Assembly: GCA_019748055.1 (NCBI GenBank)
Contig: JAIEQC010000049.1
Location: 1 to 64,000 of the forward strand
Length of the DNA: 64,000 nt
DNA from: Caulobacteraceae bacterium
GTDB taxonomy: Bacteria > Pseudomonadota > Alphaproteobacteria > Caulobacterales > Caulobacteraceae
Direction: 5' to 3'
Part shown: piece after piece, positions 1-64,000 of the stretch
Position numbering within the stretch: position 1 is the stretch's first letter
Layout of the letters: the number at the start of each line of letters is the position of its first letter
Program-made: the position numbers and the translations under genes
The notes under the pieces: model-generated
Database searches by the model: none
What the model was told of the DNA's origin: nothing
What the model saw: the letters and a program-made list of their open reading frames with translations, nothing else

Positions 1-154
1 ATAACCGCTGAAAGCATCTAAGCGGGAAACTAACCTCAAAACAAGGCTTCGCTGAGGATCGTGGAAGACTACCACGTCGATAGGCCGGGTGTGGAAGTGC
101 GGCGACGCATGAAGCTTACCGGTACTAATAATCCGATCGGTTTGATCGTTTCTC
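1..154 (+). rRNA. rrl: 23S ribosomal RNA, 3' end (partial)
   Basis: The window opens inside the last domain of 23S rRNA. The stretches 'gaaagcatctaagcgggaaa' and 'aagcttaccggtactaata' are near-universal 23S 3' sequences, followed by the 'gatcggtttgatcgttt' tail typical of alphaproteobacteria. The gene is cut by the window edge at its 5' side, and the exact 3' end is estimated to within a few bases. It is followed by 5S rRNA and tRNA-fMet, the usual end of an alphaproteobacterial rrn operon. Confidence 0.95.
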
Positions 155-222
155 AGCAAAACTCATGAATACTGGTCCGCTTGCCGGACATGACGATGTC
201 TTCTCATTCTGTGCGCCCGGTT

Positions 223-340
223 GACCCGGTGACTATGTCGGAGGTTCCCCACCCGATCCCATTCCGAACTCGGTCGTTAAGCCCTCCAGAGCCGATGGTA
301 CTTCGTCTTAAGGCGCGGGAGAGTAGGTCGCCGCCGGGTC
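223..340 (+). rRNA. rrf: 5S ribosomal RNA
   Basis: A 118-nt 5S rRNA. The terminal helix pairs 'gacccggt' with the closing 'gccgggtc', and the conserved loop 'ccgatcccattccgaactcg' and 'gagagtaggtcgccgccggg' are present. It lies about 70 nt after the 23S end in the same orientation, as expected for one operon transcript. Confidence 0.95.
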
Positions 341-418
341 TACCAGACGGATAGAGGATTGTGTTTACGGGCCGTCGCCCGCTCTCTCGAACAGCTCTTC
401 CCTTACACTACCGTTTGC

Positions 419-495
<77 letters not shown>

Positions 496-502
496 AGATC
501 TG

Positions 503-535
503 AAAGCCCCGCAGGCCAAGGCCGCGGGGCTTTTT
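503..535 (+). terminator. Rho-independent terminator of the rRNA operon
   Basis: The inverted repeat 'aaagccccgc' / 'gcggggctttt' lies directly after tRNA-fMet and ends in a run of T. It is positioned to end the 23S-5S-tRNA transcript. Confidence 0.85.
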
Positions 536-611
536 GCTGTCCGGCAGCGCGCCGGCATCCGTCCTCGCCGAACCGCGTTAAGCTTGGGCGTTCGACCGAG
601 AGGATCGCCCG

Positions 612-1526
612 ATGCGTCATGGCCCGCTGACCCTCCTGACCGCCGCAGCTTTGGTGCTGACGGCGTGTTCTCCGCCGGAGGAGGAGACGCCGGTCGCGCC
701 GGTCGGTCCGTCCGCCACCCAGCCGGCCCCTTCGACCGAGCCGGTCGTCGGCTATGCCTGCGAGAGCGGGCAGACGGTCAATGTTCAGTATATCGACGAG
801 GCCACGGCGCGGATTTCCTACAAGGGCGCGACGGCCGATCTGCGCCTGACGCCGTCGGGCAGCGGCGCGCGCTATTCCGGCGCCGAATGGGAGTGGTGGT
901 CTGCCAGCCGCGACGGGCAGGAGCAGTCGACACTGGGCCGCGTGGGGCCCAACCCCGAGGTGGGCGTCACCATCCTGGAGCGCTGCACCCGGCCCACGGC
1001 GGGCGGATCGGCGCCGGGTCCCCAGCCGACCGGACCGGGACTGCCCGGAGCCGCCCCCGCCGCCGGCGCGCCATGCCGCGGGCCGCAGCTGCAGCTGGCG
1101 GCCGAGGGGTCGGACGCCGGGGCGGGAAATCGTGAAACGATCTTCTCCCTGAGGAACGTCGGAACCCAGGCTTGCACCTTGCAAGGGCACGTCGTGCTGA
1201 CGCTGCAGGATACGCAGGGCAATACGCTGCCCGCCGTGCGGACCGACCGAATTGATGCCGGAGGCGGGCCTTTCTCCGGAACCGCGGCGCCCGTCTCTCT
1301 AGAGCCTCAAGGCAAGGCCTTCTTCAGAATGCGCTGGAACGTCGTGCCGAACGAGGCGGCGGGGCAGCGGACCTGTCCAACTGCGGCGCGCGTCTCGGTG
1401 ACGACGCCCGGCGACACCTCGCCGACGTCGCTGCGCCAGACCTTCACCCCCTGCGGCGGGCGCGTTTCGATCACGCCGCTTCGCGCGACGCAGGCGCCGG
1501 ACATCACGCCGCAGGTCGGGCCCTGA
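612..1526 (+). CDS. Lipoprotein with MliC-like and DUF4232-like domains
   Basis: A 304-residue secreted lipoprotein. The N-terminus is a type II signal peptide with lipobox LTAC (Cys about residue 19). Residues about 45-120 ('YACESGQTVNVQY' to the 'WEWW' region) resemble the MliC/lysozyme-inhibitor fold, and residues about 155-295 resemble DUF4232 (Cys-bounded, 'SLRNVGTQACTLQGH'). By family, MliC proteins inhibit C-type lysozyme; the role of DUF4232 is unknown. The gene stands alone between the rRNA terminator and kbl. Domain assignments are from pattern recognition only; periplasmic or outer-membrane location is inferred from the lipobox. Confidence 0.75.
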   Translation: MRHGPLTLLTAAALVLTACSPPEEETPVAPVGPSATQPAPSTEPVVGYACESGQTVNVQYIDEATARISYKGATADLRLTPSGSGARYSGAEWEWWSASRDGQEQSTLGRVGPNPEVGVTILERCTRPTAGGSAPGPQPTGPGLPGAAPAAGAPCRGPQLQLAAEGSDAGAGNRETIFSLRNVGTQACTLQGHVVLTLQDTQGNTLPAVRTDRIDAGGGPFSGTAAPVSLEPQGKAFFRMRWNVVPNEAAGQRTCPTAARVSVTTPGDTSPTSLRQTFTPCGGRVSITPLRATQAPDITPQVGP

Positions 1527-1578
1527 GGTCGCCGCCGGGGGTTCAAACCGGCGGCGAAAGCGCGTAGCGGATGCCGCC

Positions 1579-2769
1579 ATGACCGCGACCTTTCACGACC
1601 GCATCGCCGCCGAGCTGGCCGACATCGAGGCCCAAGGCCTGACCAAGCCCGAACGCGTCATCCAGTCCCGCCAGGGGCCGGTGATCGAAGTCGGCGGGCG
1701 TCAGGTCCTGAACTTCTGCGCCAACAACTACCTCGGCCTCGCCGGCGACGAGCGCGTCGTGCAGGCGGGCATCAAGGCGCAGGAACAATGGGGCGCGGGC
1801 ACCGCCTCGGTGCGCTTCATCTGCGGCACCCTTGGCATTCACAAGGAACTGGAACGCGCGATCGCCGACTATCTCGGTTTCGAGGACGCCATCCTGTTCG
1901 CCGCTGCCTTCGACGCCAACGGCGGCATCTTCGAGCCCTTGTTCGGGGCCGAGGACGCCATCGTGTCGGACGCCCTGAACCACGCCTCGATCATCGACGG
2001 CGTCCGCCTGTGCAAGGCTAAACGGTACCGGTTCGCGACTTCCGACATGACGGACCTGGAGACGCAGCTGAAGCAGGCCCGGGCCGACGGCGCGCGCGAG
2101 ATCGTCATCGCCACCGACGGCGCCTTCTCCATGGACGGCTATGTGGCGAAGCTGGCTGAGATCCGCGCGCTGGCCGACCGATACGGCGCCCTGATCATGG
2201 TCGACGACTGCCACGTCACCGGTTTCATGGGCGAGCGGGGGCGCGGCTCGTTTTCGCACTGCGGGGTGCAGGTCGACTTCGTCACGGGCACCTTCGGCAA
2301 GGCGCTGGGCGGGGCCATGGGCGGCTTCATTTGCGCGGCCGCGCCGGTCGTGCAGCTGCTGAAGCAGCGGGCGCGGCCGTATCTGTTCTCCAACGCCCTG
2401 AGTCCCGCCGTGTGCGGCTCGTCGCTGGAGGCCATCCGCATCGCGAGCGGGGAGGAGGGCGACGCCCTGCGGACCCAGCTGTTCGCCAACGCGCGCCGCT
2501 TCCGCGCGGCGATGACGGAGGCGGGCTTTGATCTGCTGCCGGGCGAGCACCCGATCATTCCCGTCATGCTGGGCGACGCCAAACTGGCGCAGGACATGGC
2601 GGCGCGCATGCTGGACCTGGGGGTCTACGTCATCGGCTTCAGCTTCCCCGTGGTGCCGCGCGGCCAGGCCCGCATCCGCACCCAGATGTCGGCGGCGCAC
2701 ACCTTCGAACAGATCGATCAGGCGGTCGCGGCGTTCACGACGGCCGGCAAGGAATTGGGAGTTATCTGA
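1579..2769 (+). CDS. kbl: Glycine C-acetyltransferase (2-amino-3-ketobutyrate CoA ligase)
   Basis: A 396-residue PLP enzyme of the alpha-oxoamine synthase family, normal length. It cleaves 2-amino-3-oxobutyrate with CoA to glycine and acetyl-CoA, the second step of threonine breakdown. Visible motifs are 'NFCANNYLGLA' near residue 50, 'DDCHVTGFMG' around 210 and the PLP-lysine segment 'GTFGKALGGAMGG' around 240. The TGA overlaps the tdh start by one base (TGATG), so translation is likely coupled. Specificity for threonine catabolism, as opposed to other family members, follows from the adjacent tdh. Confidence 0.95.
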   Translation: MTATFHDRIAAELADIEAQGLTKPERVIQSRQGPVIEVGGRQVLNFCANNYLGLAGDERVVQAGIKAQEQWGAGTASVRFICGTLGIHKELERAIADYLGFEDAILFAAAFDANGGIFEPLFGAEDAIVSDALNHASIIDGVRLCKAKRYRFATSDMTDLETQLKQARADGAREIVIATDGAFSMDGYVAKLAEIRALADRYGALIMVDDCHVTGFMGERGRGSFSHCGVQVDFVTGTFGKALGGAMGGFICAAAPVVQLLKQRARPYLFSNALSPAVCGSSLEAIRIASGEEGDALRTQLFANARRFRAAMTEAGFDLLPGEHPIIPVMLGDAKLAQDMAARMLDLGVYVIGFSFPVVPRGQARIRTQMSAAHTFEQIDQAVAAFTTAGKELGVI

Positions 2770-3821
2770 TGACCGACACCATGAAGGCCCTGGCCAAGAC
2801 CAAACCGGCCGAGGGCCTGGACCTGATCACCGCGCCGATCCCCCGGCCGGGCGACGAGGACGTGCTGATCAAGGTGCATCGCGCGGCGGTGTGCGGCACC
2901 GACATCCACATCTGGAACTGGGACGAGTGGTCTCAGAAGAACGTACCTGTGCCGATGATCACGGGGCATGAGTTCTCCGGCGAGATCGTCGCCATCGGCA
3001 AGGAGGTCGACCGCCGGCTGAAGGTCGGCCAGCGCGTCTCCGCCGAGGGCCACGTCATCGACCTGAACTCGGAAGCCGCCCGCGCCGGGCACTTCCATCT
3101 GGATCCGGCGACCAAGGGCATCGGCGTGAACCGCCAGGGCGCCTTCGCTGAATACGTCGTGGCCCCGGCCTTCAACGTGATCGAGCTGCCGGACGACGTG
3201 CCCTATGAGATCGGCTCCATCCTCGATCCGTTCGGCAACGCCGTGCACACGGCGCAGCAGTTCGACCTGCTGGGCGAGGACGTGCTGGTCACCGGCGCGG
3301 GGCCGATCGGCATGATGGCCGCCGCCGTGGCGCGGCATGCAGGCGCGCGCACCGTGGTTCTGACCGACATCAACGACTTCCGGCTTGAACTGGCCCAAAA
3401 GGTCGCCCCGGGCGTGCGCACGGTGAACACCACGCGCGAGGATCTGCACGACGTCATGCATGAGCTGGGCATGAAGGTCGGGTTCGACGTGGCGCTGGAG
3501 ATGTCGGGCAGCCCCATCGCCTTCAAACAGTGCGTCGACACCCTGATCATGGGCGGCGGGCTGGCGCTGCTGGGCATTCCGTCGAAGCCGATGGAGACCG
3601 ACTGGGGAGCTATCATCCTTAAGGCTCTGACCATCAAGGGCGTCTATGGACGCGAGATGTTCACGACCTGGCGCAAGATGCTGGGCCTGCTGAAGGCGGG
3701 CCTGGATCTGACCCCGCTCATCACCCACCAGTTCCCCTACGACCAGTACCGCGAGGGCTTCGAGGTCATGAAGGCCGGCAAGTCGGGCAAGGTCGTGCTG
3801 GATTGGTCGAAGGCCGCCTGA
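2769..3821 (+). CDS. tdh: L-threonine 3-dehydrogenase
   Basis: A 350-residue zinc-dependent medium-chain dehydrogenase. It oxidises L-threonine to 2-amino-3-oxobutyrate with NAD+, feeding Kbl. 'AAVCGTDIHIWNWDEW' carries the catalytic zinc cysteine and the threonine-binding segment typical of Tdh, 'GHEFSGEIV' follows, and the Rossmann motif is 'VTGAGPIGMMAA' about residue 175. The start overlaps the kbl stop. The gene ends four bases before a convergent nuclease gene. Confidence 0.95.
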   Translation: MTDTMKALAKTKPAEGLDLITAPIPRPGDEDVLIKVHRAAVCGTDIHIWNWDEWSQKNVPVPMITGHEFSGEIVAIGKEVDRRLKVGQRVSAEGHVIDLNSEAARAGHFHLDPATKGIGVNRQGAFAEYVVAPAFNVIELPDDVPYEIGSILDPFGNAVHTAQQFDLLGEDVLVTGAGPIGMMAAAVARHAGARTVVLTDINDFRLELAQKVAPGVRTVNTTREDLHDVMHELGMKVGFDVALEMSGSPIAFKQCVDTLIMGGGLALLGIPSKPMETDWGAIILKALTIKGVYGREMFTTWRKMLGLLKAGLDLTPLITHQFPYDQYREGFEVMKAGKSGKVVLDWSKAA

Positions 3822-3825
3822 GCCT

Positions 3826-4374
3826 TCAGTTCGCGCGCCGCCAATCTTCCGGCGGGGTGAAGTCGGTCGCCCACGCGCCGCGTCGCGCGCGCCGGGCGGC
3901 GGTCTCCTGCGGGACGTAGTCGAGAGAGTAGCGGCGATAGGCCAGGGCCAGGCCGGCCTCGACCTGCGCCGCGCCGACGTCGACGCCTCGCGCCGTGCAG
4001 CGGGCGACGGTGCGGCCGTAGCGGTCGACGTCCAGCGGCGTGCAGCGCACCTCGGCGCTACGGGTCAACCGATCGAGATTCTCGGCTGACAGCCGGCCGC
4101 ACGGCTGGTCGCCGCAGGTCTGGCCGCGCTCGAAGGCGTCGACGCCATGCAGGCGGATGCGCTCGCCCCCGATCCGCAGGCCGTCGCCGTCCACCACGCC
4201 GGCCGATCCGGCAATCACGTTCGTCGCCTCGGCCATGGGGTCGCCCGCCGCGACCGCCGGGGTCTGCGCCATGGGGGCGAGGATAAGGATGCAGGCCACC
4301 GCCGCGCCGCAGGCGACGGCGCCTTCCAGAACGATCGACCGGCGGCGCCGGGGCAGGCGAATGATTCGAGCCAT
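3826..4374 (-). CDS. Secreted/anchored thermonuclease-family protein (SNase-like)
   Basis: A 182-residue protein with an N-terminal hydrophobic segment (about residues 14-40) and a staphylococcal-nuclease-like domain (about 55-175). Signatures are 'GVVDGDGLRIGGERIRLHGV' and 'DRYGRTVARC', which supply the Asp/Arg/Glu positions used by this family. The cysteine pair 'CGDQPCG' is common in proteobacterial periplasmic members. Expected activity is calcium-dependent phosphodiester hydrolysis in the periplasm; substrate is unknown. It is transcribed toward tdh. Confidence 0.85.
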   Translation of the reverse strand: MARIIRLPRRRRSIVLEGAVACGAAVACILILAPMAQTPAVAAGDPMAEATNVIAGSAGVVDGDGLRIGGERIRLHGVDAFERGQTCGDQPCGRLSAENLDRLTRSAEVRCTPLDVDRYGRTVARCTARGVDVGAAQVEAGLALAYRRYSLDYVPQETAARRARRGAWATDFTPPEDWRRAN

Positions 4375-4422
4375 CCGCCGACGGTGACGCCGGCGGGCTT
4401 TCCGGTCGGTTAGCGGTCGTCC

Positions 4423-5235
4423 TTAGCGCGTGACTGCCAGCTTCGCGCGCGAGGAGGCGGCGACCAGCGGGCCGGCGTCGGCCGACAAGGTCTGTGGCCG
4501 CTTCGCCGTCGGAAAGGCGGCGGCCAGCAGCTGCAGCGCCTGATCGATGGCCGCCAGCGCCTGCGGCTGCTCGCGGCCCAGCAGGACGGCGTGCTCGTCG
4601 CGCATGGCCCTGGCGGTCACGTAGAAGCCGTAGCCGTCCAGATAGGGCTCATAGGCGTCGGACCCCTTGGCCGTGCCGTACTGCATCGCCGCCCGGTCGA
4701 TCTGGTCGGCGATGACGCCCGCCAGCACCGCCGAACTCGCGGCCCCGCCGGGGGCCTTGGCCGCAGCCTGGTCGAGCGTGGTCAGGATGCCGTCGGCGCG
4801 GATCTTCAGCGCGGCGGGGTCCGCGCCCTCGAACGTGGCCGTGGAGGCCGCCATCAGCTGGGCGTCGAACGGCGCGACGCCCAACGTCTGGAAGGTCGGC
4901 GCCATGTCGATCAGGATCTCGCTGACCGGGTGGGCGAACATCTCGCCCGCGGCCTGACGTTCTCCGGCCTCGGCGGCGGCCGCGGCGGCGCGGATGTGGG
5001 CCTCGACCACGGCCAGCGCCGACAGATAGACGGTCGGATCGGTCGCGGCGGCCGCGACGTCCACGCCGCCTTCGCCGGATTCCCCGCCTTCGCCCTCTCC
5101 GCCCTCGCCGGGACCCGCGCCCATCTGGCGGGCCTGCGGCTGGTCGGCGGACTTGTCGGCGTCGGCGGGCTGGCCGCAACCGGAGATCAGGGCGGCGCCC
5201 AGGCCCAGGGCGGTCCAGCGCTTCAGGGTCGACAT
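4423..5235 (-). CDS. Putative lipoprotein, unknown function
   Basis: The ORF track extends this frame to 6348, but the real start is the ATG at 5235, which gives a lipoprotein signal 'LGLGAALISGCGQ'. The upstream part is shadow of the opposite-strand hydroxylase. The 270-residue protein has a Gly/Glu-rich linker (about residues 42-60), then a helical domain with 'VVEAHIRAAAAAAEAGE' and 'HPVSEILIDM'. The helical HxxxE-type pattern is loosely like imelysin/EfeO domains, but I do not assign it. It is divergent from the PKHD hydroxylase with an 81-bp shared promoter region. Confidence 0.7.
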   Translation of the reverse strand: MSTLKRWTALGLGAALISGCGQPADADKSADQPQARQMGAGPGEGGEGEGGESGEGGVDVAAAATDPTVYLSALAVVEAHIRAAAAAAEAGERQAAGEMFAHPVSEILIDMAPTFQTLGVAPFDAQLMAASTATFEGADPAALKIRADGILTTLDQAAAKAPGGAASSAVLAGVIADQIDRAAMQYGTAKGSDAYEPYLDGYGFYVTARAMRDEHAVLLGREQPQALAAIDQALQLLAAAFPTAKRPQTLSADAGPLVAASSRAKLAVTR

Positions 5236-5316
5236 CGGAAATCCTCGCTGCGAAGTGTGCGGCTGGTCTATAGGGCGGGACATGCGCTTGCAACTTGATC
5301 GCAACTGGAGCGGACG

Positions 5317-5988
5317 ATGCGCCTGATCGCCGGCGGCGTGCTGGACGCCGAGACGCTGGCCTGGGTCCGTGCCCAGATCGACGCCCTGTCCTGGCGCGAC
5401 GGGGCGACGACCGCCGGCCCGGCCGCGCGCGGGGTCAAGCGCAACGAACAGGCCGACCTGTCGACCCGCGCGGGGCAGGGGCTGGAGACCCTGCTGCGCG
5501 AGCGTATCCTGACCCATCCGGTGATCGCCTCGGCGGCCCGGCCCATGAAGCTCAGCCGCCTGTTGATCAGCCGCACCTCGGTCGGCGGCGGCTACGGCGA
5601 CCACGTCGACAACGCCCTGATGGGGCCCGACGGCGCGCGCCTGCGCAGCGACCTCAGCTTTACCCTGTTCCTGTCGGAGCCCGACTCTTACGACGGCGGC
5701 GGCCTGACCATTGAGGACGCGCTGGAGGACCGCACCGTGCGCCTGCCCGCCGGCGACCTGATCCTGTATCCCTCCGGCGCGCCGCATCGGGTCGAACCGG
5801 TCACAACGGGCACGCGACTGGTCTGCGTCGGCTGGATCCAGAGCCACGTCCGCGACGCCTCGGCGCGCGAGGTGCTGTGGGATCTTGAACGCGTGCGCGC
5901 CGCGTGGCCGTACGATGCCGACCCGACGGCGCGCCTGACGCTGGACAAGGCGATCGGCGCCCTGCTGCGCCGCTGGGCGGAGACCTAG
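5317..5988 (+). CDS. PKHD-type Fe(II)/2-oxoglutarate hydroxylase (PiuC/YbiX family)
   Basis: A 223-residue dioxygenase. Iron ligands are visible as 'HVDNAL' (H and D, near residue 97) and 'GAPHRVEPV' (near 157), with the 2-oxoglutarate arginine in 'TGTRLVCVGW'. The tail 'IQSHVRDASAREVLWDLERV' is characteristic of PiuC/YbiX. Family members are often near iron-uptake receptors and iron-regulated, but here the neighbours are a lipoprotein and topoisomerase IB, so the substrate is not indicated. It overlaps the convergent topoisomerase gene by four bases at the 3' end. Confidence 0.9.
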   Translation: MRLIAGGVLDAETLAWVRAQIDALSWRDGATTAGPAARGVKRNEQADLSTRAGQGLETLLRERILTHPVIASAARPMKLSRLLISRTSVGGGYGDHVDNALMGPDGARLRSDLSFTLFLSEPDSYDGGGLTIEDALEDRTVRLPAGDLILYPSGAPHRVEPVTTGTRLVCVGWIQSHVRDASAREVLWDLERVRAAWPYDADPTARLTLDKAIGALLRRWAET

Positions 5989-7004
5989 GCGGAAAGCATC
6001 CGGATCAGCTTCGTCTCGAACGCCTTGGCGTCGGGCCCCGGCAACAGTTCCGGCAAGCGGCCCGCCTCGAACGCCTCGAACACCTTGGGATGCACATATG
6101 ACGAGCGGCAGACCGTCGGCGTGTTGCCCAGCAGGCCGGACACCGCCTTCACGCAGGTGGTGATCTTGCGCTTTGCGTCCGTGGCGCTGGTCGGAGGCTC
6201 CATCTCGCGCAGGGCCCGCGCGGCCGAGACCGTGCCGGCCCAGGTGCGGAAGTCCTTGGCGGAGAAGTCCTCGCCCATCGCCTCGCGGACATAGGCGTTC
6301 ACGTCGTCGGACGTCAGCGGGCAGAGCGTTCCGTCCTCGGCCCGCCACTTGAACAGCTGCTGCCCCGGCAGCTCGCGCACGGCCCGGATCACGGTCGCCA
6401 GGCGGCGGTCGCGCACGCGCACCTCATGGTCCACGCCGCTCTTGCCGCGAAAGGCGAAAGTCAGGGCCGTGGCCCCCGCCTCGACGTGCCGCTTGTGCAG
6501 GGTCGTCAGGCCATAGGAGCGGTTCTGCTTGGCGTACTGGGCGTTGCCGACCCGGATGAGGGTGATCTCCAGCAGCCGCACCGCCGTCGCCGTCACCTTC
6601 TCCCGGCACATGCCGCGCCGCGCGAGGTCGGCCTCCACCCGATCGCGAAGCCGGGGCAGGGCGCGGGCGAAGGCCGGCAGTCGGTCGAACTTGTTTCCCG
6701 AGGCGTGGGCCGTCCAGTCGGCGTGATAGCGGTACTGCTTGCGCCCCTTCACGTCGCGCCCGGTGGCCTGGATGTGGCCGGTGGCGCGTGGACAGATCCA
6801 GACGTCGGTCCAGGCCGGGGGGATCGCCAGCGCCCGGATGCGGGCCAGCGTCGCCGCGTCGGTCACCTTGCGCCCCTTCGTGTCCAGGTAGGTGAAGCCC
6901 GTGCCGGACTTTCGCCGCGTCAGACCCACATTGTCGTCGCTGCACCACGTCAGCCCCGGCGGGGCCTTCAGGGCCTGGGCGAAGTTGGCCGAACCGTCGG
7001 GCAA
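5985..7004 (-). CDS. DNA topoisomerase IB (poxvirus/bacterial type)
   Basis: Relaxes supercoils through a 3'-phosphotyrosine intermediate. The N-terminal motif 'CSDDNVGLTRRKSGTGF', the core 'VGNAQYAKQNRSYGLTTL', 'FRTWAGTV' and the catalytic-tyrosine segment 'CRSSYVHP' identify the family. The ORF track starts at 7214, but that extension is a shadow of rlmJ and contains no usable start. I chose the TTG at 7004, which has GGAG nine bases upstream and gives 339 residues, the usual length. A CTG at 7019 is a weaker alternative. Confidence 0.88.
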   Translation of the reverse strand: MPDGSANFAQALKAPPGLTWCSDDNVGLTRRKSGTGFTYLDTKGRKVTDAATLARIRALAIPPAWTDVWICPRATGHIQATGRDVKGRKQYRYHADWTAHASGNKFDRLPAFARALPRLRDRVEADLARRGMCREKVTATAVRLLEITLIRVGNAQYAKQNRSYGLTTLHKRHVEAGATALTFAFRGKSGVDHEVRVRDRRLATVIRAVRELPGQQLFKWRAEDGTLCPLTSDDVNAYVREAMGEDFSAKDFRTWAGTVSAARALREMEPPTSATDAKRKITTCVKAVSGLLGNTPTVCRSSYVHPKVFEAFEAGRLPELLPGPDAKAFETKLIRMLSA

Positions 7005-7094
7005 AAGGGTCGTCTCCAGTGGGGACTCGGCAACGGCGCGCGGGGCCGCGCGGTTCCGGCTTGACCCCTGCGCCCCGCCTGCGACACGTCGCCC

Positions 7095-7913
7095 ATGAAC
7101 TATCGCCACAGCTTCCACGCCGGGAACTTCGCCGACGTCGTCAAGCACGCCCTGCTGCTGCGCCTGCTGGAGCTGCGGCGCGCGGGGGGGGCGGTGACGG
7201 TGATCGACACCCACGCGGGCGCGGGGCTCTACGACCTGTCCGGCGACGCGGCGCGTTCGAAGGAAGCGGAGGCCGGCATCGCCCGCCTGATGGCCGCCGA
7301 CGCCCTGCCGCCCGCCGTCGCGGCGCTGGCCGGGCGGGTGCGGGCGCTGAACCGCGACGGTGGCGCGCGCCTGTATCCGGGGTCGCCCCGACTGGTCGTC
7401 GACGGCATGGGACCGGACGACCGTTACGTCGGCTTCGAGATGAACCCGCCGGTGCAGGGCCTGCTGCGGGCCGCGCTGGCCGGGGCGCCCGGCGCCCGAG
7501 CGCTGGGCGGCGACGGCTACGATCAGGTGCTGGAGGCGGCGGAGGCCGCGCCCGGCGCCGTCGTCTTGATCGACCCGCCCTTCGAGCGGCCGGACGACTA
7601 TCTGCGCGCCGCCGACCTGGCCGCGGCCGTTATGAAGGCCGATCCGTCGGCCACGGTCGCGGTCTGGACCCCGCTGAAGGATCTGGAGACCTTCGACGGC
7701 TTCCTGCGTCGGCTCGCCTCGGCCGGAGCGCCGACGCCGCTGGTGGCGGAGGCGCGCCTGCGGCCGCTGACCAACCCGATGAAGATGAACGGTTGCGCCA
7801 TGGTGTTCCTCAATCCGCCCGACGGGATCGAGGCGGCGGCGCGGGAGGTCTGCGGCTGGGTGGCCGGGGCGCTGGGCGATCCCGGCGCGCGGGCGGAGGT
7901 CTGGCGCGCCTAG
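7095..7913 (+). CDS. rlmJ: 23S rRNA (adenine(2030)-N6)-methyltransferase
   Basis: A 272-residue SAM-dependent methyltransferase modifying A2030 of 23S rRNA. It begins with the family signature 'MNYRHSFHAGNFADVVKH' and carries the SAM-binding motif 'VIDTHAGAGLYDL' (about residue 37) and catalytic 'IDPPFERPDDY' (about 158). Length is normal. Its TAG stop shares bases with the convergent ABM gene stop (CTAG). Confidence 0.93.
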   Translation: MNYRHSFHAGNFADVVKHALLLRLLELRRAGGAVTVIDTHAGAGLYDLSGDAARSKEAEAGIARLMAADALPPAVAALAGRVRALNRDGGARLYPGSPRLVVDGMGPDDRYVGFEMNPPVQGLLRAALAGAPGARALGGDGYDQVLEAAEAAPGAVVLIDPPFERPDDYLRAADLAAAVMKADPSATVAVWTPLKDLETFDGFLRRLASAGAPTPLVAEARLRPLTNPMKMNGCAMVFLNPPDGIEAAAREVCGWVAGALGDPGARAEVWRA

Positions 7914-8209
7914 GCCTCGATGACCTCGCCGGGCTCATAGAGGTTCGGCTCGAACGTCGCGATCGCCATGATCGGGTCCATCGCCGCGACGACGGTCGGA
8001 TGACGCGTCATCGCCTTCCAGTCCTCGCGAGACCGCCAGACGGCGTGGTTGGCGACGACCTTGCCGTTCACGCCGCGATGCAGGGCGGCGGAAACGAACC
8101 CCTCCAGCTCGCGCTGGGCCCAGGCCAGGGCGGTGACCAGCTCCATCAGCTCGTCCTGACGCTCCGGCGCGCACTTGAAGACGTTGATCAGGACCACGGG
8201 CTCGCTCAT
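7910..8209 (-). CDS. Antibiotic biosynthesis monooxygenase (ABM) family protein
   Basis: A 99-residue single ABM domain of dimeric alpha/beta ferredoxin-like fold. The pattern 'VLINVFKCAPERQDELMEL' with 'GFVSAALHRGVNGKVVANHAVWRSREDWKA' in successive segments is typical. Family members range from quinol monooxygenases to haem-degrading enzymes to proteins with no known activity, so no reaction is assigned. It is single and divergent from the amidotransferase downstream. Confidence 0.8.
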   Translation of the reverse strand: MSEPVVLINVFKCAPERQDELMELVTALAWAQRELEGFVSAALHRGVNGKVVANHAVWRSREDWKAMTRHPTVVAAMDPIMAIATFEPNLYEPGEVIEA

Positions 8210-8256
8210 GGACGCGCCGTATAGCGCGCGGGGGACGCGGCTCCTACCTTGGCTTC

Positions 8257-8943
8257 ATGACGAAGATCGCCATCCTGAAGACCGGCGCCCCGCCGCCCGC
8301 CTTGGCCGGGGCGCACGGCGATTATCCGGCCATGTTCGGGGCCGTGCTGGGCGAGGGCCTGACGACCTTCGACGTCCAGGCGGGCGAGCTGCCCGACCCG
8401 GCCGCTTTCGACGGCGCCGTCATCACGGGCTCCTCCGCCGGAGTCTATGAGGATCACGTCTGGTTGCCGCCCCTGCTCGACTGGATCCGCGCGGCCAGGG
8501 GCCGGACCCGGCTGGTCGGCGTCTGCTTCGGCCATCAGGCCATGGCCCAGGCGCTGGGCGGCGAGGTGCGCAAGTCCGAGAGGGGCTGGGGCGTCGGCCT
8601 GCACCGCTACGACGTCTTGTCCGAAGAGCTGTGGATGGTCCCGCCGCACCGCAGCGTCGCCGTGCCCGCCTCGCATCAGGATCAGGTCCAGACCCTGCCG
8701 CCCGGCGCGCGGGTGACGATGGCCAGCGCCTTCAGCCCCTTCGGCGGGCTGGCGTGGGGCGACGACGCGATCAGCATGCAGTTCCACCCGGAGTTCACGC
8801 CCGCCTATGCCGCCGACCTGGTCGAAAGCCGCCGCGGCCGCATCGACCCGCCGGTGGTCGACCGCGCGCTGGAGACTCTGTCGCTGCCAAACGACCGCGA
8901 CGTGGTGGGGGCGTGGATGCGGAGGTTCCTCAAGATCGACTGA
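8257..8943 (+). CDS. Class I glutamine amidotransferase-like protein
   Basis: A 228-residue protein with the class I GATase triad: nucleophile in 'GVCFGHQAMAQALGG' (Cys about residue 90) and His/Glu in 'MQFHPEF' (about 175). It lacks a fused synthetase domain. Standalone members act as amidases or gamma-glutamyl hydrolases; the partner or substrate cannot be read here. The spacing of 47 bases to the divergent ABM gene gives each its own promoter. Confidence 0.85.
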   Translation: MTKIAILKTGAPPPALAGAHGDYPAMFGAVLGEGLTTFDVQAGELPDPAAFDGAVITGSSAGVYEDHVWLPPLLDWIRAARGRTRLVGVCFGHQAMAQALGGEVRKSERGWGVGLHRYDVLSEELWMVPPHRSVAVPASHQDQVQTLPPGARVTMASAFSPFGGLAWGDDAISMQFHPEFTPAYAADLVESRRGRIDPPVVDRALETLSLPNDRDVVGAWMRRFLKID

Positions 8944-9009
8944 TCCCGTCAGTTTCGGTCCGACCGATCATCGGCGAGAGTGCCTGACGTCAGTTCGGAA
9001 AGGGATCCC

Positions 9010-9213
9010 ATGACAATCACTTTGAAGGCTCGCGACATGGCGCTGAGCGTTTTGCTGATCATCACCGGAATCGTGGTCGGACTCGCGGTCGCGGCGCCGC
9101 CGTCGAAGGCCCAGAACGTCTCGGGTCAGGCCAGCTACCTCGAGGCATCCGGGCGGTGGTGGTACTGCGCAGGGCGGGATTGCGTGCCGGTGCGCTTCAA
9201 TGCCTATTCCTGA
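9010..9213 (+). CDS. Small secreted or membrane-anchored protein, unknown
   Basis: A 67-residue protein starting at the ATG preceded by 'ggaaaggg'. The ORF-track start at 8980 lacks a ribosome binding site. One hydrophobic segment (about residues 13-32, 'VLLIITGIVVGLAVAAP') is followed by a possible AQN cleavage site and a short 'GRWWYCAGRDCVPVRF' tail with two cysteines. No family recognised. Its TGA directly abuts the convergent hemF stop. Confidence 0.55.
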   Translation: MTITLKARDMALSVLLIITGIVVGLAVAAPPSKAQNVSGQASYLEASGRWWYCAGRDCVPVRFNAYS

Positions 9214-10071
9214 TTAGGGCCACTTCACCACGGGCGGCATCGAACTCAGGATCGACTCCACGTTGCCGCCGGTCTTCAGGCCGAAGGTCGTGCCGCGGTC
9301 GTAGAGCAGGTTGAACTCCACATAGCGGCCGCGCCGGACCAGCTGCTCCTCGCGCTCGGCCTCGGTCCAGGGCTCGTGCATGCGACCGCGCACGATGGCG
9401 GAATAGGTGTCGAGGAAGGCCATGCCGACGTCGCGGGTGAAGGCGAAATCCTTCTCGAAGTCGCCGGAGTTGTGGTGGTCATAGAAGATGCCGCCGATGC
9501 CGCGCATCTCGTTGCGGTGCGGCAGGAAGAAGTACTCGTCGCACCACGCCTTGTATTTTGGATACCAGCTGGGGTCGTGGGCGTCGCAGGGCGCGCGCAT
9601 GCCGGCGTGGAAGGCGATCGTGTCCGGCGCCTCCTGCGTCCGCTCGACGTCCAGCACCGGCGTAAGGTCCGCCCCGCCGCCGAACCAGCTTTTCGTCGTG
9701 GAGATGAAGCGGGTGTTCATATGGACGGCCGGCACCTTCGGGCTGACGGGGTGGATGATCAGACTGATCCCCGTGGCGAAGAAGCGCGGATCTTCTTCCG
9801 CTCCCGGCACCGACTTGGCGTAGTCGGCGGGGAAGGTCCCATGGACCGTCGAGACGTGGACGCCGGCCTTTTCGAACAGCCGGCCATGCAGCATGCCCAT
9901 CACGCCGCCCCCGCCCTCGGGCCGCCCCCAGGCTGTGCGGACGAATCGCGACGGATCGCCGGGAAACAGGTCCTCGGGCGCCTCGTCCTCCAGCGCCTCC
10001 AGCCCGGCGTGAATGCGGTCGCGCAGTTCCTCGAACCAGGCCCTTGCGCGGTCTTTGCGATCGTCCAGCAT
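9214..10071 (-). CDS. hemF: Oxygen-dependent coproporphyrinogen III oxidase
   Basis: A 285-residue enzyme converting coproporphyrinogen III to protoporphyrinogen IX with O2 in haem synthesis. Signature stretches are '[16 protein letters not shown]', 'VHMNTRFI', '[10 protein letters not shown]' and 'GGIFYDH', all in the expected order. Length is normal for the family. It is a single gene transcribed toward the small secreted protein and away from the dipeptidase. Confidence 0.96.
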
Positions 10072-10172
10072 GGCCCTGATTAAGCACGGCGGTGGGACCT
10101 TGTAACCCCAAGCGGCGCCTTTCGCGGCGCGCGGCGCTCTGCCACCATCGGGGCAGCTAGGGGAGATCGCTC

Positions 10173-11423
10173 ATGATCCGCGCCGTCCTGTCGTCCGCCG
10201 CCCTGTCACTGCTGCTCGCAGCGCCCGTCGTGGCCCAGGATCCGACAGACGCCCAACTGCAGGAGCGTGCTCGACGCGTCATGCAGCGCACGCCCCTGAT
10301 CGACGGGCACAACGACCTGCCGTGGGCGCTGCGGCAGAATCACGGATCCGATCCGCACGCGGTCGATCTGGCGACGAATCTGGACGCGACGACCGACCTG
10401 CACACCGACATTCCGCGCCTTAGGGCCGGCGGCGTGGGCGGGCAGTTCTGGTCGGTATATGTCCCCGCCTCCCTGCCGCCGGTCGAAGCGGCCCAGGCCA
10501 CCTTCGAGCAGATCGACGTCGTCCGGCGCATGGTCGCCGCCCATCCCGAGGCGTTCGAACTGGCCTACACGGCCGACGACGTCGTCCGCATCCATCGCGG
10601 GGGCAAGGTCGCCAGCCTGATGGGCATCGAGGGCGGCTATTCGATCAACGATTCGCTGGGCCTGCTGCGCGTCTTCCACGGCCTCGGTGTGCGCTACATG
10701 ACGCTGACCCACTCCACGACGACGACCTGGGCCGACTCGGCCACCGACGCGCCGAAATGGGGCGGCCTGTCGCCGTTCGGAGAGGCGGTGGTGCGCGAGA
10801 TGAATCGCCTCGGCATCATGGTCGACCTCAGCCACGTCTCGGAGGAGACGATGCTGGACGCCATGCGCGTGTCCGAGGCCCCAGTCATCTTCTCTCACTC
10901 CTCGGCGCGTGGCGTCACGAACCATCCGCGCAACGTCCCCGACTCCGTGCTGCGCCTGCTTCCCGAGGACGGCGGCGTCGTGATGATCACCTTCGTGCCC
11001 AGCTTCGTCGCTGAGGGCGTGCGCGCGTGGGGCGCCGCCCGCTCCGCCGAGGACGCCCGGCTGAAGTCGCTCAACCCGGGCGCTCCGCAGGCTGTGACTG
11101 ACGGGCTGGCCGCCTGGGTCGCAGCCAACCCGCCGCCGCGCGCCGACATCGCCGACGTCGCCGACCATATCGACCACGTCCGGCGCGTGGCCGGCATCGA
11201 TCACGTCGGCCTGGGCGGCGACTTCGACGGCGTCTCGGCCCTTCCCGACGGCCTGGGCGGAGTCGAGACCTATCCGGCGCTGATTGCGGAACTGTACCGC
11301 CGCGGCTGGACCGACGCCGACGTCCGCAAACTGCTGGGAGAAAACGTCCTGCGCGTCATGCGTCAGGTTGAAGCGGTCGCGGCTAGCAAGCGGGATCAGC
11401 GCCCGGGGCTGGAGCGCCCGTAG
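10173..11423 (+). CDS. Membrane dipeptidase, peptidase family M19
   Basis: A 416-residue secreted zinc dipeptidase with a cleavable signal peptide (cleavage near 'APVVAQ'). Metal-site motifs appear in order: 'LIDGHNDLPW' (about residue 45), 'GIEGGYSI', 'LTHSTTTTWADSA', 'DLSHVSEETM', 'FSHSSARGV' and 'GLGGDFDGV'. The family cleaves dipeptides, including some with D-residues. Its 3' end overlaps the convergent trmL gene by about 40 bases. Confidence 0.93.
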   Translation: MIRAVLSSAALSLLLAAPVVAQDPTDAQLQERARRVMQRTPLIDGHNDLPWALRQNHGSDPHAVDLATNLDATTDLHTDIPRLRAGGVGGQFWSVYVPASLPPVEAAQATFEQIDVVRRMVAAHPEAFELAYTADDVVRIHRGGKVASLMGIEGGYSINDSLGLLRVFHGLGVRYMTLTHSTTTTWADSATDAPKWGGLSPFGEAVVREMNRLGIMVDLSHVSEETMLDAMRVSEAPVIFSHSSARGVTNHPRNVPDSVLRLLPEDGGVVMITFVPSFVAEGVRAWGAARSAEDARLKSLNPGAPQAVTDGLAAWVAANPPPRADIADVADHIDHVRRVAGIDHVGLGGDFDGVSALPDGLGGVETYPALIAELYRRGWTDADVRKLLGENVLRVMRQVEAVAASKRDQRPGLERP

Positions 11424-11847
11424 TCGCCGCATAGACGGCGATACCGGCGCTTACGGCCAGGTTCAGCGACCGTGCGCCCGGCTGGATCGGGATCACCACG
11501 CGGGCGTCGGCGGCCTGATGCACGAAGTCGGGCGCGCCGGTGGGTTCGGACCCGAACAGCAGCACGTCGTCCGGCTGAAAGCCGAAATCGGGCAGGGGCG
11601 TCGCGCCTTTCGTCGTGAACAGGATCAGCCGTCCGGGCGGCCGCGCGACCTGGAAGGCGTCCCAGTCGGCGTGGACCGTCAGGTGCGACAGCGGGCCATA
11701 GTCCAACGCCGCGCGCTTCATGGCACGGTCGTCCATGCGAAAGGCGGTGGGACCGACGACGTCGAGCTCCAGCCCGAAACAGGCCGACAGGCGTATGCAC
11801 GCGCCGACGTTCTGTGGGATGGCCGGTTGAAAAAGGGCGAGACGCAT
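11383..11847 (-). CDS. trmL: tRNA (cytidine(34)-2'-O)-methyltransferase
   Basis: A SPOUT methyltransferase that methylates the ribose of the wobble base in certain tRNA-Leu species. The start at 11847 gives 'MRLALFQPAIPQNVGACIR', the standard N-terminus; the track's longer version adds an unlikely leader. The knotted SAM-site motifs 'VLLFGSEPTGAPDFV' and 'IPIQPGARSLNLAVSAGI' are present. At 154 residues it is the usual length. The C-terminal end overlaps the dipeptidase gene on the other strand. Confidence 0.92.
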   Translation of the reverse strand: MRLALFQPAIPQNVGACIRLSACFGLELDVVGPTAFRMDDRAMKRAALDYGPLSHLTVHADWDAFQVARPPGRLILFTTKGATPLPDFGFQPDDVLLFGSEPTGAPDFVHQAADARVVIPIQPGARSLNLAVSAGIAVYAATTGAPAPGADPAC

Positions 11848-11942
11848 TCTAAGGCCACCCATACGCGCGGGCCGGGGGTCTGTCGCGGCCCTTCGCGCAT
11901 GCGTTTTCGCCGCCATTTCAGGCGGCCCGACAGAGGTGAGAC

Positions 11943-12476
11943 GTGACCGAGACGGTCGATCATTCCCAAGAGGGCGAGGCCACGCGCCGCGACTTCATCC
12001 ACATCGCCGCCGGCGCCGCCGCGGTCGGCGCGGGCGTCATGGCCGCCTGGCCGCTGATCAATCAGATGAACCCCGCCGCCGACACCCTGGCGCTTTCGAC
12101 CATCGAGTTCGACACGTCGAAGGTGATGGAAGGCATGCAGGTCGTCATCAAGTGGCAGGGCAAGCCCGTCTTCGTGCGCCACCGCTCGGCCGCCGAGCTG
12201 CAGAAAGTCCGGTCCGAGGGCGCCGTCGGCAGCCCGCCTGAACCCGACTCCGAGCGCGTCAAGGCGGGCCATGAGAACATGCTGGTCGTGATCGGCTCGT
12301 GCACCCACCTGGGCTGCGTGCCGACCTTCAACGCCGGCGACTTCGGCGGCTGGTTCTGCCCGTGCCACGGCTCGCACTACGACGCCTCGGGCCGCATCCG
12401 CAAAGGTCCCGCGCCGCTGAACCTGGTGGTGCCGGACTATGAATTCACCGCCGGCTCGACCGTGCGCATCGGCTGA
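11943..12476 (+). CDS. petA: Ubiquinol-cytochrome c reductase Rieske iron-sulfur subunit
   Basis: A 177-residue Rieske protein of the cytochrome bc1 complex. A Tat-type N-terminus '[18 protein letters not shown]' doubles as the membrane anchor, and the [2Fe-2S] ligands lie in 'CTHLGC' and 'CPCHGSHYD'. It moves electrons from ubiquinol to cytochrome c1. The start is GTG with 'gaggtgag' upstream. First gene of petABC, 17 bases before petB. Confidence 0.97.
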
Positions 12477-12493
12477 GCGGGGGCAGGACAGAC

Positions 12494-13819
12494 ATGAGCG
12501 ACCACGAAAGCACCTACGTCCCCAAGACGGGCATCGAGAAGTGGCTGGACAGCCGGCTCCCGATCGTCCGCTTCGGCGCCGACTACATGTCGCTGCCGAC
12601 GCCTCGTAACCTGAACTACTGGTGGACCTTTGGGGCCATCCTGATGGTCTGCCTGATGACGCAGATCGTCACCGGCATCGTGCTGGCCATGCACTACACG
12701 CCGAACGTCGATCTGGCCTTCGCCTCGGTCGAGCGCATCATGCGCGACGTGCCGGGCGGCTGGCTGATCCGCTACGTCCACTCCAACGGCGCGTCGATGT
12801 TCTTCATCGCCGTCTACATCCACATGCTGCGCGGCCTCTACTACGGCTCGTACAAGGCGCCGCGTGAGATCATCTGGATCCTGGGCTGCCTGATCTTCTT
12901 CCTGATGATCGCCACCGCCTTCCTCGGCTACGTCCTGCCGTGGGGCCAGATGTCGTTCTGGGGCGCAGAGGTGATCACCAACCTGATCGGCGCGATCCCG
13001 GTGATCGGCGAGCCGGTCCTGATCTGGCTGCGCGGCGGCCCGGCGATCGACAACGCCACGCTGAACCGCTTCTTCTCGCTGCACTACCTTCTGCCGTTCG
13101 TGATCCTGGGCGTCGTGGTGCTGCACCTGTGGGCCCTGCACACCGCCGGCCAGAACAACCCGGTCGGCGTTCTGATCCCCAAGGAGCGGACGGCCAAGGA
13201 CACCCTGCCGTTCCACCCGTACTACACGGTCAAGGACGGGGTCGCCCTGATCGCCTTCATGATCATGTTCGCCGTGTTCGTCTTCTTCATGCCGAACGCC
13301 CTGGGCCACGCCGACAACTACATCCCGGCCAACCCGCTGGTGACGCCGGCGCACATCGTGCCCGAGTGGTACATGCTGCCCTTCTACGCCATCCTGCGGG
13401 CCGTGCCGGACAAGTTCGGCGGCGTGCTGGCCATGTTCGCGGCCATCGGCATCCTGTTCGTCCTGCCGTGGCTGGACACCTCGAAGGTGCGGTCGATGCG
13501 CTACCGTCCGATCATGAAGGTCTTCTTCATCCTGTTCGTCGTGAACGCCTTCATCCTGGGCCTGTGCGGCGCCATGCTGCCCGACGCCCCGGTGATCGGC
13601 GAGTTCAAGACCTTCACCCTGATCGACGGCGACCTGAACAGCTATCTGTGGCTGGGCCGTCTCGCCACGCTCTACTACTTCGCCTTCTTCCTGCTGATCA
13701 TGCCGATCGTCGGCCTGCGCGAGACGCCCCTGCCGGTCCCGGCCTCGGTGTCCGAGCCGGTGCTGTCGGGCGGGGCGATGCCGGCGGCCGTTCCGGCCCA
13801 GGCCGAGAAGCAGGGCTGA
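12494..13819 (+). CDS. petB: Cytochrome b subunit of the bc1 complex
   Basis: A 441-residue integral membrane protein with the eight-helix plan of full-length (unsplit) cytochrome b. Haem and quinol-site motifs are visible: '[13 protein letters not shown]', '[14 protein letters not shown]', 'HYLLPFVI' and the Qo-site '[13 protein letters not shown]'. It holds haems bL and bH. It lies between petA and petC with short spacers, so the three subunits are made from one message. Confidence 0.97.
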
Positions 13820-13824
13820 CCCCG

Positions 13825-14691
13825 ATGGATCGTTCGATGACCCTCTTCAAGACCCTGGTCGCCGCTCTGGCCGCGGCCGTGGCCCTGTCCGCCGCTCCCG
13901 CCATGGCGGCCGGCGGCGAGTCCAAGCACCCGCGCTCGGGCGGCTTCTCGTTCGAAGGACCCTTCGGCCGCTTCGACCAAGGCCAGCTGCAGCGCGGCTA
14001 CAAGGTCTACCGCGAGGTCTGCGCGGCCTGCCACAGCATGAGCCTGATGTCCTTCCGGACCCTGGGCCAGCGCGGCGGTCCCTTCTGGGACCCCGAGGCC
14101 GAAAGCCCGGCGACCAACCGTTACGTTCGCGCTCTGGCCGCCGAGGTTCAGGTTTCCGACATCGACTCCGAGACGGGCGACCCGATCATGCGTCCGGCGA
14201 CCGCCGCCGACCGCTTCCCCAGCCCCTATCCGAACGTCACGGCCGCCACGGCGGCCAACGGCGGCGCCTATCCGCCGGACCTGTCGGTCATGGCCAAGGC
14301 CCGTCACGACGGCGCCAACTACATCTACTCGCTGCTGAGCGGCTACGAGGAGGCGCCGGCGGGCCTGCAGATCAATCCGGGCCAGTACTACAACCCTTAC
14401 ATGGCCGGGGACATGACCCCGTTCTGGACGGGCGATCCGGAGAAGGTTCCGTACGGCGGCTTCATCGCCATGCCGCCGCCGCTGATGGACGGTCAGATCA
14501 CCTACGACGACGGCTCGCCCGAGACGGTGGACCAGTACTCCAAGGACGTGGCCGCCTTCATCGCCTGGGCGTCCGAGCCCCACGCCACGGAGCGGAAGCA
14601 GGCCGGCATCGGCGTGCTGATCTTCCTGTTCCTGTTCCTTGGCCTGACCTACGCCAGCTATCGCCGCATCTGGAAGGGCGTGGCGCACTGA
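13825..14691 (+). CDS. petC: Cytochrome c1 subunit of the bc1 complex
   Basis: The ORF track begins at 12940 in the shadow of petB; the real start is the ATG at 13825, five bases after the petB stop. The 288-residue protein has a signal peptide ending near 'APAMAAG', the haem c site 'CAACHSMSLMSFRTL' and a C-terminal anchor helix 'GVLIFLFLFLGLTYASYRRIW'-like segment (last 30 residues). It passes electrons to soluble or membrane cytochrome c. A second ATG 12 bases in is possible. Confidence 0.95.
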   Translation: MDRSMTLFKTLVAALAAAVALSAAPAMAAGGESKHPRSGGFSFEGPFGRFDQGQLQRGYKVYREVCAACHSMSLMSFRTLGQRGGPFWDPEAESPATNRYVRALAAEVQVSDIDSETGDPIMRPATAADRFPSPYPNVTAATAANGGAYPPDLSVMAKARHDGANYIYSLLSGYEEAPAGLQINPGQYYNPYMAGDMTPFWTGDPEKVPYGGFIAMPPPLMDGQITYDDGSPETVDQYSKDVAAFIAWASEPHATERKQAGIGVLIFLFLFLGLTYASYRRIWKGVAH

Positions 14692-14722
14692 CGCTCCACC
14701 CGGCCTGACGGCTGAGACGATC

Positions 14723-14754
14723 AACCCGCCGCGGCTTCGGCCCGGCGGGTTTTT
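14723..14754 (+). terminator. Rho-independent terminator of petABC
   Basis: The inverted repeat 'aacccgcc' / 'ggcgggttttt' surrounds a GC-rich loop, 31 bases after petC, and ends in T5. Confidence 0.85.
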
Positions 14755-14780
14755 CATGCCTTGCGCCGGACAAGAGAAAG

Positions 14781-14799
14781 TGCTTTGTAACGCAAAGCA
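14781..14799. promoter_or_regulatory. Perfect 7-bp inverted repeat, possible operator
   Basis: 'tgctttg' and 'caaagca' are separated by five bases, 17 bases before the ATG of the DUF1579-like gene. This AT-richer palindrome stands out in a GC-rich region and has no T-run, so a protein-binding site is more likely than a terminator. The binding protein is unknown. Confidence 0.45.
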
Positions 14800-14815
14800 A
14801 ATGAGGGGGGGCATC

Positions 14816-15388
14816 ATGCTCCGCACCGTTCTCGCCGCGTCCGCCGTACTTCTTCTCGCCTCCGCCGCTCACGCCCAGGTGCCCATGCCGTCACCCAACG
14901 GGTCCGAGGCCCAGCGGGCGGCGGTCTCGCGCCTCGATTTCATGGACGGCGAGTGGCGCGGGACGGCCGTGATCTCAGGCCCGCAGGGTCGCACGGAACT
15001 GGTCCAGACCGAGCGCGTCGGGTCACATCTCGGCGGATCGGTGAAAGTCATAGAGGGCCGCGGCTATGACGCTTCCGGCGCGACCCAGTTCAACGCCCTG
15101 GCCGTCATCTCCTACGACGAACGTGCCGGGCGGTATGGCTTCCGCAGCTACGCACAGGGCTTCTCCGGCGACTATGCCTTCGAGCCGACTGTGGATGGCT
15201 TCCGCTGGTCCGTGCCGGCGGGTCCGAACGCCCGCATCGACTACGTGGCCACCATCAAGGACGGCGTCTGGCACGAGGTCGGCGACTACGTCGCCGAGGG
15301 TCAGCCGCCGCGTCGCTACATCGAGATGCGCCTGACGCGGCTGGGCGACACCGACTGGCCGGCCGCCGGGGCCGTGGCTCCTCGCTGA
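14816..15388 (+). CDS. Secreted DUF1579-like protein
   Basis: A 190-residue protein with a signal peptide ('ASAVLLLASAAHAQ'). Residues about 43-180 ('LDFMDGEWRGTAV', 'ALAVISYDERAGRYGFRSY') resemble the small beta-barrel DUF1579 family, whose biochemical role is unknown. I chose the ATG at 14816 over the track's 14756 because the latter lies within the petC terminator. A palindrome immediately upstream may be its operator. Confidence 0.65.
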   Translation: MLRTVLAASAVLLLASAAHAQVPMPSPNGSEAQRAAVSRLDFMDGEWRGTAVISGPQGRTELVQTERVGSHLGGSVKVIEGRGYDASGATQFNALAVISYDERAGRYGFRSYAQGFSGDYAFEPTVDGFRWSVPAGPNARIDYVATIKDGVWHEVGDYVAEGQPPRRYIEMRLTRLGDTDWPAAGAVAPR

Positions 15389-15455
15389 TCGTCTCGACAC
15401 ACGGCGGCGCGCCTCCTAACGTCCGGCCCTCTTCGCGTCCACGAGAGGGTTCCTG

Positions 15456-16722
15456 ATGCGTCTGACGTCCCTGACCGCCGCCGCCTGCGCCTTGCTTCTG
15501 TCCGCCTGCGCCTCGATGGGCGGAGCACGCGAAGACGCGGCCGTCTTCGATCCCCAGCGGCTCTCGGACCACGTCAAGGCGCTGTCCGACGACAGCTTCG
15601 AAGGGCGCGGCATCGCCACACCGGCCGAGGCCAAGGTCGTCGACTATCTGTCGCGTGAGTTTGCCGCCGCGGGCTTCCAGCCCGGCGGCGAGAACGGCGG
15701 CTGGACCCAGGCCGTCACCCTGAACCGTTTCACTGTATCCAACGCGAACGCGGCCTTCACCGCCGGGGCGGACTCGATCCCGGTGACCCAGGGCGAGCAG
15801 ATCGTCATCTCCACACGCCTGCCGGCCGCCCGTCAGGCGCTGGAAGACGTGCCGCTGGTCTTCGTCGGCTACGGCACCACGGCGCCGGAGCGCCAGTGGG
15901 ACGACTTCAAGGACGTGGACGTGCGCGGAAAGATCGTCGTCGTGCTGGTCAACGACGCACAACATCGTCGCCCGCCTGCCCGGCACGACCCATCCGGACG
16001 AGACCATCCTCTACACCGGCCACTGGGACCACATCGGCATGGGCGAGCCGGATGCCGAGGGCGACCGCATCTTCAACGGTGCGGTCGACAACGCGTCGGG
16101 CATCGCTGGCCTGATCGAACTGGCCCGCGCCTGGGGCGACGCCCCGGAGCCGGAGCGATCGGTGGTCATCATCGCCTTCACGGCCGAGGAGTCAGGCCTG
16201 CTTGGCTCGGAATACTACGCCGCCAACCCCCTTTATCCGCTGGAGACGACGGTGGCCGGCTTCAACCTCGACGCCATGAACGTCTACGGCCGTCTGTCCG
16301 GCCTGGGCGTCACCGGTCACGGCCAGTCCGCCGACATGGACGGCCGTCTGGAAGCCGTGGCGCGCACGCAGGGCCGGGTGATCGTGCCGGACACCAACAA
16401 CGCCGCCGGCACCTATTTCCGCTCCGACCACTTCCCTCTGGCCAAGCGTGGCGTGCCGATGGCCTATCCCAAGGGCTCGGGCGACTTCCTGGACGCGCCC
16501 GTCGCCGAGCGCGAGGCCGCCCGTAGCGAATACGGCGCACGTCGCTATCACCAGGCGCAGGACGAATGGCTGCCGGTCATGGACTTCCGCGGCGCCGTTC
16601 AGGATCTGGAGGCCGTCTACGCCGTCGGCCGCGACCTCGCTTTCTCTCGGGACTGGCCCCAGTGGTCTCCGACGTCGGAGTTCGGACCGGTCCGCGAGCG
16701 AAGCGCCGCCGCGCGTCGCTGA
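15456..16722 (+). pseudogene. M28 family metallopeptidase, broken by internal deletion and frameshift
   Basis: The first 165 or so codons encode a lipoprotein signal (lipobox LSAC) and the N-terminal M28 region up to 'RGKIVVVLVND'. At about 15956 the reading continues in the +1 frame with 'HNIVARLPGTTHPDE', 'TGHWDHIG', 'NGAVDNASG', 'TAEESGLLG' and 'SDHFPLAKRG', which carry all the zinc ligands. The intact relative at 54100 has roughly 120 more residues between these two segments, so about 350 bases are missing and the frame is lost. The downstream ORF is listed separately in the track at 16039. No stop codon separates them at once, so a fusion peptide without the metal site could be made. An assembly collapse is the alternative. 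Confidence 0.82.
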
Positions 16723-16786
16723 TCGGGGGGATCGACGCGCAACTAAAAGTGGTTCATTCTGACTTCGTGATTTGCGGAGTCAGCGC

Positions 16787-17251
16787 ATGACCGCCAGCGT
16801 CGCCTATCGTTCTGAGCCGGCCGTGGGAGCCCTTTCCCCCGACTTGGTCCTCGACGCCCTGCATGGCATCGTTGCGGCCGCACAGGCCTTGACGCGGCGC
16901 TTTGACTCCCGCGTTCCAGGAATGGACGGCCACGCCTTCACCCCCTTCGCCTTACGCCAGCTCGCCCTGGCCGGGCGGCGGGGGCTGCCGCAGGTGGAGC
17001 TGGCGCGGCTGCTGCGCATGTCGCCTTCCAGCGCCACGCGGCTGGTCGATGCCCTGGAGGCGAACGGCGTGGTCCGGCGCGAGCCGCATCCGAACGACCG
17101 CCGGATCAATCAGATCGTGCTGACCTCAGCGGGAAAGGCCCTGGTCGAGGACCTGCTCGACGACGTTCAGCGCCTCGTCGGCGGCCTCGACCAAGCAGCG
17201 CTCGCTGAGTTCACGCGACGACTGTCACAGCTCGGCGCCATTCCGATCTGA
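16787..17251 (+). CDS. MarR family transcriptional regulator
   Basis: A 154-residue winged-helix regulator. The recognition region reads 'VELARLLRMSPSSATRLVDAL' (about residues 70-90) and the wing is 'GVVRREPHPNDRRINQIVLT'. It has flanking helices for dimerisation. The ATG at 16787 has 'gcggag' seven bases upstream; the track's TTG at 16772 does not. MarR proteins usually respond to small aromatic ligands. No clear target is adjacent, since the neighbours are a broken peptidase and Tad-type genes. Confidence 0.88.
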   Translation: MTASVAYRSEPAVGALSPDLVLDALHGIVAAAQALTRRFDSRVPGMDGHAFTPFALRQLALAGRRGLPQVELARLLRMSPSSATRLVDALEANGVVRREPHPNDRRINQIVLTSAGKALVEDLLDDVQRLVGGLDQAALAEFTRRLSQLGAIPI

Positions 17252-17348
17252 GGTCTTCGCGCCGCGGAATGATCCGGCGCGGCACGACGCTTCACCGTCC
17301 CGCATTGCGCATGACGCAACCTGCCCGTGTTCGTCACGGGAAGTCACC

Positions 17349-17582
17349 ATGTTGTTTCGCCTTCGCCCAGAGGACTTCGATCCTGCCCAGCGGCCTGTTC
17401 CGGCGCGCCGGGCGCCGCCTCCTTTCGTGCCCATCATCAGCGACCTGTCTCCCGAGGAATGGCGGGTGGTGCATATGATGCTGTCCGATCACCGTCGTCA
17501 CGGGGAGCCGTTGGCTCGTGGAGCCGGCCCGGCCGCCGACCATGCACGTCGCCTGGCCGCCGCGGGCAGGGGGGCGAAGTGA
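17349..17582 (+). CDS. Small hypothetical protein, first gene of the TadE/TadG operon
   Basis: A 77-residue soluble, Pro/Arg/Ala-rich protein with a central 'ISDLSPEEWRVVHMMLSDHRR' segment. 'gggaag' lies five bases before the ATG. Its TGA overlaps the GTG start of the TadE-like gene (GTGA), a translational-coupling arrangement that supports it being real. No family recognised. Confidence 0.6.
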   Translation: MLFRLRPEDFDPAQRPVPARRAPPPFVPIISDLSPEEWRVVHMMLSDHRRHGEPLARGAGPAADHARRLAAAGRGAK

Positions 17583-18001
17583 CGTCACTTCCCGCCGGTT
17601 TCCTCCGCGACCGCCGCGGCGCCTCGGCGGTCGAGTTCGCGCTGATCGCGCCTCTTTTCGTCCTGCTGCTGTGCGGCATCTGCGTCTACGCCGTCTGGTT
17701 CCTGCTCGCGATTTCGGTGCAGTCCCTGGCGACGGAAAGCGCGCGCGCTTCGCTGGGCGGCCTGGATGACGCCGAGCGGCGCGCCCTGGCGCAGGCCTAC
17801 GTCGCCGCCCACGCCCCGGACGCCGGTCTGCCTGCCGCCCGCCTGAGCCAGACGGTGGACGTCGCCGCCGACCGTACCCGGGTGACCGTCCGTTTCGACG
17901 CTTCGGATCATCCGGTCATGGCCCTCAAGAACCTGATCCCGTCTCCGCCGCCCTTGATTGAGCGGTCCGCCGTCGTCGCGGCGGGAGGTGGCGCCCCATG
18001 A
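17579..18001 (+). CDS. TadE-like pilus assembly / pseudopilin protein
   Basis: A 140-residue protein with the TadE-type N-terminal signal: 'RDRRGASAVEFALIAPLF' followed by a hydrophobic helix (about residues 13-45). 'GxxAVEFAL' is the prepilin-peptidase-like motif of this family. The start is GTG at 17579, overlapping the previous stop; the track's 17327 extension is not supported. TadE proteins are minor pseudopilins of Flp/Tad pili. The overlap ATGA links it to the next gene. Confidence 0.85.
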   Translation: MTSLPAGFLRDRRGASAVEFALIAPLFVLLLCGICVYAVWFLLAISVQSLATESARASLGGLDDAERRALAQAYVAAHAPDAGLPAARLSQTVDVAADRTRVTVRFDASDHPVMALKNLIPSPPPLIERSAVVAAGGGAP

Positions 18002-19608
18002 AGCTATGGCGCGATCGCCGGGGAGGGGTCGCCGTGATGGCGGCGGCTTCGGCAGGCCTGGTCTGCGCCTTGGCGGCTGCGATCGACGTGGGGGCTGTGG
18101 CGCTTGAGGCGCGTCGCCTGCAGGGCGCGGCCGATCTCGCCGCCCTGTCGGCCGCCGCCGATCTGACGCGCGCGGAGGCGGTCGCGGCTCAAACCGCCGC
18201 CGACAACGCGCCGAACCTGACGGCGACCGTGACCGAGACCGGGCTCTACACCGCTGACCCCTCCCTGACGCCCGCCGCGCGGTTTCAGCCGGGCGGTGAG
18301 ACCCCGAACGCCGTCCGCGTCACCCTGACCAAGGAGACGCCGCTGTTCTTCGGCGCTGTGCTGCTGGGCCGGCCGACCTTCACCCTGACCCGCACGGCGC
18401 GCGCCGCTCGACCCATTCAGCCCCGGGCGGTGTTCTCGATCGGCTCCCGCCTTGCGGGACTGGACGGCGGCGTGGCCAATGCCCTGCTCACGGGTTTGAC
18501 CGGATCTCAGGTGTCGCTGTCTCTGATGGACTATCAGGCATTGGCCGCCGCCGACGTCGACCTACTGTCTTGGTGGTCGGCCCTGGCGATGGAAGCCGGC
18601 GTGGCGGCGTCGGACTTCGAGGGCGTTGTGGCGTCCCGCATCGATGCGGGACGCGCGCTGGAACTGGTCGAGCCCCTGCTGGATGGATCGTCGCGCTCGG
18701 CCCTGTCGGCTCTGTCGCAGGCCATGGCCGGGCGTCAGGTCCGCATCGGCGACCTGGTCGCGCTGGAACCGGGGGCAGAGGGCCTGTTCGAAGGCGGGCT
18801 GACCGCCGGCGTCTCGGCGCTGGACCTCGCCATGGCGACGGCCCAGATCGCGGGTGGCGACCGGCAGGTGGCATTGGACTTCGGGGCCGACGTGGGTCTG
18901 GCGTCGGTCACGGCCGATCTGGCCGTTGGGGAACCGGCCCAGTCCTCGGCCTGGCTGACCGTCACACGCTCGGGCCAACCCGTCATCCGCACGCGTCAGA
19001 CGCGCCTGGTCGTTCGAGCCCGCACCTCGGACAAGCTGGCGGGTCTGGCCCAGGTCGATCTGCCGTTGATGGTGGAATTGGCGCCCGCCGAGGCCCGTCT
19101 GGCCTCCGTCGACTGCCCCGCCGGGGCCGTGGCGGTCGAGGCGCGTCCCGGCCTTGCCCGCGCGGCCGTCGGCGCGACGACCGGCGACCTCGACGACTTT
19201 TCTCGAGACCTGTCGGTGGAGGAGGCGCGCCTGCTGTCGGTGGCCGGCCTCGTCACCGTCCGCGCCCAGGCACGGGTCGAGGCGGCGCAGACCACCTTCC
19301 GGCCCCTGACCTTCGACCGGGCCGAGGTTCAAGCGCGGGCCCGCAAGTCCGTGTCGACCACCACCATCGGCCAGTCGCTCGTGGCCAGCCTGCTGCGAAA
19401 CCTCGACGTGACCGTGTCGGCGCTGGGGCTCGGCCTCGGGCTGGGCGGGCTGGAGGACAAGCTGGCCGCCCTGCTGATCCCGGTCGGGGCCACGCTGGAC
19501 GGCCTGCTGAATCCCCTGCTGTCCCTGCTGGGCGTACGTCTCGGCGAGGCCGACGTGCGGATTTCGGGCCTGGACTGCCGCTCAGCCGCCCCGCGGCTGG
19601 TGGGTTAG
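17998..19608 (+). CDS. TadG-like protein (putative Flp pilus assembly, DUF2134-type)
   Basis: A 536-residue protein beginning 'RDRRGGVAVMAAASAGLVCAL', a short cytoplasmic stretch plus one N-terminal membrane helix, then 'GAADLAALSAAADLT', the hallmark of TadG family members. The rest is an Ala/Leu/Val-rich periplasmic region rich in beta segments, with no von Willebrand domain that I can see. Its start ATG overlaps the TadE stop. The main Tad machinery (ATPase, platform, prepilin peptidase) is not in this window. It ends over the convergent transglycosylase stop. Confidence 0.8.
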   Translation: MKLWRDRRGGVAVMAAASAGLVCALAAAIDVGAVALEARRLQGAADLAALSAAADLTRAEAVAAQTAADNAPNLTATVTETGLYTADPSLTPAARFQPGGETPNAVRVTLTKETPLFFGAVLLGRPTFTLTRTARAARPIQPRAVFSIGSRLAGLDGGVANALLTGLTGSQVSLSLMDYQALAAADVDLLSWWSALAMEAGVAASDFEGVVASRIDAGRALELVEPLLDGSSRSALSALSQAMAGRQVRIGDLVALEPGAEGLFEGGLTAGVSALDLAMATAQIAGGDRQVALDFGADVGLASVTADLAVGEPAQSSAWLTVTRSGQPVIRTRQTRLVVRARTSDKLAGLAQVDLPLMVELAPAEARLASVDCPAGAVAVEARPGLARAAVGATTGDLDDFSRDLSVEEARLLSVAGLVTVRAQARVEAAQTTFRPLTFDRAEVQARARKSVSTTTIGQSLVASLLRNLDVTVSALGLGLGLGGLEDKLAALLIPVGATLDGLLNPLLSLLGVRLGEADVRISGLDCRSAAPRLVG

Positions 19609-20894
19609 CGGCCCGCCGCCAGCGCGATCAGCTCGTCGGCCAGTGCGGCGGTCAGGTGCCCGTCGGGCAGCCGTCCGGTCGCCGCTTGCCAGCGCCGCAA
19701 TGCCGCCCGCGTGTTGGCCCCCACGACCCCGTCGATGCCCTGGGTGTCGTAGCCGAGCGCCGTCAGCGCCCGCTGGGCCCCGATGCGCTGGTCGCGGCTG
19801 ATCGGGGCTTCTTCGGGCCAAGGCGTGAGCAGGCCCGGCTTGCCCATGACCCCGTCGGCGGTCAGCCCGATCGCGAGGGCATAGGAGACGGAGTTGTTGT
19901 AGCGCCGGATCACATAGTGGTTGGGCAGGGCCAGGAAGGCCGGCCCGCGCGCGCCCTGCGGCAGCAGGATCGTCGCTTCCTCCAGCGCTTCCGCGTCGGT
20001 CGGCGCCCCGCCGCCCGCAAGGCGAACACCCTGCTGAGCCCAGAAGCTCCAGGGCCTGCGCTCGCCCTCGGCCAGGGCATAGTCGAAGCCCGGCGGCAGC
20101 AGGACTTCGTATCCCCACGTCTGACCGCGCTTCCATCCGGCCTGCGCCAGCAGGTTGGCGGCCGAAGCCAGGGCGTCGGCGTCGGAGCCCCAGATGTCCA
20201 CCAGACCGTCGCCGCTCTGGTCCACGCCCAGGCGCAGATAGTTGTCGGGCATGAACTGGGTCTGGCCCATGGCCCCGGCCCAGCTGCCCTTCAGGCCCGC
20301 GCGCGAGCGGCGGCCGTCGATCACGATGTCGAGCGCGTTCTTCAACTGCTGCTCGGCCCAGTCGCGGCGGCGGCCGTCATAGGCCAGCGTCGCCAGAGAT
20401 CGGATCACGTCCATGTCGCCCTGGACCGCCCCAAAGGCGCTTTCCTGTGCCCAGATGGCCAACAGGATTTCGGTCGGCACGCCGAAGCGCTGCACCACCT
20501 CCCACGGCACCCGGTCGGCGCGCTGCTTGGCCTGGGCGATTCGCGCGGGCGTCACGGCGTTCTGGACGTATGCGCCGGCGGGGCGGCTGAACTCCGGCTG
20601 GTTGCGGTCCAGCCGCACGACCGAAGGATCAGGCGACAGGCCTTCCAGCTCCCGAGCATATTCCGCACGACGAGCGCCGCCGTGGCGGTTCAGGAAGCCT
20701 TCCTTCCAGCCGTCGAACCCGGCCTGGTCCACGACCGGCTCGGCCGGGCGCCGAGGCTCGGGCTGCGCAGGCGGCGGCGTCGGCTGCTCCGGCTGCGGCT
20801 CCGGCGGCAGGGCCACCGGCATCGGCGGCGTCTCCACCATCGGCGCGCAGGCGGCGACGGTGAGCACCAGCAGCAGTTTCGACGTCAGGCGCAT
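19605..20894 (-). CDS. Lytic murein transglycosylase (MltB type) with peptidoglycan-binding domain
   Basis: A lipoprotein (lipobox TVAAC) that cleaves the glycan strand non-hydrolytically. After a Pro-rich linker (about residues 25-55) comes the SLT/MltB domain with 'AIWAQESAFG' (catalytic Glu, about residue 150), 'WAGAMGQTQFMPDNYL' and 'YNNSVSYALAIGLTAD'. The C-terminus is a PG_binding_1 domain ('ALTALGYDTQGIDGVVGANTRAALRRWQ' in two overlapping parts). I use the ATG at 20894, which places the signal peptide correctly; the track's MMM start at 20927 adds eleven residues. Confidence 0.92.
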   Translation of the reverse strand: MRLTSKLLLVLTVAACAPMVETPPMPVALPPEPQPEQPTPPPAQPEPRRPAEPVVDQAGFDGWKEGFLNRHGGARRAEYARELEGLSPDPSVVRLDRNQPEFSRPAGAYVQNAVTPARIAQAKQRADRVPWEVVQRFGVPTEILLAIWAQESAFGAVQGDMDVIRSLATLAYDGRRRDWAEQQLKNALDIVIDGRRSRAGLKGSWAGAMGQTQFMPDNYLRLGVDQSGDGLVDIWGSDADALASAANLLAQAGWKRGQTWGYEVLLPPGFDYALAEGERRPWSFWAQQGVRLAGGGAPTDAEALEEATILLPQGARGPAFLALPNHYVIRRYNNSVSYALAIGLTADGVMGKPGLLTPWPEEAPISRDQRIGAQRALTALGYDTQGIDGVVGANTRAALRRWQAATGRLPDGHLTAALADELIALAAGR

Positions 20895-21123
20895 GGCGGA
20901 GCGAAGCGATTCCAGAGGCATCATCATGATCTAAGCGAAACGGACGAACAGTCCGTTGCACGAACGGGGCCAAAGCGTGACGACCGTGTCGTCGCAGCCG
21001 CAGATTGAAGGTCACGCCCGTCGGGGGAAAGTCATGACCGTCGTTCCCCCTTTGCCGTCGTTAACCCTCATTTCGCTTGGAAATTCGTCCGACGGCGACG
21101 TATCGCGGGCCGTCCTCTGATAC

Positions 21124-21200
21124 GGCCTGGTGGCGGAGGGGCGACGCGTCGGGCGTGCAAGCCCGAAGACCCTCCGTTCAACTCGGGGGCCAGGCCTCCA
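21124..21200 (+). tRNA. tRNA-Cys-like gene (GCA) with an irregular cloverleaf
   Basis: A 77-base sequence with tRNA-Cys character: acceptor 'ggcctgg' pairs with 'ccaggcc', discriminator T and encoded CCA (Cys tRNAs carry U73), D-arm 'tggcggagg', loop 'tgcaa' giving anticodon GCA, and T-loop 'ttcaact'. Two features are irregular. The anticodon arm is either five pairs with an eight-base loop or six pairs with a six-base loop, never the canonical seven. The T-stem has six pairs ('cctccg'/'cggggg'), so the acceptor plus T helix is 13 bp. It sits in the 465-base space between the transglycosylase and rpmJ. It may be functional, a diverged second copy, or a decayed tRNA. Confidence 0.6.
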
Positions 21201-21303
21201 GAAGTCCCACCCCCGTTGACGTTTCCGTGCGTCGCCTCTATACGCCCCGTTCCCGCCGCGAGCCCCCCGTGCCCGCGGCCATTTCATTTCGCTTTTCTGA
21301 GGG

Positions 21304-21343
21304 GCGCTCACGCAGCGAGCCTCCGCGAGGCGAGCGTTAGCGC
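21304..21343 (+). repeat. 40-nt covarying hairpin element, copy 1 (upstream of rpmJ)
   Basis: Outer ends 'gcgctca' and 'tagcgc' pair, and a central stem 'gcctc' / 'gaggc' closes a 'cgc' loop. The fixed flanks are 'gcagcga' and 'gagcgt'. The element ends three bases before the 'aagga' ribosome binding site of rpmJ. Three other copies of exactly 40 nt occur in this window with compensatory changes in both stems. Confidence 0.8.
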
Positions 21344-21359
21344 ACTAAGGATTCAGACC

Positions 21360-21485
21360 ATGAAGGTCCGCAGCTCGATCAAGTCGCTCAAGACCCGCCA
21401 CCGCGACTGCAAGGTCGTGCGCCGCAAGGGCAAGGTGTTCGTCATCAACAAGACCGACCCGCGCTTCAAGGCCAAGCAGGGCTGA
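21360..21485 (+). CDS. rpmJ: 50S ribosomal protein L36
   Basis: A 41-residue basic protein '[18 protein letters not shown]...' with the family's N-terminal and '[20 protein letters not shown]' segments. It is the C-minus type: it has a single Cys and lacks the full zinc set. It binds 23S rRNA in the large subunit. The start is the ATG at 21360, eight bases after AAGGA; the track's 21216 start is an artefact. A 40-nt hairpin element precedes it and another follows it before the terminator. Confidence 0.95.
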
Positions 21486-21486
21486 T

Positions 21487-21526
21487 GCCCTCAAGCAGCG
21501 AGGCCCTGCGGGCCGAGCGGTAGGGC
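21487..21526 (+). repeat. 40-nt covarying hairpin element, copy 2 (downstream of rpmJ)
   Basis: Begins one base after the rpmJ stop. Outer ends are 'gccctca' and 'tagggc', and the central stem is 'ggccc' / 'gggcc' around loop 'tgc'. Compared with copy 1, the third outer pair is switched from G-C to C-G on both sides. It is followed by 'aagaataaagcatc', a tail shared in part with copy 4. Confidence 0.8.
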
Positions 21527-21543
21527 AAGAATAAAGCATCCAC

Positions 21544-21572
21544 AGGCCGCGGGCGTTCGTCCGCGGCCTTTT
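21544..21572 (+). terminator. Rho-independent terminator after rpmJ
   Basis: 'aggccgcgg' pairs with 'ccgcggcctttt' around a short 'gcgttcgt' loop. It ends the rpmJ transcript and includes the second hairpin element in its 3' untranslated region. Confidence 0.85.
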
Positions 21573-21634
21573 GCATGCCCGCGGTTGAGCGCGCCCGCCG
21601 CGCTGATTAAGCCTGTTCGACCTCTTCTCTGATC

Positions 21635-21674
21635 GCGCTCAAGCAGCGAGCGACCGCGTCGCGAGCGTTAGCGC
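21635..21674 (+). repeat. 40-nt covarying hairpin element, copy 3 (upstream of gapR)
   Basis: Outer ends 'gcgctca' and 'tagcgc', central stem 'gcgac' / 'gtcgc', loop 'cgc'. The element abuts the 'aaggaa' ribosome binding site of gapR with no spacer. Position and orientation relative to the start codon match copy 1 at rpmJ. Confidence 0.8.
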
Positions 21675-21685
21675 AAGGAAACATG

Positions 21686-21961
21686 ATGCCCGACGACGCC
21701 GCCTTCGACACCTCGCCCGACGTCCTTACCTCGACCGCCCAGGGCCGTCTGCGCACCATCGTGGAGCGACTGGAGCGCCTGGAAGAGGACAAGGCCGCCA
21801 TCGCGGGCGACATGAAGGAGGTCTTCGCCGAGGCCAAGGGCGAGGGCTACGACGTCAAGACGCTGCGCAAGGTCCTGCGCATCCGCAAGCAGGACAAGGC
21901 CAAGCGCCAGGAGGAGGAGGCCATCCTGGACCTCTACCTCTCGGCCCTCGGCGAGATCTGA
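21686..21961 (+). CDS. gapR: GapR family DNA-binding protein (DUF2312)
   Basis: A 91-residue helical protein with the diagnostic 'LTSTAQGRLRTIVERLERLEE' and 'VLRIRKQDKAKRQEEEAILDLYL' segments. In Caulobacter crescentus GapR is an essential nucleoid protein that clamps overtwisted AT-rich DNA and supports replication. I prefer the second of two adjacent ATGs because AAGGAA is five bases upstream of it; 21683 is the alternative. A 40-nt hairpin element lies directly before the ribosome binding site. The CTGA overlap suggests coupling to the next gene. Confidence 0.93.
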   Translation: MPDDAAFDTSPDVLTSTAQGRLRTIVERLERLEEDKAAIAGDMKEVFAEAKGEGYDVKTLRKVLRIRKQDKAKRQEEEAILDLYLSALGEI

Positions 21962-22344
21962 CGCTGAAGCGGACGGGCGAGCTCAAGCGCTCCGGCGGGC
22001 TGACCCGCAAACCCCCGTCCGCGAAAACGCCGTCCGCGAAGAATGCCCCGCCGTCTCCCTTCGAGGCCCAGCGCGAGGCTGCCAAGCGGGCCGCCCTCAA
22101 CGCCCTGAAACGCGCCAAGCGCGCCGCCGGCAAGGCCGGCGTGACGCTCTCCGACTGGGAGGGCGAGTTCATTCAATCCGTCAGCGAGCGCGTGAAGACC
22201 CACGGCCGCGCCTTCGCCGATCCGGAAAAGGGCGCGCCCGGTCAGGCGCTCTCGGCCATGCAGGGGCGCAAGCTGAAGGAGATCGCGAAGAAGGCGAAGG
22301 GGGAGCCCCGGCGCGCGCGGAAGCGGACCGATGAAGCCGGTTAG
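21958..22344 (+). CDS. Conserved hypothetical protein downstream of gapR
   Basis: Basic, Lys/Ala-rich protein of about 128 residues. The first 60 are low-complexity and strongly positive ('KRAALNALKRAKRAAGKAG'), the last 65 hold a distinct segment 'WEGEFIQSVSERVKTHGRAF' and 'DPEKGAPGQALSAMQGRKLK'. There is no ATG in the N-terminal region. A CTG overlapping the gapR stop (CTGA) keeps the whole open frame, while GTG at 22141 (the track start) would give only 67 residues. The charge suggests nucleic-acid binding. No family named. Its stop overlaps the convergent regulator by four bases. Confidence 0.6.
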   Translation: MTLKRTGELKRSGGLTRKPPSAKTPSAKNAPPSPFEAQREAAKRAALNALKRAKRAAGKAGVTLSDWEGEFIQSVSERVKTHGRAFADPEKGAPGQALSAMQGRKLKEIAKKAKGEPRRARKRTDEAG

Positions 22345-23801
22345 CCCGCCTCCTTGATCTGCTCCTCCAGGCCCTGCTCGCGGACCTTCCGGTACAGCGT
22401 CGACCGCCCGATCCCCAGGCGGCGCGCGATCTCCGACATGTGGCCGGCATAGACCTCGATGGCGTGCTGGATCAGGTCGCGTTCGATCTCTTCCAGCGTC
22501 CTCAGGTGGCCGCGGTCGTCCAGGATGCGGATCGGCACCTCCGGCGCCGGCGGCATCTCGACGCCGGCGTGATCCGCCGTGGGCAGGGGCCCCGACGGCG
22601 CGGGGGCGCTCTCCAGCACCGGCATGGCGACCCCAGAGATCGCCGGGAAGTCGTGCGGCTGCAGATAGGGCGCGTCGGCCAGGATGATGGCGCGGTACAC
22701 CGCATTCTCCAGCTGCCGCACGTTGCCGGGCCAGTCGAAGGCGGTCAGCAGGGCCAGGGTCTCGGGCGCGCAGCCCATGACCCGCTTGCCCTCCTCGACG
22801 TTGAATCGACCCACGAAATGATCCACCAGCGCCGCGATGTCCTCGCGACGCTCGCGCAGGGCCGGGGCCTCGATCGGGAAGACGTTCAGGCGATAGAACA
22901 GGTCCTCGCGGAACGCTCCGGCCTTCACCTGCTCGGCCAGATCGCGGTTGGTGGCCGAGACGATGCGCACGTCGATCTTCACGGGGCGCTTTGAGCCCAC
23001 GGGATCGATCTCGCCCTCCTGCAACGCGCGCAGCAACTTCACCTGCATGTCCAGCGGCAACTCGCCGATCTCGTCCAGGAACAGGGTGCCGCCGTCGGCC
23101 TCCTTGAACTTGCCCAAGTGCTTGTCGGTGGCGCCGGTGAAGCTGCCCTTCTCGTGGCCGAACAGGATCGACTCCACCAGATTGGCCGGCAGGGCGCCGC
23201 AGTTCACCGCCACGAACGGCTTGCCGCCGCGGTCGCTGGCGCCGTGCAGGGCGCGGGCGATGACCTCCTTGCCGACGCCGCTCTCGCCGGTGATCAGCAC
23301 CGGGATGCCCGATTTCGCGGCGCGCGATCCCATGGCCTTGACCTGACGCATGGCCGGGCTGCTGCCCACCAGATCGTCGAAGGTGGTGCGGTTGGCCGCC
23401 TGCTTCTTCAGCCGGCCGACCTCGGCCGTCAGCTGGGTCAGCTGCAGGGCGTTGCGCACCCCGACCATCAGCCGCTCCGGCGACACCGGCTTGACGAAGA
23501 AGTCCTGTGCCCCGGCCTGCATGGCCTTGACCACGGTCTCGATGCCGCCGTTGGCCGTCAGCACGATCACCGGCGCCGACACGCCCGCCGCGCGCAGCTC
23601 GGCCAGGCATTCCAGCCCGGTCATGCCCGGCATCACCATGTCCAGCAGGATCAGGTCGGCCCCGCCGCCCGCCGTCATCCGGTCGATCGCCTGACCGCCC
23701 GTTTCGGCCTGCGCCACGCCCAGCCCCTCGCGCTCCAGAACCGCCTGGATCAGGCGCCGCTGGGTGGGGTCGTCGTCCACCACCAGAACCGTCTTGGCCA
23801 T
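22341..23801 (-). CDS. tacA: Sigma-54-dependent response regulator, TacA/NtrC type
   Basis: A 486-residue three-domain activator. The receiver domain (1-120) has phospho-acceptor Asp in '[13 protein letters not shown]'. The AAA+ domain (about 145-380) has Walker A 'GESGVGKE', the sigma-54 contact 'GSFTGA' and Walker B '[11 protein letters not shown]'. The C-terminal Fis-type helix-turn-helix is '[19 protein letters not shown]'. The sigma-54 loop is GSFTGA in place of GAFTGA. In Caulobacter, TacA drives stalk and polarity genes; I infer orthology from N-terminal similarity and lineage, with moderate certainty. No histidine kinase is adjacent, as with TacA, which is fed by a phosphorelay. Confidence 0.85.
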
Positions 23802-23911
23802 CGTCTTCAGCCCCGTCTCTCGCCGCCCGAAAGCGACCCATTTCGGGACGGTTTTACGCGAGAGCCCGTGAAGATCGGGTTCGGCGGCGTGGTGAGCGGG
23901 CGGTTAACGGG

Positions 23912-25801
23912 TCAGTGGACGGGATCCTGGAGCTTGCTGTGCATCTCGCCGCCGACGCCCGGTCTTCGTCCAGCGGGCGGCGCGGGCTCGATTAGTTCTA
24001 CCTCGACAGTTTCGTTGGCGCCCGCAACGGCCATCGCTTCGCCCGGCCGGCCGCACATGACGTTCAGACCCACCCGACGGTCGCCGACCGCGAACTCCGG
24101 CCAACGGGCAGGTCGAGGCTCCAGCTTCCCGGCCCGCATCAGTTCGCGGGGATCGACGCGCCCTTCGCGCGACGTACACATGAAGAACGGCCAGTCCCCT
24201 TCGTCGACCCAAGCTCCGCCGGCATCTCGCGCGTAGAGCGTTAGATTGTTCTCCGTGGCCAGCAGCACTTCGGGCATGCCATCGCCATCCAGATCCTGCG
24301 CCTGCGCCAAGCAGTCGTTCAGTCCACAGTTCGAGCGCGGATCCCCGACGCGAACGTCATCCAGAAACCCATCCGGCAGGGCTGCATTCTCTGGCCAGAC
24401 GGAGATTTCGGGCTTGCGCAGCGGCGTCTCGCGCTCGCCGCGCAACTCCCAAACTCCTTGAGCTTCTTGAGCTTCCTTCGCCCCCTTCGCGATTTCCGCG
24501 TCTTTTGACGCCGCCAACTTCGCCAGCGCCGTCTCGCCGACCTTGCCGCTCTCGAACCGCAGGAAGGCATAGTCAAACTCCGCGGGTTTCACCGCCCCCC
24601 GCGCCAGCCGCGCCGTCTGGTCCATGACCGACAGCCGCGCCGGGTCCAGCACGGGGCTGAACAGCAGCACGATCAGCGCCGCCGCCAGCATGCCGCCGAA
24701 GATGTTGGTCCGCTCCAGCGGTTTCATCCACGCCCCGCCGCGCAGGCCCGACACCGCCGCCCACGCATAGCCCCCGGCGTGCACCGCCCCCACCAGGATG
24801 CAGGCCGCCGCCGTGATCCGGTCCGGCGTCAGCCCGTGCTGGCCGATCCGCAGCGCCAGTCCCCAGGTCGCCACGCCGACCAACGGGACCAGCAGCAGGC
24901 CGCCGATCATCGCCGCCCAGCGCAATGCTGCGGGCGGCCGCGTCGCCGCCGTCCCGTCCTGATAGGCGGCGTTGATCAGGACGATGATCGCCGCCGCGGC
25001 CAGCAGCATCAGCGCCGTCGCCGACCCCTGCGCCCACAGTCCGTCCAGCCCGGTGAAGGGCAGGGCCACAAGGAAGGCTCCGGTCAGCCCCGCGATCACC
25101 GGCAGCAGCCAGCTCAGCAGCATCAGCACGACCGACCGCACGCCCCGGATCAGCCCGTCGCGGACGTCGGTCAGGTGCACGGCCAGGGCGAAGGTCACGG
25201 TGGTCAGGGGAATGGCCACCCATGGCTCCTGCAGCAGGTCTCCGAACTGGCGGATTCCGATCAGGCCGAACAGGGCCGCGCCGAGGAACAGCAGCAGCCA
25301 CAGGGCCCCGGTGAAGCCGATCGACAGCGCCAGCTGCACGCCCGCCTTCCACGCTGTGTCGAAATATCGGGGGAAGGACGCGATCGGCCGCCGCTCCTGA
25401 TCCGCCGGCACGATCAGGTGGTGGAGAATGAAGATCGCCGCCGCAACGAACGGCAGGGGGAAGGGCGACAGACCCAGTTCACCGACCCGCTCGGCCGACT
25501 GCCGCGCCACGTCGTGCCAGCCGACCAGCGCCAGCAGCGCCGCCGCCGCCGCGGTCCACGCCGCCAAGGTGACGATCCGCAAACGTCCCAGCCCGCCCAG
25601 CACCACGACGGGCAGGAACAGGGCCGTCAGCAGCAGGGGGCCGAACAGCTGCGGCACGGTCGCGGGCCAGGCCTCGGCCTCGCCGGCGCGATACAGGCAA
25701 TACAGCGCCAGTCCCTGCGCCAGTCCGACCGCCAGACGGGCCGGGGCAAGCCCCGCCGATCCCGCGCCCATGCCCGACCGTTCGTCGCTGGCTTCGCTCA
25801 T
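23912..25801 (-). CDS. DUF4153 membrane protein with periplasmic C-terminal domain
   Basis: A 629-residue protein with about ten to eleven hydrophobic helices in residues 20-410 and a soluble region after 'FGGMLAAALIVLLFSPVLDP'. The membrane part has the DUF4153 look ('LLLFLGAALFGLIGIRQFGDLL', about residues 170-190). The C-terminal 200 residues contain 'AQDLDGDGMPEVLLAT', an integrin/FG-GAP-like calcium-loop motif. Function unknown. It is upstream of, but separated from, the response regulator by about 110 bases. Confidence 0.75.
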   Translation of the reverse strand: MSEASDERSGMGAGSAGLAPARLAVGLAQGLALYCLYRAGEAEAWPATVPQLFGPLLLTALFLPVVVLGGLGRLRIVTLAAWTAAAAALLALVGWHDVARQSAERVGELGLSPFPLPFVAAAIFILHHLIVPADQERRPIASFPRYFDTAWKAGVQLALSIGFTGALWLLLFLGAALFGLIGIRQFGDLLQEPWVAIPLTTVTFALAVHLTDVRDGLIRGVRSVVLMLLSWLLPVIAGLTGAFLVALPFTGLDGLWAQGSATALMLLAAAAIIVLINAAYQDGTAATRPPAALRWAAMIGGLLLVPLVGVATWGLALRIGQHGLTPDRITAAACILVGAVHAGGYAWAAVSGLRGGAWMKPLERTNIFGGMLAAALIVLLFSPVLDPARLSVMDQTARLARGAVKPAEFDYAFLRFESGKVGETALAKLAASKDAEIAKGAKEAQEAQGVWELRGERETPLRKPEISVWPENAALPDGFLDDVRVGDPRSNCGLNDCLAQAQDLDGDGMPEVLLATENNLTLYARDAGGAWVDEGDWPFFMCTSREGRVDPRELMRAGKLEPRPARWPEFAVGDRRVGLNVMCGRPGEAMAVAGANETVEVELIEPAPPAGRRPGVGGEMHSKLQDPVH

Positions 25802-25856
25802 GATGTCCTCCCTGACACCGCCACTCAGCCCCAGACGGCGCGGAAAGGGAAGGGCG

Positions 25857-26327
25857 TCAGTGCCGGATGGCGCGCGCCAGATAGCAGCCGCGCGGGGCGA
25901 AATGGACGTGCACGGTCTCCGCCTCCGGCGTCGCGAACCAGCGACGTAGGGCGGCGTCCAGCTCGGCGCCGGCGATGACCTCTCCCTGGATCATCATGTT
26001 GCGGCGGTCATAGACGCGGATCGACAGCGGGCGGCGGCTCAGCATGTCCGGCACGGTGTCCGGCTCCGGCTCCGCCCGCACCGCCGCCTCGCGCACGAAG
26101 ATCGGCCCGCTGGCGCGATAGGGTGACGACGAGTCGGTCAGGTGGGCGTGGTTGACCAGGATCAGCCGCTCGCCGGCGTCCGCGTCCTTCAGGCTGACGC
26201 GGCAGGGCGCCCGCCCGGGCTGGTCGGCGGTCCAGCGGCGCGCCCCGACGGCCGCCAGCCCGGCGTCGGACAGGTCGAACAGGGGCGCGAACGGCTCCAC
26301 GGGCAGGGCTTCGATGCGATAGGTCAT
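25857..26327 (-). CDS. DUF1203 family protein
   Basis: A 156-residue soluble protein with DUF1203 features: 'RRWTADQPGRAPCRVSLKDA' near residue 35, 'ERLILVNHAHL' and the end 'VHVHFAPRGCYLARAI'. Function unknown for the family. I chose the ATG at 26327 with GGAG nine bases upstream; the track's 26342 start includes that ribosome binding site. Confidence 0.8.
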   Translation of the reverse strand: MTYRIEALPVEPFAPLFDLSDAGLAAVGARRWTADQPGRAPCRVSLKDADAGERLILVNHAHLTDSSSPYRASGPIFVREAAVRAEPEPDTVPDMLSRRPLSIRVYDRRNMMIQGEVIAGAELDAALRRWFATPEAETVHVHFAPRGCYLARAIRH

Positions 26328-26479
26328 GATGGTTCTCTCCATGGGCGACGTCGGACCGTCCCATGGCCTCAGCTTGCCGTCTGGCGGTCTTCGGACGCGG
26401 CGTCACGGCCTGGCTCGCACCCTTGCGCCCCCCGCCCCAGCCGCTAGCGTGCGCCGCAGTCTTTCTGGGGGAGCTTCTT

Positions 26480-28954
26480 ATGCGCGCATCGACCTTCGGC
26501 CTCGTCTCCGTTCTGGCGCTTCTGGCAGCGGCCGGGCCGGCGCTGGCGCAGCAGGCGGGGGCGCCGCCCGTCTATCAGCAGCCGCCGGCGCCGATCGCCG
26601 CGATCCTGGACTCCAACCCCAGTCCGACCCCTAGCCTCAGCCCCGATCGCCAGACGCTGGCCCTGTTCGACCGCTCGAACCTGCCGTCGATCGAGGAGCT
26701 GGCCGAGCCGATGCTCAAGCTGGCCGGCTATCGCATCAATCCGCGCAACAACGGCCCGGCCAATAGCCGCGTGTCCTGGCTGACCGGTCTCAGCTTCCAG
26801 GACGTGTCCGGCGGCCCTGCGCGGGCCGTCCAGCTGCCTGACGGCGCCCGCTTCACCAGCCCGACATGGTCGCCGAACGGGAAGTCGGTGGCCTTCCTGG
26901 TCGACGAGTCGGAGGGGATGTCGCTGTACGTCGCCTCAACCGAAGGCGGCGCGGCCCGGCGTCTGACCACGGCGCGGGTCAACGCCGCGACCGGTTCGGG
27001 CTTCGACTGGCTGCCCGACGGGTCCGGCCTGCTGGTGCGGATGACGCCGGCGAACCGCGGCGCGGCGCCCGACGTCACCCGCCCCCCGACCGGCCCGATC
27101 GTGGAGGAGACCGCCGGTCGCGCCGCGCCGGTGCGCACCTATCAGGACCTGCTGGGCTCGCCGGGCGACGAGGCGCTGTTCGATCACTATTTCACCAGCC
27201 AGCTGACGCTGGTCGGCCTCGATGGGACCACCCGCAACGTCGGCGGGCCTGGCGTCATTCTGGGGGCCTCGGTCTCGCCGGACGGCCGCTATGTGCTGCA
27301 GACGCGGGTCAAGAAGCCCTATTCCTACGTCGTCCCCGCCGGTCTGTTCCCGGCCGAGGTCTTCGTGACCGACATGCAGGGGCGGGTGGTGCATGGCGTC
27401 GCCGACCTGCCGCTGCGGGACAATGTGCCGACGCCGTTCGACGCCGTGGCGCCGGGTCCGCGCTCGGTCCAGTGGCGTGCCGATGCCGACGCGACCCTGG
27501 CCTGGGTCGAGGCCCAGGACGGCGGCGACCCCCGCAACGCGGCCGAAATCCGCGACACCGTCTTCACCCTGGCCGCGCCCTTCGACGCGCGCCCGACCAA
27601 GCTGATCGACCTGAACGAGCGCTTCTCCGGCATCACCTGGGGTGACGCGGACACCGCGCTGGTCAACAGCCGCTGGTTCAACACGCGGCATGAGACGCGC
27701 TGGATCGTCGATCCCTCCAACCCCGGCCAGGGCCGCCTGCTGCTGGAGCGGAACTATCAGGACCGCTACAACGATCCCGGCTTCCCGGTCACCGAGCCCG
27801 ACGAACGCGGCCGCGCCCGCGTCCGCTTCGCCGCCGACGGCCGCATCGTCATGGCCGGCGCCGGCGCCACGCGCGAGGGCGAGTATCCCTTCGTCTCCCT
27901 GATGGACCCCGCGACCGGTCAATCCGAAGTCGTCTGGCGTTCGGCCCCGGGCGAATATGAGAGCGTCGTAGGCTTCCTGGACGACTCCGGCCGCCGGGTC
28001 GTCACGCGGCGCGAGACGCCGACCCTGCCGGCCAACCTGTTCGTGCGTGATCTGGACGCCGCCTCGCTGACCGCCCTGACCGACTTCCCCGATCCGGCCC
28101 CGCAGCTGGCCGGTGTGACGCGCGAGCTGATCACCTATGAACGCGCCGACGGCGTCATGCTGTCGGGCACGCTGTATCTGCCCGCCGGCTACGACAAGGA
28201 CCGCGACGGACCCCTGCCGCTTGTCATGTGGGCCTATCCGGCGGAGTTCACCGACGCCGCCGTGGCCGGGCAGGTGGTCGACACGGCCAACCGCTTCGTG
28301 CGACCGGGCGGATCCAGCCACCTGTTCCTGCTGACCCAGGGCTATGCCGTGCTGGACGATCCCTCGATGCCGATCGTCGGCCGCGACGGGGCCGAGCCGA
28401 ACGACACCTACATCGAGCAACTCAGCCAAAGCGCCGAGGCGGCGGTCAAGGCGGTGGTGGACATGGGCGTGGCAGATCCCGACCGCATCGCCGTCGGCGG
28501 GCACAGCTATGGCGCCTTCATGACCGCCAACCTCCTGGCCCACACCGACCTGTTCCGCACCGGCATCGCGCGATCCGGCGCCTACAACCGCACCCTGACG
28601 CCCTTCGGCTTCCAGTCGGAGCAGCGCACCTATTGGCAGGCGACCGAGACCTATACGGAAATGTCGCCCTTCACCTTCGCCGATCAGGTGAACGAGCCGA
28701 TCCTGCTGATCCACGGCCAGGACGACGACAACCAGGGCACCTTCCCGGTCCAGTCAGAGCGCTTCTATGCGGCGCTGAAGGGCCACGGCGCCACCGTGCG
28801 CTACGTTGTCCTGCCGCTGGAGGCGCACGGCTATCGCGCCCGCGAATCCGTCGGCCACACCCTGTGGGAAATGGTCGGCTGGCTGGACAAGCATGTGAAG
28901 AACGCCCCGCCGCGGACCCCCGCCGCGACGCCGGTCGAAGCGGGCGCCCAGTAA
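26480..28954 (+). CDS. S9 family serine peptidase (prolyl oligopeptidase fold, glutamyl-endopeptidase-like)
   Basis: An 824-residue secreted peptidase with a signal peptide ('LLAAAGPALAQQ'). A beta-propeller covers about residues 50-560, and an alpha/beta-hydrolase domain the last 260. The catalytic triad is visible as Ser in 'GGHSYGAFMTANLL', Asp in 'GQDDDNQGTFPVQ' and His in 'EAHGYRARES'. The start of the propeller, 'NNGPANSRVSWLTGLSFQD', resembles the glutamyl endopeptidase branch. It likely hydrolyses short peptides in the periplasm. The track's earlier start at 26363 has no ribosome binding site; 'gggggagc' precedes 26480. Confidence 0.9.
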   Translation: MRASTFGLVSVLALLAAAGPALAQQAGAPPVYQQPPAPIAAILDSNPSPTPSLSPDRQTLALFDRSNLPSIEELAEPMLKLAGYRINPRNNGPANSRVSWLTGLSFQDVSGGPARAVQLPDGARFTSPTWSPNGKSVAFLVDESEGMSLYVASTEGGAARRLTTARVNAATGSGFDWLPDGSGLLVRMTPANRGAAPDVTRPPTGPIVEETAGRAAPVRTYQDLLGSPGDEALFDHYFTSQLTLVGLDGTTRNVGGPGVILGASVSPDGRYVLQTRVKKPYSYVVPAGLFPAEVFVTDMQGRVVHGVADLPLRDNVPTPFDAVAPGPRSVQWRADADATLAWVEAQDGGDPRNAAEIRDTVFTLAAPFDARPTKLIDLNERFSGITWGDADTALVNSRWFNTRHETRWIVDPSNPGQGRLLLERNYQDRYNDPGFPVTEPDERGRARVRFAADGRIVMAGAGATREGEYPFVSLMDPATGQSEVVWRSAPGEYESVVGFLDDSGRRVVTRRETPTLPANLFVRDLDAASLTALTDFPDPAPQLAGVTRELITYERADGVMLSGTLYLPAGYDKDRDGPLPLVMWAYPAEFTDAAVAGQVVDTANRFVRPGGSSHLFLLTQGYAVLDDPSMPIVGRDGAEPNDTYIEQLSQSAEAAVKAVVDMGVADPDRIAVGGHSYGAFMTANLLAHTDLFRTGIARSGAYNRTLTPFGFQSEQRTYWQATETYTEMSPFTFADQVNEPILLIHGQDDDNQGTFPVQSERFYAALKGHGATVRYVVLPLEAHGYRARESVGHTLWEMVGWLDKHVKNAPPRTPAATPVEAGAQ

Positions 28955-28960
28955 GCGAAA

Positions 28961-28984
28961 GGGGCCCGGCGAGAACCGGGCCCC
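28961..28984 (+). terminator. Terminator-like hairpin after the S9 peptidase
   Basis: 'ggggcccgg' and 'ccgggcccc' form a strong nine-pair stem with a short loop, six bases after the stop. There is no T-run, so it may stabilise the 3' end or need Rho. Confidence 0.5.
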
Positions 28985-29084
28985 TCGTCACGTCCCTGTT
29001 CGGTTCTCGTCAGGTTCCGTCGGCTTGCGCCCCCGAGCGCGAACCGCTGTTCTGCGAGGCATCGCATGGGCACAGGAGGGCGCG

Positions 29085-29444
29085 ATGAAGACGACGATGC
29101 TGATGGTGGCCGGAGCCGCCGCCGCGCTGGCGGGGTGCGCCTCGCTGATAACGGGGGGTGACCTGATCCGGCCGGACGAGCCGACTGTGCAGTTCACCTT
29201 TCAGAATACCTCGAACCAGGTGATCGACACTGTGCTGATCTCGACCTGTCAGGCGTCGTCCTATGGCCTGGACCGTCTGCCCGAGGGCGTCGCGGTGGGG
29301 CGGGGGCAGTCCTACACCTGGACGATCTCTTCGGGCTGCTACGACGTCATGGCCGGGGCCGTCGGCATCGGCTCGACCCCTGGAAAGCGCATCCAGGTCC
29401 CTGCGGGCCGTCCGTTCGTCCTGACTTACGACGGCGAGGACTGA
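29085..29444 (+). CDS. Small lipoprotein, unknown function
   Basis: A 119-residue protein with a type II signal peptide (lipobox LAGC, Cys at about 17) and a compact domain with 'VQFTFQNTSNQVIDTVLIST' and two further cysteines that may pair. The ATG at 29085 follows 'aggagggc'; the track start at 29025 does not. No family recognised. A strong bidirectional terminator lies just after it. Confidence 0.7.
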   Translation: MKTTMLMVAGAAAALAGCASLITGGDLIRPDEPTVQFTFQNTSNQVIDTVLISTCQASSYGLDRLPEGVAVGRGQSYTWTISSGCYDVMAGAVGIGSTPGKRIQVPAGRPFVLTYDGED

Positions 29445-29465
29445 GGTCGGCTTCAGACCCAAGAA

Positions 29466-29496
29466 AAAGCCGCCCCGGTTTTCCGGGGCGGCTTTT
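29466..29496. terminator. Bidirectional Rho-independent terminator
   Basis: 'aaagccgccccgg' and 'ccggggcggctttt' form a 12-13 bp stem with A- and T-runs on the two sides. It lies between the convergent lipoprotein and rpsU genes and can serve both. Confidence 0.85.
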
Positions 29497-29519
29497 CAAT
29501 CTCAAGACCGATCAGCTGA

Positions 29520-29762
29520 TCAGCGGCCGCCGGGCACGCGCGGCTTCGGCGCGGGCAGCAGGCCTTCGCGCTGGGCGCGCTTGCGGGCCAGCTTGCGGGC
29601 GCGGCGAACTGCCTCGGCCTTCTGGCGGGCGCGCTTTTCCGAGGGCTTCTCGTAGTGCACGTGGCGCTTCATCTCGCGGAAGCTGCCTTCGCGCTGCATC
29701 TTCTTCTTCAGGGCCTTCAGCGCCTGATCGACGTTGTTGTCGCGAACGAAAATCTGAACCAG
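29520..29762 (-). CDS. rpsU: 30S ribosomal protein S21
   Basis: An 80-residue basic protein with '[20 protein letters not shown]' and '[20 protein letters not shown]', diagnostic of S21. It helps mRNA base-pair with the 30S platform. The family N-terminus MVQIF maps onto a CTG codon at 29762 with AAGGAG eight bases upstream. A TTG at 29768 sits only two bases from that same ribosome binding site, and no ATG is near. The ORF-track start at 29906 is not credible. It is divergent from COQ9. Confidence 0.9.
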
Positions 29763-29944
29763 GTTCAACTCTCCTTTGGCCGCCCGCCGCGCACCTCGAA
29801 AGGGAGACGGGCAGACAAAACGAATTCGACCTCCGACGGACGGGGCCCGCGGATGAAGGCGGGCTGATACACGACCGACCGGGGCGTGTCCAGATCGTCG
29901 CGCCATGTTCCACAGGCTCGCGCCGCCCTTTTTCCGGGCCTATC

Positions 29945-30619
29945 ATGTCCGCCATGAGCGATCACGACGTGCCGCGCGACGACTGGGCCTCCCGCATGGA
30001 GCAGACGGTGCTGGACGCCGCGCTGGACCGCGCGCCGACCATGGGCTGGAACGCCCGCATGGTCGCTTCGGCGTGTCAGGCCTGCGGCCTGTCCGACGGC
30101 GATCGCGAACTGCTGCTGCCCAACGGCCCGCGCGACCTGGCGGCCCTGCTGTGGCGGCGCAACGACGACGCGACCTTCGCCTCGTTGGCGGACGTCGACC
30201 CGACGACGCTGAAGATCCGCGAGCGCATCGCCCGCGCCGTCTCCGCCCGGCTGGAGGCGGCCGCTGCGGACACAGCGGTCGAGAAACGCGTGGCCGGCTT
30301 CATGGCCCTGCCGACCAACGCCGATCTTGCCCTGACCCTGACCTGGGCCACCGCCGACCGCATCTGGCGCTGGGCCGGAGACACGGCCACCGACTGGAAC
30401 CACCAGTCCAAGCGCACCATCCTGTCGGGCATCCTGATCCCGGCCATGACCCTGCGCCTGTTCGACGGCAAGGAGGCCGCCGACGCCTTCGTCGCGGCCC
30501 GCATCGACAACGTCATGGCCTTCGAGAAGTGGAAGGCGGGCAAGGACTTCTATTCCCCCCTTCGCGCCGCGACCGACTTCTTGGCCGGCCTGCGTTACGG
30601 GCCGAAGGACGCGGCCTAG
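29945..30619 (+). CDS. COQ9 family protein (ubiquinone biosynthesis)
   Basis: A 224-residue protein of the COQ9 family, lipid-binding TetR-like fold. Signatures are 'DAALDRAPTMGWNARMVASA' at about 25-45 and 'TADRIWRWAGDTATDWNHQSKR' at about 135-155. In mitochondria COQ9 presents the quinone head group to COQ7; in alphaproteobacteria it is assumed to act in ubiquinone synthesis. A second ATG nine bases in is possible. It converges on lpxK with a 12-bp tandem duplication across the two stops. Confidence 0.88.
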   Translation: MSAMSDHDVPRDDWASRMEQTVLDAALDRAPTMGWNARMVASACQACGLSDGDRELLLPNGPRDLAALLWRRNDDATFASLADVDPTTLKIRERIARAVSARLEAAAADTAVEKRVAGFMALPTNADLALTLTWATADRIWRWAGDTATDWNHQSKRTILSGILIPAMTLRLFDGKEAADAFVAARIDNVMAFEKWKAGKDFYSPLRAATDFLAGLRYGPKDAA

Positions 30620-30627
30620 ATCGCCGC

Positions 30628-31632
30628 CTAGATCGCCGCCTTCAGCAGAGCCGCAAATCCCGCCTCGTCGTCGAACCGCGCCCGCACTGGCCACCTCGTC
30701 ACACGCCCGCGCCACTCCGGCGGCAATCGCACCCAATCCTTCTCGGTCGTGACCAGTCCCGCGTCGAAAACCGCCGCGCGGTCCGCCAGCGCCTTCAGCT
30801 CGCCTTCCGAATAGGCGGCGTGGTCCGGAAACGGCGCGAAATCCACCAGATCGCATCCTGCCGCCTTCAGCGAACGCTCGACCTTCCACGGCTTGGCGAT
30901 GCCGGCGAACCCGACCTGCGGCCCCCCGGGCGGCGGCCCCTCGGGGGCCAGCCGCGCGACGAAGACCGGCAGGCTTCCAAACACCTCCATCAGTTCCGGA
31001 TCGACCTCGGCCACATCTGTCGGCAGCAGCACGATCACGGCGTCGGCGCGCGCCAGTCCGATCTTCAGCGGCTCGCGCATCGGCCCGGCCGGAAACACCG
31101 ATCCGTCGCCGAACGGCCATTCCTCGTCCCGCGTCTCGCCGTCCACCACGACCAGACTCAGCGCCTGCTTCAGCGCCGGATTCTGGTGCGCGTCGTCCAG
31201 CACCAGCGCCTCCGCGCCCGCCGCTGTCGCCGCCCGCGCGCCCGCGACCCGATCCCGCGAAATCCACGCCGGCGCCGTGGCCGCGATCATCAGCGGCTCG
31301 TCGCCCACGTCGGCCGCCGAATGCGTCGCCGGATCGACCCGCGCCGGCCCCTCCAGCCGCCCGCCATAGCCGCGCGACAGCGACTGCGCCTCCACCCCCG
31401 CCGCGCGCAGCAGGCGCAGGGCCTCCATGGCCACCGGCGTCTTGCCCGACCCGCCGACCGTCAGATTGCCGACCGAGATCACCGGCGCCCCGGCGTCGAC
31501 CGGCGTCGCGCCCGCGATCCGCCGCGCGGTCGCCCCGGCCCAGATCCAGCCGAGCGGGGTCAGCAGCATCCGCAGCAGGGTCCCATGCTTGCGGTCTCGG
31601 CGATACCACCACCGCGGCGTGTTCAGCTTCAT
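30628..31632 (-). CDS. lpxK: Tetraacyldisaccharide 4'-kinase
   Basis: A 334-residue inner-membrane-associated kinase that phosphorylates the 4' position of the lipid A disaccharide. The P-loop is 'VGNLTVGGSGKTPVAMEAL' (about residues 50-68) and the N-terminal 'WYRRDRKHGTLLRMLLTPLGW' is the membrane helix. 'LDDAHQNPAL' replaces the usual 'DDGFQ(H)N' motif, a small departure. The start overlaps the waaA stop by four bases (ATGA). Last gene of the msbA-DUF374-waaA-lpxK operon. Confidence 0.93.
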   Translation of the reverse strand: MKLNTPRWWYRRDRKHGTLLRMLLTPLGWIWAGATARRIAGATPVDAGAPVISVGNLTVGGSGKTPVAMEALRLLRAAGVEAQSLSRGYGGRLEGPARVDPATHSAADVGDEPLMIAATAPAWISRDRVAGARAATAAGAEALVLDDAHQNPALKQALSLVVVDGETRDEEWPFGDGSVFPAGPMREPLKIGLARADAVIVLLPTDVAEVDPELMEVFGSLPVFVARLAPEGPPPGGPQVGFAGIAKPWKVERSLKAAGCDLVDFAPFPDHAAYSEGELKALADRAAVFDAGLVTTEKDWVRLPPEWRGRVTRWPVRARFDDEAGFAALLKAAI

Positions 31633-32918
31633 CGCCGCCCCTTCCGCGCCGGCAACAGCGGCTCCAGCGCCGCCATCACCTGATCGACCACGGCGCCGAC
31701 CTCCGCCGCCGTGCGCCGCCCGGCCTCGCCCATCCGTTTCGCCGCCGCCGGATCGGTCAGCAGCGGCGCGATCGCCTCGGGCAATCCCTCCGGCGTCGCC
31801 ACGATGTGCAGCCCGCCGCCGGCCGTCAGCATCTCGGTCACCGCCGCCCAGTTCGACATGTCCGGCCCGGTGAAGGCCGGCTTGCCCAGCCGCGCCGGCT
31901 CCAGCGGATTGTGTCCGCCCACCGGCGGCTGCCCGACCGCCGCATGGAAAGACCCGCCCATGATCACCACGTCGGCCAGCCGCAGGAACAGCCCCATCTC
32001 GCCCAGGGTGTCGGCCAGATACAGGTCCGTCCCTCCGTCCAGCATCTGCCCCCGCGACCGCACCGCCAGCCGCCAGCCCTCGGCCTCCAGCACCTGGGCC
32101 AACCCCGGCCCCCGCTCCGGATGACGCGGGACCAGGATCAGGCAGACCCGGCCCGTCAGCCGATCCAGCGCCCGTACGATGGCGGCCTCCTCGCCCTCAT
32201 GGGTGCTGGCGGCCACGATCACCGCCCGGTCGCCGACCGCCGCGGACATCGCCGTGAAGGCCGCGGGATCATGCGGCGGCGCCTCGCCGGCCAGCTTCAG
32301 ATTCGCCCGTCCGTCCACGCGCGCGCCCAGCGCCGCCAGTCGGTCCGCCGAAGCGTCGTCCTGCGGCAGCACCCGGTCGAACGCCGTCAGCAGTTTGCGC
32401 GCCGCCCCCGGAAACCGGGCCCAGCCGTCCGCCGTCTTCTGAGTGATCCGCGCGCTGACCAGCGCCAGCCGCACCCCCCGTGCCTTCGCCGCCAGCAGCA
32501 GGTTGGGCCACAGCTCGCTCTCGACCATGACGCCCAGCGTCGGCCGCCAGTGGTCCAGAAAGGCCGCGACCGCCTGCGGCCCGTCCACCGGGGCATACTG
32601 GTGGATCACGCCCTTCGGCAGCCGTCGCGCCAGCAACTGCGCCGACGTCACGGTCCCTGACGTGACCAGCACCGTCAGCTCGGGCCGCTCCCGCCGCAGG
32701 CGCTCCACCAGCGGCAGCAGCGACAGCGTCTCACCCACGCTGACCCCGTGCAGCCAGACCAGATCGCCTTCCGGCCGCGCGACCGAGGCATGACCCAGCC
32801 GTTCGTCCACCCGCGCGGCGTCCTCCTTGCCGCGTCGCGCGCGACCGTCCAGCAGGCGCGGGGCCAGCGGCTCCAGCAGGCGCGTCACGGCGCCGTATGC
32901 CCAAAGGGCCAGGCTCAC
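31629..32918 (-). CDS. waaA: 3-deoxy-D-manno-octulosonic acid transferase
   Basis: A 429-residue GT-B glycosyltransferase that adds KDO to the lipid A precursor. Visible motifs are 'VWLHGVSVGETLSLLPL' (about residue 50), 'SELWPNLLLAAKARG' and 'GGHNPLEPARLGKPAFTGP'. GTG start immediately after the stop of the acyltransferase gene, and an ATGA overlap with lpxK, so the proteins are made from one message. One N-terminal helix anchors it to the cytoplasmic face. Confidence 0.94.
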   Translation of the reverse strand: MSLALWAYGAVTRLLEPLAPRLLDGRARRGKEDAARVDERLGHASVARPEGDLVWLHGVSVGETLSLLPLVERLRRERPELTVLVTSGTVTSAQLLARRLPKGVIHQYAPVDGPQAVAAFLDHWRPTLGVMVESELWPNLLLAAKARGVRLALVSARITQKTADGWARFPGAARKLLTAFDRVLPQDDASADRLAALGARVDGRANLKLAGEAPPHDPAAFTAMSAAVGDRAVIVAASTHEGEEAAIVRALDRLTGRVCLILVPRHPERGPGLAQVLEAEGWRLAVRSRGQMLDGGTDLYLADTLGEMGLFLRLADVVIMGGSFHAAVGQPPVGGHNPLEPARLGKPAFTGPDMSNWAAVTEMLTAGGGLHIVATPEGLPEAIAPLLTDPAAAKRMGEAGRRTAAEVGAVVDQVMAALEPLLPARKGRR

Positions 32919-33605
32919 TCAGATCCGCTCCAGGCCGGTGATCGCGTCCGCCCGTGTCTCGACCGCCGTCAGTCGCGCGGTCCATTCGGCGGCGACGACA
33001 GCGGGCTCCGCGCCGTCGGGATATGTCGCCGTCTCGTAGACGATCGCGCCGCGCCCGAACGGCAGCGGCAACAGCGCCCGATCCCAGCTGCCCAGCCGGA
33101 TCGCCGGCCGGCACGACAGGCCCAGGAACACCACCGGCGCTCCCGACAGTTTCGCCATCAGCGGCACGCCCTCGCCCATGACGTTGGCCGGTCCGCGAGG
33201 GCCGTCGGGCGTGACCGCCAGCCCGCCGACCTTCAGCTGCCGCAGCCCGTCCCGCAGCGCCTGCGACCCGCCCTTGGCCGCCTGCGCCTTGTCCTTGTTG
33301 GCCGTCGAGCCGCGGATCGCCGGAAAGCCCACCCGCTCCAATGCCCGCGCGATGAACTGTCCGTCCGCGCTCAACGACACCAGCGCCTTGGTCGGCGTCG
33401 CCCGGTCCAGCGGCCACGACGCCGGCGAAAGCGCCAGCCGGGAATGCCAGAAGATCGGGATGACTCCCCCCCCGCGCGCCCAGATCGTCTCCGCCTGCGC
33501 CTCGCCTTCGCGGGTCCAGCGGATGGTGGCGAAGCAGAACCGCATCCATACGGCCAGCAGCCACGCCAGCCCGTCGCGGATCGCCGGATTGCGCAGCGGT
33601 CTCAC
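32919..33605 (-). CDS. Lysophospholipid acyltransferase-like protein (DUF374)
   Basis: A 228-residue DUF374 protein. It has an N-terminal helix, 'IPIFWHSRLALSP' (an H-containing replacement of the acyltransferase HX4D motif), and 'AVTPDGPRGPANVMGEG', which is the DUF374 hallmark. In alphaproteobacteria it sits beside waaA and lpxK; some DUF374 proteins are proposed secondary lipid A acyltransferases. The stop-start junctions TGAGTG with waaA and ATGA with the ABC transporter place it in the lipid A operon. Exact acyl transfer is not shown by sequence. Confidence 0.85.
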   Translation of the reverse strand: MRPLRNPAIRDGLAWLLAVWMRFCFATIRWTREGEAQAETIWARGGGVIPIFWHSRLALSPASWPLDRATPTKALVSLSADGQFIARALERVGFPAIRGSTANKDKAQAAKGGSQALRDGLRQLKVGGLAVTPDGPRGPANVMGEGVPLMAKLSGAPVVFLGLSCRPAIRLGSWDRALLPLPFGRGAIVYETATYPDGAEPAVVAAEWTARLTAVETRADAITGLERI

Positions 33606-35419
33606 GCCACGTCCTCCACCGCCGGCGTCCCGTCCAGCGACTGGCTGCGCGCCAACCGGGCATACAGTCCGCCTCTCTTCACCAGCTCGGCATGCGTTCC
33701 ACTCTCGACGATGCGGCCCGCCTCCAGCACGTGGATGGCGTCGGCCTTCATCACGGTCGACAGCCGGTGGGCGATCATCAGTGTGGCGCGCCCCTCCATC
33801 AGCCGCTCCAGCGCGGCCTGCACCAGAGCCTCGCTTTCGGTGTCCAGCGCGCTGGTGGCCTCGTCCAGCAGCAAGATCGGCGCGTCCTTCAGGAAAGCGC
33901 GGGCGATGGCGATCCGCTGGCGCTGGCCGCCCGACAGCCGCGCCCCCGCCTCTCCGGCACGCGTGGCATAGCCGTCGGGCAGGGCGGCGATGAAGTCGTG
34001 CGCAGCGGCGGCCCGCGCCGCCGCCTCGATCTGATCGTCCGTCGCGTAGGGCCGCGCATAGGCGATGTTGGCGCGGATGGTGTCGTCGAACAGGAAGGGC
34101 TCCTGCGTCACCAGGGCGATGCGGTCGCGCAGGGCGTTCAGCGACGCCTCGCGGACGTCCACCCCGCCCACGGTGACCCGTCCGCCCGTCACGTCATAGA
34201 AGCGCGGCAGCAGGCTCAGGATCGTGCTCTTGCCCCCGCCCGACGGGCCGACCAGCGCGACCGTCTCGCCCGGCCGAAGCCTCAGCGTCACGTCCGACAG
34301 GGTGGGCGAGGGCGCCCCGGCATAGGCGAAGTCCACGCCCTCAAACGCCACCTCCAGCGGCCCGTCGGGCAGGGCGGTCGGGGTCGCCGCCTCGCGGATC
34401 TCAGGCTGGATGTCCAGGGCGTCGAACAGGCGCTCCGCCGCCGTCAGTCCCTCGGCCATCACCGTCTGCAGATTGGTCACCTGCCGCAGCGACTGCCCTG
34501 CCGCCATCAGCAGGCCGATGAAGGCGGCGAACGCCCCCACCGTCATCTGCCCTTCGCGCGCCTGCCATCCCGCATAGGCCATGACGGCGGCGACCACGAT
34601 CATGGCCACCAGGTTGGAGAACGGCCCGGCGAAGGCCCGGCTGTCGGCCGACTTGATCACGTGACGCTGGCGCCGGTCGACCACCTCGCCGACGCGCGCC
34701 TCTTCCACCGCCTCGCGGTTCTCGATCTTGACCAGACGTACCCCGTCCAGGTTTTCCATCAGGGCGGTCGACAGGTTCTCGGTCTCGACCATCGCTCCGG
34801 TGGTCGCCTTGCGCATGCGCTTCGAGAAGCGCCGCATCACCCAGCTAATGACCGGCACGGCCAGCAGCACGATCAGCGTCAGCCGCCAGTCGGTGACGGC
34901 CATGTAGATCAGCACGGCGATCAGGGTCAGAGAATGTTGGGTGTAATTCACGACGCCGTTGGTGAAGGCCTCGCGCACCAGATTGGCGTCGAACAGCACC
35001 GAGGCGACGAAGCTGCCTGAGTGCTTGGCCCGCAACCGCGCCAGATCGGCCCGGATCATTGAGCCGAACAGCCGCACCTGGATGTCGCCGACGATGCCGT
35101 GGCCGATCCGGTTCACCAGCGCCGCCTGTCCCAGCGCCGCGACGGTCCAGATCACCGCCAGCCCGACGATCAGCAGCGGGATCGTGACCAGCGCCCCCTC
35201 CGGCGGAATGCGGATCAGGCCCCAGACCGTCACGGGCCGCTGCAGGAACAGCCCGTCGATCGCCGGCTCCAGCAACTGCAGCACCGTCGCCGCCATGACG
35301 CCGACCACCACGGCGCATGCGATCGACAGGGCGAGCGCGCCCTTCCGCTTCGACAGATGCTCGCGCCAGATCCGCCCCAGCAGGGGACGGCGCGCGGTCG
35401 TGGCGGCGGCGGCGGTCAT
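33602..35419 (-). CDS. MsbA-like ABC transporter, fused permease/ATPase
   Basis: A 605-residue half-transporter. Six transmembrane helices lie in residues about 25-320, and the nucleotide-binding domain follows with Walker A 'LVGPSGGGKSTILSLLPRF', signature 'RLSGGQRQRIAIARAFL', Walker B 'ILLLDEATSALD' and the H-loop 'IAHRLSTV'. By operon position (followed by DUF374, waaA and lpxK) it is the likely lipid A core flippase, so MsbA function is inferred from context. The C-terminus overlaps the next gene by four bases. Confidence 0.9.
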   Translation of the reverse strand: MTAAAATTARRPLLGRIWREHLSKRKGALALSIACAVVVGVMAATVLQLLEPAIDGLFLQRPVTVWGLIRIPPEGALVTIPLLIVGLAVIWTVAALGQAALVNRIGHGIVGDIQVRLFGSMIRADLARLRAKHSGSFVASVLFDANLVREAFTNGVVNYTQHSLTLIAVLIYMAVTDWRLTLIVLLAVPVISWVMRRFSKRMRKATTGAMVETENLSTALMENLDGVRLVKIENREAVEEARVGEVVDRRQRHVIKSADSRAFAGPFSNLVAMIVVAAVMAYAGWQAREGQMTVGAFAAFIGLLMAAGQSLRQVTNLQTVMAEGLTAAERLFDALDIQPEIREAATPTALPDGPLEVAFEGVDFAYAGAPSPTLSDVTLRLRPGETVALVGPSGGGKSTILSLLPRFYDVTGGRVTVGGVDVREASLNALRDRIALVTQEPFLFDDTIRANIAYARPYATDDQIEAAARAAAAHDFIAALPDGYATRAGEAGARLSGGQRQRIAIARAFLKDAPILLLDEATSALDTESEALVQAALERLMEGRATLMIAHRLSTVMKADAIHVLEAGRIVESGTHAELVKRGGLYARLARSQSLDGTPAVEDVA

Positions 35420-35496
35420 CGGTCCGAGGTCGGACGGCCGGGCAGGGAAGTCAAGCGCGCACCGACGGCGCGCCTTCGAGGTCCCTGTTCAGAGAG

Positions 35497-35892
35497 TCAC
35501 TGACCCGCCAGCGCCGGCGTCCCGCAGCCTTTCCCGAAGTACAGGCCGTTCAGGTAGTACCAGCGGTTCATGCGGGCCAGATTCTCGGCCAGCGCGGCCT
35601 GTCGCTCGTCCTCGCCCATGGCCTCCATGCCGGCAATGGCCAGGCCGGCCCCGGGCACCAGCATGGAGGCGCCGGCCTTCACCACGCCGCCGAACCGGCC
35701 GAACATGCTCTGCTCCCGGGTCTCGCCAAGCGCCTGACTGATCTCGGCCCCGGCGGCGACGATCTGCTCGCAGGTCAGGGACTGGTCGCTCTGCCGGATG
35801 ATCGCTCCGGCGGACTCGACCTCCTGGGCCGACGCGGCGCCGGCCAGGCCGAGGCCGGCGAGCAGGGAAAGGGAAAGCACGAGACCACGCAT
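35497..35892 (-). CDS. Secreted hypothetical protein
   Basis: A 131-residue protein with a signal peptide ('LSLLAGLGLAGAASAQE'). The mature part has two widely spaced cysteines ('SLTCEQI' and 'GKGCGT') and a central hydrophobic Gly-rich segment 'VKAGASMLVPGAGLAIAGM' that might be a membrane-associating helix. The ATG at 35892 has GGAG six bases upstream; the track's GTG at 35904 is weaker. Unknown function. It lies 77 bases upstream of the ABC transporter on the same strand. Confidence 0.65.
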   Translation of the reverse strand: MRGLVLSLSLLAGLGLAGAASAQEVESAGAIIRQSDQSLTCEQIVAAGAEISQALGETREQSMFGRFGGVVKAGASMLVPGAGLAIAGMEAMGEDERQAALAENLARMNRWYYLNGLYFGKGCGTPALAGQ

Positions 35893-35999
35893 CGCAAACT
35901 CCACTGATCGTTCGCGGTCACAACGGGCTCGACCCGCGCCGGTTGCCGCGCGCGGCGCCCCGCCGTGACGCCGGCGACGAAACCCCCTATCTCCGCCTC

Positions 36000-36665
36000 A
36001 TGTCGCGCTACGACCTCACCACCCGCGCCGGCCGGTTCAGGGCGCACTGGGACTACGTCTGGGGCGACCATGCCTTCCTGCGGCGGTGGTTCCGCAACGC
36101 CCACTGGCTGGGGCCCAATCTGGTCCGCACCAACCAGCCCTCGCCGCGACAGCTGGCGGACTGGAAGCGGCAGGGGATCAAGACGGTGATCAACCTGCGC
36201 GGCGCCCGTGACGAGGCCTATTATGCGCTGGAGAAGGACGCCTGCAAGCGTCTTGGCCTGACCTTGATCGACGCCCCGCTGGACAGCCGCGACCCGCCCC
36301 AGCCGGACCGCATCCACCGCGCGCGGGAGCTGTTCCGCACCATCGAATATCCGGCCCTGATCCATTGCAAGTCGGGCGCGGACCGGGCCGGCATGATGGC
36401 GGTGCTCTATCGTCACTTCCATCTGGGCGAGCCGATCTCCGAGGCGATCAAACAGCTCGACAAGAAATACCTTCACCACCGCGAGGGCCTGACCGGCGTG
36501 CTCGACTTCACGCTGGAGAAGTATCTGAACGAGGTCGAGCCGACCGGCGTCACATTCGTCGAATGGATCGACTCCCCGGCCTACGACCCCAAGGCCATCC
36601 GCGCGGAGTTCAAGGCCCAGTGGTGGGGCACGCTGCTGACCGAGAAACTGCTGCGGCGGGAGTAG
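36000..36665 (+). CDS. Dual-specificity/tyrosine phosphatase-like protein
   Basis: A 221-residue cysteine phosphatase. The P-loop 'IHCKSGADRAG' (CX5R, about residue 125) and the upstream 'GIKTVINLRGARDEAYY' strand fit the Siw14/tyrosine-protein-phosphatase group. A general-acid Asp is likely in 'IDAPLDSRDPP'. The chosen ATG at 36000 starts 'MSRYDLTTRAGRFRAHWDY'. It is a plus-strand gene inserted among minus-strand genes and converges with the small membrane protein four bases later. Confidence 0.85.
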   Translation: MSRYDLTTRAGRFRAHWDYVWGDHAFLRRWFRNAHWLGPNLVRTNQPSPRQLADWKRQGIKTVINLRGARDEAYYALEKDACKRLGLTLIDAPLDSRDPPQPDRIHRARELFRTIEYPALIHCKSGADRAGMMAVLYRHFHLGEPISEAIKQLDKKYLHHREGLTGVLDFTLEKYLNEVEPTGVTFVEWIDSPAYDPKAIRAEFKAQWWGTLLTEKLLRRE

Positions 36666-36669
36666 GGCA

Positions 36670-36864
36670 TCAGCCCCACGGGCCACCGTGGCTCGGTCCC
36701 TTCCGCGTAGGCCGCTCGCCGCTCATCTGGGCCTTGCGCCGCTTGTCCTCCCGCCTCTCGCGCAGCTGGCCGCGCAGGACGAACCCCCAGTACACCAGCG
36801 CCATCAGCAGGAAGACCAGACCGGCCACCTGCTGGGCGTCGAAGGTGCGGCCGAACAGCTCCAT
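36670..36864 (-). CDS. Small single-pass membrane protein
   Basis: A 64-residue protein with one helix ('VAGLVFLLMALVYWGFVLR', about residues 13-31) and a basic C-terminal tail. The ATG at 36864 overlaps the stop of the DUF4170 gene (TGATG), which marks it as co-translated. The ORF track's longer version starts inside that upstream gene. No family recognised. Confidence 0.65.
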   Translation of the reverse strand: MELFGRTFDAQQVAGLVFLLMALVYWGFVLRGQLRERREDKRRKAQMSGERPTRKGPSHGGPWG

Positions 36865-37109
36865 CAGTGGGCGTCGCCGCGCGGGTCGATCAGCCGGTGC
36901 GCATGCAGGATGAAGTACCGCATGTGGGCGTTGTCGACGGTCGCCTGGGCCCGCGCCTTCCACGCCTTGCGCGCTTCGGCATAGTTCGGAAAGGCGCCGA
37001 CGAACTCGACCTGCGACAGGTCCCGGAACACCGGCTGGTCCAGATGGCGCAGCTCGCCGCCGATGACGATGTGCAGCAGCTGTTCGGGGGCGTCGGGGGC
37101 GTCGGTCAT
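36864..37109 (-). CDS. DUF4170 family protein
   Basis: An 81-residue protein. 'LLHIVIGGELRHLD' and 'VEFVGAFPNYAEARKAWKA' and 'MRYFILHAHRLI' are the conserved parts of DUF4170, which in alphaproteobacteria commonly sits between the CysQ-like phosphatase and the KDO/lipid A genes. Function unknown. It starts 10 bases after the CysQ-like stop on the same strand. Confidence 0.85.
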   Translation of the reverse strand: MTDAPDAPEQLLHIVIGGELRHLDQPVFRDLSQVEFVGAFPNYAEARKAWKARAQATVDNAHMRYFILHAHRLIDPRGDAH

Positions 37110-37119
37110 CGGAGTCTCG

Positions 37120-37926
37120 TCAGGGGAGGTCGGCGGGCAGGGGTATGGACCGCGTCCGCCGTACGATCAACGGCCAAAGGGCCGGCGCGGCGCACACCAG
37201 CCCGGCCTGACGCGGGTCGGGGCGGTTGAACGCCCACGGCCGGCCGTGGTGGTCCGACACCTTCGCACCGGCCTCTTCAGCGATCAGGGCGCCGGCCGCC
37301 ACGTCCCAGTCCCACTTCGGCGTCGGCGCGATGGCCGCGTCGAAAGCGCCCGCGGCGACTAGAGACAGGCGATAGGCCAGGGCGTTGCGTTTCTCCCAAC
37401 GCATGGCGGGCCACGGTTCGGGCCACAGGGACGCATCGCCGAACAGGCGCGCGTCGCCCAGCACCGCCGCGTCGTCCAGATCGGCCGTGTCCGACGCCGT
37501 GATCGGCCGCCCGTTCAGGGAGGCGCCGCCTCCGGCAGTCGCGGTGAAGGTCTCGCCCAGCGCCGGCGCATGCACCACCGCAGCGACCGGCCGCCCGTCC
37601 TCGACGATCGCGATGGGCACGCACCACCACGGCCGGTCCTTCATGTAGGCGACCGTGCCGTCGATCGGATCGACCACGAAGATGCGCCGTTTCGACAGCC
37701 GCTGCGGTCCGTCGGCCGTCTCCTCGGACAGCCAGCCATGGTCCGGTCGCGCGGACAGCAGCCGGTCCTTCAGCACGGCGTCGACGGCCATGTCGGCGTT
37801 CGTCACCGGCGATCCGCCGGCTTTGGACCGGACGTTCAGCCCCTTGGCCCGTTCGCCCAGCGCCAGCTCGCCCGCCTCTCGCGCCGCCTCGACGATCAGA
37901 TCAAGATCGGCCTGTAACCCGCTCAT
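37120..37926 (-). CDS. Inositol monophosphatase / 3'(2'),5'-bisphosphate nucleotidase (CysQ-like)
   Basis: A 268-residue metal-dependent phosphatase. Metal ligands lie in 'LSEETADG' (E), 'VVDPIDGTVAYM' (DxxDGT, about residue 90) and 'PKWDWDVAAGALIAEEAGA' (WD, about 205). The family hydrolyses PAP or inositol phosphates; substrate cannot be told apart from sequence alone. The start ATG at 37926 overlaps the pmbA stop (ATGA); the track extends wrongly to 38322. Confidence 0.88.
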   Translation of the reverse strand: MSGLQADLDLIVEAAREAGELALGERAKGLNVRSKAGGSPVTNADMAVDAVLKDRLLSARPDHGWLSEETADGPQRLSKRRIFVVDPIDGTVAYMKDRPWWCVPIAIVEDGRPVAAVVHAPALGETFTATAGGGASLNGRPITASDTADLDDAAVLGDARLFGDASLWPEPWPAMRWEKRNALAYRLSLVAAGAFDAAIAPTPKWDWDVAAGALIAEEAGAKVSDHHGRPWAFNRPDPRQAGLVCAAPALWPLIVRRTRSIPLPADLP

Positions 37927-39266
37927 TTGCCTGCGATGGCGACCGCATCGAACATCAGGGACGGGCTGTTGAAACTTCCCCGGAACTCCAAGTCGGATCC
38001 GGCGGTCAGGCGGGCATAAAGGTCCAGCAGATTGCCCGCCACGGTGACCTCGTTGACCGGATGCGCGATCGCGCCGTTCTCGAACCAGAAGCCCGAAACC
38101 CCGGCCGACCAGTCGCCCGTGTCGGCGTTCAGCGACGGCCCGAACATGCTGGTGACCAGCAAGCCCTTGCCCGCGTCGGCCATCAGTCCGTCGAGGTCCT
38201 GGGCGCCCGGCGTCAGGTGAATGTTGTGGCCCGACACCCCAGATGGCCCAGCCCCGCCGCGTGAAGCATGGCCCGTGGACGTCATGCCCAGCTGCGCCGC
38301 CGATGACAGGTTCATCAGCCACGTCGTGATCACGCCGTCCTCGATCAGCGCCCGTTTCGTGACCGGCAGGCCTTCGTCGTCGAACGGCGTCGAGCCCAGA
38401 CCTCGCGGCCGGAAGGGATCGTCAATGATTGATTGTCCGCTCGGCAGCACCTGCTTGCCCAGCCGGTCCTTCACGAAGCTCATGCCCCGCGCGACCGACG
38501 GCCCGGCCATGGCGGAGATCAGCGGCGACAGGACCTGGGTCGCCACGCGGTTTTCGAAGATCACCGGCGCGGTGGTCGACGCGATCTTCCGCGCCCCGAC
38601 GCGCCGCACCGCGCGGCGCCCGCCTTCGCGACCGATCTCCTCCGCCGACGGCAGGTCGGCCAGCCAGCGCATGGCGCGATGCTCGCCCCCGCGCTCCATC
38701 GCTCCGTCCTTCTCGGCGATGACGGAGGCGCCCAGCGAGAAGACGCTGCCGCGATGCACGCCGTCGAAGCCTTCGGACGTCACCAGCCGCCACCGGCTGG
38801 CGCTGGTCGAGGCGTGCCCGCCCTCCGACTTCGCCACGCCCTCGACGGCCAGCGCCGCGGCCTCCGCCTCCACCGCCGCGCGCTCCAGCTCCGCGGGCGT
38901 CGGCTCGGACGGGTCGAACAGCTCCAGATCGGGCAGGGCGCCCCGCGCCAGTTCCTCGGCCGTCGCCAGCCGGGCATAGGGGTCTTCGGGCGCCAGCTTC
39001 GCCATCGCCACGACGCGCTCGATCAGCCGCGCCCGCGTCGCCGGCGACAGGTCGGACGAACTGACGGTCGCCTGTCTCCGCCCCACGAAGACCCGCAGCG
39101 ACAGGTCGCGGCTCTCCTCGCGCTCCACCTCTTCCAGAGCCCCGTTGCGCACGCCGACGGACAGGGACGCCCGCTGGGCCAGCACGGCCTCGGCGGCGTC
39201 GGCGCCGGCCTTGCGGGCGGCGGCGATCAGGTCGGGCAGAAGGTCGTCGGGGGCGGCGTCGAACAT
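37923..39266 (-). CDS. pmbA: TldD/PmbA family metallopeptidase component
   Basis: A 447-residue TldE/PmbA-type protein. 'VGVRNGALEEVEREESRDLSLRVFVGRRQ' spans residues about 35-65 in pieces, and the C-terminal 'HASRGGAGPSGVSGHNIHLTPG' and 'GVSGFWFENGAIAHPVNEVT' are PmbA features. It has no HEXXH motif, consistent with PmbA being the non-catalytic partner of TldD, whose gene is not in the window. It is coupled by ATGA overlap to the CysQ-like gene. Confidence 0.9.
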   Translation of the reverse strand: MFDAAPDDLLPDLIAAARKAGADAAEAVLAQRASLSVGVRNGALEEVEREESRDLSLRVFVGRRQATVSSSDLSPATRARLIERVVAMAKLAPEDPYARLATAEELARGALPDLELFDPSEPTPAELERAAVEAEAAALAVEGVAKSEGGHASTSASRWRLVTSEGFDGVHRGSVFSLGASVIAEKDGAMERGGEHRAMRWLADLPSAEEIGREGGRRAVRRVGARKIASTTAPVIFENRVATQVLSPLISAMAGPSVARGMSFVKDRLGKQVLPSGQSIIDDPFRPRGLGSTPFDDEGLPVTKRALIEDGVITTWLMNLSSAAQLGMTSTGHASRGGAGPSGVSGHNIHLTPGAQDLDGLMADAGKGLLVTSMFGPSLNADTGDWSAGVSGFWFENGAIAHPVNEVTVAGNLLDLYARLTAGSDLEFRGSFNSPSLMFDAVAIAGK

Positions 39267-39306
39267 GCCCCGATATGGCCGGGCCGCCGCCCGCCCGCAA
39301 CAGGCC

Positions 39307-39702
39307 TCAGCCCATTCCCGCGACCGCGATCAGGATCACGACCGCCGCGCCGACCAGGGACAGCCAGGTCAGGACCATGCCCACCGCCCGCGGCAGGTTG
39401 GGCGCCTTCATCGCCATTCCGGGCGCATGCAGCAGCCGACCCAGCAGGAACGCCCCGCCCGTCACGTGGATCTCCGTCGGACTGGCCCCCAGCTGCGCCA
39501 TCAGGATCAGCGCCCCGATCATCAGCGGCGCATACTCGGCCGCGTTTCCGAACGCCCGAGACCGCGTCGTCAGCTCGCCCGCCTTCCCATCGCCCAGCGC
39601 GATCCGCATCGTCCGGCGACCGACCATGACCCGCAGCGACAGGGCGATCAGCCACAGGATCAGAAGCGCGGTCCACAGACCGGCGGCTTGCAGGGCGCTC
39701 AT
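39307..39702 (-). CDS. MAPEG family membrane protein
   Basis: A 131-residue protein with four hydrophobic helices. 'GKAGELTTRSRAFGNAAEYAPL' matches the MAPEG signature (RxxxNxxEY), and the MAPEG family includes glutathione transferases and eicosanoid enzymes. Bacterial members are usually of unknown substrate. Its ATG overlaps the M14 peptidase stop (ATGA) so the two are co-translated. Confidence 0.88.
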   Translation of the reverse strand: MSALQAAGLWTALLILWLIALSLRVMVGRRTMRIALGDGKAGELTTRSRAFGNAAEYAPLMIGALILMAQLGASPTEIHVTGGAFLLGRLLHAPGMAMKAPNLPRAVGMVLTWLSLVGAAVVILIAVAGMG

Positions 39703-41531
39703 CGGGTCTCCCTCGCGATCGGATAAAGGCGGAAGCGGTCGTCGAAGAAAGGCGTCCGTTCATAGAACCACTGCAGGCGCGCGTCGCCGTTCGCCGCGAA
39801 CTCGGGCTCCGCCGTCAGCTTGGCCTCGAACTCGGCCCTCAGCGCCGGATCGGCCGCCAGCATGCGGTCCGCCAGCGGCGCGATGGCATAGCCTTCGATG
39901 TATTCCACCCGGTTCAGCACCTCGGGGATCAGTCCCCAAGCGAAGAAACTCTCGTTGGACTGCGGCTCCAGCAGCAGCACGACCACGTCGCCCAGCGGCT
40001 GATCGGTCGGCACCCGCACCGAGCCGACCGGGAAGGTCCAGTCCCGCCGCTCCACCTCCACCGTCTTCACCGAGATCGGCACGTGACCTTCGTTGGTCCG
40101 CCCGGCGACCGTCGGATCGACCAGACGCAGCATGTCCACGTCCACGGTCCGCGGCGCTTCGATACGCTCCATCCGCACGCCATGGATCGCCAGCCGCTGG
40201 ATCAGGTCGGCCCGATGGCCCGGCACCCAATAGGCCTCGGGCCGGCTCAGCGTCAGCGTGGGGCGCGAGCCGTAGAAGGGCAGGGACCACGGCTCCGGGT
40301 CCGGCACGCCCAGCCAGCGAATCTCCTCGCGCCCGGACGCCTCGGACCGGTAGGTCTCATACCGGATGCCCTTGAACTGCACGGTCCGCTGCGGCGTCGG
40401 ATCGGGCTCGAAGTTCGCCGGAATCTCCGCCGGCCTCAATGCCGCATCGGACCGGATCGCCGCACGCAGGTCTCCGCCGTCCTCAGCCAGAATGCGCAGC
40501 GCCGCCTCGATGAAGACGTAGGTCCCCAGAACGCGCTGGTCGAACGGCTTCAGGCTGTGGTTCTCGATCAGGATGGTCGGCACATGCGCCGCCGCGCCCC
40601 AGCCGTTCGAGAACCGTTCACCCAGTCCTCCGTCCGACATCCCGGCCTTCGGATCGTCCCCGTCCACCCCGAACACCAGCTCGCCCGGGATGTGCCCTTG
40701 GCCTTCCAGGGCGCCGTACATCGCCGGCTTGAATGTGGCGTCCAGCCAGGCGGAGCTGTGCGGCGAGCGGCTGTAGGCTCCGCTTTCGCCGTTGAATCCG
40801 AAGGTGATGTCGTACTGGTAATCCATGCCGTCGGTGACGTGCACGTCGACGTACAGGTCCGGCCGGTACTTCACGATCAGGCCGCGCACGGCGCGCATCT
40901 CGGCCTGGTCCAGCTTCATGTAGTCGCGGTTCAGGTTCTGGTTGGTGGCGGTGTTCCGCCAGCCCTGGATCCGCGGGCCGCGCTGGTTCGGGCGGCTGTA
41001 CTCAGACGCCCGCTCGTGCCCGTCGACCGACAGGATGGGGATCAGGATCAGGTTCACCTCGTCCAGCAGGTGCGCCTTGCCGTAGTGGGCGATGTCCCGC
41101 AGCAGCATCATCCCGGCGTCCTTGCCGTCGATCTCGCCCGGGTGGATGCCCGCCTGGACCATCAGCACCGGCTTGGCCGGATCGAACGCCGCGCCGTCCT
41201 TCGACGCGATCACCGCATAGATCGACCGCCCCTCGGGAGAAGTCCCGAACTCTTCGATGCGGATCAGGTCCGACGACGCGTCCAGCCGGTCGAACCATGC
41301 CCGTGTCCCGGCGTAATCAGGGCTGAAGTTCAGGTCCGGATCCTTCTCGAAATCCGTGGCCCACGGATCGGTCGCGGGGCGCAGCAGGGCACGACTGGCT
41401 CCGTTCCACTCCGGCGCGGGCGGCAGGAACTCCGTGTCCCAGGGGGCGGCGTTCGGGGCGGACTGGCTCATGGCGGGGCTCGCGGACAGGGTCAGGGCGG
41501 CCGCGGCCGCAAGGATCGGGAACAGGCGCAT
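39699..41531 (-). CDS. M14 family zinc carboxypeptidase, secreted
   Basis: A 610-residue protein with signal peptide ('LTLSASPAMSQS'). The zinc site is 'GIHPGEIDGKDAGMMLLR' (H and E about residue 130) with the third ligand near 'YVDVHVTDGMDYQYD', and 'ILIENHSLKPFDQRVLG' is near the catalytic glutamate. The C-terminal 250 residues are an accessory region without recognised motifs. By family it removes C-terminal residues from peptides or cleaves cell-wall peptides. Upstream of MAPEG in the same unit. Confidence 0.88.
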   Translation of the reverse strand: MRLFPILAAAAALTLSASPAMSQSAPNAAPWDTEFLPPAPEWNGASRALLRPATDPWATDFEKDPDLNFSPDYAGTRAWFDRLDASSDLIRIEEFGTSPEGRSIYAVIASKDGAAFDPAKPVLMVQAGIHPGEIDGKDAGMMLLRDIAHYGKAHLLDEVNLILIPILSVDGHERASEYSRPNQRGPRIQGWRNTATNQNLNRDYMKLDQAEMRAVRGLIVKYRPDLYVDVHVTDGMDYQYDITFGFNGESGAYSRSPHSSAWLDATFKPAMYGALEGQGHIPGELVFGVDGDDPKAGMSDGGLGERFSNGWGAAAHVPTILIENHSLKPFDQRVLGTYVFIEAALRILAEDGGDLRAAIRSDAALRPAEIPANFEPDPTPQRTVQFKGIRYETYRSEASGREEIRWLGVPDPEPWSLPFYGSRPTLTLSRPEAYWVPGHRADLIQRLAIHGVRMERIEAPRTVDVDMLRLVDPTVAGRTNEGHVPISVKTVEVERRDWTFPVGSVRVPTDQPLGDVVVLLLEPQSNESFFAWGLIPEVLNRVEYIEGYAIAPLADRMLAADPALRAEFEAKLTAEPEFAANGDARLQWFYERTPFFDDRFRLYPIARETR

Positions 41532-41680
41532 CCGCCTTCCTCACCCAGGAAACGGCCCAGTTCAACCTGTCGCGCGGCGTTGCGCCACATCATCACGGTG
41601 AAACGCGCTCCCCACCTCCGCCGTTCGTCGGCGGCTGTGTCCGTCGGCGGACGCAGTGTTTCCTCCCAAGGAGTTGCATC

Positions 41681-42466
41681 ATGTCGAAGTGCCTTGCCGC
41701 AGCGGCCGCCCTGGCCGTCGTCTCTCTCGCCGGCGCCGCCCAGGCCCAGTCGGCTCCGGGCCAGTGGACCTTCGGGTTCGAGGCCGGCGCGGAGTTCCCC
41801 GCCGATGGCGACGTCCACACCGGGGCCGTCTCGCCCATCCCCGATCTCGGGCCTCTGAATCCGGCGCTCACCGGCGTCTCGGCCGAGCTGCGGATCGAAC
41901 CGCGCAGCTATGACGACATCTATGGCGAAGCCTTCAATCTGGGCTTCGAAGCCACCTACGGGGTGAGCGCAGACGCCGAAGCCTTCGGCTCGGTCCGCTA
42001 CGTCAAGCAGGACGAAGGCACGGTTCAGGTCGGCGGCGCCTTCGTGCCAGCGCTCACCACCACTCTGCCGGTGTTCGGCACCTTCGGCGACGTGGAGACC
42101 TGGGTGGTCGAAGCGGGCTATCGCCAGTACTTCGGCTCGGGGAACGTCCGTCCCTACGTCGCGGGTCGCCTCGGCGCCGCCTTCACCGACGACGTGAACG
42201 CCACGTTCGAGATTCCGGACGCCGACATCCTGATCGCCGACGTGCCCTTCTATTCCGGCACGACCAGCCTGACGGCGGGCCTCGACCTGGGCGTCTCCTG
42301 GAGGCTCAGCGACGCCGTCACCCTGCAGGCCGAGACCGGCTATCGCTATGTGGGCGAGCTCGACGGCGACGATTCCGCGATCGGCGGCCTGGGCCTCGCC
42401 TCCATCAACGACATCGGCGACCGCAGCTATGTGCCGCTGACGGTTCGGGCGAAGTTCGCGTTCTGA
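41681..42466 (+). CDS. Outer-membrane beta-barrel protein (OmpA/opacity-like porin fold)
   Basis: A 261-residue protein with a signal peptide ('VSLAGAAQAQS') and a strand-rich mature region ending in a terminal aromatic 'RAKFAF', the C-terminal signature of a membrane beta-barrel. Several alternating strands ('AFGSVRYVKQDEGTVQVGGAFV', 'TSLTAGLDLGVSW') are visible. 'aaggagttgcatc' precedes the ATG. Function is likely structural; no specific family is claimed. Confidence 0.8.
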   Translation: MSKCLAAAAALAVVSLAGAAQAQSAPGQWTFGFEAGAEFPADGDVHTGAVSPIPDLGPLNPALTGVSAELRIEPRSYDDIYGEAFNLGFEATYGVSADAEAFGSVRYVKQDEGTVQVGGAFVPALTTTLPVFGTFGDVETWVVEAGYRQYFGSGNVRPYVAGRLGAAFTDDVNATFEIPDADILIADVPFYSGTTSLTAGLDLGVSWRLSDAVTLQAETGYRYVGELDGDDSAIGGLGLASINDIGDRSYVPLTVRAKFAF

Positions 42467-42470
42467 CGGT

Positions 42471-42502
42471 TGAGCGAGGCCCGGGCCGCCGGGCCTCGCT
42501 CA
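42471..42502. terminator. Palindromic hairpin between convergent genes
   Basis: A perfect 14-bp inverted repeat, 'tgagcgaggcccgg' with 'ccgggcctcgctca', separated by four bases, five bases after the beta-barrel stop. It lacks a T-run but sits exactly between convergent genes and is the likely end for both. Confidence 0.6.
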
Positions 42503-42526
42503 CCTCCTTGCCGCCGCGTCCGCCGG

Positions 42527-42874
42527 TCAGTCTTCGGTCATGTTCCCCAGGGCCGCATTCAGCCGCGCGATTTCGCGTTCCTCGCGCTCGCGGCGCCGGT
42601 TCAGTCCTGCGAGCTGGCGTTCCTGAGCCGACGTCTTACCGCCGGCCGCTTCGGCCGCGGATTCGATGACCTCGATCTCCTCGTCGATCTCGGCCAGACG
42701 TTCCTCGGCCTCGAGGAGCGAGTTGGTCAGGCGTTCTTCGCGCGTGAGCCTCGGGGCGGCAGACGCTCTGGCGGCGTTTCGCCCGGCGAGAACCTGAGCG
42801 TCGGCGGTCGTCGCAACGGTCGCCGCAGGGATGGCCGTCGCCAATGCTGCGGCGCAAATCAGGAAAAGGCGCAT
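42527..42874 (-). CDS. Secreted coiled-coil hypothetical protein
   Basis: A 115-residue protein with a signal peptide ('TAIPAATVATTADAQ') and a strongly heptad-like, charged helix ('LLEAEERLAEIDEEIEVIE', about residues 52-70, and 'REREEREIARLNAAL' near the end). It resembles small periplasmic coiled-coil proteins. No family recognised. It is followed on its 5' side by a 160-base AT-richer spacer before the membrane-protein array. Confidence 0.65.
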   Translation of the reverse strand: MRLFLICAAALATAIPAATVATTADAQVLAGRNAARASAAPRLTREERLTNSLLEAEERLAEIDEEIEVIESAAEAAGGKTSAQERQLAGLNRRREREEREIARLNAALGNMTED

Positions 42875-43034
42875 CAGAAGCTCTCTGCAAAAGCTGACGA
42901 AGAGTACTCAGCTTAAATTACTTTTCGGTCACGATAATAGCGATATTTCGCCACATTCTACGCACGACGGACGAACCGTGCGGGCCTCGTCGTCAGTTCG
43001 CCGAAACGCACCCGGCGTCGCTCATGCCGCTCCG

Positions 43035-43616
43035 CTAGCTCCAGGCGCCTTGAAGGACGAGCAGCAGATAGCGCGCGATGATGAGGACCAGGGCCACGGC
43101 GTTCACCCAGCGCCGCCTCGAGAACCAGATGGCGATCAGGCAGGCGTAGTAGAGGAAGGCGGTCCACGACACCGAGATGTCGAGCCAGGAGGCCTTCCAG
43201 ACCGCGAAGCCGTCCTGGGCCAGCAGGAGGGTGCCCACGTCGTAGAGCAGCACGCCCGCCAGCGTGATCACGCCCAGGATGAAGCGCCGTCGCTTGAGAT
43301 AGTGGTCGTCCAGATCGCTCCAGTCGGCCAGCGATTTCGGAAACACCACGCTGGCGGCGACGTAGTAGAAACCCGAGATGACGATGCCGATGACCAGGGC
43401 CAGATAGGTGACCTCGGCGTCCCGGTACTGCTGCCAGGCGTAGAGCCAAAAGGCCGCGAGATCGAGCAGCAGGAACAACGCCAGCAGAGGCGTGAGCACA
43501 CCCACCCGCACCGCGCGGCGCTCCTCCACCAGCCTCGCCACGCCGGCGATGACCTCGGCCACCGACAGGCCGAGCACCAGGCCGAAGAGGGTGAAGAAGA
43601 ACTCGAAGTCGCTCAT
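43035..43616 (-). CDS. Array membrane protein A (193 aa, 'MSxFEF' family)
   Basis: A 193-residue protein with six predicted hydrophobic helices (about 5-25, 38-58, 69-92, 112-130, 145-165, 170-190). It starts 'MSDFEFFFTLFGLVLGLSVA', has 'VGVLTPLLALFLLLDL', and carries the family midpoint 'YYVAASVVFP' followed by 'DLDDHYLKRRR'. It is the last of five tandem paralogs transcribed toward 43035; the gap to array protein B is six bases. It is closest to B by length and sequence. Uncharacterised; membrane location inferred from helices. Confidence 0.85.
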   Translation of the reverse strand: MSDFEFFFTLFGLVLGLSVAEVIAGVARLVEERRAVRVGVLTPLLALFLLLDLAAFWLYAWQQYRDAEVTYLALVIGIVISGFYYVAASVVFPKSLADWSDLDDHYLKRRRFILGVITLAGVLLYDVGTLLLAQDGFAVWKASWLDISVSWTAFLYYACLIAIWFSRRRWVNAVALVLIIARYLLLVLQGAWS

Positions 43617-43622
43617 GGGCTC

Positions 43623-44204
43623 CTAGCTCAGCGGCGGCAGGCGCAGGAAGCTGGTGACGTTCACGCCGAGCATCACCAGCAGCAGGGCCAGGTTCACCAC
43701 CTTGCGTCGGATCAGGAGGATCGGCGGGATGCAGGCGAAGAAGATCAGCGGCTGCCACGACAGGGACAGGTCGGTCCAGAAGTCCAGACGCGCGGCGCGA
43801 CCCTCGGCGCTCAGGCTGGGGATCAGCTCGAACATCGTCAGGCCCGCGGCGGCGATGCACACCATGACCAGCCGCCGGTGGCGCAGATAGACCTCGTCGA
43901 GATCCGGCTCGCGCCCGAAGTCCCGAGGCAGGACCACCGAGGCGGCGACGTAGTAGAGGGCCGAGGCGCCCAGCGCCAAAACGATGACGCCGTAACCCAG
44001 TGGGCGGTCGCTGTAAGCCTGATAGGCGCTGAGCCAGAAGCCGCAGAGGTCGGTCAGCAGCAGGAGCGCCAGCACGGGCGTCAGCATCCCGATCCTGACG
44101 CCGCGCGCGTCATGGGCCAGCCGCGCGAAGCCGGAGACGACCTCCACCACGGAGAGACCCAGGACGAGCCCATAGAGGGTGAAGAAGAACTCGAACGGGC
44201 TCAT
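43623..44204 (-). CDS. Array membrane protein B (193 aa)
   Basis: A 193-residue paralog starting 'MSPFEFFFTLYGLVLGLSVV', with 'IGMLTPVLALLLLTDLCGFW' and 'LYYVAASVVLPRD' then 'DLDEVYLRHRRLVMV'. The ORF track's version to 44657 begins in array protein C and is wrong; the ATG at 44204 shares one base with C's TGA (TGATG). Six hydrophobic helices as in A. Unknown function. Confidence 0.85.
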   Translation of the reverse strand: MSPFEFFFTLYGLVLGLSVVEVVSGFARLAHDARGVRIGMLTPVLALLLLTDLCGFWLSAYQAYSDRPLGYGVIVLALGASALYYVAASVVLPRDFGREPDLDEVYLRHRRLVMVCIAAAGLTMFELIPSLSAEGRAARLDFWTDLSLSWQPLIFFACIPPILLIRRKVVNLALLLVMLGVNVTSFLRLPPLS

Positions 44205-44743
44205 CAGTAGAGCCACCAGATGACCAGGACCGAGGCTAGCGCCAGACCGATCCGGTGCGCCCACAGATTTCGCCAGAACAGCAGCACGATCGGGATCAGG
44301 TAGATGACGACGAAGGTCTCCAGCAGGGCCTGCACCGAGTAGACACGCCCGCCGCTGAGGTATCCGACCATTCCCGCCGACGTCGGGATCATCATGGCCA
44401 CCATGACCAGCCGCGAATGGGACAGGTAGAAGTCGTCGAGCGACTGATGGCGGTCGGCGTCGTCGGGGAACATCACCGTGCTGACGACGACGTAAGGCAG
44501 AGCGACGGCCAGGCTGATGATGAAGACCGTCGCGTCTATGGGAACGTCTTGCAGACTCTGCCAGGCACCGGTCCAGTTGAGCACAGCGTGGCTGAGCAGC
44601 CAGACGCCCAGCAGAGGCACGCAGACGCCGATCCGAACCTCGTCGCGCGCCCGCCACAGCTTGCCGAAGCCGATGCCGACATTGGCCACCGCGATGCCGA
44701 GGATCAGGCCGAAGAAGCTGAACAAGAACTCGAACGGGCTCAT
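44204..44743 (-). CDS. Array membrane protein C (179 aa)
   Basis: A 179-residue, shorter paralog: 'MSPFEFLFSFFGLILGIAVA', 'VRIGVCVPLLGVWLLSH', 'ALPYVVVSTVMFP', 'SLDDFYLSHSRLVMV' and C-terminus 'RIGLALASVLVIWWLY'. It pairs with E in length and in the 'ALPYV' and 'R(I/V)GLAL' C-terminal pattern. Start overlaps the stop of D by four bases (ATGA). Six helices; no soluble domain. Confidence 0.85.
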   Translation of the reverse strand: MSPFEFLFSFFGLILGIAVANVGIGFGKLWRARDEVRIGVCVPLLGVWLLSHAVLNWTGAWQSLQDVPIDATVFIISLAVALPYVVVSTVMFPDDADRHQSLDDFYLSHSRLVMVAMMIPTSAGMVGYLSGGRVYSVQALLETFVVIYLIPIVLLFWRNLWAHRIGLALASVLVIWWLY

Positions 44744-45357
44744 CGGGTGTCGTCCGGAGAGGCGCTGCCGAGCTCCCAGGCTCCCCCCTGCGCGAGGAGG
44801 AAGACGTCGGAAATCACCAGGTGCGCGTCCATCGCGAACAGCCCGAGGAAGGCCAGGGCGGCGAGACGTCCCTTGGGGAGGAAGGCGGCCAGCAGCGCCA
44901 GGCTTGCGAACATCACCATCAGCCGCAGAAAGCCCCAGAGGGCCTCCGGCGCCTGGGCCGAGATGAGCATGGCCGCGACGCTGAAGTTCAGCATCTTGGC
45001 GGCGAGGACCAGGCTGAAGATCAGGCGGTGATGGCGCCAGTAGTGGGCGTCGAGGTCCAGACCGTCCTCGATCTCGCGAGGAAAGACCAGGGTGGCGGCG
45101 AGGTAGAGCAGGCCGCTCGTCGTCAGCCCCAGCATCAGCAGGGCGATGCTGTAGGGAGCGTTCTGATTCAGGATCAGCGACTGGTTCCAGAAGGTCGCGA
45201 CGTCGATGACCATGAAGATGGCCAGGAGGGGCGTCAGCCAGCCGACCCGGATGCGGTGCCCCTCGTGCACCAGCCGGCCCACGCCTGCGACCAGCTCCAC
45301 CACCGCCAGTCCCGCGACGAGGCCGATGAAGGTGAAGGAGAACTCAAACGTGCTCAT
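44740..45357 (-). CDS. Array membrane protein D (205 aa)
   Basis: A 205-residue paralog: 'MSTFEFSFTFIGLVAGLAVV', 'VGWLTPLLAIFMVIDVATFW', 'LLYLAATLVFPRE', 'DLDAHYWRHHRLIFS'. Same plan as A and B with a longer C-terminal hydrophilic tail ('GGAWELGSASPDDTR'). It overlaps E's stop by four bases (ATGA). Unknown function. Confidence 0.85.
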   Translation of the reverse strand: MSTFEFSFTFIGLVAGLAVVELVAGVGRLVHEGHRIRVGWLTPLLAIFMVIDVATFWNQSLILNQNAPYSIALLMLGLTTSGLLYLAATLVFPREIEDGLDLDAHYWRHHRLIFSLVLAAKMLNFSVAAMLISAQAPEALWGFLRLMVMFASLALLAAFLPKGRLAALAFLGLFAMDAHLVISDVFLLAQGGAWELGSASPDDTR

Positions 45358-45893
45358 CGGAACAGGCCCGCAAGCTGAACGAGGGGGATGAGTGCAAGAC
45401 CGACCCGGTTCGCGCGCCGGTTCGCGGTGAAGAGCAGGGCCAGCGGGATCAGGATGCGGATGGCGAAGTAAGCGCCCTCAAATCCGCCCGGGTATCCCCT
45501 ACCGTCGACCAGCGCCCACACACGACCCACGATGACCGGCGCGGCGACCCCGATCAGCATGAACCGCCGATGGTCGAAGAAGTGCTCCTCCAGCGAGACG
45601 CCCTGTCCTTCGCGAGGGAACATCAGCCGAGCGATGAATACATAGGGCAGCGCTGTCAGGGCGGTGACCAGCATGAACTCGGCGCCGACCGCCAGAATCT
45701 CCCGATAGGCCCAGAAGGTGATCCATGTGTTCATGATCCCCAGCAGGACACACAGGGCCAGGACCGGCGTGCAGAAGCCGACCTCTATCCTTCGCCGGTC
45801 GCGCCACATGTCCGCAAAGCCCGACACGACCTCTGCCGCCGCGAGGCCCAGGATCAGACTGTAGAAGGCGAAGACGTATTCGAACGCGCTCAA
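45354..45893 (-). CDS. Array membrane protein E (179 aa), first gene of the array
   Basis: A 179-residue paralog: 'MSAFEYVFAFYSLILGLAAA', 'VGFCTPVLALCVLLGI', 'ALPYVFIARLMFPREG', 'SLEEHFFDHRRFMLIG' and 'RANRVGLALIPLV'. The start is TTG at 45893, behind a G-rich segment 'ggggggcc'; no ATG is near. It begins 32 bases after the ubiD stop, so the array is probably read from the ubiD promoter as well as any of its own. A six-pair hairpin (45904-45922) lies in the gap. Confidence 0.83.
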   Translation of the reverse strand: MSAFEYVFAFYSLILGLAAAEVVSGFADMWRDRRRIEVGFCTPVLALCVLLGIMNTWITFWAYREILAVGAEFMLVTALTALPYVFIARLMFPREGQGVSLEEHFFDHRRFMLIGVAAPVIVGRVWALVDGRGYPGGFEGAYFAIRILIPLALLFTANRRANRVGLALIPLVQLAGLFR

Positions 45894-45925
45894 CCGGCCC
45901 CCCGACCGTGATTCATACGGTCAAG

Positions 45926-47455
45926 CTATTTCCAGATCGGCGTTCCGTCACCCGGCAATCCCAGCCGGTCCCACATCTCCGAGACCCGGTCGACCACGGC
46001 CTCGTCCATGCGGATCACCTCGCCCCATTCGCGCTTGGTCTCGGGCTCCAGCTTGTCGGTGGCGTCCAAGCCGATCTTGGAGCCCAGCCCGCTCTCGGGG
46101 CTGGCAAAGTCCAGATAATCGATCGGGGTGTTCTCGATCACCGTGATGTCCCGCGCCGGATCCATCTTGGTGGAGATCGCCCACATCACGTCCTTCCAGT
46201 CGCGGGCGTTCACGTCGTGATCCACGACGATGACCCACTTGGTGTACATGAACTGGCGCAGAAAGCTCCAGACGCCCAGCATCACCCGCTTGGCGTGGCC
46301 GGGATAGGCCTTCTTCATCGACACCACGGCGATGCGATAGCTGCACCCCTCGGGCGGCAGCCAGAAGTCGACGATCTCGGGGAACTGCTGCTGCAGCAGG
46401 GGGATGAACACCTCGTTCAGCGCCTCGCCCAGCACGCTGGGCTCGTCCGGCGGCCGGCCGGTGAAGGTGGTCAGATAGATCGGGTCGCGACGCATGGTGA
46501 TCACCGTCACCTGAAACACCGGGAAGGTCTCGACCGAGTTGTAGTAGCCGGTGTGGTCGCCGTAGGGGCCCTCCGGCGCGTGCTCGTCCAGCAGGACGTG
46601 GCCCTCCAGCACGATCTCGGCCTGCGCCGGCACCATCAGCGGCACGGTCTTGCAGGGCACAAGCTCGGTCTTGGCCCCGCGCAGCAGGCCGGCGAACTGG
46701 TATTCCGACAGGGTGTCGGGCACCGGCGTCACCGCCGCCAGGATCGTGCCCGGATCGGGGCCCAGAACCACGGCGCAGGGCAGCGGCTCGCGCTTTCCGG
46801 CCTTCTTGTGCCGCGCGTAATGCTGGGCCCCGCCGCGATGGGCCAGCCAGCGCATGATGGCCTTGTCCTTGCCCAGCACCTGCATGCGGTAGATGCCCAG
46901 GTTGAAGTCGTCCTCGCGGTCGTCGGACGGTCCCTTCGTGACCACCAGGCCCCAGGTAATGAGGGGGGCGGGTTCGCCGGGCCAACAGCCCTGGATCGGC
47001 AACGATGTCAGGTCGATCTGGTCGCCCTTCAGCACCACCTGCTGGACCGGCGCGGTCTTCACGACCTTGGGCCGCATGGCCATGACGGTCTGCATCAGCG
47101 GCAGCATCTCCATGGCGTCGCCCAGGCCCCGCGGCGGCGTCGGATTGCGCAGGAAGGCCAGCAGTTCGCCGACTTCGCGCAGTTCCGCCGCCGTCGTCCG
47201 CGCCTTCTTCTCCAGCGTGACGCCCATGGCCACGCGCTTCACCGTGCCGAACAGATTGGCCAGGCAGGGGATGGGGCTGATCGAGCCGTCTGGCATGACC
47301 GGCTTTTCGAAGATCACCGCCGGGCCGCCGTTGCGCAGCAGCCGCGTCTGGATCTCCGTCATCTCCAGATGGGTCGACACCGGCTCGCTGACGCGCACCA
47401 ACTCGCCCTCGGCTTCCAGCATGTCGATGAAGTCGCGCAGGGACGAATAGGCCAT
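45926..47455 (-). CDS. ubiD: UbiD family decarboxylase (3-octaprenyl-4-hydroxybenzoate carboxy-lyase)
   Basis: A 509-residue prFMN-dependent decarboxylase. Characteristic segments are '[18 protein letters not shown]' at the start, '[18 protein letters not shown]' around residue 330, and '[16 protein letters not shown]' around 420, which includes the E/D residues of the active site. It removes the carboxyl group in ubiquinone synthesis. The ATG at 47455 is used; the track adds twelve residues. The prenyltransferase partner ubiX is not in the window. Five unknown membrane genes follow on the same strand. Confidence 0.92.
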
Positions 47456-47465
47456 GCGGCTTGGC

Positions 47466-48119
47466 TTAGGCGGGGGCGCGCGTCCTGTCACGCCCGGCCA
47501 GGCTGCGGTCGATCGCCACTACGGCCAGGCCAACCATGGCGAAGAAGACCAGCAGGCCTGAGAAGTTCACCGCCGCCCCGGCGATCCCCAAGGCGTCCAC
47601 GTCCACGAACCAGTACGGCCACCAGCCGCTGGCCGATCCGTGCAGCAGCGTCCAGCCGCCGTAGGCCAGCGGGAAGATCAGCCACCTCAGCGGCTCCCGC
47701 CAGCCCAGCCGCGTCCGGGGCGTCAGCGCCAGCCAGTCGATCAGCATGGCCAGCGGCATCACCGTGTGCAGGCTCTGATCGACCCACCACTGCAGCCCCG
47801 TCGGCTTCCACGTGGCGGCCAGCAGCAGGTGATAGACCGCCCCCACCACCACCGCGAACATCGTGACCGCCGCCCGCGCCGAGTTCGACGCCGCGAAGCG
47901 CCCGACCGCAGTCCCACCCGCCAGCGGCGCCGTCATCGCCAGCGCCACCAGCAGGTTGGTCAGGATGGTGAAGTAGCTGAAGAAGTTCAGCGTCCGCCCG
48001 GCGATCTCGGCCGGCGGCACGCCGTCGATCATCAGGGCGTACTGCGCCCCCAGCGTCGCCCAGCCCAGGCCGGCGAACGCCCCGCGCCAGATCGCGCCGG
48101 CTTTCAGCCGACCAGCCAT
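47466..48119 (-). CDS. Pr6Pr-like six-helix membrane protein
   Basis: A 217-residue integral membrane protein with six or seven helices. '[15 protein letters not shown]' and '[20 protein letters not shown]' are typical of the Pr6Pr/FAR-17a/AIG1-like family. The two conserved histidine/threonine positions of that superfamily are present as 'H' in '[10 protein letters not shown]' and '[10 protein letters not shown]'. Bacterial function is unknown. Its ATG at 48119 overlaps the small membrane gene upstream by 16 bases. Confidence 0.8.
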
Positions 48120-48253
48120 GCCACGCAGACCGCCACGCCCGCCAAGACGCCGGCCCACGCGCCGACCTTCAGCGCCCGGCGGTCGCGACCGCCGTCGCGC
48201 AGCCCCGCCCTCAGGCCTCTCAGAAAGACGTCGATCGCCGGTTTCGAGGTCAT
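48104..48253 (-). CDS. 49-residue single-pass membrane protein
   Basis: 'MTSKPAIDVFLRGLRAGLR' followed by one C-terminal helix ('[19 protein letters not shown]'). Its ATG overlaps the aldo/keto reductase TGA (ATGA) and its stop overlaps the Pr6Pr start. The track's longer ORF begins in the reductase's opposite frame. Coupling supports translation, but the coding evidence is otherwise weak. Confidence 0.5.
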   Translation of the reverse strand: MTSKPAIDVFLRGLRAGLRDGGRDRRALKVGAWAGVLAGVAVCVAWLVG

Positions 48254-49101
48254 GCCCATTCGTCGTCCCAACGGAAGTCCTTGTCCAGCCAGTCGCCCAG
48301 CCGCCCGTCGGGCCGCGCCAGGGCGTGGATGCGGTCCATCTCCTCCGGCGTCAGTTCGAAGTCGAAGACGTCGAAGCTCTCGGCCGCCCGGCTTTCCTTG
48401 GTCGTGCGCGGGATGGCGATCACCCCCTGCTGGATCAGCCAGCGCAGCGTCACCTGCGCCGCCGTCTTGCCGTGGGCCCGGCCGATCTCGACCAGGGTGG
48501 CGTCGTCCGCCACCTGACCCTGCGCCAGCGGAGACCAGGCCGTGACCGACGACCCCAGCTCGCGCGCGGTCTCCAGCAGCTTGGTCAGCTTCAGATAGGG
48601 GTGGTACTCGACCTGATTGGTCACCAGCCGCGCCTCCGACAACGACTGCGCACGCCGCCACTCCGCCGACGGGAAGTTCGACAGGCCGATCGACCGCGTC
48701 AGCCCGCGCGCTTTGGCCGCGTTCAGCGCGCCCAGCGTCTCCTCCCACGCCGGCGACGTCTTGGGCCAGTGCAGCAGCAGCAGGTCGGGCGTCGTGCCCA
48801 GGCTGGCGGCCGACTCCTCGGCCTGGCGCAGGAGGGCGTCGTGCCCGAAATGCGCCACCCAGATCTTGGTCGTCAGCCAGACGTCCTCGCGCCGGACCAG
48901 ACCCTCGTCGATCGCGTCCCGGATGCCGGCCCCCACCGCCGCCTCGTTCTTGTAGATCCAGGCCGTGTCGATGTGGCGATAGCCGATCCGCAGCGCCTCG
49001 CGCACCATCCGCCGGGCGTCGTCGGGCTCCAGCTGCCAGGTGCCGAACCCCAGCAGGGGGATGGCATGGCCGTCGACATGGGCGGCGGGCTGGTCTGTCA
49101 T
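48250..49101 (-). CDS. Aldo/keto reductase
   Basis: A 283-residue (beta/alpha)8 NADPH reductase. The catalytic tetrad is visible as Asp in 'RHIDTAWIYKNEAAVG' (Y in the same segment), Lys in 'VWLTTKIW' and His in 'LLLLHWPK'. The end 'IPRTTKESRAAESFDVFDF' is the NADPH contact. Resembles 2,5-diketogluconate reductase-type enzymes; substrate is not readable. Start of an operon-like run with the two membrane genes. Confidence 0.93.
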   Translation of the reverse strand: MTDQPAAHVDGHAIPLLGFGTWQLEPDDARRMVREALRIGYRHIDTAWIYKNEAAVGAGIRDAIDEGLVRREDVWLTTKIWVAHFGHDALLRQAEESAASLGTTPDLLLLHWPKTSPAWEETLGALNAAKARGLTRSIGLSNFPSAEWRRAQSLSEARLVTNQVEYHPYLKLTKLLETARELGSSVTAWSPLAQGQVADDATLVEIGRAHGKTAAQVTLRWLIQQGVIAIPRTTKESRAAESFDVFDFELTPEEMDRIHALARPDGRLGDWLDKDFRWDDEWA

Positions 49102-49137
49102 GGGGCGCTCCAGAGCGGGTGAGGCGAGGGGAACGCC

Positions 49138-50013
49138 TCAGGTGGGACGCCGCTCCGCCGGTTCAACCAGCCAGTCCGCGATCTCGTCCCACAGCGGCTC
49201 CAGTCCGCGCCGGAACGCGCCCTCGTGCCCGATGCGGGCGACGCCGTAGTCCCGCGGGGTCCGGACGATCATTTCCGAAGGCGCGCGCGGATAGATCGCC
49301 AGCATGTCCGGCGCCGTGCGGGGATTGGCGATGGGGTCGTCGGTGAATATCCAGCTGCGGATCGGCGCGCTCACCTCCGCGAACCGGTGGGGCGCCAGCC
49401 GTCCCTCCAGCTCGTCGGCGAAATAGCGGGGGTTCAGGCACCACCGCCGCCAGGTCTCGAACACGCCGCGGGGCAGGTCCGCCCCCCGCCACAGCCGCCC
49501 GCTCTTCACATAGCCGCGCCGCATCAGGTCGAAAGGCCCGAAGCCGAACCAGAAGAACAGCTCCAGCGGATTGTAGCTGCGGTGGTGCTTGCCCCAATAG
49601 CCGGATCCCACCGAGACGAAGGCGTGCCGGTCGATCCGCTCGTGATTGTCCATGAAGCCCACGAAGTGTCCGCCCACGCTGTGCCCCACGTGCACGATCG
49701 GCAGGCCCGGCGCGGCCTCCGCCAGAGCGTCCAGCGCCGCCGGCATGTCCAGCCGGCCCCAATCCGGATAGTCCATCCGCATCGCCGCCAGATCGTCCGG
49801 CCGCGACCCGGCGATGCCGCGAAAGTCATAGGTCAGGGCCGACAGCCCCCGCCCCGCCATGTGCCGCGCGAACCGGTCGTAGAAGCCCAGCGGGAACCCG
49901 GTGCCCGAGCTGATCAGAACCGCGGCCTGCGGCGCCTCCGCCGGAAACAGCCGCGCCGCCAGCGGAAAGCCGTCGCGGGCCGGGATGGTCAGGTCTCGGG
50001 GCTGCGGCGGCAT
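49138..50013 (-). CDS. Alpha/beta hydrolase
   Basis: A 291-residue hydrolase. 'YDFRGIAGSRPDDL' and the nucleophile elbow 'VGHSVGGHFVG' (Ser about residue 112) are clear, with candidate Asp in 'IFTDDPIANP' and His in 'RIGHEGAFRRGL'. The family fits the YheT/serine aminopeptidase-like group of cytosolic esterases. No specific substrate. Confidence 0.85.
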   Translation of the reverse strand: MPPQPRDLTIPARDGFPLAARLFPAEAPQAAVLISSGTGFPLGFYDRFARHMAGRGLSALTYDFRGIAGSRPDDLAAMRMDYPDWGRLDMPAALDALAEAAPGLPIVHVGHSVGGHFVGFMDNHERIDRHAFVSVGSGYWGKHHRSYNPLELFFWFGFGPFDLMRRGYVKSGRLWRGADLPRGVFETWRRWCLNPRYFADELEGRLAPHRFAEVSAPIRSWIFTDDPIANPRTAPDMLAIYPRAPSEMIVRTPRDYGVARIGHEGAFRRGLEPLWDEIADWLVEPAERRPT

Positions 50014-50061
50014 AGGTCCGTCCTTTTCAGCAACGAACCCTTATGCCCGCATGACGCGGCG

Positions 50062-50403
50062 TCAGGTCAAGTCGGGATGCGCCCTGCGCAGCGCCGCCGA
50101 CGCCACCTTGCGCCACCGCGCCTTCAGCTCCGCCTCCAGCCATTCCCGATCGACCTCCGCGATCCGGATTAGGACATAGGAATAGCCGCGATAATGGTCC
50201 GTCAGGTGAAACGTGCCGGGCTCCATCTCCACCAGCATGTCGCGCCGCTCGAGCGACCCCACGTCCAGCGCCAGGCTGTCGTCCTCGGACCTCAGTCGGG
50301 TCAGGAACTTCCCGGCGATCCGCCAGCACGGCTGGCCGTATGCCGCGCTCCGCTCGGCGCCGGGCAGGGCCATGATCAGGGCGTCGATCTCCTCGGCCGT
50401 CAT
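50062..50403 (-). CDS. MmcQ/YjbR family protein
   Basis: A 113-residue small alpha/beta protein with 'IAGKFLTRLRSEDDSLALDV' and 'IRIAEVDREWLEAELKARWR', the MmcQ/YjbR (CyaY-like fold) pattern. Family members bind DNA nonspecifically or have no known role. It is followed by the exbD terminator in antiparallel position and lies between the alpha/beta hydrolase and exbD. Confidence 0.83.
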   Translation of the reverse strand: MTAEEIDALIMALPGAERSAAYGQPCWRIAGKFLTRLRSEDDSLALDVGSLERRDMLVEMEPGTFHLTDHYRGYSYVLIRIAEVDREWLEAELKARWRKVASAALRRAHPDLT

Positions 50404-50420
50404 CCCGGTCTCCGGATGCG

Positions 50421-50453
50421 AAAAGGGCCGCTGCCCGTGCGGGAAGCGGCCCC
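50421..50453 (-). terminator. Rho-independent terminator of exbD
   Basis: Read on the minus strand, 'gggccgct' pairs with 'agcggccc' and is followed by TTTT. It lies 26 bases past the exbD stop. Confidence 0.8.
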
Positions 50454-50478
50454 TGATCGGTCGGACGTGCGCCCGATC

Positions 50479-50922
<444 letters not shown>

Positions 50923-51044
50923 GTCGTGCCCCGGTGGGGCGTGCTGAAACTTCCGGACGGCTTTGGCCGACCCGGCGGCGCTTGTAAAGCGGTCTCGGGT
51001 CGCGAACGGTTCCGTGCCGCCGACTTACCCCCGCTAGGGGAAAA

Positions 51045-51662
51045 TCAGCCGCGCGCCAGGCGCAGGAACCGGTCCTTCAGGGCCGGGTCGTCCTTGAAGA
51101 CGCCAGTGAACCGCGTGGTGATGGTCGAAACGTGGCGGTGGTGCACGCCGCGCGTGGTCATGCACTGGTGCTCGGCGTCGATCAGGATGGCCGTGCCCCG
51201 GGGCGCCAGATGCGTCTCGATCGCCTCGGCGATCTGATTCGTCAGCACTTCCTGCGTCTGCAGCCGCTTGGAGAAGATCTCCACCACCCGCGCCAGCTTG
51301 GAGATGCCGACCACCTTTTCGTCCGGCATGTAGGCGACGTAGGCCTTGCCCAGGAACGGCGCCATGTGGTGCTCGCAGTGGCTCTCCACCTCGATCTCGC
51401 GCAGCAGGACCATGTCGTCATAGCCCTGCACGTCCTCGAACGTGCGGCTCAGCTCCTTGCCCGGATCGGCGTCATAGCCCTCGAACCATTCGGCATAGGC
51501 GTCGACCACGCGCTTGGGCGTGTCCTTCAGCCCCTCGCGGTCGGGATCGTCCCCGGCCCAGGCCAGCAGCGTCCGGACGGCCTTCAGGGCCTCCTCGCGG
51601 CTGGGGCGGGCGGGCGAGTCGTTGACGCTCACCAGAGCGGGGACGACGGGGCTTGAGCTCAT
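51045..51662 (-). CDS. folE: GTP cyclohydrolase I
   Basis: A 205-residue enzyme converting GTP to 7,8-dihydroneopterin triphosphate. The zinc and substrate motifs '[17 protein letters not shown]' (C and H) and '[10 protein letters not shown]' are intact. The ATG at 51662 gives 'MSSSPVV'; the track adds an upstream part that overlaps the cysS leader. First step of folate and related pterins. Confidence 0.95.
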
Positions 51663-51824
51663 GGATCTTTTCAGCGGCTTAGTGGCGCCGGGACGAAGGT
51701 CCCGGAAATGACGCGTGCCGCGCTCCCTCAAAAGGCGCCGTGCGCCCTATCGGCGATCGACGATGGACCGCTATATGGGCGACCCCCTCCGTCCCGCAAG
51801 AAAACCCACGATCGTCGCAACAAT

Positions 51825-53231
51825 ATGTCGCTGGTCCTCTACGACACCCTGCATCGCGAAAAGCGCGTCTTCGAACCGCGCGACCCGAACCGGGTGACAC
51901 TCTACGTCTGCGGCCCGACGGTCTATGACCACGCCCACATCGGCAACGCCCGCCCGCCGGTGGTGTTCGACGTCCTGGTGCGCCTGCTGCGCCGGACCTA
52001 CGGCGCCGACAAGGTGATCTACGCCCGCAACGTCACCGACGTGGACGACAAGATCAATCAGCGCGCCGCCGCCCTGGGCGTGCCGATCGGCGAGATCACG
52101 GCCAAGTACGCGGCCCACTATCTGGCCGACATGGCGCGCCTGAACGTCGCCCCGCCGGACCTCGCCCCCCACGTCACCGACCACATGGACGCGATCGTCC
52201 GCCAGATCGCCGCCATCGTCGACGCCGGCTGCGCCTATGCCGCCGAGGGCCACGTCCTGTTCGACGTCTCCAGCTATCCGAACTACGGCCGCCTGTCGGG
52301 CCGCAACCTCGACGACATGATCGCCGGCGCCCGCGTCGAGGTCGCGCCCTACAAGAAGAACGCCCACGATTTCGTCCTGTGGAAGCCCTCGAAGGAGGGG
52401 GAGCCGTCGTGGCCCAGTCCGTGGGGCGACGGCCGCCCCGGCTGGCACATCGAATGCTCCGCCATGATCGAGGAGAACCTCGGCCTGCCCATCGACATCC
52501 ACGGCGGCGGCATCGATCTGGTCTTCCCCCACCATGAGAACGAGATCGCCCAGGGCGTCTGCGCGCATGGCCACGCCCGCGGGCCCGAAGCGCACGGCGA
52601 GTATGCGAAATACTGGATGCACAACGGCTTCCTGACCGTGGACGCCGAGAAGATGTCCAAGTCGATCGGCAACGTCCTGCTGCTGCACGACCTGGTGCAG
52701 TCGATGCCGGGCGAGGTCGTGCGCTGGGCGTTGATCAGCGCCCACTACCGCCAGCCGCTCGACTGGAACCAGTCGCTGCTGGAACAATCGAAGAAGAACC
52801 TCGACCGCCTCTACGGCGCCCTGCATCGCGCAGCCGGGATCGAGGCGACCGAGGACGAGCCGCCCGTCGACTTCCTGAAGGCGATTCAGGATGACCTGAA
52901 CACCCCGGGGGCCATGGCGACCCTGTTCGCCCTGTCCAGCGAGATCGAACGCGGCATGACCTCCGGCGACCATGCCGCCGTCGCCGTCGCCAAGGGCCGG
53001 CTGGTCGCTGCCGCCGCTCTGCTGGGCGTGCTCCAGTCCGACCCCGCCGCCTGGCTTGAAGGCGACGTCGACGACGCCCTGCGCACCGAGGTCGAAGAGC
53101 TGCTTCAGGAACGCGCCGCCGCCCGCGCGGCGAAGGACTGGCCCGCCGCCGACCGCATCCGCGACCGCCTGAACGCCCTGAACGTCGTCGTCATGGACGG
53201 CCCCGACGGCGCGACCTGGCGCATGAAGTGA
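51825..53231 (+). CDS. cysS: Cysteinyl-tRNA synthetase
   Basis: A 468-residue class I synthetase. The HIGH motif is 'YDHAHIGNARP' (about residue 35), and the KMSKS motif is 'EKMSKSIGNVLLLHD' (about 270). Zn ligands Cys/His are in the usual places ('LYVCGPT', 'WHIECSA', 'HENEIAQ'). The chosen ATG at 51825 gives the family length; the track's 51708 extension is unlikely. There is no obvious ribosome binding site upstream. Divergent from folE. Confidence 0.95.
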   Translation: MSLVLYDTLHREKRVFEPRDPNRVTLYVCGPTVYDHAHIGNARPPVVFDVLVRLLRRTYGADKVIYARNVTDVDDKINQRAAALGVPIGEITAKYAAHYLADMARLNVAPPDLAPHVTDHMDAIVRQIAAIVDAGCAYAAEGHVLFDVSSYPNYGRLSGRNLDDMIAGARVEVAPYKKNAHDFVLWKPSKEGEPSWPSPWGDGRPGWHIECSAMIEENLGLPIDIHGGGIDLVFPHHENEIAQGVCAHGHARGPEAHGEYAKYWMHNGFLTVDAEKMSKSIGNVLLLHDLVQSMPGEVVRWALISAHYRQPLDWNQSLLEQSKKNLDRLYGALHRAAGIEATEDEPPVDFLKAIQDDLNTPGAMATLFALSSEIERGMTSGDHAAVAVAKGRLVAAAALLGVLQSDPAAWLEGDVDDALRTEVEELLQERAAARAAKDWPAADRIRDRLNALNVVVMDGPDGATWRMK

Positions 53232-53240
53232 CGCGCCGTA

Positions 53241-53401
53241 TCCTTCTCCTCTTTTGGGAGAAGGTGGCCCCGCGGAGCGGGGTCGGATGAGGGGTCAAGG
53301 CACGACGCCGAAGGCGTTGGGCCGAGGAGAGCGACGTCCTCGGTCGCATGCGACCTCGACCACCCCTCATCCGTCAGGCTTCGCCTGCCACCTTTTCCGA
53401 C
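53241..53401. repeat. REP-like inverted repeat pair
   Basis: Two inverted copies of 'aaggtggc' ... 'ggatgaggggt' lie about 160 bases apart. The left copy holds 'ccccgcggagcgggg' and the right copy holds the different hairpin 'caggcttcgcctg' in the same place. The outermost part also forms a 'ccttctcc'/'ggagaagg' stem ten bases after the cysS stop. This layout matches a repeat class common in alphaproteobacterial genomes; no gene lies inside it. Confidence 0.75.
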
Positions 53402-53673
53402 AAGCGGAGCAAGAAGATGCGGCGGCCATCCGCGCGCAGTTGTGACGATCCCGTCCGTCTTTCCGGGCCTTTTCAACGCGTTGGATTTTTCTCGCCCCGA
53501 GTTTCCGACGTCGGTTTCGGGGTGATGCAGCATCTGGGAGTTCCGTCGCGGGGGAGGGCGCAAGGCCTTGCGAGCTTGTCGCGGCGGGAGCGGTTCGAGC
53601 GGGGGCCGACCGGGACGTGTCATCGTCACGGGAGGCCGGTGCTTCGGCCCGATCGTTCGACCCCGGTCCTCCT
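53402..53673. other. Non-coding spacer without recognised genes
   Basis: ORFs listed here are short, out of frame with any start signal and Arg-rich, as in non-coding GC-rich DNA. I see no tRNA, terminator or promoter I can support. It separates the inverted repeat pair from the fourth copy of the 40-nt element. Confidence 0.4.
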
Positions 53674-53713
53674 GCCCTCAAGCAGCGAGCGCCCGCGGCG
53701 CGAGCGTTAGGGC
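53674..53713 (+). repeat. 40-nt covarying hairpin element, copy 4 (orphan)
   Basis: Outer ends 'gccctca' and 'tagggc', central stem 'gcgcc' / 'ggcgc', loop 'cgc', flanks identical to the other copies. It has the same switched outer pair as copy 2 and a related tail ('aaagaagcatc'), which runs directly into 'atggcgcg'. No convincing gene follows it. Confidence 0.8.
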
Positions 53714-54099
53714 CACAAAGAAGCATCATGGCGCGTCACGGGAAGGCGCGCGTCCGGGTCCGGGGTTCGCAAGTCTCCCGCCCGCCCGCCAGGTGCGCGT
53801 CCGTTAGTCGCGAAGCAGCGGCCCTATGCGGTGGTTCCGGCCACCTCGGACAGCTCCTGATCAGACGAGCCGCGCGGAGCGCTCTGCCTTCGTCGAAACG
53901 GTAACAACACACACAGCATCCGGGCGAAGTCCCGGCGCTCCGCCCGCCCTCCCCAACTCCGCGTGAAAACGACGGAGGGCCTTAGCAATTGCGGGTTGAG
54001 TCAGACGCCGCCGATCGACATGACGAAAACGTAACCTGCGTCCTCGCGCACCCCCGCTAAGGTCCGCGCCGACGAACGATCCGCATTCGGAGCCCCTGC
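53714..54099. other. Spacer before the M28 peptidase; no gene supported
   Basis: An ATG at 53728 opens a 58-codon Arg/Ser-rich frame, but codon use and composition look random. Part of the space must hold the promoter of the M28 gene; I cannot identify its elements. Confidence 0.4.
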
Positions 54100-55743
54100 A
54101 TGACCTCCCGCCTTCTCGCCGGCGTCGCCGCCCTCAGCCTGCTGATCGGCGCGGCCTGCACCACCGCCCCGACGCCGGCCCCGCAGCCCGAGATCTCGGC
54201 CCAGCGCCTGTCCGACGGCATCCGGACCATCTCGGCCGACGAATATCAGGGCCGCTATCCGGGCACGGAAGGCGAGCGCATGACCCTGGCCTGGCTTCAG
54301 GCCCAGTACGAGGCCATGGGCCTGCAGCCCGGTGGGCCGAACGGCCAGTGGCTGCAGCGGGTGGAGCTGAAGCGCTACACACCCGACGGCGCGTCCGCCG
54401 CGTCCTTCGTGGGCCCCGACGGCCAGACCCGCGCGCTTGAGCCGGGCAAGGACATCCTGATCCGCGCCGCCACCAACGACGGCCGCGCGAACGTGCAGGG
54501 CGCTCCGGTGGTCTTCGCCGGCTACGGCATCGTCGCGCCCGAGCGCGGCTGGGACGACTACGGAAACATGGACCTGCGCGGCAAGGTCGTCATCGTCATG
54601 GCCGGAGAGCCGGACGGAGAGGTCTTCAACGGCGCCTACACGACCCATCACGCCTCCGGCGCGGCCAAGGCCGACCAGGCCTTCGCCCGCGGCGCCGTCG
54701 GCGTCATCACGATGAACCCCGTCTCCGCGACGGACGAGGCCTGGACCCGCGCCGGCCAGCAGAACGGCCGCACCCGCGGCTTCACCCCGGGCGCCGCGAA
54801 CGTCGAGTTCACCGGCTCCATCAACATGGACACCGCGCACGCGATGGTCACGGCCGCCGGCCTCGACCATTCCGCCTTCTCGAACTACGCCTCCGGCTCC
54901 TTCAAGGCGGTCGAACTGCGCGGCGTGAAGCTGAACGTCCAGGCGTCGGAGACCGTGACCACCCTGGTCACCCACAACCTGCTGGCCAAGATCGAGGGGA
55001 CCGAGCGTCCCGACGAGGTCATCGTCTATTCCGCCCACTGGGATCACGTCGGCGGCGAGGCCCAGCATCCCAATGCGGAGGGCGAGGACAAGATCTGGAA
55101 CGGCGCCTGGGACAACGCGTCGGGCACCGTCGGCGTCGTCGAGGTGGCCCGCGCCTTCGCCGCCGGGCCGCGCCCGGAACGCACCGTCGTCTTCGCCCAC
55201 ATGGCGGCCGAAGAGATGGGCCTGCTGGGCGCCTACGCCTATGTCGCCGATCCGGTCTATCCGCTGGAGACGACCGTCGCCGACCTCAACATCGACATGC
55301 TTCCCCTGTCGCCGCCGACCCGCGACGTGGCCATCTTCGGCAAGGGCCAGAACGACCTGGAGGATCGCCTCGGCGTCCTCGCCGCCGCCGAGGGGCGCTA
55401 CATCACGGACGATCGCCAGCCGGAGCAGGGCTTCTACTACCGCTCCGACCACTTCCCCTTCGCCCGCGCCGGCGTGCCGGCCCTGATGCCGTGGCATGGC
55501 GTCGACTGGGACGAGGGCGGCATCGCCGTCGGCCGGCCGGCCTGGGACGCCCGCTTCGAGGCCGACTATCACCAGCCGTCGGACGAATGGCGCCCCGACC
55601 TCGACTTCCGCTCGGCGGTCGAGAACCTGGAGCTGCTGTATCGCCTCGGCTTCGACCTCGCCAACTCCAACGACTGGCCGGGCTGGAAACCTTCGTCCGA
55701 GTTCGGGGCCGTCCGCGCCCGCACCGACGCGGCGCGCCAGTGA
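54100..55743 (+). CDS. M28 family metallopeptidase, lipoprotein
   Basis: A 547-residue secreted zinc peptidase with lipobox IGAAC. Zinc ligands appear as 'YSAHWDHVGG' (H), 'NGAWDNASGTVG' (D), 'MAAEEMGLLGAY' (E/E), 'LNIDML' (D) and 'SDHFPFARAGV' (H). Residues about 130-280 form the protease-associated insert ('VVFAGYGIVAPERGWDD', 'RGAVGVITMNP'). By family it releases N-terminal residues from peptides. It is intact and serves as reference for the broken relative at 15456. Short spacing to ridA suggests co-transcription. Confidence 0.9.
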   Translation: MTSRLLAGVAALSLLIGAACTTAPTPAPQPEISAQRLSDGIRTISADEYQGRYPGTEGERMTLAWLQAQYEAMGLQPGGPNGQWLQRVELKRYTPDGASAASFVGPDGQTRALEPGKDILIRAATNDGRANVQGAPVVFAGYGIVAPERGWDDYGNMDLRGKVVIVMAGEPDGEVFNGAYTTHHASGAAKADQAFARGAVGVITMNPVSATDEAWTRAGQQNGRTRGFTPGAANVEFTGSINMDTAHAMVTAAGLDHSAFSNYASGSFKAVELRGVKLNVQASETVTTLVTHNLLAKIEGTERPDEVIVYSAHWDHVGGEAQHPNAEGEDKIWNGAWDNASGTVGVVEVARAFAAGPRPERTVVFAHMAAEEMGLLGAYAYVADPVYPLETTVADLNIDMLPLSPPTRDVAIFGKGQNDLEDRLGVLAAAEGRYITDDRQPEQGFYYRSDHFPFARAGVPALMPWHGVDWDEGGIAVGRPAWDARFEADYHQPSDEWRPDLDFRSAVENLELLYRLGFDLANSNDWPGWKPSSEFGAVRARTDAARQ

Positions 55744-55753
55744 ACCGCGGACG

Positions 55754-56143
55754 ATGAGCGTGACCCTGCGGCCCCTGACGGGCGACGGTTCGCCGCCGGT
55801 CCAGGGGTCCTATCCTCAAGCCGTCGAAGTCACCGGCGCGACCCGCTGGGTGTTCGTGTCGGGCCAGGTCCCCACGGCGCCCGACGGCTCTCTGGCTTCC
55901 GACTTCCGCGGTCAGTGCGAACAGGTCTGGGACAATCTGGAGACCCAACTCAGATCGGCCGGCATGACGCTGGACAATCTGGTGACGGTCACGACGTTCC
56001 TCGCCGACCGCGCTCACGCCCTCGAGAACCGCGCGGTTCGCCTCGAGCGACTGGAACACCGCCAGCCCGCCCTGACCGTCATCGTCACCGGCATCTTCGA
56101 CGAACGCTGGCGGGTCGAGATCGAGGCTGTGGCGGCCGCCTAG
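55754..56143 (+). CDS. RidA family protein (enamine/imine deaminase)
   Basis: A 129-residue YjgF/YER057c/UK114 protein. 'GATRWVFVSGQVPTAPDGSL' and 'LRSAGMTLDNLVTVTTFLAD' match the family, and 'NRAVRLERLEHRQPALTVIVT' contains the active-site arginine region. RidA clears reactive 2-aminoacrylate from PLP enzymes. The ATG at 55754 is in-frame; the track's start is in the upstream gene. It lies ten bases after the M28 gene and converges with hom by four bases. Confidence 0.85.
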   Translation: MSVTLRPLTGDGSPPVQGSYPQAVEVTGATRWVFVSGQVPTAPDGSLASDFRGQCEQVWDNLETQLRSAGMTLDNLVTVTTFLADRAHALENRAVRLERLEHRQPALTVIVTGIFDERWRVEIEAVAAA

Positions 56144-57063
56144 AGCAGGGTCAGCAGGTCGCCCATCACGCTGTCCGTCGTCGGTTCCCGCCCTGCGCCC
56201 GGCCCGACGCAGGTGAAGGTCCGCCCGTCGGCGCAGGTGACCCGCAGCGCGTTCGCCTCCCCCGGCAGGTCGGCGAACAGCGGGTCATGCTCGACCTGCA
56301 CCAGGCGCACCGAAGCCGCGTCCGGCGCCGCCCGCGCCAGCTGCCTCACCGTTCCGCCGCCCGAAAAGGCCGCGGCCAAAGGCTGCACCACGCCCGGCTT
56401 CGGCCCCTGCGGCCCGAAGGCCTCCGCCGCCAGAATGGCCAGCTTCGCCGCCGCGTCGCGACCGGAAAGGTCCGTCGACGGATCGGCTTCCGCCAGCCCC
56501 AGCCGCTGTGCCTCCGCCACGGCCTCATAGAAAGCGACGCCTTGCGCCAACCGGTTCAGCAGGAAGTTCACCGTGCCGTTCAGCACCGCCTCGATCGCCA
56601 CGATGGGCGCGTGGGCCCGCGCCGCGCGCACCGTCTCGATCATCGGCGCCCCGCCGCCGACGCAGGCGGCTATGCCCAGACGCACGCCCGACCGATGCGC
56701 CTGACGCGCCAGCGGAAACAGATCCTCGACCACGGCCTGCTTATTCGCGCTGGCCACGTGCACGCCGCGCGACAACGCCGCCCGCGTCAGAGCCAGGCCC
56801 GTCGACGGGTCCGACAGGGCGTCCACCAGCACGTCCGGTTCCCGTGCCAGCAGCGCCGCCGGATCGGTCACCAGCAGGCGTGGATCGGGCGCCGGATCGC
56901 GCGGCTTGGCGGCGTCGCGCACCAGCACGCCCACGACCTCAAACCGCGCGTCCCCGCTCAGCCGCTTCAGCACGCCGCCGCCGACCACGCCGCATCCGGC
57001 CAGCGCCACCCGCAACTTCCGCGTCGCCGTCTCGGCCCGGCGCTCAAGCTCCAGAACGCCCAT
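56140..57063 (-). CDS. hom: Homoserine dehydrogenase, short form
   Basis: A 307-residue enzyme reducing aspartate semialdehyde to homoserine. The Rossmann motif is 'VALAGCGVVGGGVLKRL', the catalytic Lys is in 'HVASANKQAVVEDL' and the homoserine site in 'AVLNGTVNFLLNRL' and 'SGRDAAAKLAILAAEAFG'. It lacks the C-terminal ACT domain of the usual 430-residue enzyme, so it should not be threonine-feedback-regulated there. The start ATG at 57063 shares a base with the metB stop. It is the last gene of the riboswitch-controlled operon. Confidence 0.9.
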   Translation of the reverse strand: MGVLELERRAETATRKLRVALAGCGVVGGGVLKRLSGDARFEVVGVLVRDAAKPRDPAPDPRLLVTDPAALLAREPDVLVDALSDPSTGLALTRAALSRGVHVASANKQAVVEDLFPLARQAHRSGVRLGIAACVGGGAPMIETVRAARAHAPIVAIEAVLNGTVNFLLNRLAQGVAFYEAVAEAQRLGLAEADPSTDLSGRDAAAKLAILAAEAFGPQGPKPGVVQPLAAAFSGGGTVRQLARAAPDAASVRLVQVEHDPLFADLPGEANALRVTCADGRTFTCVGPGAGREPTTDSVMGDLLTLL

Positions 57064-58238
57064 CACGCCGCCTCCGCCAACTTCAGCGCGGCCACGGACC
57101 GCAGCCCGCGCTCCAGATCGGCCCACAGGTCGTCCGGATGCTCCAGCCCGACCGACAGCCGGATCAGGCCGTCGCCGATCCCGGCCGTCCGTCGCGCCTC
57201 CGGCGTCATCGCCAGGTGGGTCATCAGCGCCGGATGGGCGATCAGGCTCTCCACCCCGCCCAGCGACTCCGCGAGGGTGAACACCCCCAGCGGCTCCACG
57301 AACGCTCGCACCGCCTCGATCCCGCCGTCCAGCTCCACGCTCAGCATGGAGCCGAAGCCTTTCTGCTGCCGCCCGGCCAGCGCATGCCCCGGATGGCTCT
57401 CCAGCCCGGGATGGTGAACCGCCTTCACCCCCGGCGCGCGCTCCAGCCGCCGGGCGATCTCCAGCGCGCTGGCCTGCTGCCGCTCAACCCGCACGAACAG
57501 GGTGCGCAGGCCCCGCAGCGTCAGCCAGGCGTCGAACGGCGCCCCCGTCACGCCCGTGGCGTTGGCCCACCAGGCCGTCTCGTCGTGGACCTCCGCGTCG
57601 GCGCTGATCACCGCGCCTCCCACGACGTCGGAATGGCCGTTCACGAACTTGGTGGTCGAGTGCACGACCACGTCGGCGCCCAGGGCGATCGGGGTCTGCA
57701 AGGCGGGCGACAGGAAGGTGTTGTCCACCACCGACCGCGCGCCGACCGCCCGGGCGCGGCTACAGACGTCCGCGACGTCCACGATCCTCATCAGCGGATT
57801 CGACGGCGTCTCGATCAGCACCAGCTTTGGTCGCAGCTCGAAGGCCCGGTCCAGCGCCTCCGCATCGCCCTGATCGACGAAAGCCACGTCGAAATGCCCC
57901 TTCCGCGCCCGCGCCGACAGCAGCCGGTGCGTGCCGCCGTACAGATCGTGCGGCGCGATCAGCAGGTCGCCGGGGTTCAGCGGGCTCAGCGCCAGATCCA
58001 GCGCCGCCATGCCGCTGGACGTCACCACGCAGCCGGCGCCCCCCTCCAGCTCCGCCAGGGCATCGGCCAGCAGATCGCGCGTCGGATTGCCGGAGCGGCT
58101 GTAATCATAGGTCCGCTTCCCCTCCAGGCCGTCGAAGCTGAAGTTGGCCGACAGGCAGATCGGCGGGATGACCGCGCCATGGGCCGCGTCGCGATCGACG
58201 CCGGCGCGCACGCAGGCGGTTTCGGGGGACTGGGTCAT
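57063..58238 (-). CDS. metB: Cystathionine gamma-synthase / PLP-dependent transsulfuration enzyme
   Basis: A 391-residue Cys/Met metabolism PLP enzyme. 'YDYSRSGNPTRDLLADALAE' near the N-terminus, 'IETPSNPLMRIVDV' and the PLP-lysine in 'VVHSTTKFVNGHSDVVGG' (about residue 197) are typical. With O-succinylhomoserine it would form cystathionine; gamma-synthase is inferred from a succinyl-type metX upstream. The track's ORF begins in metX's frame; the ATG at 58238 overlaps the metX stop (ATGA). Confidence 0.88.
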   Translation of the reverse strand: MTQSPETACVRAGVDRDAAHGAVIPPICLSANFSFDGLEGKRTYDYSRSGNPTRDLLADALAELEGGAGCVVTSSGMAALDLALSPLNPGDLLIAPHDLYGGTHRLLSARARKGHFDVAFVDQGDAEALDRAFELRPKLVLIETPSNPLMRIVDVADVCSRARAVGARSVVDNTFLSPALQTPIALGADVVVHSTTKFVNGHSDVVGGAVISADAEVHDETAWWANATGVTGAPFDAWLTLRGLRTLFVRVERQQASALEIARRLERAPGVKAVHHPGLESHPGHALAGRQQKGFGSMLSVELDGGIEAVRAFVEPLGVFTLAESLGGVESLIAHPALMTHLAMTPEARRTAGIGDGLIRLSVGLEHPDDLWADLERGLRSVAALKLAEAA

Positions 58239-59191
58239 GCGGCGATCTCCGAACAGATGGGCAGGGGGAGGAGGGCGGTCCGAAGCGCGCGGCCGACCAC
58301 CTCGCGCTCCTTCAGGAAGGCGTCGTGGCCGAACACGCTGGGGGCCTCGACGAACCGGCACAGGTTGGCCGCGCGACCGGCCAGCTCGCGCAGGTCCTCG
58401 ATCGGCACCAGGCGGTCGTCGGTGAAGCCGACCACGGTCAGAGGGCACCGGATGCGCTCCGGGTGGACCGCATGCCGGTCCAGCGAGTCGGTCAGCACGA
58501 CTTGCCGGCGCGCGTCGGCGTTGGCCGCATGGGCCTCGCCCCGCGCGATCAGCCAGTCGCAGACCGCGTGCGGTGCGCCCACCCCCGCCGGCGCGGGCGC
58601 GCCGCCGAAGCGCAGCCCCAGCTCCTCGGTCGTGCGATAGGTCGTCATGGCCAGCTGCCGCGCCAGGCTCAGCGCCTCCGCCTCCCGTCCGCTCTCCAGC
58701 CCCAGCTCCAGGATGCGCCGCTGAACCCCGCGCCAGGCCGTCGCCGTGGGATGCGCCCGGTGCGGCGCCGAGATCGCCACCAGCCGCCCGATCCGCTCCG
58801 GGAACAGCTCGGCGAAGGCCAGCCCCACGCACCCGCCATAGGACGCGCCGACGAAGGCGTCGGCCACGTCTCGCCCCAGCGCGTCCAGCGCCGCCGCGAA
58901 CGCCCGCGCCTGATCCTGCGTGGTCACGGGCTGGTCCGGGCTCGCGCCGGCTGCGGGCGGCCAGTCGATCGCCAGCACCGCGAACCGGTCGGCGTCGATC
59001 GGCGCGCCGGGCCCGACGGCCCAGTCCCACCAGCCCCGGCGCTCGGCGTCGTTCGCCGGGGCTCGGTCTGCGGAGATGCCGCCCGCCACCACGACCAGCG
59101 GCCCGTCGGCGCGACCGGTCAGCCGGGCGCGCACGCTTCCGCCGCCGGGCAGGGCGACGTCGAAATCTCGGAAATCGGAAAGTCTCGCCAC
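58235..59191 (-). CDS. metX: Homoserine O-succinyltransferase, MetX type
   Basis: A 318-residue alpha/beta-hydrolase fold acyltransferase. The nucleophile elbow is 'AFVGASYGGCVGLAF' (Ser about residue 114), and the Asp/His pair lies in 'VVGFTDDRLVPIEDL' and 'SVFGHDAFLKE'. The short form with 'VVAGGISADRAP' matches the succinyl-specific MetX branch; acyl choice is inferred. Start is GTG at 59191, just inside a leader hairpin. It is the first gene of the operon under the SAM-I riboswitch. Confidence 0.88.
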   Translation of the reverse strand: MARLSDFRDFDVALPGGGSVRARLTGRADGPLVVVAGGISADRAPANDAERRGWWDWAVGPGAPIDADRFAVLAIDWPPAAGASPDQPVTTQDQARAFAAALDALGRDVADAFVGASYGGCVGLAFAELFPERIGRLVAISAPHRAHPTATAWRGVQRRILELGLESGREAEALSLARQLAMTTYRTTEELGLRFGGAPAPAGVGAPHAVCDWLIARGEAHAANADARRQVVLTDSLDRHAVHPERIRCPLTVVGFTDDRLVPIEDLRELAGRAANLCRFVEAPSVFGHDAFLKEREVVGRALRTALLPLPICSEIAA

Positions 59192-59196
59192 GGTCT

Positions 59197-59280
59197 CGCA
59201 CGGTCCCGCTCATCGAGCACCCGTGCGGTCGAGGAGAACCCGTGAAGACGCCGGACCGCGCAGGGCGGCCGTCCCTTCAC
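59197..59280 (-). promoter_or_regulatory. metX leader hairpins, possible expression platform
   Basis: Two structures lie between the riboswitch and metX. 59242-59280 is an extended stem closed by 'gtgaag'/'cttcac', whose 5' side shares three bases with the riboswitch P1 helix, so the two exclude each other. 59197-59227 has 'cgcacgg'/'ccgtgcg' around an inner 'gctc'/'gagc' hairpin and ends five bases before the GTG. Neither has a U-run. A translational switch is plausible. Confidence 0.4.
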
Positions 59281-59398
59281 TCATCTCTCGCGGACTGAAG
59301 AAAGTCCCCGCAGGAGTTGGCACCGTGTCGGACCTGGGTGGGTCCGGTCGGTTGCCCCGGCGTCAAAGGGCCTATCCCTCAGCCGGTCTTGATGAGTG
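59278..59398 (-). promoter_or_regulatory. SAM-I (S-box) riboswitch
   Basis: On the minus strand, P1 pairs 'cactcatc' with 'gatgagtg'. The core reads 'tcaagaccggctgaggga', 'ggcaacc', 'ggtgccaactcctgc' and 'gagagatgag', the conserved S-box order with the kink-turn and pseudoknot elements. It lies upstream of metX-metB-hom, so binding of S-adenosylmethionine should reduce expression. Confidence 0.93.
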
Positions 59399-59450
59399 CC
59401 CTTACGCTGACGGACGAGGCCGGGGGCCGTCAAGCCCCCGGCTGAAAGTT

Positions 59451-60422
59451 TCAACGTGAGGTCGAGCTTCGGATCAGCGCCTCGGCCCGCGCAATGGCGT
59501 CCGCCTCGCTGATCTCGCCCGCCTGAACGCTCTCGGCCAAGCTCATCAGTTCCGGTCCCGTGACGGCCCCGGCCTGCGGCTCCTCCTGCAGGCGGATGCC
59601 GTTTCCGCGCGCGATGGCGGCGTCCCAGGCGTCGCGCACGGCGGCCCAATAGCCCTGCGTCGCCGCCCAGTAGTCGTCGCCCGGCTTGGGGTCGAAGCCG
59701 TCAAAGCGGCGGTAGCTGTTGACCACGTCCTCGTGCACCACGACGGCCAGGTCGCCCTCGGCGCCCTGCGCCGGTTGCATCTTGTGATTGTCCTGGATGT
59801 GCACCCAGCCCCACGGCGTCACCGCATGGCGGTTGGTCCCCAGATAGCGGTCGTAGACCGGGCCGCGGATTGCGTCCCGGCGCGCCAGCGGCCGCCACGA
59901 CGGCGCCGAGGTCCATTCCGCCATGCCGTTGGCGTGGCTCCACTTCCCGACTCCGCCGTAGCGGGGGCTGTCGTCGGTCTGCCAGACGGTCTGGGACCAG
60001 GCCCCGGCGCGCTCGGTCTCCGACACCGGCGTCAGCGTCCAGGTGTTCGGCCCGGCATAGGTCAGCACCGAGGCGGGCTGGTACACCCAGTCCTGCCGCC
60101 AGTGCTTGATGACCATCGTCTGGCCTTCGTGCTCCATGACCACGATGTGCTGCAGGCTGATCCTGTCGCCGGTGTCATGGACGATGCGGACGATCTCGTG
60201 CCCGCCCGAGGTCTTGGGCGCCAGGGGCTCATAGCCGTCCACGAAGTTGACCGTCTCGCGCATGTCGAAGCGGACGTTGAAGTCGCCGACCTGGCTCAGG
60301 ATCGCATTTCGGTCCTGCTCATAGGCCGCGTGTTCGGCGGTGTTGGCGGCGGGGGCCTGCGCCACGGCGAAGGCGGGGATGGCGGTGGTCGCAAGGCAGG
60401 CGGCGATCAGCAAGGCGCGCAT
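59451..60422 (-). CDS. DUF6607 family secreted protein
   Basis: A 323-residue protein with a signal peptide ('TTAIPAFAVAQ'). 'DMRETVNFVDGYEPLAPKTSG' and 'VMEHEGQTMVIKHWRQDWVY' are typical of DUF6607, which commonly accompanies TonB-dependent haem-type receptors. The family's function is unknown. It begins 30 bases after the TonB receptor stop on the same strand, so a shared mRNA is likely. Confidence 0.83.
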   Translation of the reverse strand: MRALLIAACLATTAIPAFAVAQAPAANTAEHAAYEQDRNAILSQVGDFNVRFDMRETVNFVDGYEPLAPKTSGGHEIVRIVHDTGDRISLQHIVVMEHEGQTMVIKHWRQDWVYQPASVLTYAGPNTWTLTPVSETERAGAWSQTVWQTDDSPRYGGVGKWSHANGMAEWTSAPSWRPLARRDAIRGPVYDRYLGTNRHAVTPWGWVHIQDNHKMQPAQGAEGDLAVVVHEDVVNSYRRFDGFDPKPGDDYWAATQGYWAAVRDAWDAAIARGNGIRLQEEPQAGAVTGPELMSLAESVQAGEISEADAIARAEALIRSSTSR

Positions 60423-60452
60423 GGAGCGTCTCCTTTTTTCAGAGGTTCAGGG

Positions 60453-62648
60453 TCAAAGGCGGAAGGTCAGCGACAGGCCGACGTTGCGGCCCGGCTGGGT
60501 GTAGGCGTCGAGAACCGCCGAGGTGGCCGACACCCCGCGCACGTCGCTCCACCAGCCGTACTTCTCGTCCGTGACGTTGAACACGCCGGCCCGCAGCGTC
60601 GCGTGGTCGGTCAGGTGCAGATAGGCCGTCACGTCCAGCAGGGTGAAGCTCTCGCCCGCATGACAGTTCGGCGCGCACGCCAGCCCCGCCAGATCGCCCG
60701 CATCCTTGGAGTCGGACCAAGTCACGATGGCCTGGCCGCCCCAGATCCCCGACGGATCGTCCCAGCCCAAGCCGCCGACGACCTTGACCGGATCGACGGT
60801 CGTCAGCGGCACGGTCGTGCCGCCCGACGTCTGGTCGCCGTCGGCGTAGGCGGCCGAGAAGCGCGCGCTCAGGCCGTTGTCCCAGAGCATGTCGGCCCGG
60901 GCCTCGACGCCCGACACCTCCACCTCGGTGAAGTTGACGAACTGATAGACCGCCGGGTCGGTCGGGGTGAAAGAGCCCGACACCACCTGCTGGCTGATGA
61001 AGTCCTCATAGTCGGACTTGAACGCCACGATCTGGCCGGCGAACCGCCCGCCCAGCAGGTCCACGTCCCGTACGCGGGCGCCCAGCTCCACGCTGGTGCT
61101 CGTCTCCGGCCCCAGGTCGGGGTTCGGGACCGAGACGTAGCCGAAGGCGGCGTTGGAAAAGCCGTTGTTCACCTGCGACGGCGTCGGCGCCTTGAACCCC
61201 GCGCCATAGCTGCCGAAAAGGCCGAAGGTGTCGCTCGCCCACCAGACCACGCCCAGCTTGGGCGACAGCCGCTCGTCCGACTGGTCGGCCCGCGCGCCCG
61301 TGTAGAGCGGATCGTCCTTGGTCGTCAGCTCATAAGAATCGAACCGCAGCGCGGGGATGATCCGCAGGTCGCCCCCCAGCAGAAGGATCTCGTCCTGCAC
61401 GAACACGCCGGCCAGGCGATAGTCCGTCTCGGGGAAGGGGCTGGACGGGAAGGTTTCGCCGAAGGGCGGCACGGTGCCGTCGCGGATGCCGATCTGGGTC
61501 GTCTCCGACCAGTCCCCGCCGAAGGTCAGGCGGTGCGTCGCCCCGTCGAAGTTCAGCGTCTTCACCCCTTCCGCGCCGAACCCGACCACCTCGTTGTCGA
61601 AGCGGTTGTCCCGCGTGCGGTCCGCCGCGGGGTTGCGGTCCTCGAAAGTGAACTGCCGCGTCTCCGATGTCTGGCGATACGCCGTGACCTGACCCCGATC
61701 GAGACCCAGCACGCCGTCGAACCGCCAGTCCGCGGCAATCCGCTCGCGGCGGGTCTCGTCGTCGGCGCGCAGGTCCAGCACCGAGGCGCTGCGCCCGCTC
61801 AGCACGTTCGCCGACACGTCGGACTCATGGGCGTCGTACGTCAGCCGCAGCCGGTGACCCGGCGCCACGTCCCAGACCGCCTTGGCCAGCAGCGATTCCG
61901 ACGACAGGTTCTGGGGGTTGGCCGTGGTGCGCAGCGCGCCCTCGACGTCGTTCGTGCCCGCGGTCTCGGTCTCTGAGGCGTCGCGCGTCGTGTACGCGAT
62001 CAGGCCGGAAAAGGCGCCGACGCGGCCGGCCGTCGAAAGGCCGTACGTCCGCCCGTCGTCCGCGGAGTTGTAGCCCAGCCGCCCCCGCACCGCGAAGTCC
62101 CGTCCGCCCATCAGCAGGTCGGCCGGATCCTTGGTCGTGAACACCACCGCCCCGGCCACGCCGTCCGATCCGTACAGCGCCGACGCCGGCCCGCGCAGGA
62201 TCTCGACCGACCTCATCAGCTCCAGATCGGCATAACCGCCGCGCCCCACGCTCTGGGCGCCGAAGACGAAGCCGTCGGCCATCCGCACGCCGTCCACGAC
62301 CATCAGCACCCGGTCGCCGCCCAGGCCGCGGATGACGAAGCCTTCGTTCCCCGCCCGGCCGGTGGTCCCCAGGGCGGTGCCGAACCGCGCCGGCTGACTG
62401 GGCACGCTGACGCCCGGCTCGAACCGGACCAGGTCCTTGATGTCGGTGTACAGGTTCGCCTCGATCTCGCGGTCCGTGATGACGCTGACCGTCGCCGGCG
62501 CCTCGTCCACGCGGGTGGCGGTGCGGGTGGCGCTGACGGTGATGGGCGCGACCTCGGTCACCGGCGGTTCCTGCGCCTGCGCCGAGGCCAAGCTCGGCAA
62601 GGCCGCGGCGGCCAGGACCGCAGTGGTGGTGAGAAGACGTATGTTCAT
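60453..62648 (-). CDS. TonB-dependent haemoglobin/haem-type receptor
   Basis: A 731-residue outer-membrane receptor with signal peptide ('VLAAAALPSLASAQ'), TonB box region ('PITVSATRTATRVDEAP'), plug domain with 'LVRFEPGVSVPSQPARFG' and 'FVIRGLGGDRVLMVVDGVR', and a 22-strand barrel. The NPNL-type box 'GFKAPTPSQVNNGF' and 'FANFKTEV'-like 'VNFTEVEVSGVEARAD' match haemoglobin/lactoferrin-type receptors. The terminal 'LSLTFRL' ends the barrel. It imports haem or iron; substrate inferred from family. ATG at 62648. Confidence 0.9.
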   Translation of the reverse strand: MNIRLLTTTAVLAAAALPSLASAQAQEPPVTEVAPITVSATRTATRVDEAPATVSVITDREIEANLYTDIKDLVRFEPGVSVPSQPARFGTALGTTGRAGNEGFVIRGLGGDRVLMVVDGVRMADGFVFGAQSVGRGGYADLELMRSVEILRGPASALYGSDGVAGAVVFTTKDPADLLMGGRDFAVRGRLGYNSADDGRTYGLSTAGRVGAFSGLIAYTTRDASETETAGTNDVEGALRTTANPQNLSSESLLAKAVWDVAPGHRLRLTYDAHESDVSANVLSGRSASVLDLRADDETRRERIAADWRFDGVLGLDRGQVTAYRQTSETRQFTFEDRNPAADRTRDNRFDNEVVGFGAEGVKTLNFDGATHRLTFGGDWSETTQIGIRDGTVPPFGETFPSSPFPETDYRLAGVFVQDEILLLGGDLRIIPALRFDSYELTTKDDPLYTGARADQSDERLSPKLGVVWWASDTFGLFGSYGAGFKAPTPSQVNNGFSNAAFGYVSVPNPDLGPETSTSVELGARVRDVDLLGGRFAGQIVAFKSDYEDFISQQVVSGSFTPTDPAVYQFVNFTEVEVSGVEARADMLWDNGLSARFSAAYADGDQTSGGTTVPLTTVDPVKVVGGLGWDDPSGIWGGQAIVTWSDSKDAGDLAGLACAPNCHAGESFTLLDVTAYLHLTDHATLRAGVFNVTDEKYGWWSDVRGVSATSAVLDAYTQPGRNVGLSLTFRL

Positions 62649-62692
62649 GCGCGACGCCCCGGCTCGAAGTAGATCAAGGCGGCGGCAATTAC

Positions 62693-62719
62693 TGCGAACG
62701 ATTATCAGGATCAATCGCA
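62693..62719. promoter_or_regulatory. Candidate iron-responsive operator upstream of the TonB receptor
   Basis: 'tgcga' and 'tcgca' flank an imperfect palindrome with 'gattatc' and 'ggatcaatc', 45 bases upstream of the receptor ATG. The half-sites look like alphaproteobacterial Fur-type boxes, but spacing is not exact. It could also serve the divergent lipoprotein gene. Confidence 0.35.
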
Positions 62720-62767
62720 ATTCGACTCCCGGCCGAACCGATCGGACGAGCGACGCGTTGTTGCGCC

Positions 62768-63233
62768 ATGAAGCGCCCTCCTGTCCGCCTGGTTCGCCGT
62801 CGCCGCCTGCTCTCCGGGCGAGGAGGCGACCGCGCCCTCCGCACACCCGCCCGTGCCGCCGGTGGACGGCGAAACGGCCCTGCCCGGGCCCGACGCCGGC
62901 AACTTCGCCGGCGCCTGGGCCGCGCGCGCCGAATGGTGCGCCAACACGACGGGGCCGGAGCAGCCGATCCGCATCACCACCACGACCTTCGAAGGCTATG
63001 AGAACAGCTGCCGCATCTCGCAGGTCCGCCAGGCCAACTCGGCCTATGAGGCGGTGCTCGACTGCACGGCCGAAGGCACGACGACGCAGGAGCGCGTGCG
63101 CCTGCGCGTGGTCGAGGACCGCCTGACCCTCAGCTGGCTGGACCGCGCCGGATCGACCTCCACCGAGTTCGTCCGCTGCCAGGCGCCCCAGCCGGAGCCC
63201 GTGCCGATCCCCGCGCCCGAGCCGACCGCCTGA
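62768..63233 (+). pseudogene. Small lipoprotein, N-terminal frameshift
   Basis: The ATG at 62768 opens 'MKR' and then runs into a different frame. Dropping one C of the 'gcgccctcc' run gives 'MKRLLSAWFAVAACSPGEE', a perfect lipobox signal peptide that continues in frame to 63233. The mature protein has a globular part with 'GAWAARAEWCANTTGPEQP' and 'STSTEFVRCQ', similar in style to MliC-like domains. The track shows only a GTG start at 62853. Either a real one-base insertion or a sequencing error. Confidence 0.6.
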
Positions 63234-64000
63234 TCAGCTGAACAGGAAGTTCATCACGTCGCCGTCTTTGACGACGTAGCTCTTGCCCTCGGCCCGCAGC
63301 TTGCCGGCCTCGCGCGCCTTGGCCTCGCCGCGCAGGGCGACGTAGTCGTCATAGGCGATGGTCTCGGCGCGGATGAAGCCCTTCTCGAAGTCGGTGTGGA
63401 TCACGCCCGCGGCCTGCGGGGCGGTGTCGCCGACGTGAATCGTCCAGGCGCGCGCTTCTTTTGGCCCCACGGTGAAATAGGACTGCAGGCCCAGCAGGGC
63501 ATAGGCCTCGCGGATCAGGCGGTTCAGCCCCGGCTCGGCCAGACCCAGCTCCTGCAGGAACTCCATCTGCTCGGCCTCGTCCAACACGGCCAGCTCGCTG
63601 TCGATCTTGGCGGAGATGACGACGGTGTTCGCGCCGTCCGCCCTGGCGCGCTCGGCCACCTTGTCGGACAGCTCATTGCCCTTGTCAGCCGAGGCCTCGT
63701 CGACGTTGGCGACGTACAGGGCGGGCAGGGCGGTCAGCAGCTGCAGCATGTCCCACGCCTTCTTGTCCTCCTTCGACACCTCGGCCGTGCGCGCGGGCTT
63801 GCCGGCGTTCAGCTGGGCCAGGGCCAGGTCGACCAGGCGCAGGCTCTGCTGGCTTTCCTTGTCGCCGCCCTTGGCGCGCTTCTCCATCTGCACGCGCCGC
63901 CGCTCCAGGCTTTCCATGTCGGCCAGCATCAGCTCGGTCTCGATGATCTCCAGGTCGGCGACCGGATCGATGCGGTCCTCGACGTGGGTGATGTTGTCGT
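63234..64000 (-). CDS. ychF: Redox-regulated ATPase YchF/OLA1 (partial, 5' end beyond window)
   Basis: C-terminal two thirds of the Obg-related YchF GTPase/ATPase. 'LYVANVDEAS' is the NVDE nucleotide-specificity motif, and 'GLQSYFTVGPKEARAWTI' and 'GVIHTDFEKGFIRAE' form the coiled-coil/TGS C-terminal region. The frame is open to base 64000; the N-terminal G1 motif lies outside the window. The stop abuts the lipoprotein stop. Confidence 0.95.
   Translation of the reverse strand, partial: DNITHVEDRIDPVADLEIIETELMLADMESLERRRVQMEKRAKGGDKESQQSLRLVDLALAQLNAGKPARTAEVSKEDKKAWDMLQLLTALPALYVANVDEASADKGNELSDKVAERARADGANTVVISAKIDSELAVLDEAEQMEFLQELGLAEPGLNRLIREAYALLGLQSYFTVGPKEARAWTIHVGDTAPQAAGVIHTDFEKGFIRAETIAYDDYVALRGEAKAREAGKLRAEGKSYVVKDGDVMNFLFS

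Follow-up and report, generated by a model that had tools for sequence, protein, structure and literature searches.

A second tRNA-Cys-like gene with an altered anticodon loop and a lengthened acceptor/T helix was confirmed by reading the sequence at positions 21124-21200 (+) of the window, the whole 64,000-nucleotide stretch of Caulobacteraceae DNA analysed here. The gene is 77 nt long with its CCA encoded, and this tRNA-Cys paralogue and its relatives are referred to as tRNA*. We tentatively favour the view that tRNA* is a second tRNA-Cys that is charged by cysteinyl-tRNA synthetase (CysRS), selected against ordinary decoding and used outside the ribosome. With less confidence, tRNA* may be a dedicated non-decoding tRNA-Cys that feeds cysteine to a non-ribosomal pathway in Brevundimonas and a sister genus, with CysRS recognition kept, the loop disabled in either of two ways, by an added base or by the loss of U33, and the acceptor/T helix lengthened. 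A tRNA that CysRS can charge but the ribosome disfavours is the simplest reading because the charging determinants are kept, the decoding-loop features are lost and a standard tRNA-Cys is present. The features of tRNA* and its surroundings in the window are as follows.

19605-20927, minus strand: mlt, which we take to be a lytic transglycosylase-like gene; divergent neighbour, kept at 76 of 94 non-redundant loci
21124-21200, plus strand: tRNA-Cys paralogue tRNA*, from the sequence, ARAGORN, and DNA and covariance searches
21124-21130, plus strand: acceptor stem 5' strand GGCCTGG, partner of 21190-21196
21133-21147, plus strand: D-arm GCG-GAGGGGCGA-CGC with a 3-bp stem, a close match to standard tRNA-Cys
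21149-21166, plus strand: anticodon arm with 5-bp stem TCGGG/CCCGA and loop CGTGCAAG, strong covariation
21157-21159, plus strand: anticodon GCA, found in all but one of the 56 distinct 77-nt members
21171-21189, plus strand: T-arm CCTCCG-TTCAACT-CGGGGG, six pairs instead of five, from the alignment of members
21190-21200, plus strand: acceptor 3' strand CCAGGCC, discriminator T73 and encoded CCA, from the sequence
21360-21485, plus strand: rpmJ (ribosomal protein L36); downstream neighbour, kept at 75 of 94 non-redundant loci
51825-53231, plus strand: cysS (cysteinyl-tRNA synthetase), the genome's one match to PF01406

The elements of tRNA* are arranged in the order GGCCTGG-TG-GCG-GAGGGGCGA-CGC-G-TCGGG-CGTGCAAG-CCCGA-AGAC-CCTCCG-TTCAACT-CGGGGG-CCAGGCC-T-CCA. 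The D-arm retains the GG for the elbow contact, and the variable region AGAC has 4 nt. The anticodon loop CGTGCAAG has 8 nt, and C:G pairing at 32:38 would shrink it to 6 nt. Seven acceptor pairs and six T-stem pairs make up a 13-bp acceptor/T helix, in which the extra T-stem pair C48:G66 represents two inserted bases compared with standard tRNA-Cys (74 nt + 1 + 2 = 77). U8 faces the same G66 as C48, and tRNA* could alternatively be drawn as '8/5'. This description agrees with the earlier note, which had reported an intact tRNA-Cys acceptor, TCCA end, D-arm and T-loop, with GCA in a loop of eight or six bases and a six-pair T-stem. The D-arm bases CGGAGGG (21134-21140) are complementary to CCCTCCG in the T-arm region (21170-21176), and many crown members have a non-cloverleaf fold of lower energy. 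This alternative fold was set aside, because the energy minimum of standard tRNA-Cys is not a cloverleaf either and because the sister genus lacks the complementarity. Elsewhere in the window, a SAM riboswitch was identified at 59278-59398 (-) (RF00162, 82.4 bits).

ARAGORN called the window gene 'tRNA-???' at exactly 21124-21200 and gave the same label to 111 of 119 tRNA* copies. The Rfam tRNA model RF00005 gave no match at 21124-21200 at the gathering cut-off, nor at E<=1 in a search of the local stretch, and thus did not return the standard seven-base-loop fold that would have contradicted the earlier note. Among 16 tRNA* members tested, 14 fell below the RF00005 cut-off and two (L009 and L147) passed. 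The tRNA* class can therefore escape notice, because ARAGORN mislabels most of its copies and the Rfam tRNA model misses most of those tested.

A second, standard tRNA-Cys, which the earlier note had proposed to look for, was found in the source genome. This genome carries 41 tRNAs above the Rfam cut-off, including a tRNA-Cys(GCA) of 74 nt at L049 (GGCCTGATGGCGGAGTGGTGACGCAGAGGACTGCAAATCCTTGCACCCGGGTTCGATTCCCGGTCAGGCCTCCA). The acceptor and D-arm of tRNA* are near-identical to those of this standard tRNA, and the anticodon arm and T-arm differ. In all 21 genomes read, the standard tRNA-Cys has 74 nt and a seven-base C/U-U-GCA-A-A loop with U33, so decoding of Cys codons can do without tRNA*. 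CysRS is single-copy in nearly all genus genomes, and the cysS product is presumed to be the charging enzyme of tRNA*. In the window, cysS lies 30.6 kb from tRNA*; in about 40 Brevundimonas genomes it lies within 2-5 kb, in the arrangement cysS, mlt, tRNA*, rpmJ. Linkage to cysS was rejected as functional evidence, since cysS-mlt adjacency also occurs without tRNA* and the genes are apart in G060, G292 and G293. The proximity of cysS and tRNA* may be inherited context.

To establish the distribution of tRNA*, same-genus genomes and 16 genomes of the order were searched at the DNA level, and tRNA* was present in same-genus genomes and in none of the 16. A covariance model (R1) was built from 21 tRNA* copies. 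Among the matches listed, R1 scored tRNA* at 80.9 bits or more and standard tRNA-Cys at 72.8 bits or less. Counted by this gap, about 103 of the 131 Brevundimonas genomes carry tRNA*. One sister genus also has it, in both of its sampled genomes (G292 and G293), and R1 detected none in the remaining genera sampled from the family. Among 385 genomes sampled across the class, the window's own genome was the only one with tRNA*, and viral contigs gave no match. A pattern scan of named genomes retrieved 78 tRNA* loci, mostly labelled Brevundimonas; the remaining ones are labelled Caulobacteraceae, Caulobacterales, Alphaproteobacteria or unplaced bacterium, and one comes from a Bordetella MAG (L095). 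The tRNA* of this MAG is of the Brevundimonas type and its mlt protein groups with Brevundimonas, and the MAG is probably a mislabelled bin.

The locus is kept in most close relatives, and so it did not prove to be generally lost or degraded there, an outcome that would have spoken against the earlier note. Presence and absence mapped on the mlt protein tree require 12 changes, at least nine of which are forced by supported branches; tRNA* is therefore dispensable. G046 and G123 carry decayed copies at the syntenic site (L169:1244-1318 (-) and L174:1273-1342 (-)). These decayed copies look different, with a broken T-stem, a CCG end or indels. Eight genomes contain two tRNA* copies, and the second copies that were read sit elsewhere. 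Second copies away from mlt/rpmJ were seen at L009, L010, L090, L115, L134, L136, L142 and L161-L163; the copies in L115 and L161 adjoin a gene that, judged by eye, resembles priA.

Mean pairwise identity is 89% over the 77 nt of tRNA* and 55% and 54% over the 77 nt flanking it on either side. The downstream gene rpmJ is context and no part of tRNA*, and the gap between them ranges from 0.1 to 5.2 kb. At five loci (L074, L093, L113, L121 and L144) the gap is 2-5 kb compared with the usual 0.1-0.3 kb, which suggests insertions just 3' of tRNA*. The fold was examined in a gap-free alignment of 56 distinct 77-nt members with 500 shuffles. Standard pairs occupy 98.4% of cells, and 81 cells show double changes compared with 22.2 +/- 4.3 in the shuffles, none of which (0/500) scored as high. 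The covariation drops sharply once the partners are slid. Together with the contrast in identity to the flanks, this places the design of tRNA* well outside what chance would give. The signal comes mainly from the anticodon stem and from acceptor pair 7:67, which shows a joint switch from GC to AU in 11 of the 56 relatives. The T-stem is paired in 100% of cells and nearly invariant among the 56 members, and covariation is silent on C48:G66 because this pair is invariant among them. T-stem changes were seen in the sister genus and G060, where the six pairs are built from other letters (CCTCGG/CCGAGG and CTCCGG/CCGGAG). G17, G18, T54, T55, T73 and CCA are invariant in the alignment, and C56 is nearly so. 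tRNA* thus has a cloverleaf with D-loop GG, T-loop TTC and a CCA end, and GCA, U73, the acceptor, D-arm and T-loop are retained family-wide. The earlier note had left the choice between a specialised and a decaying tRNA. The odd features are found genus-wide and the stems carry compensatory changes, which argues for the former and against the latter.

Within the anticodon loop of the 56 members, position 33 holds U 45 times, C nine times and A twice, and A37 is present in 50. The anticodon is GCA in 55 members and UCA in one, a MAG copy (L130:1861-1937) with the same eight-base loop; UCA reads UGA and is seen in some selC* tRNA-Cys. Five distinct members have a seven-base loop, and all of them are without U33: UCGCAAA in L019/L112 and L094, CCGCAAA in L147, and CGGCAAC in L145 and L146. 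The loop of L018/L075 is one base longer. A seven-base loop with U33 is absent from every tRNA* family sequence examined. The sister genus, G060 and L094 fall near the base of the mlt protein tree. Early tRNA* therefore probably had seven loop bases and no U33, and the eight-base loop would have arisen later, an order that depends on the mlt tree, in which the basal forks are open.

These loops bear on the alternative that tRNA* is a decoding tRNA, either a minor or conditional Cys isoacceptor or one that makes a +1 shift at chosen UGC-N sites through its eight-base loop. We consider this unlikely. Eight-base anticodon loops are used by +1 frameshift suppressors (PMC4764823), and a natural yeast mitochondrial tRNA-Thr with such a loop reads triplets (PMC7609411). 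The elbow bases and CCA of tRNA* are intact. The U directly 5' of GCA in 45 of the 56 members counts against a non-decoding tRNA, and a decoding role is therefore possible in those species. However, C or A takes this position in the other 11 eight-base-loop members, the genomes checked have a standard tRNA-Cys, and tRNA* has been lost repeatedly. In the early-branching and sister-genus members the loop has seven bases and no U33, and therefore frameshifting cannot be the common function. The parallel with frameshift-suppressor tRNAs drawn in the earlier note accordingly holds for the eight-base loop and breaks down at the early-branching members.

The evidence for the favoured reading of a chargeable, non-decoding tRNA-Cys includes the conservation and covariation of tRNA*, the loops without U33, the standard tRNA-Cys and the charging elements. 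In E. coli and yeast, cysteine identity is specified mainly by U73 and GCA (PMC9976931), and tRNA* carries both (T73 invariant, GCA in 55 of 56). CysRS would recognise U73, GCA and the tRNA-Cys acceptor and D-arm, all retained, and the single CysRS of the genome would probably charge tRNA* with cysteine. With its altered loop, of eight bases or of seven lacking U33, and its 13-bp helix, tRNA* would decode less well and be less readily used by EF-Tu. Charged Cys-tRNA* would be left for non-ribosomal use, for example the transfer of cysteine to a peptide, lipid, wall component or cofactor. S. aureus tRNA-Gly provides a precedent for tRNAs diverted from EF-Tu (PMC4052509). On this reading tRNA* would be expressed, charged with cysteine, excluded from the ribosome and used downstream. 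Counting against it, the UCA of one member should weaken recognition by CysRS, tRNA* is dispensable, and no enzyme that would use Cys-tRNA* was found among the families searched. The sigma-70-like signal upstream of tRNA* is weak (6.85 compared with 6.35 of 12 in shuffles), and no site passed in a sigma-70-like consensus scan of the window.

An RNA with the look of tRNA-Cys could instead be a regulatory RNA or decoy that delivers no cysteine but binds CysRS, a modification enzyme or a nuclease, a reading that we regard as improbable. Bacillus cereus tRNA-Other acts inside a regulatory RNA, outside translation (PMC3399842), and the search for an enzyme that would consume Cys-tRNA* found none. 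SelA and SelB were each detected in 0 of 131 genus genomes, with the positive controls matched; Lant_dehydr_N (peptide aminoacyl-tRNA ligases) and CDPS (cyclodipeptide synthases) had no match, and no control genome gave one either. On the other hand, tRNA* retains CCA, U73, GCA and the L-shape contacts, seemingly beyond the needs of a decoy with one partner, and it has no conserved flanking RNA, unlike the larger transcript of tRNA-Other.

It is very unlikely that tRNA* is maintained because mobile DNA uses it as an attachment site or carries it as cargo. The second copies at other places in the genomes where they were read, and the variable gap to rpmJ, which indicates that DNA inserts nearby, would fit such a role. 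Most of the genus, however, keeps tRNA* at a single conserved site; no 16-base piece of it recurs elsewhere in the loci examined, no viral contig matches it, and covariation of stems over the whole cloverleaf would be needless for an attachment site. Finally, that tRNA* is a decaying tRNA-Cys duplicate, as the failure of the Rfam model on the window gene and the degraded G046 and G123 copies at this site might suggest, is hardly credible and for the family is refuted by conservation: identity exceeds that of the flanks, stem changes are compensatory, length and elements are conserved across the genus and sister genus, and truly decayed copies look different.

As tRNA* keeps the elements for charging and breaks those for decoding, it offers a direct test of whether tRNAs are set aside for non-ribosomal amino-acid transfer, and such a test would reach bacteria beyond those that form cell-wall bridges. 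tRNA* is also a natural scaffold, with 13 bp and an eight-base loop, for probing the limits of CysRS, EF-Tu and the ribosome, and it represents a conserved class of tRNA that routine annotation software overlooks or labels wrongly. No earlier report of tRNA* was found in the literature searched, a limited set of papers.

Several known systems share features with tRNA*. Like tRNA*, the selC* tRNA-Cys described by Mukai et al. 2017 (reviewed in PMC7609411) is an additional tRNA-Cys in which U73 and GCA (or UCA) go together with a changed acceptor/T branch. Its branch is 8/4 with an A51a bulge, and it has a long variable arm and a long anticodon stem, with selB* nearby in two delta-proteobacterial subgroups and in some cases cysS* too (PMC7609411). 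In contrast, tRNA* has a 7/6 branch without bulge, a 4-nt variable region and an eight-base loop, with no SelB and one CysRS. Bacterial tRNA-Sec shares the 13-bp acceptor/T helix, which is read by dedicated enzymes (PMC7609411). The tRNA-Sec parallel of the earlier note extends to this helix and no further; tRNA* has no long variable arm and, with one exception, no UCA, and the genus has neither SelA nor SelB. B. cereus tRNA-Other is also a tRNA-like gene thought to act outside translation (PMC3399842), but it borders a genomic island and belongs to a longer RNA, whereas in tRNA* the 77-nt tRNA alone is conserved. Frameshift suppressors and yeast mitochondrial tRNA-Thr(UAG) have the eight-base loop common to crown tRNA* (PMC4764823, PMC7609411), but early members of tRNA* have seven bases without U33, and its T-stem has six pairs. 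The non-proteinogenic tRNA-Gly of S. aureus is a paralogue kept beside normal copies, and its sequence changes make it less suited to translation (PMC4052509, PMC9976931), as the sequence would predict for tRNA*. Those changes affect G18-G19 and the T-stem pairs 49-65 and 51-63, and those of tRNA* lie in the anticodon loop and T-stem length; the users of the S. aureus tRNA-Gly are peptidoglycan bridge enzymes (PMC4052509, PMC9976931). tRNA* resembles selC* and the Staphylococcus tRNA-Gly and belongs to neither, and by analogy it would work most like the latter (PMC4052509).
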